Shown: piece by piece, positions 1 through 64,000 of the stretch
Position numbering within the stretch: position 1 is the stretch's first letter
Layout of the letters: each line of letters begins with the position of its first letter
Position numbers and translations under genes: made by a program
Notes under the pieces: generated by a model
The model's database searches: none
Told to the model about the DNA's origin: nothing
What the model saw: only the letters and a program-made list of their open reading frames with translations
DNA from: an uncultured Candidatus Binatia bacterium
GTDB taxonomy: Bacteria > Desulfobacterota > Binatia > Bin18
Assembly: GCA_958296235.1 (NCBI GenBank)
Contig: OY282457.1
Coordinates: 1,240,501 to 1,304,500 of the forward strand
DNA: 64,000 nucleotides
Direction: 5' to 3'

Positions 1-1156
1 GGGTATCCCCGAGGGCGTACAAACAGGCCGTGACCTGGCGTGTCGCTGCCACCGCCCATAAGCCCGGCGCCAGCGCTTGTAAGGTCGTCGCTGTCACCAC
101 AACGTCCTGAGCGGAAAAGGCGCCTCTGAAAAACAGGAGCGTCGTCACCGGCGTCGCCAAAACCGCCAGCCCAACCGCCGCGGGCAGCGTGACGACATTG
201 ACCAGCCGCAGGGCGAAGCCCAGACTCTCCTGCATGCCGGCCCAGTCACGCTGCCCGGCCTGCGTCGCCAGACTTGGCAAGGCCGCGGTACTCAGGGCAA
301 CGACAAAAATCCCAACGGGGAATTCAAACAAACGGCTGGCATACCACAGGCAGGCAACGCTTCCGTCCGCGAGCAGTGAGGCCAGCAGAGTACTGATGAT
401 CTGATTGAGTTGAAAAATACCGGTCCCAAAGACGAGCGGCAACAAGAGCCGGCCCATACGTCGTAAGGCCGGATGGCCTGGCTGCCAGCTCAGACGCAAG
501 GACACCCTGTGGCGGACGAGCGCCGGCAGCTGCCACAGGAGTTGGCAGACTCCACCCAGCACGACCCCGTAGGCAAGACTCATCACTGGCTCAGCCATAT
601 GGGCAGACAGGCCGAGTACACTCAAGATGACTGCCGCGTTAAACAGCGCCGGCGCAAAGGCCGGGGCCGTAAAGTGCCGGAGCGCATGTAAGACCCCCGT
701 GGCTAACGCAGCCCCGCCAACACAGAAGAGATAGACAAACATGACGCGGGTTAAATCAGTGGTGAGCAGCAACTTGTCGCCCGTAAAGCCGGGCGCGAAG
801 AGGCGGGTGATGGGGGCGGCAAAGCATATCCCCAGGCCAGTCAAAACGAACAGCAGGCCGAGGCCGGTTCCGAAGAAGGCGCGAATCATGCGACTCGCCG
901 CGCGCGGTCGCCGGGCGAGATACGGGGTAAGCACCGGCACAAAAGCGGCGTCGGTTGCCCCCTCGCCAACGAGACGCCGGAGCAGGTTGGGAATGCGGAA
1001 CGCAACAAAGAACGCGTCAGCGGCCAGGCCCGCCCCAAAGACGGAGCCAATCACCATATCCCGACCCAAGCCGGCAATGCGGCTCAGCAGCGTCAGCCCA
1101 CCGATCTGTCCAACGGCCCGAACAACCTGGGCGTTTTCTCCAGAGTCTTGGTGCAT
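1..1156 (-). CDS. murJ: Lipid II flippase MurJ (MviN), 3' end outside window
   Basis: MurJ moves lipid-linked peptidoglycan precursors across the inner membrane. The frame opens at the ATG at 1156 and stays open to base 1, so about 385 N-terminal residues are visible and the C-terminus is missing. The visible part has the family hallmarks: an early GGLTLLSRIAGLGRD segment, then ADAFFVAFRIPNLLRRLVGEG, then a long series of hydrophobic helices, ending at ACLYALGDT, where the family usually continues with RTP. No strong Shine-Dalgarno precedes 1156. The gene is divergent from rpsT, an arrangement also seen in deltaproteobacteria. Family assignment is secure; the exact start is less so. Confidence 0.93.
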   Translation of the reverse strand, partial: MHQDSGENAQVVRAVGQIGGLTLLSRIAGLGRDMVIGSVFGAGLAADAFFVAFRIPNLLRRLVGEGATDAAFVPVLTPYLARRPRAASRMIRAFFGTGLGLLFVLTGLGICFAAPITRLFAPGFTGDKLLLTTDLTRVMFVYLFCVGGAALATGVLHALRHFTAPAFAPALFNAAVILSVLGLSAHMAEPVMSLAYGVVLGGVCQLLWQLPALVRHRVSLRLSWQPGHPALRRMGRLLLPLVFGTGIFQLNQIISTLLASLLADGSVACLWYASRLFEFPVGIFVVALSTAALPSLATQAGQRDWAGMQESLGFALRLVNVVTLPAAVGLAVLATPVTTLLFFRGAFSAQDVVVTATTLQALAPGLWAVAATRQVTACLYALGDT

Positions 1157-1291
1157 GCCGCGTCCATCCGACCTGGCAGCGTTGGCTCTACTCTATGGCC
1201 CAGCCGTCCTCTTCAGTCGCCCGCTCTTGCGCGACATTGATCAGTTTCCCCACTCATGGTAGGAACAATGCCTCAGAGAGGAGTATTGTAC

Positions 1292-1564
1292 GTGGCATCA
1301 GGAGAAAAGAAACGTCATCGCCAGAGCGAGGTGCGGCGCGCCCGTAACCACGCAGCAAAATCACGGGTGAAGACCCTCATGAAAAGAGTCGAGGCAGCGG
1401 TCGAGAGCGGAGAGAGCACAACAGTCGAGAGTTCTCTGCGGACGGCGGTCAGCGCACTCCATCGGGCGGGTCAGAAACGTCTTATTCCCAAACACGCGGC
1501 AGACCGTTATGTTGGCCAGCTCTCAAAACTGGTCCATAAACACAAAACCTCCTCCTCCGCCTGA
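1292..1564 (+). CDS. rpsT: 30S ribosomal protein S20
   Basis: S20 is a primary 16S rRNA-binding protein of the small subunit. The product is basic, about 90 residues, with the family pattern: an N-terminal KKRHRQSEVRRARNHAAKSR helix, a central MKRVEAAVESG segment and RAGQKRLIPKHAADR near the end. The frame is open from an ATG at 1256, but the GTG at 1292 is preferred: it has an AGAGAGGAG ribosome-binding site at 1276-1284 and gives the usual family length, while the upstream 12 residues match nothing in S20. It converges with lptE, with a hairpin between them. Confidence 0.93.
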   Translation: MASGEKKRHRQSEVRRARNHAAKSRVKTLMKRVEAAVESGESTTVESSLRTAVSALHRAGQKRLIPKHAADRYVGQLSKLVHKHKTSSSA

Positions 1565-1575
1565 CCCTATTGCCA

Positions 1576-1597
1576 AGGGGCCTTAGGGCCCCTCTTC
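1576..1597 (+). terminator. Hairpin terminator after rpsT
   Basis: AGGGGCC (1576-1582) pairs perfectly with GGCCCCT (1587-1593) around a TTAG loop, 11 bases after the rpsT stop, followed by CTTCC rather than a clean T-run. It lies between convergent rpsT and lptE and may serve both strands. Confidence 0.55.
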
Positions 1598-1605
1598 CAT
1601 TTCCA

Positions 1606-2202
1606 TTAGAAATTGTCACCCAGGCGAAACGAGACCTCACGCGCAGCCGCAGCAAAGAGGCGTGCGACGGCGAGGCTGCGTTGCGTCTCTGAGAACTGCA
1701 CATCCGTAAGGCCGGGCAGGTCGACAGGGTCGAGCGTTCCCTGCAGGAATTCGGGCGAGGTCGTCACCAAGACCTGGGGAATGGCGCTGTAATATTCCGT
1801 CACCCTCAGGTCGGCTGCCTGCCACAGGACTTTCCCGCTTCCTCGGTCGGTAAGCTGGATATCGAGGGCCAGCACCATTTCGTATTCCAGGACTTGGTCG
1901 CGGCGGTCAAATGAAAACGGACGCAGTTCCAGCCGCTGGAGTTGCGCGGCAATCACCCCTTCGCCCGTGTCGGTGACCCGAATATTCCGCTGTGTCCGAA
2001 ATTCCCGCTCAATGGCCCACTGGAGTTCCTTTTCCACGCCGGTCTCAAGCGTATGATTGGAGAATTCAGCAAAGCTCACACTCTGGATGCCCTGCGGTAA
2101 GGGAGCGGTCCCGGCAAAATGATAGCCACACGCGCTCCACAGGCAGACACACACCGCGGTCAAAATGGAACACACGCGCCGGTTTTTCTTCATGGGAGGC
2201 AT
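1606..2202 (-). CDS. lptE: LPS-assembly lipoprotein LptE
   Basis: LptE plugs the LptD barrel that inserts lipopolysaccharide into the outer membrane. The N-terminus is a lipoprotein signal: KKNRR, a hydrophobic stretch, and the lipobox LWSAC followed by GYHF, so the mature protein would start at the lipidated Cys. The family's opening pattern (CGYHF, then PLPQGIQSVSFAEFSN) and a late EFLQGTLDPVDLPGLTD segment are visible. Starts at 2202 (MPPMKK) and 2193 (MKKNRR) are both possible; neither has a clear ribosome-binding site, which fits translational coupling to leuS, whose stop is at 2223-2225. The frame also opens at a TTG at 2220. Confidence 0.85.
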   Translation of the reverse strand: MPPMKKNRRVCSILTAVCVCLWSACGYHFAGTAPLPQGIQSVSFAEFSNHTLETGVEKELQWAIEREFRTQRNIRVTDTGEGVIAAQLQRLELRPFSFDRRDQVLEYEMVLALDIQLTDRGSGKVLWQAADLRVTEYYSAIPQVLVTTSPEFLQGTLDPVDLPGLTDVQFSETQRSLAVARLFAAAAREVSFRLGDNF

Positions 2203-2222
2203 GGCACAAGGAATTTTCAACG

Positions 2223-4937
2223 CTACGCGAGAACGAAGTTCACCAGTCGCCCCGGCACGACGATTTCGCGCCGGACGGTCTTACCCACGAGATACGTGGC
2301 CACCTTGTCCTGCTTCCTCGCCGCGTCCAGGGCGGCTTCCTTGTCCGCGTCAACGGCCAGCTCGATAGTCGCCCGGAATTTTCCGTTGACCTGTACCGCG
2401 ACGGTGACAGTCTCATCCTGAATGAGCTCCGGGTCGTACGACGGCCAGGTTTCGTACGTCAGCGTATCCGCGTGCCCCAGACGCTGCCACAATTCTTCGC
2501 CCAGATGGGGTGCAAAGGGAGCGAGCAAGAGCACAAACCCCTGAGCCAGAACCCGCGGCAAGTGCACTGCCTTTTGCGCGGCGTTCACAAACACCATCAG
2601 GGCGCTCAGCGCGGTGTGGAAGCGCAGGCCTTCGATGTCTTCCGTGACTTTTTTCACCGTTTTATGAAAGAGGCGGGTGAGCGCGGCGTCGGGTTGCGGT
2701 TCCATGTCGGCAATAGCCGAGCGCAACGCGCCGGTGTCGGCGACAATCAACGCCCAGGCCCGATGCAGAAACCGATACACGCCGGCAACCGAGCGCGTAT
2801 TCCACGGTTTGACTTGCTCAAGCGGCCCCATAAACATCTCATAGCAGCGCAACGCATCCGCCCCGTACTCCGCAATCACGGCATCCGGATTCACGACATT
2901 ACCCCGTGATTTCGACATTTTGTCGGTCTGAAGCTCCAGTTCCAGGTCCGTATCATCCGGGTGATAGGGCTTGTCGTCTCGCCACACTACGCGGTCGACC
3001 GGGACGTAGGCTACGCTGAGCGGTGTCGTCGGGTCTGCCTGAAGCGCGTACTCGGCCTCCTCGCCGCCCTCTCGATTGATCTTCTCAACCGCCTCCACCG
3101 CATAGCGCTGCCCCCGCTCGTCCTGGTAATAGCGATAACTGAGTCCCAGGATCATGCCTTGATTGACCAGACGCTGGAAGGGTTCGGGCGTGGATACGAG
3201 GCCGCAGTCATACAGGACGTGGTGCCAGAAGCGGGCATACAATAAGTGCAGCACGGCGTGCTCCACTCCCCCAACGTATAAATCTACCGGCATCCAGTAT
3301 TGCTCGGCGTTCGCGTCCCACGGCTTGGCCGTATTCTGCGGGTCCAGGAAACGCAGAAAATACCAGCAGCTCCCGGCCCACTGGGGCATGGTGTTGGTTT
3401 CCCGTAACGCCGGCTGGCCCGAGGCCGATTCGGACGTCTCCACCCAGTCCCGGGCGGCAGCCAGCGGCGGCTCGCCCGTTCCCGTTGGCCGGAAACTCTC
3501 GACTTCGGGCAAAAGCACAGGCAGGTCGTGGGGCTCGACCGGCTGGGGTTGTCCGTCTATGTGGAGAATGGGAAACGGCTCGCCCCAATACCGCTGGCGA
3601 CTGAACAGCCAGTCCCGAAGCTTGTAATTCACCGTGCCTTCGCCGTGTCCGTTTTCCTCCAGCCAGGCCTGCATCTTTTTCTTGGCCTCGGCCACGTTGA
3701 GACCATCTAAAAAGCCGGAGTTTATATGGGGTCCGTCCCCGGTATAGGCTCCGCTTTCCATATCCCCACCCCGGACCACTTCGATAATCGGGATGTCAAA
3801 CTGGCGGGCAAAATCCCAGTCTCGCTCGTCTCCGCCCGGCACGGCCATAATCGCCCCGGTTCCATAGGTAAACAGAACATAGTCGGCGACCCAAATCGGA
3901 ATCGGCTCGCCATTGACGGGGTTCAAGGCATAACCGCCCGTATTGACCCCGGTCTTTTCTTTCAGCAGTTCCGTGCGGGCCAGGTCGGACTTGCGCAGCG
4001 CCTCTTCTGTATACGCCTTGACCGCGGCCCGATTTTCCGGGGTGGTGATGCGCTCAACCAGGGGATGTTCCGGGGCCAGGACACAATAGGTCGCGCCAAA
4101 CAGCGTATCCGGGCGCGTGGTAAAGACGTCGAAAAAGGCGTCCTCTTCCGCAAGCAAGGAGCCATCGCCGTGACACAGATGAAAACGAATGCGGGCACCC
4201 TCACTCCGCCCGATCCAGTTGCGCTGCATTTCCTTGACATTTTCCGGCCAATCAAGGTCGTCGAGTCCGGCTAACAGCCGTTCCGCATAGGCCGTAATCC
4301 GGAGCATCCACTGGCGCATGGGCTTACGGATGACCTCATGTCCGCCGCGCTCACTCTTGCCGTCTATGACTTCTTCGTTGGCCAGGACCGTACCCAGGGC
4401 CGGGCACCAATTGACCGGCACCTCTGCCATATAGGCCAGGCCACGCTCGTATAGTTTGAGGAAAATCCACTGCGTCCAGCGATAGTAGTCGGGGTCACAG
4501 GTCGAAATCTCCCGGTCCCAGTCGTAGGAAAAGCCCAGGGCCTGAATCTGACGCCGAAAGGTAGTGATATTGCGAGCCGTTGTTTCACGCGGGTGCGTAC
4601 CCGTCTCAATCGCATATTGTTCCGCGGGCAGTCCGAACGCGTCCCAGCCCATGGGATGCAGGACATTACATCCACGCATGCGCTTATAGCGGGCCAGGAT
4701 ATCGGTTGCGGTATAGCCTTCAGGGTGTCCGACGTGCAGTCCGGCGGCACTCGGATATGGGAACATATCCAGGATATAGTATTTTTGCTTGTGATGATCG
4801 ATCTCAGCGCGAAAAGTCTTGTGTTCAAGCCAGTAACGTTGCCATTTCGGCTCAATGACGGCCGGCTGATAGCGCACTTTGCCACCTGCGGGCGCTTCCG
4901 GCGCGACTCCATTGGACTGTTTATTCGAGAGACTCAT
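2223..4937 (-). CDS. leuS: Leucyl-tRNA synthetase
   Basis: Class I synthetase that charges tRNA-Leu with leucine, with an editing domain that removes misacylated residues. The class I HIGH signature appears as HVGHPEGYT after [15 protein letters not shown], the KMSKS signature as [13 protein letters not shown], and the CP1 editing site as [19 protein letters not shown]. About 904 residues from the ATG at 4937, normal for bacterial LeuRS. The frame continues upstream to 5036, but that stretch is nusB read in another frame, so 4937 (MSLSNKQ) is preferred. It overlaps the nusB 3' end by 17 bases, implying coupled translation, and is followed directly by lptE. Confidence 0.97.
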
Positions 4938-5364
4938 GAGGCTGCACTTTCTTCCCGACAACGCGCGCGATCCGATCCAGCACTCCATTGACAAAGGTCG
5001 GCGCGTCATCACTACAGTAGCGGCGAGCAATTTCAATTGCTTCGTTAATCGTCACCCCCGCGGACAAGTCGGGGTAGGTTGCCAATTCATACGCCCCGAG
5101 ACGGAGCAGATTCAAATCAACCTTAGGCAAACGACCGATCCGCCAGTGCTCGGCAGCCGCGGCGATCATACTGTCAAGCTGCCGCCGCTCGCGCCACGTC
5201 CCGGTCACCAGATCTGCGGTAAACCCCCGGACCTCGGTGGCCTGGGTAAAACACTGCTCAAAGAGCGCCAACGCCTGACGCGGAGCCACTCCGCTTATAT
5301 CAATCTGGTATAGGACCTGGAGGGCATATTCACGCTCCTGGCGTCGAGTTCCACGGGCTGCCAT
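4921..5364 (-). CDS. nusB: Transcription antitermination factor NusB
   Basis: NusB binds boxA RNA with S10 (NusE) to promote antitermination of rRNA operons. The 147-residue product has the family layout: [15 protein letters not shown] near the N-terminus, a central [17 protein letters not shown] segment and the C-terminal [29 protein letters not shown] (quoted in parts, residues about 105-133). It lies 7 bases after ribH and overlaps leuS, in the widespread ribH-nusB order. Confidence 0.96.
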
Positions 5365-5371
5365 ACGCTAC

Positions 5372-5848
5372 TTACTCAATTTCCCGCAACGCCCTGAGCG
5401 CCTGGACCATCTCAATAGCGGACAGGGCCGCTTCCCAGCCCTTATTCCCAAGTTTTGCTCCAGCCCGGTCAAGCGCTTGCTCAACGGAGTCCGTGGTCAG
5501 CACGCCAAATGTGACGGGCACGCCGGAGGAGAGCATAATTTCTTTAATGCCTTGGGTCATGGCCGCCGCAATATAATCGAAGTGCGGCGTCTCACCCTTG
5601 ATGACCGCCCCAACACAGACCACGGCCTCGTAGCGTCCGCTGGTTGCCATCTGCTTCGCAAACAGAGGGATGTCAAACGCCCCGGGAACCAACACCACAT
5701 CGATATCTTCGTCCCGCCCGCCATGACGACAGAAGGCGTCAATGGCCCCCGCCTGTAAGCGCTCAGTGATTAAACTGTTGAACTGCGACATGACTATGCC
5801 AAACCGCATTCCTGTGGCATCAAGCTTGCCAGTAATGATCCGGGCCAT
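5372..5848 (-). CDS. ribH: 6,7-dimethyl-8-ribityllumazine synthase
   Basis: Penultimate step of riboflavin synthesis: condenses 5-amino-6-ribitylaminouracil with 3,4-dihydroxy-2-butanone 4-phosphate. At 158 residues it has the expected motifs: RFGIVMSQFN for the ribityl site, VPGAFDIPLFAKQ, and AVIKGETPHFDYIA with the catalytic His region, then FGVLTTDSVEQALDRAG and GNKGWEAA. It sits between ribBA and nusB in a riboflavin/antitermination operon. Confidence 0.97.
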   Translation of the reverse strand: MARIITGKLDATGMRFGIVMSQFNSLITERLQAGAIDAFCRHGGRDEDIDVVLVPGAFDIPLFAKQMATSGRYEAVVCVGAVIKGETPHFDYIAAAMTQGIKEIMLSSGVPVTFGVLTTDSVEQALDRAGAKLGNKGWEAALSAIEMVQALRALREIE

Positions 5849-5889
5849 ATCTTCCCCTATTCACACAATGATTGAGCCAATTGACGCTG

Positions 5890-7113
5890 TTAGAGCAAGG
5901 GTTTGAGCTCAGAGAACAAATGCCCCAGTTTTTCCTTCTTGACCTGGAGATAGTGAATATTCCCCTTGTGGGGGGGCGTCTCAATGGGTTGTCGTTCAAC
6001 CACGTTCACCCCGTATTCTTCGAGCCCGCTGATTTTCTGCGGATTATTCGTCAGCAAACGCACCTGCGAGACGCGCAGGTCACGGAGAATCTGGGCGCCA
6101 ATGCCATAATCTCGGAGATCCTCCTCAAATCCAAGATGGAGGTTGGCTTCAACCGTGTCCATGCCTTTATCCTGGAGGGCGTAGGCACGGATCTTATTGG
6201 CCAGTCCTATGCCTCGGCCCTCTTGCTGCAGATAAATCACCACGCCGCGGCCTTCCTCGGCAATACACTCCATGGCATGCGTGAGCTGTTCCCCACAGTC
6301 ACACCGTTCAGAACCAAACACATCGCCCGTTAAACACTGCGAATGAACCCGGACAGTGACGGGCTCCCGGGTCGTAATCCGGCCTTTGACCAGGGCAATA
6401 TGTTCGTGGTTATCGACTTCGGTTCGGTAGACAATGGCCAAAAATTGCCCGCCAAACGGACTCGTGATTTCCCCTTCACCCACCCGGTGAATGACGGATT
6501 CTGTCCGTAAACGATAGGTGGTCAGGCTGGCTATGCTCACAATCGGCAGGGCGTGCTCTTGGGCGAAGGCTTCAATCTCTGTGCCCTGGGCAATCTCGCC
6601 GTCGTCGCGGAGAATCGTGCATAGGGTTGCCGCCGGCTTGAGGCCAGCCAGTCGGGCCAGATCAATGCCGGCCTCGGATAAGCCCCGTCGAGCCAACACG
6701 CCACCCCGGTGAGCAAAGAGCGGGAAGATATGACCCGGCATCACCAGGTCGGCCGGGCGGGCGTCATCCCGAACCGCGGTTGTGATCGTTACTGCGCGGT
6801 CGTAGGCTGATATCCCGGTTGTCACCCCGCGGCGGGCCTCAATCGAAGCGCCAAAGGCCCGCTGGCGACTCCCCTCATAGCCATGCCCGAGCATGGGAAT
6901 TCCGAGCTCGCGAATTTTCTCTTCGGTCAGAGCCAAACAAACCAAGCCGCGGCCGTGGGTAGCCATGAAGTTGACGCCATCCGGGGTGGTCAGGTCGGCT
7001 GCCAGACACAGGTCGGCTTCTCCTTCCCCAGTGTCATTTTCAACCACAATCACCATTTTCCCCTGGCTGAGCTGTTGGAGCGCCTCTTCTATGGGTGATA
7101 GCGCGATTGGCAT
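5890..7113 (-). CDS. ribBA: Bifunctional DHBP synthase / GTP cyclohydrolase II
   Basis: The two entry enzymes of riboflavin synthesis on one chain of 407 residues. The C-terminal GTP cyclohydrolase II half is canonical: zinc cysteines in [20 protein letters not shown], and [20 protein letters not shown]. The N-terminal dihydroxybutanone-phosphate synthase half has the family fold, with [15 protein letters not shown] and [17 protein letters not shown]. Its acidic active-site motif reads GEGEAD at residues 29-34 where the family usually has RENEGD: both Glu and the Asp remain, but the substrate-contacting Arg is Gly. Whether the RibB half is fully active is therefore open. It follows ribD by 9 bases. 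Confidence 0.93.
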
Positions 7114-7122
7114 AGCCCCTCC

Positions 7123-8214
7123 TTATGTCCGAATATAGCCTGACACCACCACATCGTTCCCAATTTGATCCACCTGCATTGTATGGAGTTTTATTCCCTC
7201 GGCAACCCGTCCAATCCCTAACGGAGCGAGCATTGCCCGTCCATCACCGCCAAGCAGCACAGCGCCATAAAAAAAGAGGAGCTTATGCACCAGACCTTCG
7301 TGCAGGGCGACCGCCGCAACCTGTCCGCCCCCCTCGATCAGCACATGCTTTGCGCCGCGCTGAGCCAGGGTTTCGAGCACCGGTCGGAGGAGAATCTTTC
7401 CTCGCTTGCCAGGAAAGGCCAGGATTTCAACACCGGCCCGCTCGAAAGCGGCACCACGGAGTTGAGCGGCGCGGCGCGTTGTGGCAATCACGGTGGCGGC
7501 CTTGGAAGCGAGGCGGCACACCTGAGCCTGGGGGCTGATCCTGAGCCGCCCGTCAAGAATAACGCGCAGGGGATCCCGTCCCCCACGGATGCGACACGTC
7601 AACTGGGGGTCGTCGGCCTGTACGGTTTCTGCGCCGACCAGGACTGCGTCTGCCTGATTGCGCAACGCGTGGACTTTGCGCCGGGAGGCCGCTCCACTGA
7701 TCCAGCGGGCATCTCCACTCGCCGCTGCGATGCGGCCGTCAAGGGAAGCCGCCAATTTCAAGGTAACAAAGGGCAATCCGGTCTGGATCGCTACCGCAAA
7801 ATCCTCATTGGTCTGCTGGCACAGCTCTTTGAGCACGCCGGTCGTGACTGCAATGCCGGCCCGGCGCAGCCGCCGAATCCCACGCCCGCGAACGCGCGGA
7901 TTGGGGTCGGTCATGCCAATCACCACCCGCGCGACGCCGGCCTCAATCAGGGCCTGGGCACAGGGGGGCGTCCGGCCGTGGTGCGAGCACGGTTCCAGGT
8001 TGACGTACACAGTTGCCCCGCGAACCGGGTGGGTCGCTTTGCGCAGCGCTTCAATCTCGGCATGCGGCAGTCCCGCCCGCCGATGATAGCCCTCGCCAAT
8101 AATACGACCGCCGCGGGCAAGAACGGCGCCCACAACCGGGTTCGGACTCGTCCGCCCCTGCGCCCGCAGGGCCAGGTCCACCGCGCGCCGCATAAACACC
8201 TCATCAGTGTTCAT
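7123..8214 (-). CDS. ribD: Riboflavin deaminase/reductase RibD
   Basis: Bifunctional enzyme that deaminates the pyrimidine made by GTP cyclohydrolase II and then reduces its ribosyl side chain. N-terminal deaminase domain with the zinc motif HAEIEAL (about residue 50) and the [15 protein letters not shown] cysteines; C-terminal reductase domain starting at [16 protein letters not shown] with an [19 protein letters not shown] segment and a late [10 protein letters not shown] motif. Length of 363 residues is normal. Its start overlaps the nrdR stop in an ATGA. In related genomes ribE usually follows; here ribBA follows at once. Confidence 0.96.
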
Positions 8215-8720
8215 GATTTCGTCTTTTCCGGCTTTGCGCGTTGCGCCCGTGTGTCGTCATCCGTACTGCGTTCCTGAATGAGGTCCTTGAGCTCGGACAT
8301 GAACTCGTCCAGGTCCTGAAAAGAGCGATACACAGAAGAAAACCGGACATAGGCCACCTTGTCCAGATCGTACAAATGGCGCATGACTTCTTCGCCAATA
8401 ACGGCGCCCGAGATTTCTTTATCGCCCCGTCCCTGGAGCGCGCGCTCAATGCGATCCGCAATATCTTCTATGGTCTCAATGCTGATCGGACGTTTTTCAC
8501 ACGCTTTTTTGAGGCCGGTGATAATTTTCAGCCGATCGTAAGGCTCCCGCCGCCCGTCCTTCTTTACGACCAGGGGTAAAATTTCTTCAACCCGCTCATA
8601 CGTCGTAAAGCGTCGCTCACACTCCTCACATTCCCGTCTCCGGCGGGTGACATCACCCTCCCGGCTCAAACGAGAATCAATGACACGACTTTCCAGGTGG
8701 GAACAAAAGGGACACTTCAT
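8211..8720 (-). CDS. nrdR: Transcriptional repressor NrdR
   Basis: Zinc-finger/ATP-cone repressor of ribonucleotide reductase genes. From the ATG at 8720 the protein begins MKCPFC, with the zinc-ribbon cysteines at residues 3, 6, 31 and 34, followed by [11 protein letters not shown] and the ATP-cone ([16 protein letters not shown], then [12 protein letters not shown]). The frame continues upstream to 8783 but those residues come from the short repeat between nrdR and glyA, so the methionine at 8720 is chosen. The tail beyond residue 150 is charged and non-conserved. Confidence 0.95.
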
Positions 8721-8725
8721 ATAAG

Positions 8726-8798
8726 TAGTGGACAGTGGTGAGTGGTGAGTTATTGAGTAGAAAGAAGGCTGACCACTCATCACTAATCACTTGTCACT
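8726..8798. repeat. CACTCATCACT-type inverted repeat
   Basis: Between nrdR and glyA, an arm reading GTGGACAGTGGTGAGTGG is mirrored by CCACTCATCACTAATCACT, giving a loose inverted repeat. The same vocabulary recurs at 28301-28397, 31425-31453 and 62287-62330, always at gene ends, so this is a dispersed non-coding family. Confidence 0.6.
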
Positions 8799-8802
8799 CT
8801 CC

Positions 8803-10062
8803 TTAGGCGGTCGGCGCAACACGGTGGGCATAGACGGGGAACTGCTGGCACAACGCACGGACCTCTTCACCAATGGCAGTTAATCCCCGTTCATCGCCAA
8901 CTCGCTGCAGGGCGCGGCCAATGAGGTCGGCTATGCGCTCCATCTCGGCTTCTTTCATGCCCCGGCTCGTCACCGCCGGCGTGCCAATACGCACCCCACT
9001 GGTCACAAAGGGGGAGCGCGTATCAAAGGGAATCGCGTTTTTATTGACCGTAATCCGCGCTTGGTCCAGGGTTTCCTGCGCGACTTTCCCGGTCAGTTCA
9101 GTCTCGCGCAGATCGAGCAGCATCAGATGATTATCCGTGCCGCCCGAGACCAGGCGGAACCCCTGTCGGATAAGGCTGGCAGCCAGGGCTTGCGCATTGG
9201 CGATAATCTGCTGCTGATAGGCTTGAAACTCCGGTGTTGCCGCTTCCTTCAGCGCCACGGCCTTGGCCGCAATCACGTGCATCAGCGGCCCGCCCTGGTT
9301 GCCCGGAAAGACGGACGAATTCACGCTTTTCGCCAAATCCTGGCGGCACATAATCATCCCGCCGCGTGGCCCGCGCAACGTCTTATGGGTCGTGGTCGTG
9401 ACCAGGTCGGCATACGGCACGGGAGAGGGGTGCAGCCCGGCGGCCACCAGCCCGGCAAAGTGCGCGATATCGACCATCAACAGCGCCCCAACCTCGTCGG
9501 CGATGTCTCGAAAGGGCGCTGTGTCAATCTGGCGTGGATAGGCACTGTGTCCGGCCACGATCATCTTGGGCCGATGCTGACGCGCGAGTGCCGCAATCTC
9601 AGCGTAGTCAATCCGTTGGTTGTCCTCCCGGACGCCATAGGGGACAACCTGAAAGAATTTCCCGGAAAAATTGACCGGACTGCCGTGGGTGAGATGGCCA
9701 CCGTGCGATAAGTTCATGCTCAGGATGGTATCTCCCGGCTGGAGCTGAGAAAAATAGGCGGCCATATTGGCCTGGGCTCCAGAGTGCGGCTGGACATTAG
9801 CGTGCTCGGCGCCGAACAGCGCCTTGGCGCGGTCAATGGCGAGCTGTTCGACCACATCCACATACTCGCAGCCGCCGTAGTAGCGCTTCCGGGGATAGCC
9901 TTCCGCATACTTATTCGTGAGCACGGACCCCTGCGCCTCCAGCACAGCCTCGCTCACCACGTTCTCTGAGGCGATGAGCTCAAGGTTGTACTCCTGTCGT
10001 TGCGTCTCCTCTTGAATGGCGGCGTAGACATCAGGGTCGTGCTGGGCGAGCGGACTTGTCAT
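8803..10062 (-). CDS. glyA: Serine hydroxymethyltransferase
   Basis: PLP enzyme that interconverts serine and glycine and loads one-carbon units on tetrahydrofolate. It has the PLP-lysine motif [13 protein letters not shown], the early [12 protein letters not shown] segment, [17 protein letters not shown], and the late [14 protein letters not shown]. The ATG at 10062 (MTSPLAQ) is favoured over an upstream frame-extending start because AAGGAG lies 7 bases before it. About 419 residues. A terminator-like hairpin separates it from acpP, so it may have its own promoter. Confidence 0.97.
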
Positions 10063-10134
10063 ACCAGTGCTCCTTCTCCCTCCCATCCGGCGATTTTCAC
10101 AGCGAACCGTTCCCCTTCCTCTCTACAGATATAG

Positions 10135-10173
10135 AAAAATCGCAGGGCTCCAGAGAGACCACTGCGATTCTTT
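10135..10173 (-). terminator. Rho-independent terminator after acpP
   Basis: On the minus strand AATCGCAG (10169-10162) pairs with CTGCGATT (10145-10138), eight perfect pairs, followed by a TTTTTCT run. It lies 40 bases beyond the acpP stop and upstream of glyA. Confidence 0.75.
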
Positions 10174-10207
10174 CGGTCTGGACACTCCTGAGCCCGTATA
10201 CGGTCGG

Positions 10208-10447
10208 CTATTGATGGCTTTCGATATAGTCGATGACGTTTCGGACCGTCCGAATCTTTTCCGCCTGTTCGTCAGAGATTTCGGTATCGTACTCTTCTTC
10301 CAGAGCCATCACGAGTTCGACAATATCCAGCGAGTCTGCGCCAAGATCTTCGATAAACGAAGAATCCAGGCTGACCTCGTCCTCGCTTACCCCCAATTGC
10401 TCACAGATAATTTCCTTGACGCGCGCCTCGGTCGAAGCTGCTGCCAT
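10208..10447 (-). CDS. acpP: Acyl carrier protein
   Basis: Carries growing fatty acyl chains on a phosphopantetheine arm. The 79-residue acidic protein has the attachment motif [18 protein letters not shown], with the modified Ser in DSL, after [16 protein letters not shown]. The start at 10447 is set by an AGGAGGT site 7 bases upstream; the frame extends to 10504 without support. It follows fabG by about 60 bases. In related genomes fabF normally comes next, but here a terminator and glyA follow. Confidence 0.97.
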
Positions 10448-10510
10448 AGCCGGGACCTCCTCTCTCTTTTCGCTCGGCGGTATCTGAGGAGTGGGCAGAA
10501 CCAACTCCAG

Positions 10511-11272
10511 TTACATATACATGCCGCCATTGACGTTAATGATCTGTCCAGTGATATAGCCCGCTCGGGGGTCTGCCAAGAACGCTACCGTGTCGGCAAC
10601 TTCCTCAACCCTTCCCCAACGGCCAGCGGGAATATGGCTCAGATATCCTGTTTTCGCCTCTTCTGGCAAGGACCTGGTCATATCGGTCTCAATAAACCCT
10701 GGGGCGACGGCATTCACCGTAATCGACCGGGAGGCGAGCTCTTTCGCCATCGTTTTGGTAAAACCAATGATACCGGCTTTTGCGGCTGAATAGGCTGCTT
10801 GTCCGGTATTCCCGGTTTGGGCAACAACGGACGTCAGATTGATAATCCGACCAAAGCGCTGCTTCATCATGGAGCGGGCGACCGCCTTTGTGCAACGAAA
10901 GACGCCGGTCAAATTGGTGTTGAGGACCGATTCCCACTCGTCTTCCTTGAGCCGGACCAGCAGCGTATCAATCGACATACCGGCATTATTGACCAGAATG
11001 TCTATTTTTCCCTGCCGCTCAAGAATATCTCGCGTCGCTCTTGTGACGGCAGCGCCGTCGGCGATGTCAAATTGACAGACTTCGGCCCGTCCGCTCCGGG
11101 CCTCAATACCCGCTCGGACATCCTCAGCCGCGGCCTGATTCCTGACATAATTAATCACCACTGTCGCGCCGTCTTGAGCCAGACGTTCCGCGACCGCGCG
11201 ACCAATCCCACGCGAAGCGCCGGTCACCAGGGCAACGAGTCCGTCCAAACCGCCGCGTGCGTCCACGCTCAT
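10511..11272 (-). CDS. fabG: 3-oxoacyl-ACP reductase FabG
   Basis: NADPH-dependent reductase of fatty acid elongation, SDR fold. Cofactor motif TGASRGIGRAVAERLA, NNAG structural motif in ILVNNAGMSID, active-site Ser in TSVVAQTGN, and YSAAKAG with the catalytic Tyr/Lys, then the FabG-typical VAPGFIETDMT. At 253 residues it is a normal length. The ATG overlaps the fabD stop (TAATG), showing translational coupling within the fab operon. Confidence 0.96.
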   Translation of the reverse strand: MSVDARGGLDGLVALVTGASRGIGRAVAERLAQDGATVVINYVRNQAAAEDVRAGIEARSGRAEVCQFDIADGAAVTRATRDILERQGKIDILVNNAGMSIDTLLVRLKEDEWESVLNTNLTGVFRCTKAVARSMMKQRFGRIINLTSVVAQTGNTGQAAYSAAKAGIIGFTKTMAKELASRSITVNAVAPGFIETDMTRSLPEEAKTGYLSHIPAGRWGRVEEVADTVAFLADPRAGYITGQIINVNGGMYM

Positions 11273-12210
11273 TAGCGCAACAGCTCCAGGCTGGCGGCCA
11301 AACTATCGGGATCGCTCACAGAAACGCACGGGAACTTCCGATCGATGCGTTTGAACAAACCGCTGAGGACGCGCCCCGCTCCCAGTTCAACCGCTCCCTC
11401 ACAGCCAAGGTCGCGTATCCGCTGCATGCTCTCTGCCCAACGAACGGGAGACGTGACTTGTTGCACCAGCAGGTCTTTGACCTGCTCCGCCTCCCGGTTG
11501 ACGTCTGCCGTGGCATTGGCAACCACCCCGACAGTCAAAGAATGAACGCTGGTCGGTTCGAGGACACGGGCCAGCCCTTCCGCAGCCGGCGCCATGAGGG
11601 CGCAGTGAAAAGGCGCGCTCACTGCAAGTTCAACAGCCCGTTTTGCCCCGCGCGCCTTGGCGCCGGCCACCGCTCTTTGCACCGCTCCCGCATGACCGGC
11701 GATGACCACCTGAGCGCCACCATTCAGATTTGCCGCAGAGACGACCTCGCCCTGCGCCGCTTCCGCACACACCTCTCCGACAACCCGCTCGGACAGACCG
11801 AACAGGGCCGCCATCGCGCCCATCCCAGGCGGGACCGCGGCCTGCATCAGGCGGCCACGCTCGCGCACGACCCGTACCGCATCGGCGAAGTCCAACGCGC
11901 CAGCCGCGACCAAGGCCGAATACTCGCCCAGACTATGACCGGCGACGCAGACCGGTTGCAGGTCGACTTCCTGGGCCAGCGCGCGCCAGGCGGCAATGCT
12001 GGTTGTGACAATGGCGGGCTGCGTATTATGGGTCAGGGTCAGGGCTTCTTCCGGCCCCTCAAAGCATAGCGTGGATAACGAGAACCCCAGCGCAGCATCA
12101 GCCTCGGCAAACACCTCAGCCGACACAGGAAATCGCTCAACCAGAGCGCGTCCCATGCCGACCGTCTGCGACCCTTGCCCAGGAAAAAGAAAGGCCAGCG
12201 GGCGGCTCAT
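11272..12210 (-). CDS. fabD: Malonyl-CoA:ACP transacylase FabD
   Basis: Loads malonate from malonyl-CoA onto ACP. Motifs in order: LFPGQGSQTVGMG at the N-terminus, the nucleophile elbow AGHSLGEYSALVAAG around residue 90, and the catalytic His in SAPFHCALM near residue 200. At 312 residues it is full length. It overlaps plsX by four bases (ATGA) and fabG by three. fabH, usually between plsX and fabD, is absent here. Confidence 0.96.
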   Translation of the reverse strand: MSRPLAFLFPGQGSQTVGMGRALVERFPVSAEVFAEADAALGFSLSTLCFEGPEEALTLTHNTQPAIVTTSIAAWRALAQEVDLQPVCVAGHSLGEYSALVAAGALDFADAVRVVRERGRLMQAAVPPGMGAMAALFGLSERVVGEVCAEAAQGEVVSAANLNGGAQVVIAGHAGAVQRAVAGAKARGAKRAVELAVSAPFHCALMAPAAEGLARVLEPTSVHSLTVGVVANATADVNREAEQVKDLLVQQVTSPVRWAESMQRIRDLGCEGAVELGAGRVLSGLFKRIDRKFPCVSVSDPDSLAASLELLR

Positions 12211-13382
12211 TCGGCAGGCTCCAGCGGCTCTGTTTCGTCCCGGTTATCGAGCCGGTTGAGTGGGCCGGTCTTGTCAGGCGCGGCAGGCGTTCCAACCGCT
12301 GTTCCGGCGGCATTGGCAGGGCGGAATTTCTGGCGAAGTTGCGACCAGATTCTGCGGCCGCGGCCGTCCGCAGTCAGCGCTGCCAGGTCTGGCAGCCGCT
12401 GCAAGCCTTCGGTAATGTGCTGGTTCACCCCGCGCCGGAGCGATTCGTGGGCAACCCGGATCGCGTTCTTGATCGCCTTGGGTGAAGACGACCCGTGCGC
12501 AATAATGGTCACGCCATCGGTTCCCAGGAGTGGGGCGCCTCCAACTTCGTCATAATCAATGCTGGCCCGCAAATCGGCAAACGAACGCTTAAGCAGCAAA
12601 AAGGCGAGCTTCCCGCGCCAGCTCGACGAGAAGAGGGAGCGGAGCTGACCCTGCGTGAAGTCATAAAATCCCTCCATCGTCTTGAGCGCGATATTGCCGG
12701 TAAAGCCGTCGGTGACCGCGACGTCGACCCTGCTGCTATTGAGATCCCGGCCTTCAATATAACCGATGTAGTTCAGTGGCAGCCGGGAGAGGACGGCGTG
12801 GGCGGCCCGGGTTGTTTCTGTCCCTTTTGAGTCTTCCTCGCCGTTACTCAGAACTCCAACACGAGGACGCTGAATGCCCCGCACGACCCGGGCGTAGACC
12901 TCGCCCATAATGGCAAACTGCACGAGGTGTACGGGTTTACACTCAACATTGGCCCCAGCGTCAACCAGACAGGTACGGCCGCTCAGGGCGGGAACAACCG
13001 TTACAATAGCCGGGCGCTCCACATCGGGCAGGCAACCGAGCCTGGTGACCGCCAGACCGAGCACAGCGCCCGAATTCCCGGCACTCACGACAGCGCCGGC
13101 TTTTCCGTCTTTAACCTGAGTAAAGGCGACACGCAGAGATGAGTCACGCTTGCGACGGAGAGCCGCGACAGGAGAATCTCCCATCTCGATAACTTCGCTC
13201 GCGTGCTGGATAGCGAGTTGGGAGGACTCTCGCTGTCCATTCCGGCTGAGCTCTTGTCGAATCTTTTCCTGATCCCCAACCAGGAGGAGGGAGACCCCGT
13301 ATTCCTGGGCGGCTTGGACGGCTCCGGCCACAGCGGCCTGGGGCGCGAGATCGCCCCCCATAGCATCTAGCGCGATATACAT
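12207..13382 (-). CDS. plsX: Phosphate acyltransferase PlsX
   Basis: Makes acyl-phosphate from acyl-ACP, the first step of phospholipid synthesis in the PlsX/PlsY route. N-terminal IALDAMGGDLAPQAAVAGA, then the family segments ASEVIEMGDSP, VSAGNSGAVLGLA, GVLSNGEEDSKGTE and VAVTDGFTGNIALKTMEG. At 391 residues it is longer than usual (about 340) owing to a low-complexity tail rich in Pro, Ala and acidic residues over roughly the last 40 positions, which is likely disordered. It lies downstream of rpmF and is coupled to fabD. Confidence 0.95.
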   Translation of the reverse strand: MYIALDAMGGDLAPQAAVAGAVQAAQEYGVSLLLVGDQEKIRQELSRNGQRESSQLAIQHASEVIEMGDSPVAALRRKRDSSLRVAFTQVKDGKAGAVVSAGNSGAVLGLAVTRLGCLPDVERPAIVTVVPALSGRTCLVDAGANVECKPVHLVQFAIMGEVYARVVRGIQRPRVGVLSNGEEDSKGTETTRAAHAVLSRLPLNYIGYIEGRDLNSSRVDVAVTDGFTGNIALKTMEGFYDFTQGQLRSLFSSSWRGKLAFLLLKRSFADLRASIDYDEVGGAPLLGTDGVTIIAHGSSSPKAIKNAIRVAHESLRRGVNQHITEGLQRLPDLAALTADGRGRRIWSQLRQKFRPANAAGTAVGTPAAPDKTGPLNRLDNRDETEPLEPAE

Positions 13383-13451
13383 GGTGGGCTGCTCACCGCC
13401 GTTCTTGCCCTGGCAGGAGGGCGGTCATCCTCAGTCCGGCGCATGGGAGAC

Positions 13452-13637
13452 TCACTCTTCTTCTTGAATCGTCAGCACTTGCCGCCCACGGTAATAGCCG
13501 CAGGCACCACAGATGCGGTGCGGCAGAACGGGGTCTCCGCATTGGGAACAGGTCGACCACTGTGGGGCCACAAGCGCGTGGTGGGAGCGCCGTTGGTTCC
13601 GTTTTGACTTTGACGTTTTGCGTTTTGGTACAGCCAT
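13452..13637 (-). CDS. rpmF: 50S ribosomal protein L32
   Basis: Small basic ribosomal protein beginning MAVPKRKTSKSKRNQRRSH. It carries four cysteines in a CxxC (CSQC) and CxxC (CGAC) arrangement, so it is the zinc-binding form of L32 rather than the zinc-free paralog. The order yceD-rpmF-plsX is widely conserved, and the gap to plsX is about 70 bases. Confidence 0.96.
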   Translation of the reverse strand: MAVPKRKTSKSKRNQRRSHHALVAPQWSTCSQCGDPVLPHRICGACGYYRGRQVLTIQEEE

Positions 13638-13680
13638 AACTTTCTCTTCCTTATATCAATAGACAATATCAATAGACACG

Positions 13681-14268
13681 CTAGGAGTGGGCTTTTTCCG
13701 TCTTCCGAGACGACGCTCGCCGCGTGGGCAGGCGGAGGCTCGCAAGAGCGGCAAGACGCAGGTCTGCCCATCCGGGCGGGCAGGAGCATTCCTCGCTGTT
13801 GAGATTCACCCCACACTGTTCACACAAACCCTTACACGTCTCCTGGCACAGCGGGGAACTTGGCAGCGATAAGAAAAACTGCTCTCGAACCAGAAGCGAC
13901 ACATCAACGCTATCTCCACTATAAAAGCTCGCCGCCAAGTCTTCCTGGTTCAGTTCGGTTTCGCGGCCAAAAACACCCTGCGGACTGGCCGGCAGGAGTA
14001 CCCAGGAGAAGGGACGACTCAATGCCAGCGGGAACTCTTCGAGGCAACGGGCGCATTGCCCGGCCAGGTCGGCGCTCAGCGTGCCATCAAACAAGAGGTC
14101 TTCGCCGGAACGCATATAGTGCAGAGCAACCTGTAGCGGACTCGTCAGCCGATACTCGCTCCCGTCACGCCCCGGACGATGGCTCAAGGATCGATTCAGC
14201 GTCTGCGCATCCTCATCAAACTGGACTGCGGTCGGGGACGAACCGATATTTTCAACGAGGATTTCCAC
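13681..14268 (-). CDS. YceD family (DUF177) protein
   Basis: Homolog of the YceD/DUF177 family encoded next to rpmF, implicated in 23S rRNA metabolism in bacteria and chloroplasts. Visible marks are CARCLEEF in the middle and a second cysteine-rich cluster, CQETCKGLCEQCG followed by CSC, near residues 160-180, the family's typical metal-binding candidate. The frame is open to 14436, but homologous content begins about VEILVENI; a GTG at 14268 is the likely start, with weak AGGT upstream. The basic tail (RLPTRRASSRK) is not conserved. Confidence 0.85.
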   Translation of the reverse strand: MEILVENIGSSPTAVQFDEDAQTLNRSLSHRPGRDGSEYRLTSPLQVALHYMRSGEDLLFDGTLSADLAGQCARCLEEFPLALSRPFSWVLLPASPQGVFGRETELNQEDLAASFYSGDSVDVSLLVREQFFLSLPSSPLCQETCKGLCEQCGVNLNSEECSCPPGWADLRLAALASLRLPTRRASSRKTEKAHS

Positions 14269-14434
14269 ACCACACCTGCCTGAGGGAAATGTATAGTATG
14301 AAACCAGCCGCAATGCAACGCAATTACACCCAGGGCCGAGCGCGCGGTTTGCCCCTCTGCCGACTCGTTTCGGCGCTTTTTCAGCTTCAGGTTCGTTGCC
14401 GTCGCATTCGCCGGCGGTATATGCTGCCAACTCC

Positions 14435-14632
14435 ATGCCGCTTTTGTCTCACCTCATCGGCCTGGCGCTGTGTATCGTATGGATATTCAGCCTGTGGTTG
14501 CTCCTTACCGGCCGGCGCTGGTTTCCCGCGCGCAAGCCTCTGCGGCCTCTGGCGCTCTTCGGCGGCATGCTGCTCTTTTTCGTTTTGAGCTTAACCGGGA
14601 TGGTCTTCCTGCAATTCCTGTTCGCAAGTTGA
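14435..14632 (+). CDS. Small two-helix membrane protein, unknown
   Basis: A 65-residue frame from the ATG at 14435. It predicts two hydrophobic helices (LIGLALCIVWIFSLWLLL and a second over FGGMLLFFVLSLTGMVFLQF) separated by a basic loop RRWFPARKPLRP. No family is recognised and the ribosome-binding site is weak. It lies between yceD (divergent) and the toxin-antitoxin pair. The membrane pattern makes chance less likely, but it remains a tentative gene. Confidence 0.45.
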   Translation: MPLLSHLIGLALCIVWIFSLWLLLTGRRWFPARKPLRPLALFGGMLLFFVLSLTGMVFLQFLFAS

Positions 14633-14690
14633 CACCGCGAGTCATTGGGGGTTGGCCCTACGCACGATACGAATGGACGGGCCGCTACCA

Positions 14691-14736
14691 TTGACACCTC
14701 GCCGCTAACCGATAGACTAGCTGACTAAACTAGACT
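14691..14736 (+). promoter_or_regulatory. Promoter and candidate operator of the toxin-antitoxin pair
   Basis: TTGACA at 14691-14696 and TAGACT at 14713-14718 are separated by 16 bases, a good sigma70-type promoter. The hexamer TAGACT is repeated at 14731-14736 and the stretch between is built of similar CTGACTA words, a plausible autoregulatory site for the Phd-type antitoxin. The -10 assignment is seen; the operator role is inferred. Confidence 0.6.
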
Positions 14737-14750
14737 GATTGAGGACAGCC

Positions 14751-14999
14751 ATGATTGAAGTAGGGACCTTTGAAGCAAAAACCCATCTGTCCGCTCTGCT
14801 CGAAAAAGTCAGCCAAGGACAAGAAGTGCTCATCACCAAACGAGGTGAGCCGATTGCACGGTTGGTGCCTGCTCAGCGGTCCGACCGGACGCAGGTTGCC
14901 GCAACCATTGACACCCTGCTTGAGTTTCGCAAGGGCATCAAGGGCATGAAGCTGAATGGCCTGGACTGGAAAGCTCTGCGCGATACGGGGCGCCGATGA
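14751..14999 (+). CDS. Phd/YefM family antitoxin
   Basis: Antitoxin that neutralises the downstream PIN toxin and probably represses the pair. The 82-residue product starts MIEVGTFEAKTHLSALLEKV, the Phd/YefM N-terminal DNA-binding pattern, followed by GQEVLITKRGEPIARLVP. The flexible C-terminus (GIKGMKLNGLDWKALRDTG) would be the toxin-binding part. The ATG at 14751 is chosen over an in-frame TTG at 14739; GAGGA lies just upstream. Its stop overlaps the toxin start in ATGA. Confidence 0.9.
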   Translation: MIEVGTFEAKTHLSALLEKVSQGQEVLITKRGEPIARLVPAQRSDRTQVAATIDTLLEFRKGIKGMKLNGLDWKALRDTGRR

Positions 15000-15415
15000 G
15001 CACGTTTGTACTGGACTGCTCTGTCGCAATAGCGTGGTTGTTTCAAGACGAAGCCAGCCCCAACACCGATCAATTACTCAAAGAGCTACGGAATGATAGT
15101 AATGCACTCGTCCCTAATCTCTGGCGTCTGGAGTTCGGCAACGCCCTGACGCAGGCGGAGCGACGCGGAAGGATAACGGCAGCCCAGCTAACAACCACCT
15201 TGGAGCTTGTTCGTAACCTTCCCATCACCACCGATGCCGAGACCGACAGTCGGGCGTTCAGAGAGATATTGAACCTCGCCCGTACCACATCTCTCACAAC
15301 CTACGACGCCTCCTATCTGGAACTGGCCATGCGGCATGGAGTGCCCTTGGCGACGCTGGACAAGGCCCTGATTCGTGCAGCCCGTGGAGCTGCCGTGAGG
15401 ACGTTACCGGCCTAG
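14996..15415 (+). CDS. vapC: VapC-type PIN-domain ribonuclease toxin
   Basis: PIN-domain toxin expected to cleave RNA when not bound by its antitoxin. The 139-residue chain shows the four acidic metal ligands: Asp7 (FVLDCSVAIAWLF), Glu46 (WRLEFGNAL), Asp104 (TTYDASYLELA) and Asp122 (ATLDKAL). It is coupled to the antitoxin by a 4-base overlap. All catalytic positions are intact, so the toxin is predicted to be active. Confidence 0.92.
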   Translation: MSTFVLDCSVAIAWLFQDEASPNTDQLLKELRNDSNALVPNLWRLEFGNALTQAERRGRITAAQLTTTLELVRNLPITTDAETDSRAFREILNLARTTSLTTYDASYLELAMRHGVPLATLDKALIRAARGAAVRTLPA

Positions 15416-15440
15416 CCGGCACTGTCCGGAGGGAGAAGCT

Positions 15441-15885
15441 ATGTACACTGAGATCGACGAGGTGACGGCTGGCATATACCGCCTATCGACTTATGATGCC
15501 GCTGACGCGCCTGCGGTGGATCTCGTTCGGGCATTGGGAAGCCGACGAGTCGGGGGCGATGAACGACTGGCTGGAGGCCGCCTCTGAGGCCCAAGTCGCA
15601 GTTGGGACCATGGGCTGCATGCTTTCCGTCAATGATCTGGCTGTTCGCCCGCCCAAACCGCTTGAAGATGAGGAGAGTCTCGATCTGGGCGGCAAGCGGG
15701 TGCGTTACCTGGCTACACCCCATGTCCCACACGGTTGGGATGCGGGCGTACTGTTTGAAGAGACGAGCAAAACCCTCTTCTGCGGCGATCTTTTTACCCG
15801 GACCGGGCGCTACGAGGCGATCTCGGAAGACGATCCTATCGCGCCCGCTCAACATCTCGCTCGCTTTCGGCGGGGCGGGGCATGA
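15441..15885 (+). pseudogene. Broken metallo-beta-lactamase-fold gene
   Basis: A start-like segment at 15441 (MYTEIDEVTAGIYRLST) is followed, in another frame from about 15493, by RLRWISFGHWEADESGAMN and then CMLSVNDLA, TPHVPHGWDAGVLFEE and LFCGDLFTRTG. These belong to one family of flavodoxin-less MBL-fold proteins of about 250 residues, but some 40 residues after IYRLST are missing, the frame shifts, and the C-terminus ends abruptly after SEDDPIAPA. The gene is therefore a relic with an internal deletion and a truncated 3' end at about 15840, where a fragment of a different gene begins on the other strand. Confidence 0.75.
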
Positions 15886-16300
15886 AATTGCACACGACAA
15901 ACCCTTTGGCTTGAAAAATGCAGTGAACGCTGGGCGGCAGATGCAGCCGATCGCTCATAATTGGCCGATAGTCACGAATGTTCATTTTGAAAGGGAAGAG
16001 ATCGCCTTTCCACCCGACAACGTCTAACGGATGGAACGGGTAGTACACTGAGGTATACTCGCTTTCTCGCTTGATGCGCAGCTCCCATTCTTGCTGACCG
16101 TTGGCCTGCAGAACCTGCGGCTCCGGAACCTGAATCACCGCCGGATCAAACGGAGCGTGGCGCCCCAGGCCACCGTAGTCAGGGAACTCGACCTCTGCGA
16201 CGGCTTCAATAAGCATGAAGAAATTGTCCGCTCCGTCAGGCACGACGCGATAGGTCACCCCTTTGGGCAGGGCGATATAGTCGCCCGGTTCATACGCCAA
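15836..16300 (-). pseudogene. Internal fragment of a homogentisate 1,2-dioxygenase-like gene
   Basis: The 154-residue frame matches the middle of the HmgA family: GDYIALPKGVTYRVVPDGADN, GLGRHAPFDPAVIQVPEP, YPFHPLDVVGWKGDLFPFK, then RPIMSDRLHLPPSVHC and GFVVCNFMPRPAESE. Full HmgA is about 380-440 residues; here the first hundred or so residues and the whole C-terminal part carrying most iron ligands are missing. Both ends are abrupt, near 16295 and 15840, the latter abutting the broken MBL gene. It cannot encode a working dioxygenase. Confidence 0.8.
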
Positions 16301-16358
16301 TTAAGTTCGACGGTTTTTGTCCGTTTGCTATCGCAACAGCGGCGTAGTGAAACCGGGG

Positions 16359-17279
<921 letters not shown>

Positions 17280-17406
17280 TCACCGCTGTATGTACCGAGC
17301 GCAAGCCCGGAGTTGCGCGTTACATCTCGAGTCCGGTGCTACTGAATATGCGGCATCACGTCTTCGGCGAATCGTTGGCCGGATATTAGTTGAGTGATCT
17401 TCACCT

Positions 17407-18528
17407 CTAATCCAGCGTATGCCGGGCCACGAGTTCACGGTTCCAGGTCGCGTCACCAAAAGTCACCTCTGAGCCCTTGGCGCGCTTGAAGTAAATATGC
17501 AGGTCGTGCTCCCAGGTAAAGCCAATACCGCCGTGGACCTGTATGCCTTCGCTCGTCACCTGACGGTAGGCATCGCTGCAATACGCCTTGGCCATGGCGG
17601 CGGCCAGCGCAGCATTGGGCGCATCGTTTGAGACGGCCCAGGCCGCGTAATACGTGGCCGACTTTGCCCCCTCGACCTGCACCAGCATATCGGCGCATTT
17701 ATGCTGGATGGCCTGAAACGATCCGATCGGGCGGCCAAACTGCTCGCGCACCTTGGCGTATTCCACACTCATGTCCAGCACCTGTTGCGCCCCCCCACAC
17801 ATTTCGGCGCTCAGGGCCACTTTGCTCTGATTCAGGACACGAGACAAACAATCCCAGCCCTGGCCGGCCGGCCCCAGCAGCGCATCAGCGCCGACGTGTA
17901 CATTCTCCAGTGTCACCTCACACAGCTTCCGCGTCTGATCCATGCTTTTGAGCAGACGGGTTCCAAGGCCGGCCTGTTGACGGTTGAGCAGAAACAGGGT
18001 CACCCCTTCAGCCGTTCGCGCGGCACAGATGATGTGATCGACAACATGGGCGTCAGACACAAATAATTTCACCCCGTTCAACACATACCCAGCGCCATTC
18101 TTCTCCGCACTGAGGTTGACGCCGGCCTCATCCCAGCGGGCGTTTTCTTCGAGGCAGGCCAGGGTCAGCGTGGTCTGCCCGGACGCCATACCGGGCAGCA
18201 GCGCCTTTTTCTGCTCTTCACTCCCAGCGGCCTGCACGCACAGACCGCCCAGCGCCACAGTCGAAAAGAAGGGGCCGGGCAGCACGACCTTGCCCATCTC
18301 TTCCAGCACAACGACCAGGTCGACCAGGGACAGCCCGGCACCGCCGTATTCTTCCGGCGCAACCAGCCCCATCCAGCCCAGTTCGGCCATCTTGTTCCAA
18401 ACCGCGTCCGCATAGCCCCGCTCGTCCTCCATCATTTGGCGGACATAGGACATGGGACACTCCTTGCGTAAGAAGTCGGCGGCAGATTGGCGCAGAAGCT
18501 CCTGCTCTTCACTAAAACCGAAATCCAT
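17407..18528 (-). CDS. Acyl-CoA dehydrogenase family protein
   Basis: FAD enzyme expected to desaturate an acyl-CoA. Starts MDFGFSEEQELLRQSAADFL; the central part has GVKLFVSDAHVVDHI and the C-terminal domain carries REQFGRPIGSFQAIQHKCAD and EGIQVHGGIGFTWEHDLHIY, where family members bind FAD and CoA. About 373 residues from the ATG at 18528; the frame runs to 18582 through the upstream hairpin, so that extension is not used. The usual catalytic Glu cannot be placed with confidence. The gene follows the thiolase gene but is separated from it by a terminator-like hairpin. Confidence 0.9.
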   Translation of the reverse strand: MDFGFSEEQELLRQSAADFLRKECPMSYVRQMMEDERGYADAVWNKMAELGWMGLVAPEEYGGAGLSLVDLVVVLEEMGKVVLPGPFFSTVALGGLCVQAAGSEEQKKALLPGMASGQTTLTLACLEENARWDEAGVNLSAEKNGAGYVLNGVKLFVSDAHVVDHIICAARTAEGVTLFLLNRQQAGLGTRLLKSMDQTRKLCEVTLENVHVGADALLGPAGQGWDCLSRVLNQSKVALSAEMCGGAQQVLDMSVEYAKVREQFGRPIGSFQAIQHKCADMLVQVEGAKSATYYAAWAVSNDAPNAALAAAMAKAYCSDAYRQVTSEGIQVHGGIGFTWEHDLHIYFKRAKGSEVTFGDATWNRELVARHTLD

Positions 18529-18539
18529 GACACCCCCAC

Positions 18540-18578
18540 AAAAGAGAACGAGGACTGAGTGTCTCCCAGTCCTCGTTC
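18540..18578 (-). terminator. Hairpin terminator/attenuator between thiolase and acyl-CoA dehydrogenase
   Basis: GAACGAGGACTG (18546-18557) and CAGTCCTCGTTC (18567-18578) form a perfect 12-bp stem with a 9-base loop; on the minus strand it is followed by TCTCTTTTG. It starts 20 bases after the thiolase stop and ends just before the dehydrogenase start, so it may terminate or attenuate. Confidence 0.75.
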
Positions 18579-18597
18579 GCACCCCTTAGCGTTTGCT

Positions 18598-19743
18598 TTA
18601 GCTATTGGCCAAAATGGTCACACAACCAACTGAACCCGGACCACCCAGGTTATGGGCCAAACCCACTTCCGCATCCTTGACCTGTCGGTCTCCAGCTTTC
18701 TCCCATAAGTGCTGTGACACCTCGTAGATCATGCGAATGCCGGTTGCGCCAATGGGATGACCAAACGATTTCAGACCACCGGAGGGATTCACGGGAACCG
18801 CGCCGCCGTCAATGTTCGCCCGACCCTCGGCCACATAGCGCCAGCCCTCGCCCTTTTCGCACAGGCCGAGGTCTTCATAGTTCAGAATCTCGGTGATGGT
18901 AAAGCAGTCATGGCATTCGACCAGATCAATATCCCTGGCCGTCATGCCGGCTTGTTCATAGGCCGATTGGGCCGCCTGAGCCGTGGCCGGGAAGCCGGTG
19001 TAGGCGAAGCTCGGTTTCATATACGGCTCGCCCGAGGTGACGGATAAGCCGACGCCTTTGACTTTCACCGGGTCAGGTCGGAAGGAGCGCGCCAGTTCTT
19101 CCTTGCAGATAATCACCGCCGCGGCCCCATCCGTAGTCGGGCAGCAATCCAGCAGGCCAAGTGGGCTGCAAATCAGCGGCGCATTGACGACCTGGTCTTC
19201 CGAGACCTCCATCCGAAAGTGGGCCTTGGGGCTCATCGTCCCGTTGTGATGATTCTTGATTGCGACCTTGGCCAGGGCGGTCTTATCAATGCCATACGTC
19301 TCAAAGTAGCGATTGGCCGCCATAGCAAACAGCGACGGAGCCGTTGTGCCATAGCCCACAACCGGATGGGAGCCAAACGTCCCCAAGCCGCGCTGACCGG
19401 AGTCGCGCAGCTTCTCAAAACCCAGCGCCAAGACCACATCATACATCCCGGAGGCAACCGCCATGCACGCATTCCGAAACGCATCCATGCCTGAGGCGCA
19501 GTAGTTTTCCACGCGGGTAATCGGAATATTGAACAGTTTGAGCGGGTCGGCCAGGGCGTTGCCGGCGCTGGCCGAACTGAGCGTTCCAACCCAGGCGGCT
19601 TGAATCTGACTCGGATCGATGCGCGCGTCCGTATAAGCGTCAAGGGCCGCCTCGACAATCATGTCTTCGGCGCTTTTGTTGTAGTTTTCGCCAAACTTAC
19701 TGCATCCAGCCCCAATCACCGCTACCTTGTCCCGAATATTCAT
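18598..19743 (-). CDS. Thiolase, lipid-transfer-protein (SCP-x) type
   Basis: Thiolase-fold enzyme of 381 residues. The nucleophile is Cys82 in ENYCASGMDAFRNA; the C-terminal half shows VECHDCFTITEI, NPSGGLKSFGHPIGATG with the catalytic His, and AHNLGGPGSVGCV. These features place it with the SCP-x/acetyl-CoA acetyltransferase group whose members often work with a DUF35 protein. Its upstream neighbour is a fusion carrying DUF35, so a complex is likely. Substrate is unknown; breakdown of an acyl side chain or a branched acyl-CoA is possible. Confidence 0.9.
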   Translation of the reverse strand: MNIRDKVAVIGAGCSKFGENYNKSAEDMIVEAALDAYTDARIDPSQIQAAWVGTLSSASAGNALADPLKLFNIPITRVENYCASGMDAFRNACMAVASGMYDVVLALGFEKLRDSGQRGLGTFGSHPVVGYGTTAPSLFAMAANRYFETYGIDKTALAKVAIKNHHNGTMSPKAHFRMEVSEDQVVNAPLICSPLGLLDCCPTTDGAAAVIICKEELARSFRPDPVKVKGVGLSVTSGEPYMKPSFAYTGFPATAQAAQSAYEQAGMTARDIDLVECHDCFTITEILNYEDLGLCEKGEGWRYVAEGRANIDGGAVPVNPSGGLKSFGHPIGATGIRMIYEVSQHLWEKAGDRQVKDAEVGLAHNLGGPGSVGCVTILANS

Positions 19744-19778
19744 ACTGCCTCCTTTCGAGGATGTTCCGTCTTGCCGTC

Positions 19779-21179
19779 CTATTCTGCCGGGCGAGCCTTC
19801 CAGAAATAATTCTTGATCCCATAGCCTTCATGATATTTGCGAAATGTCAACTCGAGCGGCATACCGATCTCCACCCGCTCTGCCTCGCAATCCGTGAGTT
19901 GGACAAAGACGCGCCCACCGCCCTCAAGATCGACCACGGCGTGCGTCGTTGGCGGGTCGGGCGTCTCGGTCAGATAGTCGTTCGTAAAGGTAAAGAGCGT
20001 CCCCCGCCGCGACAGCTTGATCTCTTCAAGCCCGTCACGATGGCCGCATTCCGTGCAGATGCGGTGAATGGGAAACTGGATGACGCCACACGCCGGGCAT
20101 TTCCCGCCATACAGGGGCAGAATCTGCTTTTGGTCGCGCAGCAGCACGACTGGAGTGGATTCGTCTTCCGTCGCGTAATCCTTCCGAATCAGTTTCCGAA
20201 AGCGGGCGTATTTGCCATAGGATTGCAGGGTCCGCTTCACCTCAATCTGCGAATACACGCTCCGGGCAACCTGAAAACTCGCAATCCTGTCCGTGACGCG
20301 GAACAGCGCCGCATCCCCCCCATCCCCATAGCCGGCCACGAGGATCAGATCGCCCGGCTGGGCCCGTTCAAGCACCGCGGCCAGCAGGACCAACGGCTGG
20401 GCTGTCCCGGCGTCCCCAACCGTATTCCAAAATGTTTCCTGCACCTGGCTCTGCATATCAAATCCCAGGCCGCGCAAAGCGCCCCGCAGAGCTTTTTGGC
20501 TGGGAGCGGCAATAGCCGCGTTGGCAATGTCCTTGGCTTCGAGATGGCATTTTTGCAGCAGGCCCCGGACGGTTTCCGCAATAAAACGGTTATAGCCAAA
20601 CTTGTTCTCAAATCCGCCGGGAAACGATTTGAGATAGTCCTGCTCTTCGGTTCGCCACGTGCCGAGAAATTCCTGGCTGACCGTATAGGAGCCAACCAGC
20701 TCGGCGAGCACGTTTTCCGAGCCAATGACCAGCGCCCCGCCGGCATCGCCGTAGTTCTGTTCCTGCAGGGTGTCCGGCTCCCCCATGCGCGCGTCGCCGG
20801 CGCACACCAGGAGCAGTTCTCCCGCTTTGGCCAAATCCAAGGCGGTTAAGAGGGCCGAGGTGCCGGCGCGGAGCGAATCGGTAAAATCCATAGTCCGCAG
20901 CTCTTTATCCGTATCCAGGACAGTGGCAACGGTGGCTGCGGCCTGCTTCTCTCGGTAGGGCGAGGTCGTTGAGGCAAAGAAAATCCCCGCCACCTCTTTG
21001 GGGTTGCGATCCCCCAGGGCGTCTATACTCGCATTCATGGCCAGGGTCAGGCTGTCCTCATCAAAACTGGCCAGGGCCCGCTCCCCGCCTAATGACGGGG
21101 CGTCCCACTCTTTGGCGATCACATCACGCGGGAGACGATACGAGGGGATATACGACCCATACGAAACAATACCGACCAT
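19779..21179 (-). CDS. HMG-CoA-synthase-like domain fused to DUF35 zinc ribbon/OB fold
   Basis: 466 residues. Residues 1-310 have the HMG-CoA synthase/KAS III fold (GIVSYGSYIPSYRLPRDVI; FFASTTSPYREKQAAATVA; YGDAGGALVIGSE; ILVAGYGDGGDAALF). Residues 350-460 are a DUF35 module: zinc ribbon CPACG...CTECG around 364-384, then an OB fold (GTLFTFTNDYLTETPDPP). The position of the synthase's catalytic Cys is Leu103 (DSLRAGTSAL), and the His of the archaeal HQPN-like motif is replaced (IAAPSQKALRG), so Claisen condensation looks impossible. In archaea, thiolase, HMG-CoA synthase and DUF35 form one complex; here two of the three are fused and the thiolase is the next gene. Confidence 0.85.
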   Translation of the reverse strand: MVGIVSYGSYIPSYRLPRDVIAKEWDAPSLGGERALASFDEDSLTLAMNASIDALGDRNPKEVAGIFFASTTSPYREKQAAATVATVLDTDKELRTMDFTDSLRAGTSALLTALDLAKAGELLLVCAGDARMGEPDTLQEQNYGDAGGALVIGSENVLAELVGSYTVSQEFLGTWRTEEQDYLKSFPGGFENKFGYNRFIAETVRGLLQKCHLEAKDIANAAIAAPSQKALRGALRGLGFDMQSQVQETFWNTVGDAGTAQPLVLLAAVLERAQPGDLILVAGYGDGGDAALFRVTDRIASFQVARSVYSQIEVKRTLQSYGKYARFRKLIRKDYATEDESTPVVLLRDQKQILPLYGGKCPACGVIQFPIHRICTECGHRDGLEEIKLSRRGTLFTFTNDYLTETPDPPTTHAVVDLEGGGRVFVQLTDCEAERVEIGMPLELTFRKYHEGYGIKNYFWKARPAE

Positions 21180-21219
21180 ATGCAGAACTCCAGTTACTCG
21201 TATGCTGCGGCTTAGCGGC

Positions 21220-22014
21220 TTAATTGAGCCGACTCTCCGGGATGCCCGCGCGGGTCATGCAGCCGTCAACCTGCAGGTTGATACCATTCACATACCCACC
21301 CGCCTTTGAAGCCAGGAACACACACGGCCAGGCCACTTCGAGACCCGTCCCAAAGCGATTCAGGGCGGTTGAACCCGTGGCCTTATCTTGCAGTTCCTTG
21401 GTTGGCCACAGGACTTCTTTGACGCCTGGGGTTTCGATCGGACCGGGCGAGATGCAGTTCACGCGAATGCCATAATCGGCCCATTCAATGGCCAGGGAAC
21501 GGGTCAAATTGATAATCCCCGCCTTTGCCGCCCCATAGTGCGACATCGTGGCCGAACCGAACACCCCGGCGTCAGACGAAATATTAATGATGCTGCCGCC
21601 GGTCTTCTTTGCCATCATGACCAGGGCCGCCGCCTTGGAAAAGAGGAAGGTGCCGTTCAGATTGATATCCACAATGGCGCGAAACCCATTCGCCGAGATC
21701 TCGTGGGCGTTGGCCACAAAGCTCGCGCCGGCGTTATTGATTAAAATATCGACCCGGCCCCATCTTTGCACGGTTTTCTCGATAACCGCCTCAACTTGGT
21801 CGTTTTTACGCACATCGCACACAATAGTGTCAACGTCGCCCCCGTCCTGTTTGATCCCTTCCGCAACCGGGCCCAGGTGGTCCATCGTCCGGCTGGTAAT
21901 CATCACCGGAGCGCCCCGGCGGCAGAACTCAGCCGCGATTTCCGCCCCGATTCCGGTTCCACCGCCGGTGATAACGGTGACTTTCCCCGCAATATCAAAC
22001 GCCGCATCGGTCAT
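21220..22014 (-). CDS. SDR family oxidoreductase
   Basis: Classical short-chain dehydrogenase of 264 residues: TGGGTGIGAEIAAEFCRRG for NAD(P) binding, NNAG motif in DILINNAGASF, Ser in NISSDAGVFGSA, and YGAAKAG with the catalytic Tyr/Lys, then CISPGPIETPGV. The pattern is close to 2,4-dienoyl-CoA reductase-like and FabG-like enzymes, so an acyl-CoA substrate fits its operon. It begins 26 bases after the lipoprotein gene and precedes the HMG-CoA-synthase-like fusion. Confidence 0.9.
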   Translation of the reverse strand: MTDAAFDIAGKVTVITGGGTGIGAEIAAEFCRRGAPVMITSRTMDHLGPVAEGIKQDGGDVDTIVCDVRKNDQVEAVIEKTVQRWGRVDILINNAGASFVANAHEISANGFRAIVDINLNGTFLFSKAAALVMMAKKTGGSIINISSDAGVFGSATMSHYGAAKAGIINLTRSLAIEWADYGIRVNCISPGPIETPGVKEVLWPTKELQDKATGSTALNRFGTGLEVAWPCVFLASKAGGYVNGINLQVDGCMTRAGIPESRLN

Positions 22015-22040
22015 ATCTTTTTTACTCCCCCGGGCACCTG

Positions 22041-23099
22041 TCAGCCAAAAACGCGCAGCCAGCTCTGACCGCCGTCCGTCGTGCGTAAGATGGCTCCATA
22101 TCCGCCCACAATCCAGCCATGAGCCGCATCATGGAAATCAACCGCCCGCAGCCAGGTTGCGATAGGCATACCAACACTCGTCGGTTGCCATGCTCCACCC
22201 TGCAGGCGCAGGACCCGACCAGCGCCGCCCACGATCCAGCCACCGCCGTCAGCGCCTATTAAATGTGGCGCGTATAAGGGTTCCGTATCGAACAGGGCGC
22301 CCTCCGCTTGCCCAATAAAATTCCACTGCTGACCGGCATTGGCGGTGGTCGCAACCTTGCCCTCAAGTCCGACCGCCACGCCAGTGTTCGCGTCGGAAAA
22401 AGAGACCCCAAAGAACGTGGGAAGATTCAGGGCGTCGCTGAATCCGGCCTGCCCGAGCAGGCTGTTCTGCTGTTCCAGCCAGTGCTGTCCGCCATCTGTA
22501 GTATGGTAAATTTTGCCAAACTCGCCCACAATCCAGCCAATATTTTCATCCAGGAACTGGACATCGTAGAAGATGGGGTCCACCAGAGCCAGGGTGGCAT
22601 CCGCCCCGACTCCTTCGAGCGAGGGCTGGATATAGCCCGACTCCCAGGACGCTCCGCCGTCTGTCGTTTTCAGATAGGTCGCCCGGTCGGCTGCGGCCCA
22701 GCCGTGGTGAATATCGATAAAAGAAATGCCAAATATCGGATCAGTCAGCTGGCTGTCCTGTGGCTGCCAGGTCTCGCCCCCATCCGTGGAGTGCAGCATG
22801 ACGCCGTCCTGTCCACTGATCCAGCCATGCTGGTCATCAGGAAAGGCGATACTGTACAGCGCCGCCTGTGTCCCGCTGTCCTTGACCTGCCAGCTCTGGC
22901 CGCCATCCGCGGTGAGGAGGATTTTACCTGCATAGCCGACAACTATTGCCTTCTCGGCCGAGAGCGCCTCCACATCGAAAAATTTATCTGTCAGGCTAAT
23001 CAGATTGGTACTCAGCGGGACTTCCTCAACCGCGTCGCGACACGCCGAGAAGGCGCTCAGGGTACAGACAAGGACGCACAGGAGAGGGATTCGTCGCAT
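22041..23099 (-). CDS. Ycf48-like beta-propeller lipoprotein
   Basis: Exported lipoprotein of 352 residues. The N-terminus MRRIPLLCVLVCTLSAFSAC is a type II signal with lipidated Cys at 20. The body contains repeated Ycf48/BNR blades: ILLTADGGQSWQ, MLHSTDGGETWQPQDS, YLKTTDGGASWESG, IYHTTDGGQHWLEQQ, and ILRTTDGGQSW at the end, each preceded by a GWIVG-type strand. Ycf48 helps assemble photosystem II in phototrophs; in non-phototrophs its role is unknown. The frame is open to 23480 through the intergenic region and the 5' end of icd on the other strand, so the Met at 23099 is taken. It may be the first gene of the acyl-CoA operon. Confidence 0.85.
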   Translation of the reverse strand: MRRIPLLCVLVCTLSAFSACRDAVEEVPLSTNLISLTDKFFDVEALSAEKAIVVGYAGKILLTADGGQSWQVKDSGTQAALYSIAFPDDQHGWISGQDGVMLHSTDGGETWQPQDSQLTDPIFGISFIDIHHGWAAADRATYLKTTDGGASWESGYIQPSLEGVGADATLALVDPIFYDVQFLDENIGWIVGEFGKIYHTTDGGQHWLEQQNSLLGQAGFSDALNLPTFFGVSFSDANTGVAVGLEGKVATTANAGQQWNFIGQAEGALFDTEPLYAPHLIGADGGGWIVGGAGRVLRLQGGAWQPTSVGMPIATWLRAVDFHDAAHGWIVGGYGAILRTTDGGQSWLRVFG

Positions 23100-23160
23100 A
23101 TCGGTCGGCTTCCGCGGGTTAAACAACTCCCCCTGTCTACTCTCTTCCCCTGCGCTTTGC

Positions 23161-23187
23161 AACGTGGCGGCGAGCGGCCGCCACGTT
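23161..23187. other. Perfect 11-bp hairpin between divergent genes
   Basis: AACGTGGCGGC and GCCGCCACGTT flank a 5-base loop between the divergent Ycf48-like gene and icd. No T-run follows on either strand, so it looks more like a protein site or mRNA leader structure than a terminator. Confidence 0.5.
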
Positions 23188-23218
23188 CCACCACCCTTTC
23201 GATTGAGCTGTGATTTGG

Positions 23219-23224
23219 TATAAT
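23219..23224 (+). promoter_or_regulatory. Extended -10 promoter element of icd
   Basis: A perfect TATAAT preceded by TG one base upstream (TGGTATAAT) lies about 93 bases before the icd start. No good -35 is visible at 17 bases, which is compatible with an extended -10 promoter. The transcript would begin just before the dispersed hairpin repeat at 23235. Confidence 0.5.
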
Positions 23225-23234
23225 CCCGCGCGAT

Positions 23235-23288
23235 GAGGAACGCGGCCTTCCAGGCCGCGATTCTTTGTGGGCTGGAAGCCCACACTCC
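23235..23288 (+). repeat. Two-hairpin dispersed repeat, copy 1
   Basis: Two consecutive hairpins: GCGGCCT-TCC-AGGCCGC and TGTGGGCT-GGA-AGCCCACA. Compared with the other copies both stems carry paired changes that keep the pairing. It lies in the probable 5' leader of icd. Confidence 0.85.
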
Positions 23289-23316
23289 GAATTTAAATGA
23301 GAGGTAAGGAGAGAAC

Positions 23317-25545
23317 ATGACCCCAGCAAAAATTACATGGACCCAGATTGATGAAGCCCCGGCACTGGCAACCTTCGCCCTCCTGCCTGTCATCCGGGCG
23401 TATACCAAAGGATCGGGCATTGAGGTGGAAACCAGCGACATTTCCCTGGCCGGTAGAATCATCGCCAACTTTCCCGACAACCTGACTCACGAGCAAAAAA
23501 TTCCCGATTGCCTGACCCAACTCGGAGAGATGACGCAAACGCCACAGGCGAATATCGTCAAACTGCCCAATATCAGCGCCACCGTTCCCCAACTCAAAGA
23601 CGCGATCAAAGAGTTGCAGGCCAAAGGCTACGACATCCCTGACTATCCTGAAGAACCCAAAAACGACGCGGAGCGGGCGCTCCAGGCCCGCTTTGCCGTG
23701 GTCCTCGGTTCGGCCGTTAATCCGGTTCTGCGGGAAGGCAACTCTGACCGCCGGGCCGCCGCTTCGGTCAAAAAATTCTTTCAGAAGAATCCCCACAAGA
23801 TGATGCAGCAGTGGCCGCAGAGCGGCTCCAAGGCCCGGGTGGCCCATATGGACGGCAAGGATTTCTACGAGAGCGAGAAATCGATCACGCTGGACACGGC
23901 GACCCAGGCGCGGATCGAGTTTGTTGCCGGGGACGGCGGCGTGACCGTGCTGAAAGACCAGTTGGCCCTGCTGGAGGGCGAAGTCATTGATGCCTCGGTC
24001 ATGAACGTCAAGGCCCTGCGCGCGTTCTATGCCGAGCAGATGGACGCGGCCAAGAACGACGGGGTGTTGCTGTCCTTGCACCTCAAATCGACCATGATGA
24101 AAGTCTCCGACCCCATCATGTTCGGCCACTGTGTGTCCGTCTATTTCCAGGACGCGCTCGACAAGCACGCCGAAGCGCTCAAAGAAATCGGGGCGAACGT
24201 CAACTACGGCCTGGCCGATGTGCTGGCCAAACTCGACCGTCTGCCGGCCGAGAAAAAAGCCGAGGTCGAGGCCGATATTGCCGCGGTATATGAAAAGCGC
24301 CCGGCGCTGGCGATGGTTAATGCCCGCCGCGGCATCACTAATTTGCACGTCCCGAATGACATCATCATCGACGCCTCCATGCCCAATGTTGTGCGTGATG
24401 GCGGCCGGATGTGGAATAAGAATGACGAACTCCAAGATACTATCGCCATAGTGCCGGACCGCTGCTACGCGACCATGTATAAGGAAATTCTCGAAAACGC
24501 CAAACAGCACGGGCAGTTTGACCCGGCAACTATGGGCAACGTCGCCAACGTCGGGTTGATGGCACAGAAAGCCGAAGAGTACGGCTCGCACGACAAGACC
24601 TTTGAAGCGCCGGCTGACGGCACCATTCGCGTTGTGGATGCGGCCGGGACCCCCCTGCTTGAGCAGTCCGTCGAAGTCGGCGACATCTTCAGAATGAGTC
24701 AGACCAAGGACGCCCCGATCCGCGACTGGGTCCGCCTGGCGGTGTCCCGCGCAAGGGCCTCCGGGTCACCGGCGATTTTCTGGCTGGACGAGAACCGGGG
24801 ACACGATACGGAAATCCTCAAGAAGGTGAACACCTATCTGCCGGAGCACGACACCACCGGCCTGGACCTGCGCGTCATGAAACCGCAGGAGGCCATGCGC
24901 TTTTCCCTGGAACGGATTCGGAGAGGAGAAGACACGATTGCGGTCACGGGCAATGTCCTGCGTGACTATCTGACCGACCTGTTTCCGATTCTTGAACTGG
25001 GCACCAGCGCCCGCATGCTATCGATCGTGCCACTGATGAAAGGCGGCGGCCTGTTCGAGACCGGCGCGGGCGGCTCCGCTCCCAAGCACGTGCAGCAGTT
25101 CGTGCAAGAAGGCCACCTCAGATGGGATTCGCTGGGTGAATACTGCGCCCTGGTCCCCTCGCTTGAGCTGATCGCCGAAAACACCAAGAATGAAAAAGCC
25201 GCGCTGTTTGCGGAAACGCTGGACCGGGCCATCAGTACCTATCTGGAAAACTCGCGCTCCCCATCCCGCAAGGTGAACGAAATCGACAACCGGGGCAGCA
25301 CCTTCTATCTGGCCCTGTACTGGGCTCAGGCCCTGGCCGCCCAGACAAAAGATACGGCCATACAGGCGCGCTTTGCCGGGGTGGCAAAACAACTCGAAGC
25401 GCAGGAAGCCACGATTACCGCAGAACTGCTGGCCGCCCAGGGTGCGCCGGTCGACGTCGGCGGCTATTACGTGCCCGACCCGGAAAAGACCAGCCAGGCC
25501 ATGCGGCCCAGCGCGACCTTTAACGCCATTATTGACGCGCTGTAA
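23317..25545 (+). CDS. icd: Isocitrate dehydrogenase (NADP), monomeric type
   Basis: Large single-chain isocitrate dehydrogenase of the TCA cycle, 742 residues, the usual length for this family and about twice that of dimeric Icd. Recognisable segments include [18 protein letters not shown] at the N-terminus, [19 protein letters not shown] for substrate binding, [33 protein letters not shown] and [35 protein letters not shown] in the second half. AAGGAG lies about 7 bases before the ATG. It is preceded by an extended -10 promoter and a hairpin repeat. Confidence 0.97.
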
Positions 25546-25663
25546 TATACCCTGTGCCCCTATTTCCTCTTGCAGCGGAGAGGGCATTTGCCGCCCTCTT
25601 CGTACCTACTCGAAACTCTTCAGCAGAAAATAGCAGAAAATCGGCCAAGGAAAGCTAAAGCGA

Positions 25664-26257
25664 GTGAGTATAGACCTGCTTCCGACGTTTATCCGCGAAC
25701 ACTACGAAGTGCATGAATGGAAGCATGCCTGCGCTATCCTGAAGGAGGATTTCCCCCACGAATGGAGTGATATTGTGTCACTTCTGACAGAATTCCGACT
25801 GAAGAAGAGTTGGATTACGAATCCGGGCGGAAGGAAATCGAAGGTTTCAGGATATATAGATAGCTATCTGTATGAACGCGGATGGACTGAAAAGGAATTT
25901 CTCACTCAGGTAATTGTGGATGGAAACGAAACAGATACGCCAACGCATAAAGTGGATTGTTTCCGCAACCGGATAGCATTAGAAATTGAGTGGAACAACA
26001 AAGATCCATTCTACGATAGAGATCTCAACAACTTCAGGCTATTGTTTGATCTCAGGGCGATCAGCGTAGGCGTTATTATTACCAGATGCGATGATCTTCA
26101 GGACATATTCAACAAGGCTGGAAGAGGCACTTCATACGGGGCTTCAACGACGCATATGAGCAAGCTACTGCCTCGAATCAACGGTGGCGGTGGAGCGGGA
26201 TGCCCATTATTGACCTTTGGGATCTCGAAGAAACTCTTTGTGGAGGATGACGAATGA
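25664..26257 (+). CDS. BglII/BstYI family type II restriction endonuclease
   Basis: Restriction enzyme predicted to cut a GATC-centred palindrome such as RGATCY or AGATCT. The core VDCFRNRIALEIEWNNKDPF places Asp98 and Glu107-x-Glu109 with the same nine-residue spacing as Asp84 and Glu93-x-Gln95 of BglII; LNNFRLLFDLRAISVGVII follows, also typical of the group. 197 residues from a GTG start with AAGGAAAG about a dozen bases upstream. The stop overlaps the methyltransferase start in ATGA. Base composition is more AT-rich than the neighbours, which suggests transfer. Confidence 0.88.
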   Translation: MSIDLLPTFIREHYEVHEWKHACAILKEDFPHEWSDIVSLLTEFRLKKSWITNPGGRKSKVSGYIDSYLYERGWTEKEFLTQVIVDGNETDTPTHKVDCFRNRIALEIEWNNKDPFYDRDLNNFRLLFDLRAISVGVIITRCDDLQDIFNKAGRGTSYGASTTHMSKLLPRINGGGGAGCPLLTFGISKKLFVEDDE

Positions 26258-26943
26258 GCGTGGACGAAGACTTCAGAGAAGAGATCGGCACAAGGAAGTT
26301 CGCTACCGTGCTTGCCGACCCACCGTGGCGTTTTCACAACAAGACCGGCAAGGTCGCGCCCGAACACAAACGGCTGGCACGCTATCCGACGCTCACGTTT
26401 GAGGAAATTGAGAATCTCCCGGTCAGGGACGTGGTAGAGGAGACCGCCCATCTCTATCTCTGGGTGCCCAACGCCTTGCTGGCGGAGGGCTTACAGGTCA
26501 TGAAACGCTGGGGATTTCAGTACAAAACGAATCTGATCTGGTACAAGGTCAGACAAGACGGCGGCCCCGATAGAAGGGGAGTCGGGTTCTATTTCAGAAA
26601 CGTCACCGAGATGGTGCTGTTTGGCGTGAGAGGGAAGCAGGCCAGGACTTTGGCACCCGGCAGAAGGCAGGAAAATATCATGCTCTCCAGGAAGAGAGAG
26701 CACAGCCGGAAACCCGATGAGCAGTACGCAATCATAGAAGCGTGCAGTCCTGGACCGTTTATTGAGTTGTTTGCGCGCGGTCCCAGGGAAGGCTGGTTCA
26801 CGTGGGGGAATCAATCGAAGCAGTACGCGCCGACATGGACGACGTACTCCAATCATTCCCAATCGACGGACATATCAAGCACGCAGATAGGGCCTCTTGA
26901 AATAATCAGTCACGCGCCGCTGCCCGGCGCAAACGGTCCATGA
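26254..26943 (+). CDS. MT-A70 family DNA adenine methyltransferase
   Basis: N6-adenine methyltransferase that should protect the sites of the partner nuclease. The catalytic DPPW lies at residues 22-25 (VLADPPWRFHNKTGK), followed by the family segments LYLWVPNALLAEGLQVM, WGFQYKTNLIWYK and GVGFYFRNVTEMVLFGVRG, and SRKPDEQYAIIE near the C-terminus. The last 15 residues (from LEIISHAPL) are read from a copy of the tsaC 3' end, so the natural C-terminus was probably replaced there; the catalytic core is complete. Confidence 0.88.
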   Translation: MSVDEDFREEIGTRKFATVLADPPWRFHNKTGKVAPEHKRLARYPTLTFEEIENLPVRDVVEETAHLYLWVPNALLAEGLQVMKRWGFQYKTNLIWYKVRQDGGPDRRGVGFYFRNVTEMVLFGVRGKQARTLAPGRRQENIMLSRKREHSRKPDEQYAIIEACSPGPFIELFARGPREGWFTWGNQSKQYAPTWTTYSNHSQSTDISSTQIGPLEIISHAPLPGANGP

Positions 26944-26953
26944 TTGCCCGACC
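26897..26953. repeat. 57-bp direct repeat, copy A (duplicated tsaC 3' end)
   Basis: Matches 27304-27360 at 55 of 57 positions. Copy B is the true 3' end of tsaC; this copy lies outside the gene and forms the 3' end of the methyltransferase and of the orphan antitoxin frame. The arrangement resembles an attachment-site duplication made by an element that integrates at a gene end. Confidence 0.85.
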
Positions 26954-27188
26954 AAGGACGATGACCACGGGTCCATTTTACTGCGTCATACACCGTGTCC
27001 AGGATTTCCTGCTGGTCGTACTGACCGTTACGATCCTGCATGTGTTTGATCGTTTCCCTGCGTATAACGGTTCTGACAGCGCGCTCTACAAAGGCTGAGA
27101 GATTATCCGATTCGCCATCCTGCTGAGCCAGGAAGGCTCGTAAGGCTTTATCGGTTTCGTCCGAAACCTGGACCGACCACCGCGTCAT
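26910..27188 (-). CDS. Ribbon-helix-helix antitoxin-like protein, orphan
   Basis: 92 residues beginning TRWSVQVSDETDKALRAFLA, then DNLSAFVERAVRTVI: a ribbon-helix-helix DNA-binding fold typical of antitoxins that precede PIN-type toxins. After about residue 78 (KWTRG) the sequence changes to a stretch coded by the duplicated tsaC 3' end, so the original C-terminus and the expected downstream toxin gene are missing. It lies wholly between and across the 57-bp repeats. Could still bind DNA; a toxin-neutralising role is doubtful without a toxin. Confidence 0.65.
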   Translation of the reverse strand: MTRWSVQVSDETDKALRAFLAQQDGESDNLSAFVERAVRTVIRRETIKHMQDRNGQYDQQEILDTVYDAVKWTRGHRPWSGNHGPFAPGSGA

Positions 27189-27303
27189 GAGTTGTCCCGC
27201 TTTCTGAAGAAAATCGTTTATTTTTCACCATATCTGATATTGGGCGGTATGGGGAGCCACTTGGAACGGCCACCCCACACGACCAAATCCCGACTCCACA
27301 ACT

Positions 27304-27360
27304 TTGAAATAATCAGTCACGCGCCGCTGCCCGGCGCAAGCGATCCATGATTGCCCGACC
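27304..27360. repeat. 57-bp direct repeat, copy B (native tsaC 3' end)
   Basis: Contains the last codons and stop of tsaC. See copy A at 26897-26953; the two lie in the same orientation 407 bases apart and bound an orphan antitoxin gene. Confidence 0.85.
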
Positions 27361-28290
27361 TATGCCGGTCTCAGGAACCGATTCGATGACGACCCTATCC
27401 AGTCCGGCAGCGTCCAGCCGCCGGAGCGCGGCAAACAGGTGGGCCGCAGCGTCTAACAGATTCCCGTCCGCTGACAGCACTTCCGTTCTCGTATAGCCAC
27501 GCGCATCGGACCGAGGAGCGAGGCTGAGCAGCCCGAGCCGTTCACCAGCCTTGGGCTGAGGCAAAGCAGCGCCAGGCTTCAGCAGGAGGACAGGGACGCG
27601 CGGCGCATAATGCGACAGCAGCGTTCCTGGCGAACGCCGGTCCGTTTGGGTTGGCTCACCCATGCGAACCGGGCCGATGACCGACTCGATCTGTTCGAGC
27701 GTTACACCCCCAGGCCGGAGTAACACAGCCTGTGGCTCGGTCAACGCACAGACCGTTGATTCAACGCCGACCGGACACGGACCGCCGTCAATAATCAGAC
27801 CCACCTCGTCCCCGAGCGAGTCGCGCACATGCCTCGCGGTTGTCGGGCTGACATACCCGAACGGGTTGGCGCTCGGTGCCGCAATGGGGAAATCGACGGC
27901 CCGCAGGAGCGCCAGCGCAACCGGGTGCGACGGCATACGAAGCGCAACCGTCCCCAGCCCGGCAGTGACCAGGGCCGGGATAATGGGCCGTTTCGGCAGA
28001 ACAAGCGTCAACGCCCCCGGCCAGAAGGTGTCCATGAGTTGCCAGGCGCGTTTATCAAGGGCGGTGACATATTGTGAAGCCGCTTCTTTGTCCCCAATAT
28101 GGACAATCAGCGGGTCAAACGCGGGACGCTTCTTGGCGGCAAAGACCTTGGCCGCCGCCTTTTCGTTCAGCGCATTCGCGCCCAGGCCGTAGACGGTTTC
28201 CGTAGGGAAAGCCACGATATCTCCAGCCCCGAGCCGTTCGGCTGCGCGCAGAATTGTTCGTGGGTCAGTACCGTCAAGAATGTGGGACAT
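27313..28290 (-). CDS. Threonylcarbamoyl-AMP synthase, Sua5 type
   Basis: Makes threonylcarbamoyl-AMP for the t6A modification of tRNAs that read ANN codons. The N-terminal YrdC domain has IVAFPTETVYGLGANA, KRPAFDPLIVHI, FWPGALTLVLPKR, TVALRMPSHPVA and SANPFGYVSPTTA; a C-terminal Sua5 domain follows (RSPGTLLSHYAPRVPVLLL), so this is the two-domain Sua5 form of about 325 residues. The Met at 28290 (MSHILDG) is chosen; the frame extends to 28341 only through the CACTATCC repeat. Confidence 0.93.
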   Translation of the reverse strand: MSHILDGTDPRTILRAAERLGAGDIVAFPTETVYGLGANALNEKAAAKVFAAKKRPAFDPLIVHIGDKEAASQYVTALDKRAWQLMDTFWPGALTLVLPKRPIIPALVTAGLGTVALRMPSHPVALALLRAVDFPIAAPSANPFGYVSPTTARHVRDSLGDEVGLIIDGGPCPVGVESTVCALTEPQAVLLRPGGVTLEQIESVIGPVRMGEPTQTDRRSPGTLLSHYAPRVPVLLLKPGAALPQPKAGERLGLLSLAPRSDARGYTRTEVLSADGNLLDAAAHLFAALRRLDAAGLDRVVIESVPETGIGRAIMDRLRRAAARD

Positions 28291-28300
28291 CGGAAAAAGA

Positions 28301-28397
28301 GTGGATAGTGAAGAGTGGATAGTGAAGAGCGGGGAAGCCAATCACTCGCCACTATCCACTATCCACTATCCACTATCCTTCACTATCCTTCACTATC
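28301..28397. repeat. CACTATC-unit tandem and inverted repeat at speA/tsaC junction
   Basis: Right arm: several 7-bp CACTATC units, then three 10-bp CACTATCCTT units, ending inside the speA stop region. Left arm: GTGGATAGTGAAGAGTGGATAGTGAAGAG, its near inverse. On the minus strand the long hairpin is followed by CTCTTTTTCC just before the tsaC start, so it may act as a terminator or attenuator between speA and tsaC. Confidence 0.8.
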
Positions 28398-30405
28398 CTT
28401 CGCTGTCCAGATACGTATAGCTGCCCAAAACAGATTCATAGACCGCTGCGTATTCTCGGATCAGATTTTCCTCCGCTTCGGTAGGGACGCCCGTTTGCTC
28501 GGTGCCTTCGCGTATGCGACTGCGGAATGCGGCGAGGAGTTCTTCTCGTTCGTAGCGGAAGATATTGAGTACGCCTTCTACCGTATGGCCCGGAATAATA
28601 TCAGTGATCTGCGCCACACCGTTTTCATCAATCACCACCGAGACATCATGAACGTGGCCAAAGAGATTGTGGTAGTCGCCCATGACATCCTGGTACGCTC
28701 CCGTAAAAAATACCCCCAGATAGTACGGCTCCCCGTTCAAGGCGTGGAGTTCCAGATACTCCTTGATGTCCCGCAGGTCCACAAAATTATCGACCTTGCC
28801 ATCCGAGTCACAGGTTAAATCCGCCAAATAGCCACGCCGATCAGGAATCTCGTTCAGCCGATGAATCGGCATGATGGGAAAAAGCTGTTCGAGCGCCCAG
28901 GAATCGGGAATGGACTGAAAGACGGAAAAATTACAGATAAATTTATGCGCCAGGCGTTGTTCCAGGTCTTCAAACTCCTCGGGCATGTGCTTGACCGCCT
29001 TGGCAAACTTGAGCGCCCGCTCGCACGTTGCCCAGAACAATTCCTGACCCAGCCCACGATCCTCCAGCGAGAGATAGCCGAGATTGAAGAGTGAAAACAT
29101 TTCTTCGCGCTGCTCCAGGATGTCGTGATAATACTCCCGGTAGTTCTTGGCGTTCGTCCCGGTATAAATATCGTACATCTCCTGAATGACTTCGGGCCGG
29201 CTCTCATAGTCATCGACCCGCACCGGGCCGTTCGAGAGCCCGATTTCATCGACGCTATTGAATACCAGCATGGCATGCGGCGCGGCAATCATCCGTCCGG
29301 TTTCCGTCAGCACGGTCGGCTCTTCAACCCCCTCGCTCTCACACACTTCTTTGATCGAATAAACAATATCGTTGGCATACTCCTGGACAGAATAATTGAC
29401 ACTCGACTCCGAGGCCGTGCGGGAGCCGTCATAATCAATGCCCAGGCCACCACCCACATCGAGATGGGTCAGCTGCGGACAGAACTGGCGCAGCTTGGCA
29501 TAGGTGCGAGCCGCTTCCTTGACCGCGTACTTCACTCGTCTGATCTCTGTCACCTGTGAGCCGATGTGAAAGTGCAGCAGGCTCAGACAGTCGAGCATAG
29601 CCGCTTCCCTGAGGAAGCGAATGCCTTTGAGGAGGTCCGTTGTGGTGAATCCGAACTTGGACAAATCACCGCTCGATTTCTCCCACTTGCCGCTCCCGCG
29701 GGCCGACAGTTTGAGGCGGAGACCAATCCGCGGGCGGACGCCCAAGCGTTGACTATTCGCCAGGAGAGCGTGCAGCTCAAATATACTTTCCACCACAATA
29801 AAGACGCGCTTGCCGATCTGCGTGCCGGTCAGCGCCAGTTTGATATAACCCGCGTCCTTCATCCCATTGCAGATAATGGGCGAGCGCCGATTGTCAGTCA
29901 GCGCCAATGCAACGGCCAACTCAGCCTTGCTGCCGACCTCAAGACCGACCTGGTACGGGTCCCCAAAGCGCAGCACATCCCGCACCACTTCTTTCTTCTG
30001 GTTGACCTTGATGGGATAGGCGGGGATGTAGTCCTTGTTGTAGCCGAATTCCTTGATGGCAGACGCAAAAGCTCCGGCCAGGGTATGCAGCTGACGCTGG
30101 ATAATCTGAGGGAAACGCAGCACAACAGGCGTGGCAATGCCCTGGTCTCCGAGTTGGGCAACCAGGTCTTTCAGCGGGGTGTGGGCAGGCTGCGACGCGG
30201 GGAAGGCACACACGACTTCTCCGTTGTCATTCACTCGGAAGTACTCACTGCCCCAGTTCCGAATACCATACAGGGCAATAGTCTCTTCCAGCACCGTTTG
30301 GGCAGACAAGGCTCGGCTGTCCACAACCGCCACCTCGGCTCCCCACGCCGGGGGGAGGGAAAGCGGTCTGGCTTCCTTGGGTTCACGCTTGGTCATACGA
30401 GTCAT
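28393..30405 (-). CDS. speA: Biosynthetic arginine decarboxylase
   Basis: PLP enzyme converting arginine to agmatine, first step of putrescine synthesis here. About 670 residues, the normal size of the large fold III enzyme. PLP lysine in AYPIKVNQKKEVV (about residue 133), LEVGSKAELAVALAL, the substrate motif FHIGSQ, HLDVGGGLGIDYDGS, and a late GVFFTGAYQDVMGDYHNLFG. Starts at 30414 (GTG) and 30405 (ATG) are both open; 30405 is chosen because AGGTG lies just upstream. Divergent from aguB-aguA, which complete the pathway. Confidence 0.95.
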   Translation of the reverse strand: MTRMTKREPKEARPLSLPPAWGAEVAVVDSRALSAQTVLEETIALYGIRNWGSEYFRVNDNGEVVCAFPASQPAHTPLKDLVAQLGDQGIATPVVLRFPQIIQRQLHTLAGAFASAIKEFGYNKDYIPAYPIKVNQKKEVVRDVLRFGDPYQVGLEVGSKAELAVALALTDNRRSPIICNGMKDAGYIKLALTGTQIGKRVFIVVESIFELHALLANSQRLGVRPRIGLRLKLSARGSGKWEKSSGDLSKFGFTTTDLLKGIRFLREAAMLDCLSLLHFHIGSQVTEIRRVKYAVKEAARTYAKLRQFCPQLTHLDVGGGLGIDYDGSRTASESSVNYSVQEYANDIVYSIKEVCESEGVEEPTVLTETGRMIAAPHAMLVFNSVDEIGLSNGPVRVDDYESRPEVIQEMYDIYTGTNAKNYREYYHDILEQREEMFSLFNLGYLSLEDRGLGQELFWATCERALKFAKAVKHMPEEFEDLEQRLAHKFICNFSVFQSIPDSWALEQLFPIMPIHRLNEIPDRRGYLADLTCDSDGKVDNFVDLRDIKEYLELHALNGEPYYLGVFFTGAYQDVMGDYHNLFGHVHDVSVVIDENGVAQITDIIPGHTVEGVLNIFRYEREELLAAFRSRIREGTEQTGVPTEAEENLIREYAAVYESVLGSYTYLDSEG

Positions 30406-30522
30406 CAAAGACACCTATCTGAGGCAGTCATATATCTAGTGATTTTCACATTTCGTGTCAAAAGCTCAGCCGCGTGGGTGGCATTGAGCCCGGCAACGCC
30501 ATCCCTTACAATTTCTCCTGTC

Positions 30523-31413
30523 ATGCCAGCGACCCCTTCCGCCGCCCACGAGCAGCAGGTCATCCTTGGCCTGGTTCAGATGGCGTGCAGCGACCGGCCA
30601 CGCGCCAATCTGGACAAGGCGGTTGCCGCTATCCAGGGGGCGGCCCGGCAGGGGGCACAGATCATCTGCCTCCAGGAATTGTTCGGAGCGCGCTATTTCT
30701 GCCAGCGCGAAGACGTCTTGCAGTTCGCTCTGTCCGAGCCGGTCCCCGGACCCACCACCGAACGCCTGAGCCAACTCGCCGCAGCCCATCAGGTCGTCCT
30801 GATCGTGCCCGTATTTGAAAAACGAGCAGAGGGGATTTTTCATAACACCGCGGTGGTGATCGATGCCGACGGAGCGCTCCTCGGACAGTACCGCAAGATG
30901 CATATCCCGGATGACCCCCTCTATTACGAGAAGTTCTACTTTACCCCCGGCGACCTCGGATTTCGCACCTTTCATACCCGCTACGCGCGGATTGGGGTGC
31001 TCATCTGCTGGGACCAGTGGTTTCCCGAGGCCGCGCGGCTCGCCGCGCTGAATGGTGCCCAGCTCCTGTTTTATCCAAGCGCGATTGGCAACCATCCAGA
31101 CGACAGCGCACAAGAGCATCAGGCCCAGCGTGAAGCCTGGCAAATCATGCACCGCAGCCACGCGGTCGCCAATGGGCTGTATGTCGCCGCGGTCAACCGC
31201 GTCGGCCAGGAAGGGGCCCTCAATTTCTGGGGGACGTCCTTTGTCAGCGACCCGTCTGGCCGCATCCTCAAGCAGGCGAGCGCCAACAACGAGGAAACCC
31301 TGATTGTTCCGTGTGCGCTCGACCGGCTCAACACCACGCGCCAGTATTGGCCGTTTTTCCGCGACCGCCGGATTGACGCCTACGCCGGCCTGACCAAACG
31401 TTGGGGAAAGTGA
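30523..31413 (+). CDS. aguB: N-carbamoylputrescine amidohydrolase
   Basis: Nitrilase-family enzyme hydrolysing N-carbamoylputrescine to putrescine, CO2 and ammonia. Catalytic triad visible: Glu52 (QELFGARYF), Lys125 (YRKMHIPDDPLYYEKFYF) and Cys162 (GVLICWDQWFPEAAR). 296 residues from the ATG at 30523; the frame is open far upstream but that part is antisense to speA. The PDDPLYYEKFYFTPGD segment is typical of AguB rather than other nitrilases. It lies about 45 bases before aguA. Confidence 0.95.
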   Translation: MPATPSAAHEQQVILGLVQMACSDRPRANLDKAVAAIQGAARQGAQIICLQELFGARYFCQREDVLQFALSEPVPGPTTERLSQLAAAHQVVLIVPVFEKRAEGIFHNTAVVIDADGALLGQYRKMHIPDDPLYYEKFYFTPGDLGFRTFHTRYARIGVLICWDQWFPEAARLAALNGAQLLFYPSAIGNHPDDSAQEHQAQREAWQIMHRSHAVANGLYVAAVNRVGQEGALNFWGTSFVSDPSGRILKQASANNEETLIVPCALDRLNTTRQYWPFFRDRRIDAYAGLTKRWGK

Positions 31414-31424
31414 AGGAGCGAGCC

Positions 31425-31453
31425 ACTCGTCACTGTCCACTAACCACTATCAA
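31425..31453. repeat. CACTCGTCACTGTCCACT repeat between aguB and aguA
   Basis: Short member of the CACTATCC-type family, filling most of the gap between the aguB stop and the aguA start. Confidence 0.55.
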
Positions 31454-31456
31454 AGT

Positions 31457-32533
31457 ATGCCTCTCCACTCGCCCACGCCCGCTCAGCTCAGCTTTCGGAT
31501 GCCGGCGGAATGGGAACCGCACGCCGCCACCTGGCTGGCCTGGCCGCATAATCAGGAGACCTGGCCCGACCCGGGCGCGGTCATGAGCGCCGTATATGTC
31601 GAGATAATCGCCGCCTTGCACCGGGACGAACGGGTGCATATTTGCGTGAATGACGCCGAGACCGCAAGACACGTCTACCACACCCTTGAGGCCGCTGGAG
31701 TGGACCTGGCTCGTATTGGGATATACGAGATTCCGACCAACGACGCCTGGACCCGGGATCACGGGCCGATCTTTCTGACCCGTCGGCGCGAGCAGAGCAG
31801 CGAACTCGGCCTGACAAACTGGACGTTTAACGCCTGGGGGGCCAAATACCCGCCGTGGGACCTGGACGACAGCGTTCCGAAACGTATCGCCCACTGTCTC
31901 AACCTCACCCCCTTTACTCCGCACATGGTGCTTGAAGGCGGGTCCATTGAAGTCAACGGCCAAGGCATGTTGCTGACCACAGAGTCCTGCTTACTCAACC
32001 CCAATCGAAACCCAAGCCTCAGCCGCTCCGATATCGAACACCTCCTGAGAGAGTTTCTCGGCGTTCACCACATTGGCTGGCTCGGCGCAGGGATCGCTGG
32101 AGATGATACGGACGGCCATGTGGACGATATTGCCCGGTTTGTCGCTCCCACAACCGTGGTGTGTGCGGTTGAAAACGATTCGGCCGACGTGAACTACAGA
32201 CCGCTTCAGGACAACCTGCATCGCCTGCGCTCCATGCGCGACCAGAGCGGCCACCCGCTCCGCGTGGTTCCGCTCCCCATGCCTGGCCCGGTGGAGTCTG
32301 CGGGCGCGCGCCTGCCGGCCAGTTATGTCAATTTCTATATCGCCAACCGCACCGTTCTCGTTCCGACCTATGACCATCCCCATGACCGTGCGGCGCTGTC
32401 TACCCTCCAAGCACTGTTTCCGGGGCGACGCGTCAGAGGGATTCGGTGTACCGATCTTGTGGTCGGTCTGGGCGCGCTGCACTGCGTCACCATGCAGCAG
32501 CCGGTGTCTGACCGGAGCTATCAATCGGCATGA
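31457..32533 (+). CDS. aguA: Agmatine deiminase
   Basis: Converts agmatine to N-carbamoylputrescine, the middle step between speA and aguB. 358 residues of the guanidine-modifying fold: MPAEWEPHAATWLAWPHN at the start, NDAWTRDHGPIF, GGSIEVNGQG, the catalytic His region DDTDGHVDDIARFV, and the nucleophile Cys near the C-terminus in GALHCVTMQQP. With AguB and SpeA this makes a full arginine-to-putrescine route in 4 kb. Confidence 0.96.
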   Translation: MPLHSPTPAQLSFRMPAEWEPHAATWLAWPHNQETWPDPGAVMSAVYVEIIAALHRDERVHICVNDAETARHVYHTLEAAGVDLARIGIYEIPTNDAWTRDHGPIFLTRRREQSSELGLTNWTFNAWGAKYPPWDLDDSVPKRIAHCLNLTPFTPHMVLEGGSIEVNGQGMLLTTESCLLNPNRNPSLSRSDIEHLLREFLGVHHIGWLGAGIAGDDTDGHVDDIARFVAPTTVVCAVENDSADVNYRPLQDNLHRLRSMRDQSGHPLRVVPLPMPGPVESAGARLPASYVNFYIANRTVLVPTYDHPHDRAALSTLQALFPGRRVRGIRCTDLVVGLGALHCVTMQQPVSDRSYQSA

Positions 32534-34630
<2,097 letters not shown>

Positions 34631-34638
34631 CGTCATCC

Positions 34639-34692
34639 TGGGAGCGCGGCCATCCTGGCCGCGTTTCTTTGCGGGCTGGAAGCCCGCACTCC
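34639..34692 (+). repeat. Two-hairpin dispersed repeat, copy 2
   Basis: Consensus form: GCGGCCA-TCC-TGGCCGC then TGCGGGCT-GGA-AGCCCGCA, starting 9 bases after the ligA stop. Confidence 0.9.
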
Positions 34693-34736
34693 TTAATAGG
34701 GGATTAGGGAGACACGCCCGGATATCCTCTTGATGG

Positions 34737-34828
34737 TTACAATTGGACGACCCTGAACCTTGCAATTGGACGATATCTAACCTTGCAATCAGCCGCCTGT
34801 CACGCTTACAATTGGCCGATGCCCAGAA
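34737..34828 (+). repeat. Four 23-bp tandem units upstream of the DUF4143 gene
   Basis: Units begin at 34737, 34760, 34783 and 34806, an exact 23-base period. Shared core is TTRCAATTGGMCGA; unit 3 is the most diverged (TTGCAATCAGCCGC). Unit 4 includes the ATG at 34819, and no Shine-Dalgarno is visible. The layout suggests an autoregulatory array covering the translation start. Confidence 0.8.
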
Positions 34829-36075
34829 CTCCCCTCTACCCACGCTACGCCGAACGCCCCCTCACCGAGGCGCTGGCAGACTCCCCCGCGGCGCTTATCC
34901 ACGGGCCACGCCAGTGCGGGAAGACCACCCTGGCCCGAATGGTGGGCGAGCCCCGGGGATACGCCTATATCAGCTTCGACGACGACGTTGCCTGCGGAGC
35001 CGCCAAAGCCGACCCGGCAGGTTTCGTCGGCCGGCTGCCGGAGCGGGTCATCCTGGACGAAGTGCAGCGTGTTCCCGCACTCTTCACCGCCTTGAAAAGA
35101 GAAATCGACCGACGGCGCGTGCCGGGCCGATTCCTGTTGACTGGCTCGGCTCAGGTGCTTCTGTTGCCCCGTCTCTCCGAATCGCTGGCGGGTCGGATGG
35201 AAATACTGCGGCTGCATCCGCTTGCCCAGTGCGAGTTGGAACGGCAACACCCAACCTTTCTTGACGAGCTGTTCTCAGGTGGATTCGGGACCATACACAG
35301 AGACCGGCTGGCAGACACGCTGGTCGAGCGGGTCGCGGCCGGAGGATACCCGGCGGCCCTCGCCAGAAAAACCGGGCGACGGCGAGCCAACTGGTACCGT
35401 GATTACGTTAACGCCCAGATACAGCGGGACGTCCGAGATATGGCCCGCATCACGGCTCTGGACGTCATGCCACGCCTCCTCATCGCAACCGCCTCGCAGA
35501 CGGCGAGACTGTACAATCTGTCCGATCTTGCTGCGCCATTCCAACTGAGCCGACCAACCATTGGCGACTACGTTGGACTCCTTGAGAAGACATTTCTCAT
35601 CGACCGACTCCCACCGTGGCATAGCAACCGACTCAGCCGCCTGGTCAAAACGCCCAAGCTGCACATCGGAGACTCCGGCTTGGGCTGCGCTCTGGTTGGG
35701 GCCGATGCCGCGGCCCTGGCAAAGCGCCGATCCCTGTTGGGGCAGTTTCTGGAGACTTTCGTGTTGCAAGAGTTGAAACGGCAGGCCAGTTGGCACGACG
35801 CGGCCCTGTCGTTCTATCACTACCGGGACAAGGACCGGGCCGAGGTGGACATCGTCATCGAACGGGGCGCTCTGGCGGTAGCCGGTGTCGAAGTGAAAGC
35901 CTCGGCGACCGTAACCCCCACAGACTTCCGCGGTCTGCGTAAGCTGCGAAAAGCCGCCGGCGAGCGCTTTGCCGGCGGCGTCGTACTCTACGATGGCGAG
36001 ATTGGGGCCAGCTTCGGCGACGGCCTGCACGCCGTGCCGTTCGGCATGTTGTGGCAGAAGTGGCCGGCTCGATAA
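34819..36075 (+). CDS. AAA ATPase with DUF4143 domain
   Basis: Stand-alone ATPase of a widespread family of unknown cell function. Walker A in IHGPRQCGKTTLARM (about residues 28-42), Walker B in RVILDEVQRVPALF, and sensor-like FLLTGSAQVLLL. The C-terminal DUF4143 part has the nuclease-like pattern AEVDIVIERG followed by VEVKAS, as in PD-(D/E)XK folds. 418 residues. The ATG lies inside the fourth 23-bp repeat unit, without a ribosome-binding site; an upstream in-frame TTG at 34783 is another option. It is a single gene flanked by dispersed hairpin repeats and probably mobile. Confidence 0.88.
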   Translation: MPRTPLYPRYAERPLTEALADSPAALIHGPRQCGKTTLARMVGEPRGYAYISFDDDVACGAAKADPAGFVGRLPERVILDEVQRVPALFTALKREIDRRRVPGRFLLTGSAQVLLLPRLSESLAGRMEILRLHPLAQCELERQHPTFLDELFSGGFGTIHRDRLADTLVERVAAGGYPAALARKTGRRRANWYRDYVNAQIQRDVRDMARITALDVMPRLLIATASQTARLYNLSDLAAPFQLSRPTIGDYVGLLEKTFLIDRLPPWHSNRLSRLVKTPKLHIGDSGLGCALVGADAAALAKRRSLLGQFLETFVLQELKRQASWHDAALSFYHYRDKDRAEVDIVIERGALAVAGVEVKASATVTPTDFRGLRKLRKAAGERFAGGVVLYDGEIGASFGDGLHAVPFGMLWQKWPAR

Positions 36076-36128
36076 GTTCGCACATCTCACTACACGGGGA
36101 TAGAAACAGCCGCCTTCATCCGTCATCC

Positions 36129-36340
36129 TGGGAGCGCGGCCATCCTGGCCGCGATTCTTTGCGGGCGGGAAGCCCGCACTCCCAGCCGAGCCATTACAGG
36201 CGGGAAGCCTGCGCCCCCAGCCGAGCCTTTGTATCCTCTTCCTCCCTCCCTGGGAGCGCGGCCATCCTGGCCGCGATTCTTTGCGGGCTGGAAGCCCGCA
36301 CTCCCAGGCCGGGCCATTGCGGGCGGGAAGCCCGCACTCC
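36129..36340 (+). repeat. Cluster of two-hairpin repeats (copies 3 and 4 plus extra half-units)
   Basis: Fills most of the 354-base gap between the DUF4143 gene and the secreted-protein gene. Full copies at 36129-36182 and 36251-36303; extra second-hairpin units near 36193-36215 (CAGGC-GGGAA-GCCTG) and 36317-36340 (GCGGGC-GGGAA-GCCCGC). No coding frame seen. Confidence 0.9.
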
Positions 36341-36429
36341 TTCGTAGGGATAGACCTGCTATGCTGAGAAGGGTATGATGGCAAGGTGTATATCTGCCCA
36401 GGTGGGAAGAGGAGGAAAGGAGCACTGCG

Positions 36430-37935
36430 ATGAAGAGAATCACAATTTTTGGACTGGCGCTTGCGCTGGTGGGATGCTGGGTTGGCGGCGCGGGCGCGGC
36501 TCTACTTGAGGCGAAGAGCGCCCTGCTGGTACCGTACTACCAGGTCGGCGACAACCTGGCGACCCTGATCGGCGTGCAGCATGTGGGCGCGCCTGCGGTG
36601 GGACAATCCTCGGAAATCGCCGTCTTCGTGCATAATGGCGACAACGGCGAGATTGTAGAGACAGGCTCTCTCTGTCTGGCTGAGGATGAGTTCGGGGCCG
36701 TTATTTTGCAATCCTCACGACCCACAAGACGGGATACACGCAGGGAAATATACATTTCGGTTGCGGATAATAACGAGATCGGCTCGACCGGTTTTGTGAC
36801 CTTGGCGTATGAGGGGGACACGAGTGACTGTGGTCGCGCTGGGAATCAGGCTGTTGCTGGAAGTACTGTCGCTGCAGCTGGTGTCATGGTCGCCTGGGCG
36901 ATCTTGCAAGATGTCAGCAACGGCTTTTTTGCCGCAGAGATTCCGGTTACAGAGGTGCCGTGGTCTGCCGCCGTGAACGCCGTCACTGCGAGGACAGAAA
37001 GGAGGCCGCAAGAGGCAACCTGTGTCACCTCGGGTGGGGCCGAGGCCCCGAGTGACGTGAACGCCGCTGGGAATGGCTGCGACACTGCTACCAATACCTT
37101 TGTTCCGGCTGGTGAGGCATACTGTTATGCGAATGCTGACGAGCCCCGGGTTCCCGTGCGTCTCCAACTGAACACCGCTGAGAATGGCTGTGCCGATCCA
37201 TACACGCATACCTTTGTCCCGCGCAATACAACGCTTCCAGCGGTCCCGGCGGTCGCCGCTGCTCCCGGTGTGGACTTCACTTGTGCTAATGCAGACGCCT
37301 GTCCCGGGCTGGCCATCAACGCAGCGGAGATGGGGGCCCGCTTCGACGTGAGCAGCTTCAACAACTCCATATCAAACATCTATGTGTGGCTGGATACTGC
37401 GCCCCCGGATGGCCGTACCGCAGCCGTTGAGGTCGTGTGCGAGAATGGTACTAGGCCGACACTGACGTCCAGCCAGATCAACCGGATTGACATAGACGGA
37501 TACGTGAACGTGATTGATCCGGCTGGGCTGGGGTGCTCCGGTCGCGGGGCGTTGAATCTGACGTTAACAAATCGGATGATCGCTGCTGAAAAGTGTTACG
37601 CATCTACTGACAACACCCGCACCGCGGTTGCCGTTGCCCTGGACCCCCTCAATAACCGGTGCTACACCTTCACGAGAAGGCGGAATGGGGACCAGCTCGC
37701 AACAGATCAGGGTGATTCATACTTCTGCTATAACTCCACTACTGCTACCAGCACACCGGTCATCGGCGATAGAGTGACGCAGGCGGAACTCACTACCGAT
37801 GGGGTAGTAACCGACTGCTCCAGATTCGTATATGTGGCTGACGTTCCCGCCGATACCCCGGACGGCTTCATATTCTCGCACATCACACAGGACAACGACC
37901 ACTTCCGCATAAACGGCGCCGGCTACGCCAAGTAG
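36430..37935 (+). CDS. Secreted cysteine-repeat protein of unknown function
   Basis: 501 residues with a clear Sec signal peptide (MKRITIFGLALALVGCWVGG, likely cleavage after AGA at 23). The N-terminal part (LLVPYYQVGDNLATLIGVQ; EIAVFVHNGDNGEIV) looks like a beta-sandwich. From about residue 195 a degenerate unit of 30-35 residues recurs, each with a Cys near the start, a V..L strand, and N-x-C before a TFV-type strand: TCVTSGG..NGCDTATNTFVP, YCYANAD..NGCADPYTHTFVP, KCYASTD..NRCYTFTRR, and a looser final one. GGAAAGGAG precedes the ATG. No family recognised; extracellular or periplasmic with disulfides is inferred. Confidence 0.8.
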   Translation: MKRITIFGLALALVGCWVGGAGAALLEAKSALLVPYYQVGDNLATLIGVQHVGAPAVGQSSEIAVFVHNGDNGEIVETGSLCLAEDEFGAVILQSSRPTRRDTRREIYISVADNNEIGSTGFVTLAYEGDTSDCGRAGNQAVAGSTVAAAGVMVAWAILQDVSNGFFAAEIPVTEVPWSAAVNAVTARTERRPQEATCVTSGGAEAPSDVNAAGNGCDTATNTFVPAGEAYCYANADEPRVPVRLQLNTAENGCADPYTHTFVPRNTTLPAVPAVAAAPGVDFTCANADACPGLAINAAEMGARFDVSSFNNSISNIYVWLDTAPPDGRTAAVEVVCENGTRPTLTSSQINRIDIDGYVNVIDPAGLGCSGRGALNLTLTNRMIAAEKCYASTDNTRTAVAVALDPLNNRCYTFTRRRNGDQLATDQGDSYFCYNSTTATSTPVIGDRVTQAELTTDGVVTDCSRFVYVADVPADTPDGFIFSHITQDNDHFRINGAGYAK

Positions 37936-38000
37936 TTCATACCTTGATCCATCGCAGATTCCCCACGCCCCTCGCGGGCGCGGGGATTTCCTGCCCCCCC

Positions 38001-38052
38001 TGGGAGCGCGGCCATCCTGGCCGCCCCAGGCAGGCTGGCCGCCTGCGCCCCC
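38001..38052 (+). repeat. Two-hairpin dispersed repeat, copy 5
   Basis: First hairpin intact (GCGGCCA-TCC-TGGCCGC); second changed to GCAGGC-TGGCC-GCCTGC, still paired. Lies between the convergent secreted-protein and acetyltransferase genes, just after a GC-rich hairpin (CCCCACGCCCCTCGCGGGCGCGGGG) at about 37963-37986. Confidence 0.8.
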
Positions 38053-38068
38053 ACCCCAGATACGAACC

Positions 38069-38551
38069 CTACGCACCGGCCCGCAAATCGTGGCTCATGC
38101 GGATGGCCGCCTCGCGGCCCTGATAATAGTCCGGCAGGTATCTAACCTGACGATAGCCGAGCCGACGGTAGAACGCCTGCGCGCCGGGATTATTGGCGCG
38201 CACTTCCAGATTGACCACCGGGATACCGCCGGCGCGAGCCACCTGCTCTTGCCACTCAACCAAACGCCGCCCTACCCCCAACCGGCGGGCAGCCGGCTGA
38301 ACCGCGAGCAGGTTCAGATGGGCCCGTTCAGCATAAAACTGCATAATAGCGAAGCCGACCAACTTCCCCGTCTGCCAGGCGACCAGGACATTGCTGTCGC
38401 GCCCGCGAATATGCGCGGCCACCCGGCCGGCAGTCCACGCCCACGCTAAGCCATGCTCAACGAGGTCGCGCGACATGAGCGCGATGGGCTGTCCATCCCG
38501 TAGCCGCGCGAGTTTCAGTTCGGTGTGCTCTGAGTGGGGGGGAGTCGCCAT
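38069..38551 (-). CDS. GNAT family N-acetyltransferase
   Basis: 160-residue acetyl-CoA-dependent acetyltransferase. The pyrophosphate-binding loop is QPAARRLGVGRRLVEWQEQ, preceded by the AHLNLLAVQ strand and followed by VNLEVRANNPGAQAFYRRLGYRQV, the typical RimI-like C-terminal half. Substrate unknown; RimI-like N-terminal acetylation of a protein is only one option. It follows the DUF2442 gene by 6 bases. Confidence 0.88.
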   Translation of the reverse strand: MATPPHSEHTELKLARLRDGQPIALMSRDLVEHGLAWAWTAGRVAAHIRGRDSNVLVAWQTGKLVGFAIMQFYAERAHLNLLAVQPAARRLGVGRRLVEWQEQVARAGGIPVVNLEVRANNPGAQAFYRRLGYRQVRYLPDYYQGREAAIRMSHDLRAGA

Positions 38552-38557
38552 ACAGCA

Positions 38558-38890
38558 TTACACCGCGGTGGCGTTGTTCGTTGAAATACGCTCTTTCTCC
38601 CCGCTCGTTGCCCATTGCCGGGCGCGGGCGACAAATTCAGCCTGGTGTAAAGGCCAGTCGTGTAAAAGCGCAGGGTCGAAATCTGCGCCGTTCGGCCACA
38701 CAAGGGTGTGCACTTCCGAGTCTATTCTCACCTGGTCGAAGACGCCAGGGTCCTGTAGCGGTCCATACAGTTCGCCGACGAGGACAGGTCGAAAGTCAAT
38801 TGTCTGTTCGGTGCCGTCGTCAAAGCAAATACGGAGCGTGTAAGGAGCCACGCTCTTCAATGATTTAATCTTGTATATAGGATGCCGCAT
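38558..38890 (-). CDS. DUF2442 family protein
   Basis: Small protein of 110 residues with the DUF2442 pattern: KIKSLKSVAPYTLRICFDDGTE, IDFRPVLVGELYGPLQDPGVF, and TLVWPNGADFDPALLHDWP. The family often sits next to a DUF4160 partner in two-gene modules that resemble toxin-antitoxin loci; no DUF4160 partner is seen here, the next gene being an acetyltransferase. Function unknown. The 204-base gap upstream to the TPP enzyme shows no gene. Confidence 0.85.
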   Translation of the reverse strand: MRHPIYKIKSLKSVAPYTLRICFDDGTEQTIDFRPVLVGELYGPLQDPGVFDQVRIDSEVHTLVWPNGADFDPALLHDWPLHQAEFVARARQWATSGEKERISTNNATAV

Positions 38891-39094
38891 GCGTCCCTCT
38901 TCTTACAAGCAATGATCCCAAAAAACCTGCTCAACTCAGGCATAGTAGCACTCTATATCATTGTTATGCCCTGGCACAGAGAAGGCAACGCTCCCCCTAT
39001 TCTTCACCTCCTTTGCTTACACCCACGGCGTTTTGTGGTATGACACGGACGATTTCGGACAATCTCGGACGGTCAAAGAAAGCGAGCGACAGAC

Positions 39095-40678
39095 ATGACA
39101 CGGGAGACACAACCAGACTCACCCCCAAACTCACCCCATCTGACCGGCGCGGACGTTGCCATTCGGACCGCGGCCGCGGCTGGTATTGATGTCTGTTTTG
39201 CCAATCCAGGCACGACCGAGTTATACCTCGTGCAGGCCCTTGACCGCTGTCCGGGCATCAAGCCGGTGCTGGCAGTTTTTGAAGGGGTGTGTACGGGAGC
39301 CGCGGACGGTTATGCGCGGGTCGCCGGTCGCCCGGCTTTGGCCCTGCTCCATTTGGGCCCAGGGCTGGCCAACGGACAGGCTAATCTGCATAACGCCCGC
39401 AAAGCCCACTCGCCCGTGGTGTCCATTGTGGGCGAACATGCCACCTGGCATATTGCCGCCAACGCCCCGCTGACCGCGGACATCGAAACCCTGGCCCAGC
39501 CCATGTCGCAATTTGTCCTGACCGCAAACAGCCCGGACACGGTCGGGCAGGACATGGCCGAGGTCATTGCCCGCGCGGCCCGGTTGCCAACCGGCCCGAC
39601 CACCCTGATTCTGCCGGGCGATATCCAATGGGCACGCGTCACCACCCCGCCCGGCCAGCCGCAGATTGACGCGCCACCGCCCCCGCAGGTGGATGAGACC
39701 GAGCGCGCGGCCCGGGCGCTCCGTGCGGGCCAGGCCGCGCTGGTGCTGAGCGGCAGTGCGCTGCGCGCCGCCGGGCTGCAAGCCGCCGACCGGATCGAAC
39801 GCGCGACCGGCTGCCGGGTGCTGACACCAACCTTTCCACCCATTCAGGACCGCGGCATCGGCCTGATCTCTCCGGACAAAATCCCCTACGCGCCGGAACC
39901 GGCCAGCCAGCTCCTGGAGCCGTATAAACATGTCATATTGGCCGGCGCACACGAACCAGTGGCGTTTTTTGGCTATCCCAATACCCGCAGCAGTTTATGC
40001 GCGGAGGACGCCCAGCTTATTCAGCTATGCAGCGCCACGATCGACCCGGCGACCGCCCTCACCGCTCTCGCTGATGCGCTTGACGCGCCGGCTGTGCGCA
40101 CAGCGCCGGCCCGGCCCCGGCCGGAAGTGCCGAGCGGTCCCTTAACCCCGGCCACGCTGTGTAGCGCCCTGGCCGCGGCCCAGCCCGAGGGCGCGATTGT
40201 CATGGATGAGGGCGCTACCGCGGGGTTCGCCTATCATGGCATGGCCGGCGGAGCCCCGCCGTTTACGTATATGGCGCTGACAGGCGGTTCTATCGGCCAA
40301 GGGCTGCCGTGCGCGGTCGGCGCTGCGGCCGCGGCCCCGGACCGTCCGACCATCTGCCTCGAAGGCGACGGCTCTGCGCTGTACACTATTCAGTCCTTAT
40401 GGACTATGGCGCGCGAGCAGCAGCATCTGACCAGTATCATTTGCAAGAACAAAGCCTATTCCATTCTGCGCTGGGAGTTGGAGCGCGCCAAGATGACACC
40501 GGGAGCGGCCAGCTTGTCGCTGACGGCGCTCGATTCTCCTGAGTTCGACTTTGTGAAATTAGCCGAAGGCTTTGGCGTGGAAGGCCGGGCGGTGCATACT
40601 ACGCACGAACTCAACGAGGCCCTCCACTCCGCCTTCACAACCCCAGGACCGCTGCTCATTGAGGCCAATCTCGCATAG
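39095..40678 (+). CDS. Thiamine-diphosphate-dependent acetolactate-synthase-like enzyme
   Basis: 527 residues with the three-domain ThDP architecture. N-terminal PYR domain: CFANPGTTELYLVQAL with the catalytic Glu region in VLAVFEGVCTGAADGYARV; middle domain from about 190; C-terminal PP domain with the ThDP motif LEGDGSALYTIQSLW ending in ICKNKAYSIL, where the usual NN is NK. It resembles the acetolactate synthase/benzoylformate decarboxylase group often annotated as acetolactate synthase large subunit, but no small subunit or ilv gene is nearby, so a 2-keto acid decarboxylase is equally likely. Confidence 0.85.
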   Translation: MTRETQPDSPPNSPHLTGADVAIRTAAAAGIDVCFANPGTTELYLVQALDRCPGIKPVLAVFEGVCTGAADGYARVAGRPALALLHLGPGLANGQANLHNARKAHSPVVSIVGEHATWHIAANAPLTADIETLAQPMSQFVLTANSPDTVGQDMAEVIARAARLPTGPTTLILPGDIQWARVTTPPGQPQIDAPPPPQVDETERAARALRAGQAALVLSGSALRAAGLQAADRIERATGCRVLTPTFPPIQDRGIGLISPDKIPYAPEPASQLLEPYKHVILAGAHEPVAFFGYPNTRSSLCAEDAQLIQLCSATIDPATALTALADALDAPAVRTAPARPRPEVPSGPLTPATLCSALAAAQPEGAIVMDEGATAGFAYHGMAGGAPPFTYMALTGGSIGQGLPCAVGAAAAAPDRPTICLEGDGSALYTIQSLWTMAREQQHLTSIICKNKAYSILRWELERAKMTPGAASLSLTALDSPEFDFVKLAEGFGVEGRAVHTTHELNEALHSAFTTPGPLLIEANLA

Positions 40679-40710
40679 GCGCGTCGCTCGTTGAAGGGAG
40701 CTTCCTCACT

Positions 40711-40766
40711 GGGAGTGCCGGCTTCCAGCCTGCAAAAGAAACGCGGCCAGGATGGCCGCGCTCCCA
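40711..40766 (-). repeat. Two-hairpin dispersed repeat, copy 6 (inverted)
   Basis: Same unit on the minus strand: GCGGCCA-TCC-TGGCCGC intact; the second stem (TGCAGGCT/AGCCGGCA) has one unpaired position. It lies between the TPP gene and pncB. Confidence 0.85.
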
Positions 40767-40805
40767 GGATGAGACAGGATGAGACACGACTGTCACTAAA
40801 CGATC

Positions 40806-42278
40806 ATGAACATTCCGTCTGCACTGTACAATCACTCCCTGGCCCTGCTGACCGACCTCTACCAGCTCACTATGGCCTATGGCTATTGGAAGGCAGGACT
40901 CGCCGACCGGGAAGCCGTCTTCAATCTCTTCTTCCGCCACAACCCCTTTGGGGGCAGCTTCAGCATCGCCTGTGGCCTGGCATACGTGGTGGATTTTCTG
41001 AGTCATTTTCGGTTTGACGCGGACGACACGGCCTTTCTGACCGAGGTGCGCGGCACGGACGGCAGGCCCCTGTTCGACCCGGCGTTTCTTGACGCCTTGC
41101 AGTCCATGCGATTCAGTTGTCAGGTCGATGCCATCCCGGAAGGCACGCTGGTGTTCCCGCCCGAGCCCTTGGTCCGCGTCCAGGGGCCACTGATGCAGTG
41201 TCAGCTTATTGAAACGGCGCTGCTCAATCTGATCAACTTCCAAACGCTGGTCGCGACCAAAGCCGCTCGGATCTGCCTCACCACCAGGGGAGAGCCCGTC
41301 CTGGAGTTCGGCCTGCGCCGCGCCCAGGGCATCGACGGGGGCCTGGCAGCCAGCCGGGCCGCGTATATCGGCGGCTGTGACGCGACCTCGAACGTCCTGG
41401 CCGGGAAGCTGTTCGGGATTCCGGTCAGAGGGACGCACGCCCATAGCTGGGTGATGGTCTTTGATGACGATCTGGAAGCCTTCCAGACCTATGCCGAGGC
41501 CATGCCCAATAACTGCATCTTTCTGGTGGATACCTATAATACCCTGGAAGGGGTACGGAAGGCCGCCCAGGTGGGACGCTGGCTCCGGGCGCACGGCCAT
41601 GAAATGGTCGGCATCCGGCTCGATTCGGGCAACCTGGCCCAGCTGAGCATCACCGCCCGGAACATCCTGGACGAGAGCGGCTTTCCTGACGCGCGCATTG
41701 TCGGCAGTAGCGATCTGGATGAACACCTGATCACCCAGCTCAAGGCGCAGGGCAGCGCGATTGATGTGTGGGGGGTGGGGACGAAACTCGTGACCGCGTA
41801 CGACCAGCCCGCCCTGGGCGGGGTGTATAAGCTGACCGCGATCCGCTCCTCCGCTGGCGCGTGGCAGGACAGAATCAAGCTTTCGGAAGAGACGGTCAAA
41901 GTGACCAATCCAGATATTCCCCAGGTCCGCCGTTACCATACCCCCACCGCATTTCTGGGCGACGTGATGGTCGGCAAAGAGGCCAACCTCACAGACGGCT
42001 GCACCGTGGTCGATGTCAACGATCCGACCATACGCCGCCGGATTCCGGGAGACACAGCTTTTTCTGACCTGCTGGCTCCCGTGTTCCGTCGGGGCAGCGC
42101 CGTCTACGAAAGCCCGTCTCTGACCCACATCCGACAGCGGACCCAGGAGCAACTCGCCAGCTTGCCTGACGAGATCAAACGCTTGAACCAGCCCGGACAG
42201 TATCCGGTCGGGCTGGAAGCAAGCCTGTATGAACGCAAGGCCCAACTCATCCGTCAGGCAGCAGTCCATTCCGCCTGA
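40806..42278 (+). CDS. pncB: Nicotinate phosphoribosyltransferase
   Basis: ATP-assisted first step of the NAD salvage pathway from nicotinate. 490 residues: [19 protein letters not shown] at the N-terminus, [44 protein letters not shown] (about residues 165-187), [14 protein letters not shown] with the catalytic His, and [12 protein letters not shown] and [21 protein letters not shown]. Preceded by an inverted hairpin repeat; its ribosome-binding site is weak. Confidence 0.95.
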
Positions 42279-42326
42279 CGGCCCCTGAGCCTGGTAATAT
42301 GCCGGCCGACATGTCATGTTCTCAGG

Positions 42327-42379
42327 TGGAGCGCGGCCATCCTGGCCGCGTCTCGTTGCGGGCTGGAAGCCCGCACTCC
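42327..42379 (+). repeat. Two-hairpin dispersed repeat, copy 7
   Basis: Consensus form with both stems intact, ending 17 bases before the enoyl-CoA hydratase start, so it would be in that transcript's leader. Confidence 0.9.
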
Positions 42380-42396
42380 TATAGAAGGGGAACATC

Positions 42397-43176
42397 ATGG
42401 AGCTGCAAGACATAGTGTATGAAAAACGTGGCCCGGCGGCCTGGATCACCCTCAATCGCCCGACCGTGCTGAATGCCCTCTCGCCCACGCTGGTCCGCAG
42501 TCTCAAGCGGGCCTGTACTGCTGCGCAAGAGGATACACAGGTGCGGGCCGTCGTCTTCACCGGCGCGGGTCGGGGATTTTGTGCCGGCGCTGACATCAGC
42601 GTCATGGAGCAAACACCTCTGGATGACTTCCGAACTTTTCTGCACGAGTTGGCGGCGACCTGGTCGTTGATCCGCACCCTGCCCAAGCCCACCATCGCCG
42701 CCATTAATGGCGTGGTTGTTGGCGCGGGATTCGAGCTGACGCTGGTGTGCGATTTTCGTATTGCCGCAGATACCGCTCGGCTCGGGTCGGCCGAGGTCAA
42801 TATCAACCAACCCATGACCAACGGCGCCACGGTGATGCTGCCCCGCCTGATTGGCGAGACCAAGGCAAAAGAACTCGGTCTGACGGGGAATATCATCGAT
42901 GCCACCGAAGCCGAACGGATCGGTCTGCTCAACGCCTGCGTGCAACCGGACGCTCTCTTCGCGCGCGTCCAGGCCCTGGTCGATACCCTGGTCAGCCGCG
43001 GGCCCATTGCCATCTCCCAGGTCAAACAGTGCTTTGCCCGCAACCGGGATGTTGACATGGAAACGGCAATCATGGTCGAAAATGAAGCTGCGACCGCGTG
43101 CTTTGTATCCGACGATCAGCAAGAGGGCCTGCGCGCCTTTCGTGAAAAACGCGCGCCACGCTGGTCAGGGACATAG
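42397..43176 (+). CDS. Enoyl-CoA hydratase/isomerase family protein
   Basis: Crotonase-fold enzyme of 259 residues. Oxyanion-hole segments are AVVFTGAGRGFCAGADISVM (first) and AAINGVVVGAGFELTLVCDFRIA (second); the latter carries Glu in the position of one catalytic acid, while the position of the second usual Glu shows AEVNINQPMTNG, so both acids are probably present. First gene of a short plus-strand operon with a VOC protein, an NHL-repeat protein and a 2-hydroxyacid dehydrogenase. Substrate unknown. Confidence 0.9.
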   Translation: MELQDIVYEKRGPAAWITLNRPTVLNALSPTLVRSLKRACTAAQEDTQVRAVVFTGAGRGFCAGADISVMEQTPLDDFRTFLHELAATWSLIRTLPKPTIAAINGVVVGAGFELTLVCDFRIAADTARLGSAEVNINQPMTNGATVMLPRLIGETKAKELGLTGNIIDATEAERIGLLNACVQPDALFARVQALVDTLVSRGPIAISQVKQCFARNRDVDMETAIMVENEAATACFVSDDQQEGLRAFREKRAPRWSGT

Positions 43177-43207
43177 GGGCCGAGCAAAGAGCGAAAGGAG
43201 GCTGACA

Positions 43208-43654
43208 ATGAAAATTCGCAACACCTCACATATTGCCATTGGGGTCAGCAATATGGAGCAATCGCTTACATTTTATCGGGACATCTTGGGGCTGCGGGTC
43301 ACTCTGGACGATCCGCTCGAAAATCCGGGCGGGGCCTTGGCCAAGCCGCGCCACGGGGTGTATCTGCGTTGGGACGATGGGCCGGACGCCACGTTTATCG
43401 TCCTGTCGGAGAACCAGCCGGTTTCCGGCGGAGCGCTCAGCCTCAATCAGGTTGGCATTCACCATTTTGCTTTTTGGGTGGACGACCTCGAAGCCACGTT
43501 TGCAAAAGTCCGGGCCGCCGGAGCGCCTGTCGTTATGCCACCCACGACCTTTGATAGTGTTGCCTATGGCGAAGAGCCGGGCGGGCAGGTCCTGACCACA
43601 CTCTTCAAAGACCCCGACGGTATCGTGCTGCAACTCGATCAGCGGGTCGCGTAA
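43208..43654 (+). CDS. VOC family (glyoxalase/methylmalonyl-CoA epimerase-like) protein
   Basis: 148 residues with two beta-alpha-beta-beta-beta modules: TSHIAIGVSNMEQSLTFYRDILGL with metal-ligand His8, then GIHHFAFWVDDLEATFAKV with a second His, and DPDGIVLQLDQ near the end carrying the last ligand region. AAAGGAGG lies 6 bases before the ATG. The layout resembles methylmalonyl-CoA epimerase and glyoxalase I, but the reaction cannot be fixed from sequence alone. Confidence 0.88.
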   Translation: MKIRNTSHIAIGVSNMEQSLTFYRDILGLRVTLDDPLENPGGALAKPRHGVYLRWDDGPDATFIVLSENQPVSGGALSLNQVGIHHFAFWVDDLEATFAKVRAAGAPVVMPPTTFDSVAYGEEPGGQVLTTLFKDPDGIVLQLDQRVA

Positions 43655-43664
43655 AGGAGGACCT

Positions 43665-44651
43665 ATGGCGCTGGGACAGAATAAGGTCGAATACGAGGTC
43701 ATCGAAGGCTGGGAACACCTGCCCGAAGGCTGGTCGTTTGTTGAGGTTGCCGGGGTCGCGACCGACTCGCAGGACCGGGTGTACGCCTTTAACCGTGGCG
43801 AGCATCCCATGATCGTTTTTGATCGGGACGGCACGTTTCTCAACGCGTGGGGAGAAGATATCTTTACCAACGCCCACGGCATCTTTATCGGTCCTGATGA
43901 TACCATCTATTGTGCCGACAACTTCGACCATACGGTCCGTCTCTTCACCCCGGACGGGACCCTCGTCAAAACGCTGGGCGAGAAAGATACGCCCGCGCAG
44001 ACCGGCTTTCAGGCCTGGACCACTCCGGTCCAACAATCCGCCGGTCCATTCAATATGGTCACGAACGTCGCCCTCTCACCCCAAGGCGATATGTATATCG
44101 CCGATGGCTATGGCAACGCGCGAGTGCATAAATTCTCGGCCGCGGGGGAACTCCAGTTCTCCTGGGGGGAGCCCGGCAGTGGCCCCGGACAGTTCAAAAT
44201 ACCCCACGCGATTGCCGTTGACCGGCGCGGAAGGGTGTATGTCGCCGACCGGGAGAATTCGCGCATTCAGCTTTTCAGCGGGGAAGGCGCGTATATCACC
44301 GAGTGGACGCATGTGAATCGACCGGACGATCTGTATATCGACGCAGACGAAAACCTTTTTGTCGCCGAACTGGGTTTCAAGGTCGCTCATATGCCGAATA
44401 ATCTGGGGGCCGCGGTGCCACCGCACGAACCACCCGCATGTGTGACCGTGCTCACTCTGGATGGAGAGGTTCAACACCGCTTTGGCGGGCATGGCCTGGA
44501 ACCGGGCAATTTCTATGCGCCGCACGGCATCTGGGCCGACTCGCGCGGCGATCTCTACGTCAGCGAAGTGAACTATAGCGCCGGCGGGAGACAGGGCTTG
44601 ATTCCCCTTGACGGGCATGTGTTGCAAAAATTCGTTCGACTCCAGAAATGA
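43665..44651 (+). CDS. NHL-repeat beta-propeller protein
   Basis: 328 residues made of NHL repeats: VATDSQDRVYAFNRGEHPM, GIFIGPDDTIYCADNFDHTV, VALSPQGDMYIADGYGNARVH, AIAVDRRGRVYVADRENSRI, and GIWADSRGDLYVSEVNY, consistent with a six-bladed propeller. No signal peptide. Similar to the propeller of peptidyl-alpha-hydroxyglycine alpha-amidating lyase and to 6-bladed proteins found beside catabolic genes. AAAGGAGGACCT gives a strong ribosome-binding site 11 bases after the VOC stop, so the genes are co-expressed. Confidence 0.88.
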   Translation: MALGQNKVEYEVIEGWEHLPEGWSFVEVAGVATDSQDRVYAFNRGEHPMIVFDRDGTFLNAWGEDIFTNAHGIFIGPDDTIYCADNFDHTVRLFTPDGTLVKTLGEKDTPAQTGFQAWTTPVQQSAGPFNMVTNVALSPQGDMYIADGYGNARVHKFSAAGELQFSWGEPGSGPGQFKIPHAIAVDRRGRVYVADRENSRIQLFSGEGAYITEWTHVNRPDDLYIDADENLFVAELGFKVAHMPNNLGAAVPPHEPPACVTVLTLDGEVQHRFGGHGLEPGNFYAPHGIWADSRGDLYVSEVNYSAGGRQGLIPLDGHVLQKFVRLQK

Positions 44652-44672
44652 TTCCAGCCCGGAGACAGATGT

Positions 44673-45623
44673 ATGGCACGCGTTGCGGTTCTGGACGATT
44701 ATCAGGATGTTGCTCGAAAGATGACGGATTGGAGCGTCCTGCCGGCGGACGTTGAGGTCACGGTATTTCGCGATCACCTCACGGACCAGGCCGCCGTGGC
44801 CGAACGGCTCAGGGACTTCGACATCGTCATGGCGATGCGGGAACGGACACCCTTCCCGCGTACGCTGCTGGAGCAGTTGCCCCAGTTGCAATTATTGACC
44901 ACAACGGGCATGCGCAACGCCGCCATCGATATGCAGGCCGCAGCAGACTGCAAGGTCCTGGTATGCGGAACCGACGGCATCCTGTATCCAACCGCCGAGC
45001 TCACCTGGGGTCTGATTTTATCGCTCCTGCGTCATATTCCAGACGAGGACCGCGCCACCCGAGCGGGGCGCTGGCAGGTCAGTATGGGGCTGGGGCTGAG
45101 TGGCAAAACACTCGGGCTGATGGGGCTGGGCCGGTTAGGGGCAGAGGTGGCCAGAGTCGGCAACGCCTTTCAGATGGACGTCATTGCCTGGAGCCAGAAT
45201 CTGACCGCCGAGATCGCGGCTGAGCGCGGCGCGACCCTGGTGAGTAAAGACGAACTCCTGGCCCGCGCCGACATTCTCTCGATTCATCTGGTCCTGAGCG
45301 CCCGCTCGCGCGGTCTCATCGGACGCCGGGAACTCAACCAAATGAAGCCTACGGCCTATTTGATTAACACCTCACGGGGACCGATTGTTGATGAGGCAGC
45401 GCTTATCGCAGCCCTCCGTCAGGGAACGATTGCAGGGGCGGGTTTGGATGTGTTTGATGCGGAGCCCTTGCCGCTGGACCATCCGCTGCGGCGTATGGCC
45501 CATACCATCATCACGCCTCATATTGGCTATGTGACGGAGGAGACGTATAGCGTCTTCTTTGACGAAACGGTGGAAAATATTCAGGCCTTTTTGCAGGGCG
45601 CTCCAATACGGGTATTGCATTAA
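44673..45623 (+). CDS. D-2-hydroxyacid dehydrogenase family protein
   Basis: NAD-dependent dehydrogenase of 316 residues. Rossmann motif GLMGLGRLGAEVARVG around residues 149-164, catalytic Arg in INTSRGPIVDEAAL, and the C-terminal His in IITPHIGYVTEE, with Glu between them in AGLDVFDAEPLP. Similar to D-3-phosphoglycerate dehydrogenase and hydroxypyruvate reductase without the regulatory domain. Last gene of the ECH/VOC/NHL operon; faces the LLM gene tail to tail. Confidence 0.92.
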   Translation: MARVAVLDDYQDVARKMTDWSVLPADVEVTVFRDHLTDQAAVAERLRDFDIVMAMRERTPFPRTLLEQLPQLQLLTTTGMRNAAIDMQAAADCKVLVCGTDGILYPTAELTWGLILSLLRHIPDEDRATRAGRWQVSMGLGLSGKTLGLMGLGRLGAEVARVGNAFQMDVIAWSQNLTAEIAAERGATLVSKDELLARADILSIHLVLSARSRGLIGRRELNQMKPTAYLINTSRGPIVDEAALIAALRQGTIAGAGLDVFDAEPLPLDHPLRRMAHTIITPHIGYVTEETYSVFFDETVENIQAFLQGAPIRVLH

Positions 45624-45672
45624 AGCCCGCTCACAACAGCCGACCGGGCTCGACGACGCAGAGCGGCCGGCC

Positions 45673-46524
45673 TCACGCCAGGCGTTGCGCAATCTCGGCG
45701 TAGGTGTCCAGGAAGGGCAGAATCACCTCGCGGCCTTCGGTTGGAATGCGCACGGCGGTTCTGACGGCTCCCATATCCCGGTAGCGCCCCAGGCGTTGCT
45801 CGTCCGGGGTGTCGATGCAGAAAAACGAGATGGGAATGGAGCCCGGGGCGCGCCCCGCTTTTTCCATGCGTTCGTTCAGATCGGCCACCGCGGCCGGCCA
45901 GTCGTCAATCAGGGTCTCGATGGGCAGCCAACCGTCGCAGTGATCGGCTACGCGCTGCCGGCCCAGCTTGGAGCTCATACTGCCCAGAATAATGGGCGGA
46001 TGCGGCACGGTCAGCGGCTTGGGATAGGACCAGACCCGGTCGAAGTTCACGAACTCACCGTGGTAGGAAGCTTCTTCTTGAGTCCACAGGGCTTTCATGG
46101 CCTCGATATGCTCTTTGAAGACCTGCCAGCGCCGGTTGGGAGGGGTGCCGTGGTTGCGCATTTCTTCCCGAATCCAGCCGGCACCCACGCCGAACAGGAA
46201 ACGGCCGTTGGAGATGCGGTCCAGGGTTGCCACCTGCTTGGCCTGGTACAAGGGCTCGTGCTCGATAACCAGCGAGACGCCAGTACCCAACAGGATTTTC
46301 TCGGTCACAGCCGCGGCCGCGGCCAGACTTGAGAACGGGTCGGACATGTGGATGTATTCTTTGGGCAGCGGACCACCGGCCGGCCAGGGGGTTTCCCGAC
46401 TCGCCGGAATATGGGTGTGTTCGGGCACCCACAGGGACTCAAATCCGCGCTCTTCGCAGGCGACCGCCAACTCTGCCGCCGGCATGGTGTATTCGGTATT
46501 AAAACTGAAAATGCCAAGTTTCAT
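45673..46524 (-). CDS. LLM class flavin/F420-dependent oxidoreductase
   Basis: Bacterial-luciferase-like TIM barrel of 283 residues: MKLGIFSFNTEYTMPAAELA, FESLWVPEHTHIPAS, LGTGVSLVIEHEPLYQAKQV, GRFLFGVGAGWIREEM and a late HCDGWLPIE. The set of motifs matches F420-dependent subfamilies (TIGR03619-like), but FMN cannot be excluded. Last gene of an operon with two MaoC hydratases and a HisI-like protein, with 28 bases between it and the latter. Confidence 0.88.
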   Translation of the reverse strand: MKLGIFSFNTEYTMPAAELAVACEERGFESLWVPEHTHIPASRETPWPAGGPLPKEYIHMSDPFSSLAAAAAVTEKILLGTGVSLVIEHEPLYQAKQVATLDRISNGRFLFGVGAGWIREEMRNHGTPPNRRWQVFKEHIEAMKALWTQEEASYHGEFVNFDRVWSYPKPLTVPHPPIILGSMSSKLGRQRVADHCDGWLPIETLIDDWPAAVADLNERMEKAGRAPGSIPISFFCIDTPDEQRLGRYRDMGAVRTAVRIPTEGREVILPFLDTYAEIAQRLA

Positions 46525-46552
46525 ACGCCGGCTCCTTCCAGGTCAAAGCGTA

Positions 46553-46960
46553 TCAGACGAATTCGAGCTCCCGGTCCATAGCCGTTGTGGAGCGGTAATA
46601 GCACGTCTGCCGGGCCTGACCGGCGGCGTCTCTGGTGTGACACACTCCGCCACTGCGGGGGATGACGCGGTACAGCACGGAATTCTGTTCACAGTTGACG
46701 CGGACGTCAATCAGATCAAGCACATCGCCCGAGGTGGCGCCCTTCCGCCATAACTCGTTCCGCGAGGTAGACCACAGCACGGCTTGTCGGGTTTTGAACG
46801 TCTCCTGGAGCGCCAGGTCATTCGCATAGCCGATAAACAGCACCTCGCCATTCTCGGCGTGTTGCAAAACGACCGGAATGACATCCTGGTCGGTTTTGGC
46901 GACCTTGCGTAACTTCTTGAAATCGAGGCTGAGCGTCTGGCCTTCTTCAAGGATATTCAT
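46553..46960 (-). CDS. HisI-like (phosphoribosyl-AMP cyclohydrolase fold) protein with altered metal site
   Basis: 135 residues along the whole HisI domain: VIPVVLQHAENGEVLFIGYA, LWSTSRNELWRKGATSGDV, then VRVNCEQNS and GVCHT...TCYYR. The zinc cysteines (90, 107, 120) and the CHT His remain, but the usual DCDxD metal motif reads NCEQN: all three Asp are replaced (Asn89, Glu91, Asn93). It lies outside any his operon, between a MaoC hydratase and an LLM oxidoreductase, so it is more likely a repurposed paralog than the histidine enzyme. Confidence 0.8.
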   Translation of the reverse strand: MNILEEGQTLSLDFKKLRKVAKTDQDVIPVVLQHAENGEVLFIGYANDLALQETFKTRQAVLWSTSRNELWRKGATSGDVLDLIDVRVNCEQNSVLYRVIPRSGGVCHTRDAAGQARQTCYYRSTTAMDRELEFV

Positions 46961-46976
46961 GTGGGGACCCCTCTTC

Positions 46977-47498
46977 CTAATAGCCGGCGTCTTCGTACGG
47001 TCCCAGACCGCGTTTATAGATCAAGAGTTTCCGCTCGAACGAGCAGACTTCCTGGCTGTCTTGATTGACCGCCCGGGTGCGGACGTGCAAAACCGCCTGA
47101 GCCGGGCGGGAGCGCGATTCCCGCTTCCCGAGCAGTTCGGACTCGGCATAAATCGTATCGCCGGCTTTCACCGGGGTCGGCAGTTTGACCTCGGTCCAGC
47201 CGAGGTTGGCCACGACCTTATTAAACGTTTTCGTTGTCATGGCAGTGACCGCGCTCAACACCAGGGTTTCACTGATTATGTTTTCTCCGCCATAGACCTT
47301 ATGATTATACACCGCGTCGGCAGTGCGGGCTGAGAGGTCGGCAGACCGAAAGGTGTGTTGCCGGTTGTCCTCAGCCGTGAAGGTTCGTCCTGGCCGGTGT
47401 TCAAAGACCTGACCAACTTCAAAGTCTTCAAACTCGATACCCGCGATCTCCATAAAAACATTGTCGTCAAGTTTTCGGTGCGAATGAAACTGACTCAT
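46977..47498 (-). CDS. MaoC family dehydratase (second of a pair)
   Basis: Hot-dog-fold hydratase-like protein of 173 residues: FEDFEVGQVFEHRPGRTFTAEDN, where family members carry the Asp of the hydratase site, then KVYGGENIISETLVLSAV and GDTIYAESELLGKRES. AGGTGA precedes the ATG at 47498. It is 22 bases from a paralogous MaoC gene; two such domains are fused in mesaconyl-CoA hydratase, so the two proteins may form a heterodimer acting on an acyl-CoA. Confidence 0.88.
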   Translation of the reverse strand: MSQFHSHRKLDDNVFMEIAGIEFEDFEVGQVFEHRPGRTFTAEDNRQHTFRSADLSARTADAVYNHKVYGGENIISETLVLSAVTAMTTKTFNKVVANLGWTEVKLPTPVKAGDTIYAESELLGKRESRSRPAQAVLHVRTRAVNQDSQEVCSFERKLLIYKRGLGPYEDAGY

Positions 47499-47520
47499 GG
47501 CGATTCACCTGTGATCTCTC

Positions 47521-48048
47521 CTAATAATTTGCATCTGCAAATGGCACGGCGTCGCGTTTATACAGCAGCAGGTCGTAGCCCATAACGCACACGAGCTGAC
47601 CGTCTTGATTGAGGCCTCTGGTTTCAACTGTGAGCTTGCCACACGAAGCATCACCCGCAACCTCCTCCTTGGCGGTAATCTCGGTCTCGGCGTAGAGCGT
47701 GTCTCCACCAAAGACGGGGGCCGTCATATTGAGCGCGGACCAGCCCAGGATGCGCGTTTTCTTAAAGAATGTTTTCCAGGTCATACCGATCAGGCGTTGC
47801 AGGGTCAGGGTGCTGACGACCAGGGGTTTTTTCCACTCGGTCCTGGAGGCGTAGTGGGCATCAAAATGGATCATGGCCTGGTTGAGCGTATCAAACGATT
47901 CTTCAATATTGTCCTGTTGGGTAATCGTCAAACCGGGCCGATGTTTGAAAATCTGCCCGACCCGGAAGTCCTCAAAGTCGAGTCCGTAGCGTTCTCGAAA
48001 CCGCTTCTCCCCAACCTGTATATGCGACGCATAAGCAAATTCGGCCAT
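47521..48048 (-). CDS. MaoC family dehydratase (first of a pair)
   Basis: Hot-dog-fold protein of 175 residues: LDFEDFRVGQIFKHRPGLTITQQDN, ALNMTAPVFGGDTLYAETEI and LVCVMGYDLLLYKRD. Clearly a paralog of the next gene (shared FEDFxVGQxFxHRPG block, GDT(I/L)YAE and LLIYKR-like ending). The ATG at 48048 is chosen, with GGAG a few bases upstream; a TTG at 48063 is in frame. First gene of the four-gene operon ending at 45673. Confidence 0.88.
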   Translation of the reverse strand: MAEFAYASHIQVGEKRFRERYGLDFEDFRVGQIFKHRPGLTITQQDNIEESFDTLNQAMIHFDAHYASRTEWKKPLVVSTLTLQRLIGMTWKTFFKKTRILGWSALNMTAPVFGGDTLYAETEITAKEEVAGDASCGKLTVETRGLNQDGQLVCVMGYDLLLYKRDAVPFADANY

Positions 48049-48343
48049 AACACTCCACTCCAATCTTCACGCCTCTGACAGGGTATCTGACAGGGCGGTC
48101 AGCCTACCAGGAATCCTGCCGCTCGGGTAGAGTCTGCCCTGTCACTGGCGGTCGAATGATGAACCACTCGTCCGATCAACAGGCCTGACGCTGCGGGTAG
48201 GGACGCAGACGGCGAACCCGTATGGAGCGGGCAAACAGCCCGCACGCTGAGGAGAAGGCGCGGCGTATTGCCGAGTCAGTGGCGCAGGACCGCGGTACAA
48301 CCAGGGGGACACGGATTATGCCGGACTCAGCCGGCCGACGGGG
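48049..48343. other. Gene-free stretch between maoC operon and DoxX gene
   Basis: No coding frame with support. The direct repeat TCTGACAGGG occurs twice near 48074-48096, and several CG-rich short palindromes follow; no promoter, tRNA or known RNA is recognised. Confidence 0.4.
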
Positions 48344-48730
48344 CTAGGCGCTGCTGCGTCCAGCATCGACGCTCCACATCCCTGAGCCATGCGCCGAGAT
48401 AAACAAAAAGGCAAAACAGTAGACAACGGCCAGCTCCCCCTGATTCTGAATCGGGAGGAGCGCGTTCATGCCGTGCGCCATCCAATAGGCGGCTGCCATC
48501 AGGCCGCTACAGATAAAGGCGGCCCAACCGGTCATCAGTCCGATCATCACCAGCGCCCCGCCAACCAGCTCAATAGTCCCCGCAACATAGATGATAAACG
48601 CGGGCGCTTCCGGTGGCGGCAAGGGGAAGCCCAACAGCTTCTGGGTCCCGTGGAAGAGGAAGGTGAATCCCAAGACGATCCGCATCAGCGCATACGTCTG
48701 TCCTCCATATGCTCCCATAAACGAGGCCAT
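48344..48730 (-). CDS. DoxX family membrane protein
   Basis: Inner-membrane protein of 128 residues with four predicted helices: YALMRIVLGFTFLFHGTQKLL, then APAFIIYVAGTIELVGGALVMIGL, WAAFICSGLMAAAYWMAHGM and ELAVVYCFAFLFISAHG. This is the DoxX/DUF417-like pattern; members have been linked to thiosulfate:quinone oxidoreductase and oxidative-stress complexes. The ATG at 48730 is set by AAAGGAGGG upstream; the frame is open to 48790. Confidence 0.88.
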   Translation of the reverse strand: MASFMGAYGGQTYALMRIVLGFTFLFHGTQKLLGFPLPPPEAPAFIIYVAGTIELVGGALVMIGLMTGWAAFICSGLMAAAYWMAHGMNALLPIQNQGELAVVYCFAFLFISAHGSGMWSVDAGRSSA

Positions 48731-48838
48731 AGCGTCCCTCCTTTGGCCTGGATTTCCCCCGTCATAGCAATGTCGGAGAGAGAATATCAAGCGAATTCTT
48801 GGAGCATCGGCGCGTACTCATCCAGAAACGCACGCGGA

Positions 48839-49897
48839 TCAATACTTTCCCATCACCTTTTCGGCAAAGTCGGTCATCTGCCTGACCGGGTCGTCGTCCA
48901 TGACCTGAAAGGCAAAATGCGACAGACCGGCGTCTTCGAGGGCGTGGATGCGCGCAATAATCTCGTCCGGCTGACCAATGATGGCTACCACCTCGGCCAG
49001 TTCCGGCACGATAAATTCTGCCTCGTCTGCACGCGGGTAAATGATATGGCCTTCGTGCAGGGTGAGATGCCGCGTGTCCGCGGGCAGGCCGGCGGCATAT
49101 TGTTTATACCGCTCAACCCATTCCGCCACCACCGGAACAGGCGGTAACAGGTCCGTTCCCCATTCCACTTGGACATGCAGGAAATTCATAATGAACGGGG
49201 CGACCAGGCTCATGATGCGCGGCGTCGCGGTTGTCTCGCCAGGAGAGAGCACCGCGGTGGGGAAGAAACATTTTGAGGGCACGTCACCCGGTGATTTGCC
49301 ACGCTTGTGGGCCGCGTCAGCAATGATAGCCCGGGCCGCCCGCAAGCCGTCCGGGTCTATGCCCCAGGTGATATGGCCGTCCGATTCCGAGCCGCAATAG
49401 GCCAGGGTCTTGGGACCCAGGGCAGAGATGCTGACCGTCACCGGGTCTTTGAGGTTGATATAATTGCGGTGCGGATGCAGAAAACGGACAGCGTGCTCTT
49501 CACCCTCCTCCCGGAGCGTTCCCGTCTCACCGGCCAGTAAGGCCTGGACCAAGCGCACTTCCTTTTTCATGCGCGTCAGGCTGATGGGTCGCAGGCCCAT
49601 CGTCAGCCGAGCGGTATTTCCGGTTCCCACGCCTAATTCAACCCGGCCAGGAGCGAGCTGGTTAATAGTCGCAATCGAATGGGCAATGGTCGGGGCCAGG
49701 CGCGTGGTCGGCACGGCCACGCCAGTTCCGAGTCGAATCGTGGCGGTCTTATGCGCGGCCAAGGCCATAGTCGCATAGACGTCCGAATAGATCATCTGCG
49801 AGTCATAAAACCAGGCCTGGCTATAGCCCAGCCGCTCTGCCAATGCGACCAACTCAAAATCGCCGACACGCGAAGGAAAGGTGACACCAAAGTCCAT
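48839..49897 (-). CDS. LLM class oxidoreductase, MER/FGD-like
   Basis: Luciferase-like TIM barrel of 352 residues: MDFGVTFPSRVGDFELVALAE, LGYSQAWFYDSQMIYSD, IRLGTGVAVPTTRLAPTIAH, LAPGRVELGVGTGNTARLT, and VSISALGPKTLAYCGSESDG. These motifs resemble F420-dependent methylene-H4MPT reductase-like subfamilies. AGGAGAAGCGG precedes the ATG at 49897; the frame extends to 50023 without support. Divergent from the second restriction-modification pair, with a 17-bp palindrome in the shared upstream region. Confidence 0.87.
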   Translation of the reverse strand: MDFGVTFPSRVGDFELVALAERLGYSQAWFYDSQMIYSDVYATMALAAHKTATIRLGTGVAVPTTRLAPTIAHSIATINQLAPGRVELGVGTGNTARLTMGLRPISLTRMKKEVRLVQALLAGETGTLREEGEEHAVRFLHPHRNYINLKDPVTVSISALGPKTLAYCGSESDGHITWGIDPDGLRAARAIIADAAHKRGKSPGDVPSKCFFPTAVLSPGETTATPRIMSLVAPFIMNFLHVQVEWGTDLLPPVPVVAEWVERYKQYAAGLPADTRHLTLHEGHIIYPRADEAEFIVPELAEVVAIIGQPDEIIARIHALEDAGLSHFAFQVMDDDPVRQMTDFAEKVMGKY

Positions 49898-50015
49898 CCG
49901 CTTCTCCTCTTCAAGTGGAATGCAGCATGAATATCGGGACAGCGGGCCGAGGTCCAGCCGCAGGGCGTTACGTCTGACACGATATTGACCTCCTGTAGGG
50001 AAGTCTTGACGAATA

Positions 50016-50032
50016 GTAAACAAATTGTTTAC
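50016..50032. promoter_or_regulatory. 17-bp perfect palindrome, candidate operator
   Basis: GTAAACAA-A-TTGTTTAC lies in the 260-base divergent region between the LLM gene and the restriction gene. TTGACG at 50006-50011 could be a -35 overlapping it on the plus strand; the -10 is weak. The form suits a TetR-like or controller-protein dimer. Confidence 0.5.
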
Positions 50033-50157
50033 TGCTGCCTGTGATTCGATCGTTCCGTGATACTGAGACGGAAAAAATCTTCAAGCGTCAATTCCTCCAC
50101 ACATTTCCGCGCGGTATTCAACAGCGAGCGTTAAAGTGAAACCGCATTAGGAGTACG

Positions 50158-50805
50158 ATGGCCGACTTGACAGTTGAGCTTCTCAGAGCCGAAGCCGGGA
50201 CGTTTGCCGAAATCGAATCTGGCCACGATGAACCAGCCCTGTATGGAGTGACGGATGGCAAGGCCGTTGGAACCTACTTCGAGCAGAAGTTCCAGGCTTA
50301 TCTTCACAAGTACGACTACGAAGAGGGCTCGTCAGCTAAGGGCATCGATTTCCCCAGCCTTGGGGTTGACATGAAGGTCACGAGCATCAGGCAGCCGCAG
50401 TCTTCTTGTCCTTACAAATCCGCAAGACAGAAAATCTATGGACTGGGCTATGCGTTACTAATCTTCGTCTACGAGAAGACCGATAGCCCCACCACAGCAA
50501 CCGGCCGTCTCAACATCCAACACGTGATCTTTGTGGAAGCGAGCCGCACGGCCGATTTCCAGATGACCACGGGGCTCCTCGCTGTCCTTAAAAACGAAGG
50601 TAATAAGGACGACCTTATCGCCTTTATGAGCGACAGAATGCTTCCGGTAGACGACATCGAGGCGTCTAATATAGCTGACGAATTGTTGGAACACCCCCCC
50701 GAGACCGGCTTTCTCACGATCTCCAACGCGCTTCAATGGCGGCTGCAATACCGTCGCGTTATAGACAGGGCCGGCTCAGTCCCAGGAGTGATTCGCGTCA
50801 AATGA
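50158..50805 (+). CDS. Type II restriction endonuclease, PD-(D/E)XK-like
   Basis: 215 residues. The nuclease core is GIDFPSLGVDMKVTS followed by IRQPQSSCPY, giving Asp64 and Asp71-x-Lys73 as the catalytic triplet, with GTYFEQKFQAYL (Glu42) before it. Followed at once, with an ATGA overlap, by a DNA adenine methyltransferase, which supports a restriction role. AGGAG lies upstream of the ATG. Recognition sequence cannot be read from the protein. Confidence 0.8.
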   Translation: MADLTVELLRAEAGTFAEIESGHDEPALYGVTDGKAVGTYFEQKFQAYLHKYDYEEGSSAKGIDFPSLGVDMKVTSIRQPQSSCPYKSARQKIYGLGYALLIFVYEKTDSPTTATGRLNIQHVIFVEASRTADFQMTTGLLAVLKNEGNKDDLIAFMSDRMLPVDDIEASNIADELLEHPPETGFLTISNALQWRLQYRRVIDRAGSVPGVIRVK

Positions 50806-52382
50806 GTCCTAAAGCTGCCAAACAGACAGTGGAGTTTGGCGATTTCCAGACTCCCCTGCCCCTAGCAAAATCGGTATGCAGTCTCCTGCTCCGCGCTGGT
50901 TTTGAGCCTTCCTCCATAATTGAGCCTACGTGCGGCCAAGGCGCTTTTCTCGCCGCAGCTCTTGAGGCGTTTCCAGATGCGACAGTACGAGGTTACGAAT
51001 ACAATCCAGCCTATGCTGAAGCGGCCCATCGGACCGTGTCTCAGTTTTCTCAGGCGACGGTACAAAAGGGGGACTTCTTTCGGCTTGATTGGGATGCAGA
51101 ACTCTCGAAGCTCCCAGAACCGCTGCTCGTCCTCGGCAACCCGCCCTGGGTAACTAACGCTGCGGTTGGCTCCTTGGGCGGCAGTAACCTGCCGGAGAAG
51201 TCAAACCTCGATGGCTTACGCGGAATCGACGCCCTGACAGGACGCGCAAATTTCGACATCTCGGAATGGATGTTGCGAGAAAACCTGCGCTGGCTCAGGG
51301 GACGGCGCGGAGCAATCGCGGCGCTGTGTAAGACGAGCGTCGCCCGGAAGGTCCTCATACATGCCTGGTCTGCATCCCTCCCGATCAAGTCGGCAACGCT
51401 CTATCGACTTGACGCCCAGCGAGAGTTCGGCGTCTCGGTGGACGCCTGCCTCCTCTTCGTTTGCCTGGCCCCAGGGGCCCAAACCCACGAGGGTGCCGTC
51501 TACGATACGTTGAACGCTCCAAGGCCATCGTCAAGCTTCGGGATGAGAGATGGTCGCCTTGTATCCGACTTGGAGACTTACGGACGGCTTCACTCCTTCT
51601 GCTCGGACGGTCTGACCGGATGGCGTTCAGGGGTAAAGCACGACTGTAGTCGGGTCTTTGAGTTGTCAGTCAAGAACGGAGCATTGGTTAATGGCCTTGG
51701 TGAAGTCGTATCGCTGGAGACCGATGTCGTCTTTCCCCTGGTGAAGAGTTCTGATGTCGCCAGTCACCGCCCTCCCCGGAAATATCTCTTAGTTCCCCAC
51801 CGGTCTATGGATGAATCGCCGCACCAGCTTCGCAGCCGCGCGCCTCGGGCGTGGCGTTACTTAACCGCTCACGAAGGTGCGCTTGAAGCTCGCGCCAGCT
51901 CTGTCTACAAGAAGAGGCCAAAGTTCTCGATCTTCGGAATCGGACCATATTCCTTCGCTCCTTGGAAAGTCGCGATCTCAGGACTCTACAAGAGCCTGCG
52001 CTTCACAAAGATCGGACCGATTGATGGACGGCCCATACTGCTTGACGATACCTGCTACTTCTTCCCATGTGACAGCGAGGAGGAATGTCTTTGCTTGTAT
52101 GAACTCATATCGTCACCACTTGCGCTCAAGTTCTGGTCCTCTCTCATATTCTGGGACTCCAAACGTCCGATTACGGCTAAGCTGCTGAATCTGCTGGACC
52201 TTGCCAGTCTGGCAAAAAAGACAGGGGCCTGGACTCCGACAACGCGGCGGATCGCGGAACGGCAAATGACCGCCTACTCAACCGGTTCACACCAGCCCAT
52301 GCTTTTTCGGGAATCGTTTTCCCAGTACGGATTGACGGAGAAAGTATTCAACCCTTTAGCCAACGAGAAGAATAAGAAGTAG
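50802..52382 (+). CDS. N6-adenine DNA methyltransferase of a type II system
   Basis: 526 residues. S-adenosylmethionine motif I is IIEPTCGQGAFLAAAL (residues 41-49 core), motif IV is LGNPPWVTNA (NPPW at 113-116), as in gamma-class adenine methyltransferases with a C-terminal target-recognition region. The ATG at 50802 overlaps the nuclease stop; the frame begins earlier inside the nuclease gene but has no support there. It is followed by a TPR-methyltransferase gene 6 bases on, in the same direction. Confidence 0.88.
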   Translation: MSPKAAKQTVEFGDFQTPLPLAKSVCSLLLRAGFEPSSIIEPTCGQGAFLAAALEAFPDATVRGYEYNPAYAEAAHRTVSQFSQATVQKGDFFRLDWDAELSKLPEPLLVLGNPPWVTNAAVGSLGGSNLPEKSNLDGLRGIDALTGRANFDISEWMLRENLRWLRGRRGAIAALCKTSVARKVLIHAWSASLPIKSATLYRLDAQREFGVSVDACLLFVCLAPGAQTHEGAVYDTLNAPRPSSSFGMRDGRLVSDLETYGRLHSFCSDGLTGWRSGVKHDCSRVFELSVKNGALVNGLGEVVSLETDVVFPLVKSSDVASHRPPRKYLLVPHRSMDESPHQLRSRAPRAWRYLTAHEGALEARASSVYKKRPKFSIFGIGPYSFAPWKVAISGLYKSLRFTKIGPIDGRPILLDDTCYFFPCDSEEECLCLYELISSPLALKFWSSLIFWDSKRPITAKLLNLLDLASLAKKTGAWTPTTRRIAERQMTAYSTGSHQPMLFRESFSQYGLTEKVFNPLANEKNKK

Positions 52383-52388
52383 TACGGC

Positions 52389-53399
52389 ATGTCTGCCCGG
52401 AGCAGTATCGACCAGGCGATCGAACATCATATCAACGGTCAGTTGGACCAGGCCCTCGGACTCTACGTGCAGGCCCTTCAAGAGGACCCGCGGACCCCGG
52501 GGGCCGCGGACCTCATATCGGCTATCCTCCGCACCTATCTCGAATTGGCCCTGGCTTTGATGAAAACAGGCCGGGATAAGAAAGCCATCCAGAGCTTTCA
52601 GCGCGTCCTGGCCATCCAGCCCGATGAGCCTGTGGCACATGCCTATCTCAGTCGGCTCTTCATCTCGGGCAATGATTTACACCAGGCGACGCTGCACCTG
52701 CGCCACTATCTGCGCCTGGCGCCGGAGGATCACATCGGGGCCAGGCTGCTCCTCGCCTATACGGGCGCAGAGGCAGTCCCGGAGCGACCCGCGCCGGCCT
52801 ATATTACGCGCTTATACGATAACTACGCCGCCTCGTACGACCAGAAGCTAGTCAACAGCCTGCGTTACCAGTGCCCGGAGTTGATTCGGGCGGCATTGCA
52901 GCGCCACTGTCAGGATAAAGTTGCCATTCTTGACCTGGGCTGCGGGACCGGCCTGTGTGGCCAGGCCGTCAGCTCGATGGCCACACGCCTGGATGGTGTG
53001 GACCTGTCTCCACAAATGCTGGCCAAAGCCCGGCAGCGCGCCATCTATAATGAGCTGGCAGTTGACGACCTCTACCCCTTTCTGGAGAAAAAAGCGGGCG
53101 GTTATGATGCCATTGTCGCCGCCGGCGTGTTTGAACATATCGGCGACCCCCGCCACGTCTTCCAGGCCACGTTCGGCGCACTCCGGGACGCCGGTTTGTT
53201 CATTTTCACGGCTGAAGACAACCCCACCCAGGATTTGAGCGTGAACAGCTCCGGCTACTATATGCACGGCCAGACCTATCTGGCAGCGCGCGCGACACAG
53301 TGCGGGTTCGCCGTCAGTTCTCTTGAATCGGTCACGTTGCGCTTTGATAACGGCGCGCCGGTCCGGGGGCTGTGTGTCGTGCTGCGCAAGACCCCGTAG
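52389..53399 (+). CDS. TPR-repeat protein with C-terminal class I methyltransferase
   Basis: 336 residues. Residues 1-125 hold about three TPR helices pairs (AIEHHINGQLDQALGLYVQA, ALALMKTGRDKKAIQSFQRV, AYLSRLFISGNDLHQATLHL). A methyltransferase follows: YDNYAASYDQKLVNSLRY, motif I AILDLGCGTGLCGQAVS, GVDLSPQMLAKAR, and YDAIVAAGVFEHIGDPRHVF. Target unknown. It lies just after the restriction-modification pair but is of a chromosomal type found widely, so linkage to restriction is probably accidental. Confidence 0.87.
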   Translation: MSARSSIDQAIEHHINGQLDQALGLYVQALQEDPRTPGAADLISAILRTYLELALALMKTGRDKKAIQSFQRVLAIQPDEPVAHAYLSRLFISGNDLHQATLHLRHYLRLAPEDHIGARLLLAYTGAEAVPERPAPAYITRLYDNYAASYDQKLVNSLRYQCPELIRAALQRHCQDKVAILDLGCGTGLCGQAVSSMATRLDGVDLSPQMLAKARQRAIYNELAVDDLYPFLEKKAGGYDAIVAAGVFEHIGDPRHVFQATFGALRDAGLFIFTAEDNPTQDLSVNSSGYYMHGQTYLAARATQCGFAVSSLESVTLRFDNGAPVRGLCVVLRKTP

Positions 53400-53440
53400 C
53401 GAACCGACCAAAAGAGCCAGGGACGCTGCGCGGAGGCTGC

Positions 53441-55750
53441 CTACTCAACCGTCTCTACTGGCGGAGCCGGCTCTTCCTCTTCGCTGTCCACCGGAGCGTA
53501 GGAAAACGTCAGCTTTTCCTCATCAAAGTCGATCTCGACCTCGCCCCCTTCCTGGAGCTGCCCAAACAGAATCTCATCCGCCAGCACCTGTTTCACCTCA
53601 GTCTGGATCAAACGAGCCATCGGGCGGGCGCCAAAGGTTTTGTCATAGCCCTTTTCCGCCAGATACCGGCGCGCGGCCGGCGTCAGCGTAATGGACACCT
53701 TGCGTTCGGTGAGCTGCTCAACCAGTTCCTTCACGAACTTTTCAACCACCCGCTCAATGGCCTGCATGGGCAGGGAGCGAAAGTGCACGATGGCGTCCAG
53801 GCGGTTCCGAAATTCCGGGCTGAAGAGCTTCTCAATTGCCTGCTGATCCTTGCCTTCGTTTGAGATATTGCCAAAGCCAATGGCATGCGCCGCTATCTCA
53901 CGGGCACCGGCATTGCTGGTCATGATAATAATTACATGCCGGAAGTCGGCCTTTTTGCCGTTGTTGTCGGTCAGGGTGGCGTGGTCCATGACCTGCAATA
54001 AAATATTGAACAGATCGGGATGGGCTTTTTCGATCTCGTCCAGCAAGAGAACCGCGTGCGGATTGCGCGTGACCGCGTCGGTCAGCAGCCCGCCCTGATC
54101 AAAGCCGACGTATCCCGGCGGCGCGCCAATCAGACGCGAGACCGTATGCTTCTCCATATACTCGCTCATGTCAAAGCGCAGAAACTGGAGGCCCAGGGTT
54201 TCGGCCAGCTGCTTGGCGACCTCGGTTTTACCCACTCCGGTCGGCCCCGAGAACAAAAACGAGCCAACGGGCTTTTCGGGCTGGCCCAGGCCGGCGCGCG
54301 CCAGCCGAATCGCCCGCACCAGGGTTTCAATCGCCGTATCCTGCCCAAAGACCACTCCCTTGAGGTCGGCATCCAGACTTTGTAAGCGTTCCTTGTCTGA
54401 AGCGGAAACGCTGCGGGGCGGTATCCGGGCGATTTTAGCCACAATGGACTCGATGTCGGTATCCTGAATAATTTTTTTGCCGTCTTCCTCTGGAGCGGGA
54501 CGAATCTGAAAGGACGCCCCCACCTCGTCAATCACATCAATCGCCTTGTCCGGCAGAAAACGGTCGTTGATATATTTTGCCGACAGTTCGGCCGCGGCCT
54601 TGAGGGCGTCATGCGTATATTCCACCCCGTGATGTTCTTCGTAGTGCGGCTTGAGGCCGTTCAGAATTTCCACGGCGTCTTCAATGCTCGGCTCGTGGAC
54701 TTCGATTTTTTGAAATCGCCGCGCCAGGGCGCGGTCCCGCTCAAAATAGCTCCGGTACTCGTGATAGGTAGTGGCGCCGATACAGCGCAGCTTGCCAGAC
54801 GCTAACGCCGGTTTGAGAATATTCGAGGCGTCCATTGACCCGCCGCTGGTTGCGCCGGCCCCGACTATGGTGTGAATTTCATCGATAAACAGGATGGCCC
54901 CCGGTTGTTTGTCAAGCGCTTTCAGCACGGCTTTGAGCCGCTCTTCAAACTGACCCCGGAATTTTGTGCCGGCCAGGACGGAACCCATATCGAGCGAGTA
55001 GATGCGAACCTCTTTTAAGACGTCGGGCACCTCGCCCGCGGAAATCTTGAGCGCCAGGCCGTCTGCAATCGCGGTCTTGCCCACCCCCGAATCGCCGACA
55101 TAGATCGGGTTGTTCTTGCGCCGCCGGCACAACACATGAATGGTGCGCTCAATCTCGACCTCACGCCCGATCAGCGGATCAATATCCCCGTCTTGGGCCT
55201 TTTGTACGAGATTGGTCGTAAACGCCTCAAGCGGGTCTTTGGCCGAACGTGGCTCGCCGTCTTCGTCGGGACTGTCCTGCGCAGAGCCGGGCCCGGCTTC
55301 TTCGTCGGACGGCGTTTTGGAAATGCCGTGCGAGATATAATTGAGTACATCCAGCCGGGTTACGCCGTGCTTCTCCAGGAGATAGACCGCGTGACTGTTG
55401 TCTTCACGAAACAGGGCAACAAAGAAATTGCGCGTCTCAATGACTTCTTTGCCGGCGGATTGCACATGGGCCGCGGCCCGCTGCAAGACCCGATGAAAGG
55501 CCAGGGTCTGCTGGGGGTCAACCTCACCGGCATCCTCCGGCAGCGACTCCAGATTCTCTTTGAGAAATTCCTCAAGGTCGGCCTGGAGCTCTTTGACGTC
55601 TCCGCCGCACTGCCGGACAATCTCGGCGACGGTCTCATCGAACAGCAAGGCGTGCAGCACATGTTCCAGACATAAAAACTCATGCCGCCGCCGCCGGGCT
55701 TCGTTAATTGCCAGACTAATCGTGACTTCCAGTTCTCGACTAATTCGCAT
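53441..55750 (-). CDS. clpA: Clp protease ATPase subunit ClpA
   Basis: AAA+ unfoldase that feeds ClpP. 769 residues: an N-domain with two Clp repeats (NEARRRRHEFLCLEHVLHAL), AAA module 1 with GDSGVGKTAIADGLAL and LFIDEIHTIVGAG, AAA module 2 with SGPTGVGKTEVAKQLAE and VLLLDEIEKAHPDLFN, and AHAIGFGNIS containing the IGF-type loop that docks on ClpP. No long middle domain, which separates ClpA from ClpB and ClpC. It is 22 bases after clpS in the usual clpS-clpA order. The C-terminus ends in an acidic Glu/Pro-rich tail. Confidence 0.96.
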   Translation of the reverse strand: MRISRELEVTISLAINEARRRRHEFLCLEHVLHALLFDETVAEIVRQCGGDVKELQADLEEFLKENLESLPEDAGEVDPQQTLAFHRVLQRAAAHVQSAGKEVIETRNFFVALFREDNSHAVYLLEKHGVTRLDVLNYISHGISKTPSDEEAGPGSAQDSPDEDGEPRSAKDPLEAFTTNLVQKAQDGDIDPLIGREVEIERTIHVLCRRRKNNPIYVGDSGVGKTAIADGLALKISAGEVPDVLKEVRIYSLDMGSVLAGTKFRGQFEERLKAVLKALDKQPGAILFIDEIHTIVGAGATSGGSMDASNILKPALASGKLRCIGATTYHEYRSYFERDRALARRFQKIEVHEPSIEDAVEILNGLKPHYEEHHGVEYTHDALKAAAELSAKYINDRFLPDKAIDVIDEVGASFQIRPAPEEDGKKIIQDTDIESIVAKIARIPPRSVSASDKERLQSLDADLKGVVFGQDTAIETLVRAIRLARAGLGQPEKPVGSFLFSGPTGVGKTEVAKQLAETLGLQFLRFDMSEYMEKHTVSRLIGAPPGYVGFDQGGLLTDAVTRNPHAVLLLDEIEKAHPDLFNILLQVMDHATLTDNNGKKADFRHVIIIMTSNAGAREIAAHAIGFGNISNEGKDQQAIEKLFSPEFRNRLDAIVHFRSLPMQAIERVVEKFVKELVEQLTERKVSITLTPAARRYLAEKGYDKTFGARPMARLIQTEVKQVLADEILFGQLQEGGEVEIDFDEEKLTFSYAPVDSEEEEPAPPVETVE

Positions 55751-55772
55751 GGTAAGGACTCCCGACCGCTCG

Positions 55773-56096
55773 CTAGGCTTCTTCCATACTGCACTTTAAG
55801 GGGAATTCATGTTTCTTGGCTAAACTCTCCACGCGGGAAACTTTCGCTTCCGCCACCTCATAGGTATACACGCCCGCCACGCCAGTCCCCTGCCGATGGA
55901 CATGCAGCATAATCTGGGTGGCCTTGGTCGCATCGTGACGAAAGACGCTCTGGAGGATGTAGACCACAAACTCCATGGTCGTGTAGTCATCGTTATGTAA
56001 CAGGACCTTGTAGAGCGGTGGCTTCTTGAGCTTTTTTTCGGTTTCGGTAACTACGCCGTGATCGAGATCTGTGTCACGATCATGCTGATCTCTCAT
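55773..56096 (-). CDS. clpS: ATP-dependent Clp protease adaptor ClpS
   Basis: Delivers N-degron substrates to ClpAP. 107 residues: a charged flexible N-terminus, then PPLYKVLLHNDDYTTMEFVVYIL, the binding-pocket motif with the ND pair, MLHVHRQGTGVAGVYTYEVAE containing the HxxG-like segment, and AKKHEFPLKCSMEE. Directly upstream of clpA on the same strand. Confidence 0.96.
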   Translation of the reverse strand: MRDQHDRDTDLDHGVVTETEKKLKKPPLYKVLLHNDDYTTMEFVVYILQSVFRHDATKATQIMLHVHRQGTGVAGVYTYEVAEAKVSRVESLAKKHEFPLKCSMEEA

Positions 56097-56320
56097 AACA
56101 CCCTCGCACTCTGCATCTACTCCTCTGCTTCCATACCGCGATCAGAGGGGCGAGACAAGCGTGCAGCCGCCCCACCTGTCACCCTCACCCAGACATCACC
56201 CTGAACTGCCTGTACCAATTGCCAAGGACAAAGTACGTCTGGTATCCCTATGCGCACAGTCCCCACACGCGACCAGATGATATCTGGTCAAGCGGGGATA
56301 GCTCTCTCTACGGAGGCAGT

Positions 56321-58915
56321 ATGCCAGACACAGCGTCCTATCGGCTACCGGAGACCGCAACTCCTGAGCGGTACGTGATTCGCCTGACTCCCGATCTCAC
56401 TCATTTCACTTTTACGGGTGAGGAAACGATCGCCCTCATCGTCCATGAGGCCACCCCCACCCTCGTCCTGAACGCCTGTGAGCTGACGATTCAGCAGGTT
56501 GCACTGACTGATGAAACAGGCGTCACCCAAGCCGGCAACGCCACCCTTGACGAGCAAAACGAGCGGGCGATTCTCGATTTCTCGCAGGTCATCAGCCCCG
56601 GCCGCTATACCTTACGACTCGCTTTTGCAGGCATACTCAACGACAAATTACGGGGCTTTTACCGCAGCGCCTATAAGAACGCTGAGGGCGAGGACGTCAT
56701 CCTGGCCTCAACCCAGTTTGAGTCTACCGATGCCCGGCGGGCCTTTCCGTGTTGGGACGAGCCGGCAGCCAAAGCCGTCTTTCAGGCCACGCTGGTAATT
56801 GATGAGGGACTGACGGCCATCTCCAATACGGCCGTGGTGAATGAAAGTCCGATCCCTGGGACGGGGAAGAAAGCCGTTGTGTTTGCCGACACAATAAAGA
56901 TGTCAACCTATTTGGTGGCCTTCATCGTGGGGGAATTTGAAGCCAGCGAAGCCGTGCATATTGATGGCAAACCCCTGCGCGTGTGGGCCGTACCCGGCAA
57001 GCAGCATCTCACTGCATTCGGGCGGGCCATCGGCGCGGCGTCGCTGCAATTCTTCAGCGACTACTACGGGCGGCCCTATCCCGGCGACAAGCTCGACCTG
57101 ATTGCCATCCCGGATTTCGCCGCCGGCGCAATGGAGAACCTGGGTGCCATTACGTTTCGGGAAACCGCCCTGCTCATTGATGAGCAGACGGCCGCCCGGA
57201 GTGAGCTGGAACGCGTTGCCGACGTGGTCGCACACGAGAACGCGCATATGTGGTTTGGCGACCTGGTAACCATGCGCTGGTGGAACGGCCTGTGGCTCAA
57301 CGAGGCGTTTGCCACATTCATGGAAATGATGGCCGTCGACGCCTGGAAGCCCGAATGGCGGCGCTGGACCAGCTTTGCCGTCTCGCGCGCCGCGGCGCTA
57401 CAGGTTGACGGCCTGCACAGCTCCCGCCCTATCGAGTTTCCGGTCGCACACCCGGACGAAGCGGCCGGCATGTTCGATATTCTGACCTATGAGAAAGGCG
57501 CTGCCGTCCTGCGCATGCTGGAGCAATACCTCGGCCCCCAGGCCTTTCAAAGAGGCATCAGCCGTTATCTCGGGAAACACGAATATGCCAACGCGGAAAC
57601 CACCGACCTGTGGGATGCTCTGGAGGAAGCAACCCAACAGCCGGTCCGGTCCATGATGGATAGCTGGGTCTTCCAGGCCGGCTATCCTTTGATTTCCGTT
57701 GCTGTGGACGGCGCTGAGCTGGTGATTTCTCAACAGCCGTTTCACTATGTGCAAACCCGTCCTGAGCCGAGCCGAAGGGACGACGATAACCAGGCTGAAG
57801 ACAAACGCTGGCAGGCCCCGCTTTTTATCAAAACCAAGAGAGCCGCTAAAACCGAGAGTCAGACTGCCCTGCTGACCACTGGCGAATTGCGCCTCCCCCT
57901 CTCAGAGAGGCCGGACTGGGTCGTCGTCAACGCGGGGGGACACGGCTTTTATCGGGTCCGGTACGCGCCAGACCTGCTTGGCCAACTGACCGCAGATGTC
58001 TACACCCAGCTCTCGCCGATCGAGCGCTTCAACCTGCTCAATGATACCTGGGCGACCGCGCAGGCCGGTCTGACGCCACTGCCCACCTATCTCGACCTCC
58101 TGCCCGTATTCCGTGAAGAGTCCGATCACAATGTGTGGACCGCCATTCTCGGCTCGTGTCATTATCTCTACCGCCTGCTCAGCCCGGAACAGCGGCCGGC
58201 CTTGCAGCGGCATGTCCGCGGTCTGCTCACTCCGCTCAGCCAGCAGTTGGGTTGGTCTCCACACGCTGAGGAAGATGCCCTTATCGGCCAGCTCAGAGGA
58301 GAGCTGCTGAGCGCGCTGGGCGTCCTGGGAGACGATGCAGCCACCCAGGTGCAGGCACATGCGCTTTATACGCAGTATCAGGCCGATCGGAACGCCGTGG
58401 ACCGCAATCTGGTTCCCGCGCTGGTGTCGATTCTTGCCCATACTGGCGACGCTGCGGTGTATGACGAATTTCGTCAGGTTTCGCACAACGCCGCAACACC
58501 GCAAGAAGAGCAGCGCTATCAGTTCGCGTTGGCCGGCTTCCGTCAACCCGACCTCCTTGCCCGGACTCTGGACATGACGCTCAACGGCGAGGTTCGCACC
58601 CAGAACGCGCCCTACCTGATGCGGTCAATGTTGATGAACACCGAGGGCCGCGAGTTGGCCTGGCATTTTCTCCAGGAACGCTGGGACGACATGCTGGAGA
58701 AATTCCCGGACGTGTCCATCGTCCGCATGTGCGAAGGGATCGTCGCGCTCGTCACACCCGCGCTTGAGGCCCAGGTCAACGCCTTCTTCACCGCCCACCC
58801 CGTCCCGAACGCCGGCAAGATGATGGAGCAACACCTGGAAAAGCTGCGCGTCGCGGTGGCCTGCCAGCAACGCGAGGCCGAGAACCTGCGCGAGTATTTT
58901 GAGCGGACGGGATAG
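56321..58915 (+). CDS. M1 family aminopeptidase
   Basis: Zinc aminopeptidase of 864 residues, similar to puromycin-sensitive aminopeptidase and PepN. The exopeptidase motif is GAMENLGAITFRE, the zinc site HENAHMWFGDLV near residue 304 (HExxH) with the third ligand in LNEAFATFMEMM, and a C-terminal helical ERAP1-like domain. No signal peptide from the ATG at 56321, which has GGAGG 6 bases upstream; the frame extends to 56219 without support. Convergent with the small genes at 58.8-59.3 kb, whose first frame overlaps its 3' end. Confidence 0.93.
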   Translation: MPDTASYRLPETATPERYVIRLTPDLTHFTFTGEETIALIVHEATPTLVLNACELTIQQVALTDETGVTQAGNATLDEQNERAILDFSQVISPGRYTLRLAFAGILNDKLRGFYRSAYKNAEGEDVILASTQFESTDARRAFPCWDEPAAKAVFQATLVIDEGLTAISNTAVVNESPIPGTGKKAVVFADTIKMSTYLVAFIVGEFEASEAVHIDGKPLRVWAVPGKQHLTAFGRAIGAASLQFFSDYYGRPYPGDKLDLIAIPDFAAGAMENLGAITFRETALLIDEQTAARSELERVADVVAHENAHMWFGDLVTMRWWNGLWLNEAFATFMEMMAVDAWKPEWRRWTSFAVSRAAALQVDGLHSSRPIEFPVAHPDEAAGMFDILTYEKGAAVLRMLEQYLGPQAFQRGISRYLGKHEYANAETTDLWDALEEATQQPVRSMMDSWVFQAGYPLISVAVDGAELVISQQPFHYVQTRPEPSRRDDDNQAEDKRWQAPLFIKTKRAAKTESQTALLTTGELRLPLSERPDWVVVNAGGHGFYRVRYAPDLLGQLTADVYTQLSPIERFNLLNDTWATAQAGLTPLPTYLDLLPVFREESDHNVWTAILGSCHYLYRLLSPEQRPALQRHVRGLLTPLSQQLGWSPHAEEDALIGQLRGELLSALGVLGDDAATQVQAHALYTQYQADRNAVDRNLVPALVSILAHTGDAAVYDEFRQVSHNAATPQEEQRYQFALAGFRQPDLLARTLDMTLNGEVRTQNAPYLMRSMLMNTEGRELAWHFLQERWDDMLEKFPDVSIVRMCEGIVALVTPALEAQVNAFFTAHPVPNAGKMMEQHLEKLRVAVACQQREAENLREYFERTG

Positions 58916-59063
58916 CGTTGGGGAGCCTTTTGCCCTTCTTCTGGGCGATTTGTTCAAGCTGGCGCTGGAGCTTCGCGTCAAGGTAAATGGGCAGCCGCAA
59001 TTCAGTTCCCTTGCGGTAAAACTTTCCTCTCTCGGCCTTGGAAAAATCATATTTACATTTCAT
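58788..59063 (-). CDS. Truncated CopG-like antitoxin fragment
   Basis: Starts MKCKYDFSKAERGKFYRKGT, followed by ELRLPIYLDAKLQRQLEQIAQKKGKR: the first part of a ribbon-helix-helix antitoxin family. After about residue 46 the frame runs antisense into the aminopeptidase 3' end (from LPNAIPSAQ) and loses all similarity, so the second helix and C-terminus are missing. Best read as a 3'-truncated gene. Confidence 0.5.
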   Translation of the reverse strand: MKCKYDFSKAERGKFYRKGTELRLPIYLDAKLQRQLEQIAQKKGKRLPNAIPSAQNTRAGSRPRVAGRPPRRAAFPGVAPSSCRRSGRGGR

Positions 59064-59091
59064 GGGCTATTTCTCTTGGGAATAGCGCGCA

Positions 59092-59322
59092 TTATTCAGG
59101 TGAGGCCTCCTGCCATATCCGTTGGGTACGCAGGCGTAAAAGCGATAACAACTCGGAGAGTTCGACGAGCCCTTCCGCCTCCGTGCGCTCGGCAGGCGTG
59201 AGGGCTTCCCCTCGATCCTGTCGGTCCAGGAGGTCATGCAAGCGTTTGTTCACCCCCTGCGGCAGCTTGAATCGATCGAAATCGTTTGGCATTTCAAACT
59301 CGACGAGAACGTGCTGAGACAT
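59092..59322 (-). CDS. Small acidic protein of unknown function
   Basis: 76 residues, helical, with KLPQGVNKRLHDLLDRQDRGE, LTPAERTEAEGLVELSELLS and LLRLRTQRI: a pattern of short proteins found beside small nuclease or toxin genes in many bacteria. AAGGA lies 9 bases before the ATG, so it looks translated. Lies between the HNH fragment and the truncated antitoxin on the same strand. A partner or antitoxin role is inference. Confidence 0.6.
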   Translation of the reverse strand: MSQHVLVEFEMPNDFDRFKLPQGVNKRLHDLLDRQDRGEALTPAERTEAEGLVELSELLSLLRLRTQRIWQEASPE

Positions 59323-59380
59323 CGGTGCGTTCCTTCTATAAGATATTTCATTATAGAGTGTTTTGGGCGCTCTGTTCGAG

Positions 59381-59638
59381 CTATCGTGACTCCCTGTGTA
59401 AAAGTGCTTCGACTTCTTTGATACGGAATGCGAGCTTTCTCTTACGAATATGGATAACCGCGTGGCAATTAGGACACACCGGACGGAGGTCTTTCACTGG
59501 ATTAACATCGTGCCTCGTCCCTATTTCCGATAGCGGTTTGACATGGTGCACGTGAATAAAGCCCTCGGCGACCTCACCGTATGTGTCCCCAAACGAGAAG
59601 CCGCAAATGCAGCACTTCGTACCGTAGTGGGCAATGCA
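59381..59638 (-). pseudogene. HNH endonuclease domain split off by an amber codon
   Basis: 85 codons in the same frame as the preceding lysK reading frame, separated from it only by the TAG at 59641-59639. The sequence CIAHYGTKCCICGFSFGDTY, then GFIHVHHVKPLSEIG and DLRPVCPNCHAVIH, is a complete HNH/zinc-finger nuclease domain (Cys pairs CICG and CPNC, His-His motif HVHH). The codons just before the TAG (QRVTVNGYERNPQLRK) match the part of this nuclease family that normally leads into CIAHYG, so the TAG lies inside the domain. No start of its own is visible. Confidence 0.75.
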
Positions 59639-61921
59639 CTACTTGCGTAATTGTGGGTTGCGTTCGTACCCGTTGACAGTAACTCGCTGTTTCGCTCCTT
59701 CTGGCAGAGACACATTTTCATTGATCTCGTCAGGATAGTAGTTCGGATCGTTTTTTCGATATGTCGCCGCGCTAGTGAACAGGATATTCTCGTGTCTTCG
59801 AAAGCTTACGCTTTTTGGCTTTCCGTTTGATCCTAGGACAGGAATATAACCATGAGCCTCCATAACCTTGCGAACCATCCCGCCGATCTTTCTTTTCCAA
59901 CCATCCTGCCTCATCTCCTCGCCAAATCTCGCTAGGATTTGCTTTTGGACCCACTTGCTACTAAGAGCGGGACGCCCACAGTCACTGGCCTCCTTCATAT
60001 ATCCAAGAGCAACATCAGTTCCAAGAAAATCCTGCACCCGTTCCTCTAGGTCAAACAAGAGCGGCCTCACTTTCTGCCCATATTTCTCTTTCACTAACCC
60101 AACATAGACCTGAGCCGCTGCATTGCAGGCCGCTTGCTCGGTAACCTCTCCCAACTGCACACGCTGCATATGAGTTCGGTTGTCCTCCAGTGCAACCACG
60201 CACTCCACGCCCCCCAAGCGGGCTGAGGCTCCCTCACCCCGACCTTCTCCCTCTGGGAGATGGGGCAGGAGTTTGGCTTCAGAGGTCATCAGTTTGATCT
60301 GGTCCCGGCGCTCCGTCAACCAAGCGTCGAACTCCTCCTGGCTGATACTCGTCTCGCGCCAGAACGCGGCTTGATCGTAGGGCAGTTCCCGGAAACGGCG
60401 CAGCAGAAAGTCGCGGGCCAGAAAGGCCAGCAGATTGCCGGCCTTGGGTCCTGAATCACGATCGAGCAAGACCCGATAGATGGCCTGAAAGGCGCGCGCC
60501 GGCGCGAGCGGAGTGAGACGCGCGGTGTCGAATAGCGCGGCCTGCAAGGCGTTATCGTCCGGCGGAATATCGGGCAGGCGGGCGGCGAGCTGGTGCAGAA
60601 AGGCGCGTTGGCTGGCGGTTAGTTCCTGGGCCCGCTCCGGTAGCCTGTCCTGCAAGACGATTCGTTCCTCGGGGCTGGCGTAATGCTCCAGCCAGTAGTG
60701 GGCCGCTTGGGCCCGGCGTTCAAGCTGCTGCCGCTCAATGGCCGTCAGGGCTGCGCCCTTGCGCTTTTCGATCTCTCGGGTGAGGTCAAGATGCGGCAGC
60801 TGCGCAATCGTTGCGACCAGCTGAAAATCCGCAGCGTAGAAATCATCCGTCAGGGTCGTCTGTGCCAGTTGATACACCCGCTTATCGTCTTCCGATACTT
60901 TGGGATCGCGATACGCGCGGGTATGGAATCGGTCAAAGTCATTGAAGATTTTGATAATCGATTTTTCGTCTGGAGAGAAATTCACCGGCTGTTTGGGCTG
61001 GGTGCGGATCATGACGAACCGCAGGATTTCGGGCGGCAGGAAATCTGCCATGTCCCGCGCCGAAACCCCCAGCCCCTTGGACGAGCTCATCTTGGCGCCG
61101 CCGACCAGAAAAAACTCATACGGGATATTGCGCGGTGGAGCCTGATTAAAAATCCGACGCAAACAGGCCGCGGCCACGTCCCGAGAGCCACCCTTTGTGG
61201 TGTGGTCTTTGCCCGCGCCCTCAATCGTAATAGGGAAGGTTTTCCACTTTGCGGTCCATTCCAGCTTCCACGGTAATTTGCCCTTGCCGTCAAACGGCGA
61301 AACCTTCCCCTGGTAGCCGCACCCGGTAGCCCAGGCGACCAGATCGGGAAGGCAGGTATAGGTGACTTCTTTGCCGTCGTAGTCGCTGACCTCGGTCGTG
61401 CCAATGCGTCCGCACTGCTCGCACACGGCCTGGAAGGGATACCAGTTATCCGGCCGCTCGGCCTTACTGACCTCTTTGTAGACGCGCCGAACGGTCGCCG
61501 CGTTGCGCAGAATAGCGTCAATGGCCTCGTTGAATTGGCCCGAGCGGTAGATATCGCGCAGCCGGTAGGTCTCGGCCTCGACATTCAGGTCGCGGAACAC
61601 GCTGAAAAAATCTTGAATATAATGTTCGGAGATATCAGAAAAGGAAGAGCCCGGCGGCGGCGGCACCTGGCACAGCGGCACGCCGAGATAGGGCCGGAAA
61701 AACTCTTCTTCGCCGGCCGGCAGTTCATCCAGCGGGTCGTAGTCATCAACCCCAAAGGTATACCGGACCGGCAGGCCACGGGCTTGAATAGCCCGGAAAA
61801 CGACATCGTGAATGAGTACGCCCCGCAGGGCGCCAACGTGAGCCCGGCCCGAGGGGGTCTTCGAGTCGTTGATGAGTTGTTCTCCCTCAACCTGGGCTGC
61901 AATTTTATCACACCAAAGCAT
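59639..61921 (-). CDS. lysK: Class I lysyl-tRNA synthetase with C-terminal foreign extension
   Basis: Residues 1 to about 545 are a class I LysRS, the archaeal-type enzyme: KTPSGRAHVGALRG (HIGH-like), CEQCGRIGTTEV zinc region, DHTTKGGSRDVA, KMSSSKGLGVSARDM (KMSKS-like, 277-283), then an alpha-helical anticodon domain ending WRETSISQEEFDAWL. After a stretch read from a low-complexity repeat (LPHLPEGEGRGEG, about 553-565) follow some 190 residues foreign to known LysRS; the last 40 (DPNYYPDEIN...RNPQLRK) belong to an HNH nuclease family whose remainder lies past the amber stop. ATG at 61921 has GGAGAGG upstream. Whether the tail is translated as part of the synthetase is unknown. Confidence 0.85.
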   Translation of the reverse strand: MLWCDKIAAQVEGEQLINDSKTPSGRAHVGALRGVLIHDVVFRAIQARGLPVRYTFGVDDYDPLDELPAGEEEFFRPYLGVPLCQVPPPPGSSFSDISEHYIQDFFSVFRDLNVEAETYRLRDIYRSGQFNEAIDAILRNAATVRRVYKEVSKAERPDNWYPFQAVCEQCGRIGTTEVSDYDGKEVTYTCLPDLVAWATGCGYQGKVSPFDGKGKLPWKLEWTAKWKTFPITIEGAGKDHTTKGGSRDVAAACLRRIFNQAPPRNIPYEFFLVGGAKMSSSKGLGVSARDMADFLPPEILRFVMIRTQPKQPVNFSPDEKSIIKIFNDFDRFHTRAYRDPKVSEDDKRVYQLAQTTLTDDFYAADFQLVATIAQLPHLDLTREIEKRKGAALTAIERQQLERRAQAAHYWLEHYASPEERIVLQDRLPERAQELTASQRAFLHQLAARLPDIPPDDNALQAALFDTARLTPLAPARAFQAIYRVLLDRDSGPKAGNLLAFLARDFLLRRFRELPYDQAAFWRETSISQEEFDAWLTERRDQIKLMTSEAKLLPHLPEGEGRGEGASARLGGVECVVALEDNRTHMQRVQLGEVTEQAACNAAAQVYVGLVKEKYGQKVRPLLFDLEERVQDFLGTDVALGYMKEASDCGRPALSSKWVQKQILARFGEEMRQDGWKRKIGGMVRKVMEAHGYIPVLGSNGKPKSVSFRRHENILFTSAATYRKNDPNYYPDEINENVSLPEGAKQRVTVNGYERNPQLRK
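60231..60269. repeat. Low-complexity palindromic repeat inside the lysK frame
   Basis: CCCTCACCCCGACCTTCTCC followed by CTCTGGGAGATGGGG, a type of short imperfect inverted repeat common in intergenic DNA of such genomes; here it is in frame and marks the approximate junction between synthetase and nuclease-like tail. Confidence 0.5.
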
Positions 61922-62079
61922 GCATCCTCTCCAATAGGGGTATTCTTCCTCGGTACAGGCGCTTCGTGAGCGGGAATCCGGCCAGGAAGCAGGCTCTGTT
62001 ATGCTATGAAAACACAAAAAAGGCAAAAGTGGCCCCTCTTCTCCTCCGTCTGTGCCCTGACCCTCTCCTCCAGACATAA

Positions 62080-62400
62080 GTGCCTGTTCCTTGACAAGAG
62101 TCTGTCTCCCCAGACGTCATTCCGGGCTTGACCCGGAATCCAGCCCCCCTGGACTCCCGCCCCGTATCAAAGCCTGCCCCGGACTTGATCCGGGTACGGG
62201 ATGACGTTCTTTCGCGGGAGTGACGTGGCGGTCGGGCCGGAGGCCCTTCGACTCCGCTCCGCTCCGCTCAGGGTGAACGGTAAAACTATCCACTCTCCAC
62301 TCATCACTCATCACTCTCCACTCCGCTCCGCTCAGGGTGAACGGGACCGCCGCCGTTCGTCCTGAGCGTCGCCCCAGAGGGGCGAAGTCAAAGGACCCAC
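62080..62400. repeat. Intergenic repeat patchwork upstream of mlaE
   Basis: The 358-base gap between lysK and mlaE holds no supported gene. It contains a GTCATTCCGGGCTTGACCC type inverted unit (about 62114-62206), two copies of CTCCGCTCCGCTCAGGGTGAACGG (near 62255 and 62322), a CACTCATCACTCATCACT stretch of the family seen at 8.7 and 28.3 kb, and CGTTCGTCCTGAGCGTCGCC. Confidence 0.7.
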
Positions 62401-62455
62401 TGGAGCCCCGACCGCTATCTTGCAGCACACGTCTGAATGGAGGAGGCAATCCAAA

Positions 62456-62506
62456 ATGAAACACGCCCGACTCTTCGCTTTACAGGCGGTGTGGCACGTT
62501 CTATGA
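62456..62506 (+). CDS. Possible 16-residue leader peptide before mlaE
   Basis: ATG at 62456 preceded by GGAGGAGG with 9-base spacing, coding MKHARLFALQAVWHVL and a TGA that overlaps the ATG at 62503 (ATGA). The strong ribosome-binding site belongs to this frame rather than to either mlaE start, which suggests translational coupling. Too short to judge by content. Confidence 0.35.
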   Translation: MKHARLFALQAVWHVL

Positions 62507-63660
62507 AGAAGAGAGGGGCTGTGAGGCAGTGCGGCGGGACGGACACACCGGGAAGGAGAGCGCGGATTGTGGAACAGGACCGAGCAGCCATCGTACATGC
62601 GCTCCGTGTCTCCGAACAGATTCTTTCCCTGGCGCGCGAACATACAGAGCGGATTGAGCAGTTACGGCCCGGCGCTCGGCACTGCCTCGACCTGGGGCAG
62701 GTTCCACGTCTCAACGGTCTGGAAGCCGCAACCCTGCTGCGCCTCGTACAGCGCGGCAGAAGGCGAGGGGTGACGGTCCAGTTTACCGGCGTCCGTCAGC
62801 AGGCCCAGCAAGCGTTTATCGGGCTTGATCTGAGCCTGCTCGACCCACCCGAACCTGTGCGCGGCAGACTGTCGCTGCTGGAGTCGATTGGCGACCATAC
62901 CCTGACCGCGGTGGCAACGGGCCGGCGGCTGATCGAAATGATCGGCGAGCTCACCTACTGGCTGTGTATTGCCCCCTGGCGCGGGAAAAACATCAAATGG
63001 GACCGGACCCACGAACAGATCGTAAAAATTGGCGTGGACGGCATCCCGATTGTCACCTTTCTGTCCTTTCTGATCGGCGCGGTCCTGGCCCTGAACGCGG
63101 CCAGTCAGTTACGACAGTTCGGCGGCACCATCTATATTGCGAATCTCGTCGCTGTCTCCATGACGCGCGAGATGGCTCCCTTGATTACGGCTATTATTGT
63201 CGCCGGACGGAGTGGGTCGGCCATTACCGCAGAGCTTGGCACCATGATGGTGTCCGAAGAAATCGACGCCATGCGCACCATGGCCCTCAGTCCGGGTCGT
63301 TTTCTGCTGCTGCCGCGTATGCTCGCTCTGCTGTGCGCCGTGCCAGGTCTGACCATGCTCTCAAATGTGACCGGTATTTTCGGGGGGTATTGGGTCGGCG
63401 TGCTGGTCCTCGGGCTTGGCAGTCGGAATTATCTCCAGCAAACCGGCCAGGCCCTGCTGATGAGCGATCTGGTCACGGGCATGATTAAAAGTCTGGTCTT
63501 CGCCGTCCTGATCGGTTTGGTCGCCTGCTACCGGGGCTGCTATGTGCGCGGCGGGGCCGAAGGCGTGGGGACGAATACCACGGCCTCCGTTGTCGCTTCC
63601 ATTGTGCTGTGCATTCTGGCGGATGCCGTCTTTACCACCATCTTTTTCTATCTATCCTGA
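62503..63660 (+). CDS. MlaE family lipid ABC transporter permease with N-terminal STAS domain
   Basis: Inner-membrane permease of a phospholipid or sterol transporter. Residues about 20-115 form a STAS/MlaB-like domain (ARHCLDLGQVPRLNGLEAATLL, then GVTVQFTGVRQQAQQAFIG), here fused instead of separate. The permease follows: IVKIGVDGIPIVTFLSFLIGAV, AVSMTREMAPLITAIIVAGRSGSA, AELGTMMVSEEIDAMRTM and three more helices. Starts at 62437 and 62503 are both ATG; 62503 is favoured for coupling to the leader frame. The ATPase gene follows by 19 bases. Confidence 0.9.
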   Translation: MKKRGAVRQCGGTDTPGRRARIVEQDRAAIVHALRVSEQILSLAREHTERIEQLRPGARHCLDLGQVPRLNGLEAATLLRLVQRGRRRGVTVQFTGVRQQAQQAFIGLDLSLLDPPEPVRGRLSLLESIGDHTLTAVATGRRLIEMIGELTYWLCIAPWRGKNIKWDRTHEQIVKIGVDGIPIVTFLSFLIGAVLALNAASQLRQFGGTIYIANLVAVSMTREMAPLITAIIVAGRSGSAITAELGTMMVSEEIDAMRTMALSPGRFLLLPRMLALLCAVPGLTMLSNVTGIFGGYWVGVLVLGLGSRNYLQQTGQALLMSDLVTGMIKSLVFAVLIGLVACYRGCYVRGGAEGVGTNTTASVVASIVLCILADAVFTTIFFYLS

Positions 63661-63679
63661 CCAATAGTGAGTCAGCGCA

Positions 63680-64000
63680 ATGGCAACCACGCCCGCCGCA
63701 CCGTCCGTTCCTCCCGCCGTTCAGGTTGACGGACTCGTGGCCGAGTACGACGGCCGGGCGGTTCTCGACCGCGTCAGCATGCAAGCCCGGCAAGGCGAGA
63801 TTACGGTGGTGTTAGGAGAAAGCGGCTGCGGAAAAACGACCCTGCTACGCCATATTGTCGGGCTGCTGACGCCAAAGACGGGCCGCGTCTGTATCAACGG
63901 GCAGGATTTTCAGGCGGCAAGCGAAGAGGAGCGGGAGCGGATCTTGCGTGACGTCGGCATGTCGTTTCAGGGTGGGGCTTTGTTCAGCTCTCTGACCCTG
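63680..64000 (+). CDS. ABC transporter ATP-binding protein (MlaF-like), 3' end outside window
   Basis: First 107 residues visible: AVQVDGLVAEYDGRAVLDRVS, then Walker A LGESGCGKTTLLRHIVGLL (about residues 45-55) and the Q-loop region DVGMSFQGGALFSSLT. The GGALF after the Q-loop is typical of MlaF. It should power the MlaE-like permease in the same operon; the substrate-binding MlaD gene is expected beyond the window. Confidence 0.92.
   Translation, partial: MATTPAAPSVPPAVQVDGLVAEYDGRAVLDRVSMQARQGEITVVLGESGCGKTTLLRHIVGLLTPKTGRVCINGQDFQAASEEERERILRDVGMSFQGGALFSSLTL

Follow-up and report, generated by a model that had tools for sequence, protein, structure and literature searches.

Loss of the lysK stop codon beside a cargo hotspot and a probably freshly broken McrA-type HNH nuclease in a Binatia bacterium

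Results

The lysK frame and its run-on

The window, that is, the whole 64,000-nucleotide stretch of the Candidatus Binatia genome analysed here, contains a minus-strand reading frame that opens with ATG at 61921 and stays open until a TAG at 59641-59639. The same frame continues beyond this TAG for 85 codons, up to a second stop at 59383-59381. The features of the locus are listed in Table 1.

Table 1. Features of the lysK-pepN region in the window
Feature	Position	Strand	Basis
Aminopeptidase gene (pepN-like) flanking the hotspot in convergent orientation	56219..58915	+	pepN borders the same interval in relatives
Truncated BrnA-like antitoxin remnant	58928..59063	-	G004 and G007 have a complete BrnT/BrnA-like pair at this locus
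Small antitoxin-like ORF, orphaned	59092..59322	-	ORFs of the interval; no Pfam match
Terminal TAG stop of the nuclease frame	59381..59383	-	ORF reading
Orphaned McrA-type HNH catalytic part, 85 codons	59384..59638	-	Pfam HNH, PDB 6ghc, model
In-frame TAG splitting the nuclease	59639..59641	-	ORF reading; codon comparison
Part of the nuclease C-terminal module before the TAG (linker, first helix)	59642..59746	-	Alignments; model helix 139-149
Helical N-terminal domain of the nuclease (about 100 aa), which has become the C-terminal tail of the lysK frame	59747..60091	-	Stand-alone homologues
GTG preceded by an AGAGG motif; uncertain candidate for the nuclease's own start	60035..60037	-	Codon listing
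Break point: last lysK-homologous codon (610)/first foreign codon	60089..60094	-	lysK 3'-end alignment
Conserved part of lysK (class I lysyl-tRNA synthetase), codons 1-610	60092..61921	-	Pfam PF01921, TIGR00467, PDB 1irx
REP-type palindromic repeat, in frame in the lysK C-terminal linker	60231..60260		Genome copy count

The product of the first part of the frame was matched by the class I lysyl-tRNA synthetase (LysRS) families PF01921 (E 7e-88; 295 bits against a cut-off of 27) and TIGR00467 (344 bits against a cut-off of 148), and by PDB 1irx over residues 11-511. It carries the KMSKS-type signature as KMSSSKG at residues 277-283, the same form as in the congener G002, and the gene is 88-92% identical to those of six congeners. 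As a search of the genome detected no class II LysRS above the cut-off and lysK was the only LysRS gene found, lysK should be essential.

The genus-typical C-terminus of the synthetase reads approximately ...VECVVELDDNRTHMQRVQLGEFTDQAAF...YVESVTGG followed by the stop. Alignment of the lysK 3' ends showed that the gene in the window follows this C-terminus through codon 610 and departs from it thereafter. The comparison across relatives had been proposed in a preliminary description of this DNA. In all six congeners lysK stops no more than about five codons away from the break point, near codon 610, and none of them is fused. Likewise, no fused lysK was present in the 10 other lysK-bearing genomes of the family. 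The preliminary description had let lysK run on into about 190 non-synthetase residues; the open run-on itself held, and its length was reduced to about 150 codons (611-760), since residues ~569-610 form the true C-terminus of lysK, which every congener conserves. This C-terminus had probably been counted as foreign because an in-frame REP-type repeat precedes it, separating it from the main body of the protein.

The core of this repeat occurs in 83 copies in the genome at no more than two mismatches, against 0 for the reversed control. A stretch derived from the repeat is also present in lysK of G005 and G002, and is not found in lysK of G001, G003, G004 and G006. The linker of the G004 gene (L033) contains a short tandem duplication, RPPATKPKPLLHAKIIG-like, a further sign that the C-terminal linker of lysK tolerates insertions. 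REPs within ORFs are on record, with tRNA synthetases listed among their targets (PMC3733652). The repeat in lysK is a separate matter from the fusion of lysK with the nuclease.

A cargo hotspot between lysK and pepN

The gap between lysK and pepN (58916-60091 in the window; L029-L036 in the relatives compared) holds toxin-antitoxin or nuclease cargo, and almost every genome carries a different set. G004 and G007 have BrnT and a BrnA-like protein here, G012 has HigB and an HNH nuclease, G002 a different HNH gene, and G006 a weak PD-(D/E)XK match. In G003 the site is occupied by a 7.9-kb island that encodes an HNH nuclease together with a cytosine methylase and an ATPase recognised as GHKL-type by inspection; the methylase and then the ATPase-like gene lie beside the nuclease (L031, reverse strand, oriented 7265-10246), and this content is possibly a defence island. 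G005 represents the empty site, in which lysK adjoins pepN without cargo; it lacks about 1,175 bp that separate the pepN flank from the end of lysK homology in the window. In the window's own interval no BrnT was found. A relative of the small antitoxin-like ORF lies directly 5' of another HNH gene in G002. The edges of the cargo were also inspected for boundary repeats or a target-site duplication that would reveal how it arrived, and no direct repeats were found, a point that weighs against insertion. The lysK-pepN gap is thus a cargo hotspot in this genus, with decaying contents.

These comparisons also bear on an assembly join of two unrelated places. Such a join would account for the sharp break of homology at codon 610 and for the different composition beyond it, GC3 being 0.53 in the insert and 0.70 in lysK. 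However, this locus also houses related nucleases in G003 and G012, and both flanks of the locus in the window are collinear with those of the congeners, so that misassembly is scarcely credible.

The nuclease and its relatives

The foreign part of the frame was translated through the TAG for searches and one fold only. Rereading of the frame upheld the previously described single TAG followed by 85 further codons of an HNH nuclease. Pfam HNH was matched at residues 770-821 (E 6e-5), entirely past the in-frame TAG. The catalytic and zinc motifs HVHH, CxxC and CPNCH are present and every one of them is also located after it. The profile of the nuclease family matched McrA (PDB 6ghc, E 7.5e-7), PADLOC assigned mREase_IV (E 1.7e-5) restricted to the HNH part, and the model showed a pLDDT of 85-95 across most of the HNH core. 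A Foldseek search with this model returned nothing at E 0.001; the top entry, above that threshold, was Cap5, another HNH enzyme (E 0.12, probability 0.97). Over its last 120 residues the protein shares approximately 70% identity with the nucleases of G003 and G012, both encoded at this locus by intact, separate genes with their own frames.

The N-terminal domain of the nuclease had no match in Pfam. It occurs as a small stand-alone protein in G007 (L025:1423-1722) and G004 (L154:1459-1794), the only occurrences besides the window in a class-wide search, and stand-alone homologues are also carried by Lelliottia and Acinetobacter plasmids. A mixed alignment that misplaced the stand-alone homologues on the HNH part was left out for this domain. 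The domain was not found in the viral contigs searched, and phages contained only the HNH part, at low identity. The members of the family from other phyla have unrelated N-terminal domains, some of which appeared EVE-like by eye. EVE-HNH enzymes are established modification-dependent nucleases (PMC7897488). A homologue from a Limnoglobus MAG (L052:1531-1878) also contains one in-frame stop, located elsewhere in the sequence.

Among the candidate starts of the nuclease, the one with the best ribosome-binding motif is GTG 60037. As the homologues hint at a start of the domain further upstream, the native start of the nuclease may have been lost at the junction with lysK.

The in-frame TAG

The preliminary description had placed the TAG within a conserved stretch, and the alignments bore this out. 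Both relatives, G003 and G012, have a glutamine codon at this position, and in the remaining homologues the residue is mostly K, R, A, E or Q. The position falls in the model helix 139-149, which enters the HNH core, so a product ending at the TAG would be devoid of the catalytic motif. No restart after the TAG would give a complete HNH domain; the next candidate starts fall within the HNH motif. The ratio dN/dS was 0.34 before and 0.31 after the TAG in comparison with G003, and 0.15 and 0.16, respectively, in comparison with G012. These low values, alike on both sides, indicated that selection acted on the nuclease through most of its history and that the break is recent.

Regulated or leaky read-through of the TAG, yielding some LysRS-nuclease fusion, had been offered earlier as a possibility, and the frame after the TAG indeed stays in register through a complete HNH domain. 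Nevertheless, TAG is an ordinary stop here, terminating 12 of the 31 long non-overlapping frames of the window, and the arrangement of lysK and nuclease is not conserved in the family. The predicted RNA fold downstream of the TAG was unremarkable (z -0.5), and Rfam gave no credible match around it, either at the gathering score or at E up to 1. The genome was also searched for an amber suppressor, another proposal of the preliminary description: ARAGORN typed 46 tRNA matches, and a CUA anticodon was absent from all of them. This list is without Ile(GAU) and Ala(UGC), so that the tRNA inventory may be slightly incomplete. A search of the genome for the pyrrolysine synthetase PylS was also negative. 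With the pre-TAG product lacking the catalytic core, read-through was abandoned as extremely improbable.

Alternatively, the TAG could be a sequencing or consensus error, the intact nuclease being translated as a LysRS fusion or from an internal start. The frame has only one stop in 236 codons, and the 235 intact codons are compatible with a live gene plus one base error, which counts against decay; the signature of selection, alike before and after the TAG, points the same way. On the other hand, the genome carrying the lysK-nuclease frame is a single contig of 4.62 Mb, and the substitution preserves the frame. Errors in long reads are typically indels. The branch of the window has also accumulated 14 private residue changes, some at conserved sites, against 8 in G003, a difference that is not significant. 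An error at the TAG was consequently judged unlikely, yet it is the least improbable of the alternatives.

Consequence for the synthetase

The known LysRS models stop at residue 511, about 100 residues ahead of the break, and the tail of lysK is variable among congeners and tolerates repeats. An extension of 150 residues is therefore likely to be tolerated. We infer that the 760-residue LysRS is made and active; judged from the sequence, it probably functions in the cell while carrying 150 inert residues at its C-terminus. A more far-reaching idea is that this tail, derived from the N-terminal domain of the nuclease, has become a permanent and now functional new domain of LysRS. The long product must be tolerated, since the enzyme is essential and single. 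However, the tail is absent in every relative compared and is cut off at an arbitrary point within a helix of the nuclease module, which makes such an adoption very unlikely.

Discussion

The locus is best explained, with high probability, by cargo at the lysK 3' end that overwrote the lysK stop, the nuclease then becoming a pseudogene by a recent nonsense mutation. In an order of events that we infer, a stretch of approximately 1.2 kb with a McrA-type HNH nuclease and toxin-antitoxin remnants would have settled in the lysK-pepN gap. The last few codons of lysK, together with the stop, would have been removed when this stretch arrived or by a deletion along its edge, so that lysK came to read in frame into the nuclease. 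A single substitution would later have created the TAG upstream of the catalytic core, leaving the nuclease dead or dying. The earlier suggestion of a nuclease gene placed at the lysK 3' end and later inactivated was thus supported by the intact separate relatives at the same locus, the empty site in G005, and the glutamine codons at the position of the TAG. The result looks like ordinary gene decay and not a designed synthetase-nuclease fusion; the loss of a stop codon beside a hotspot, together with a freshly broken McrA-type nuclease, is a real but ordinary event.

The locus gives a clean snapshot of how cargo beside an essential gene can erase a stop codon and lengthen a protein. It is also a warning that open frames crossing gene borders should not be taken as functional fusions. 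The lysK-pepN gap, a small hotspot in Binatota for nucleases and toxin-antitoxin modules, could be mined.

When compared with known systems, the repeat in lysK resembles the intragenic REP elements (PMC3733652; Rickettsia RPE) in being a dispersed palindrome placed in frame in a synthetase gene, and differs in repeat sequence and phylum. The synthetase shares with class I LysRS (LysRS1; PDB 1irx) the whole catalytic body and has the usual length up to codon 610, but it has lost its stop and gained 150 foreign codons in frame. The nuclease differs from the McrA-type restriction enzymes (E. coli McrA, 6ghc; the EVE-HNH enzyme VcaM4I, PMC7897488) in its small helical N-terminal domain, which has no Pfam match and is at best a putative reader of modified DNA such as SRA, EVE or NEco, and in the interruption of its frame by the TAG at 59639-59641. 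In contrast, it shares with them the C-terminal HNH module, and its family, like theirs, joins this module to varied N-terminal domains.
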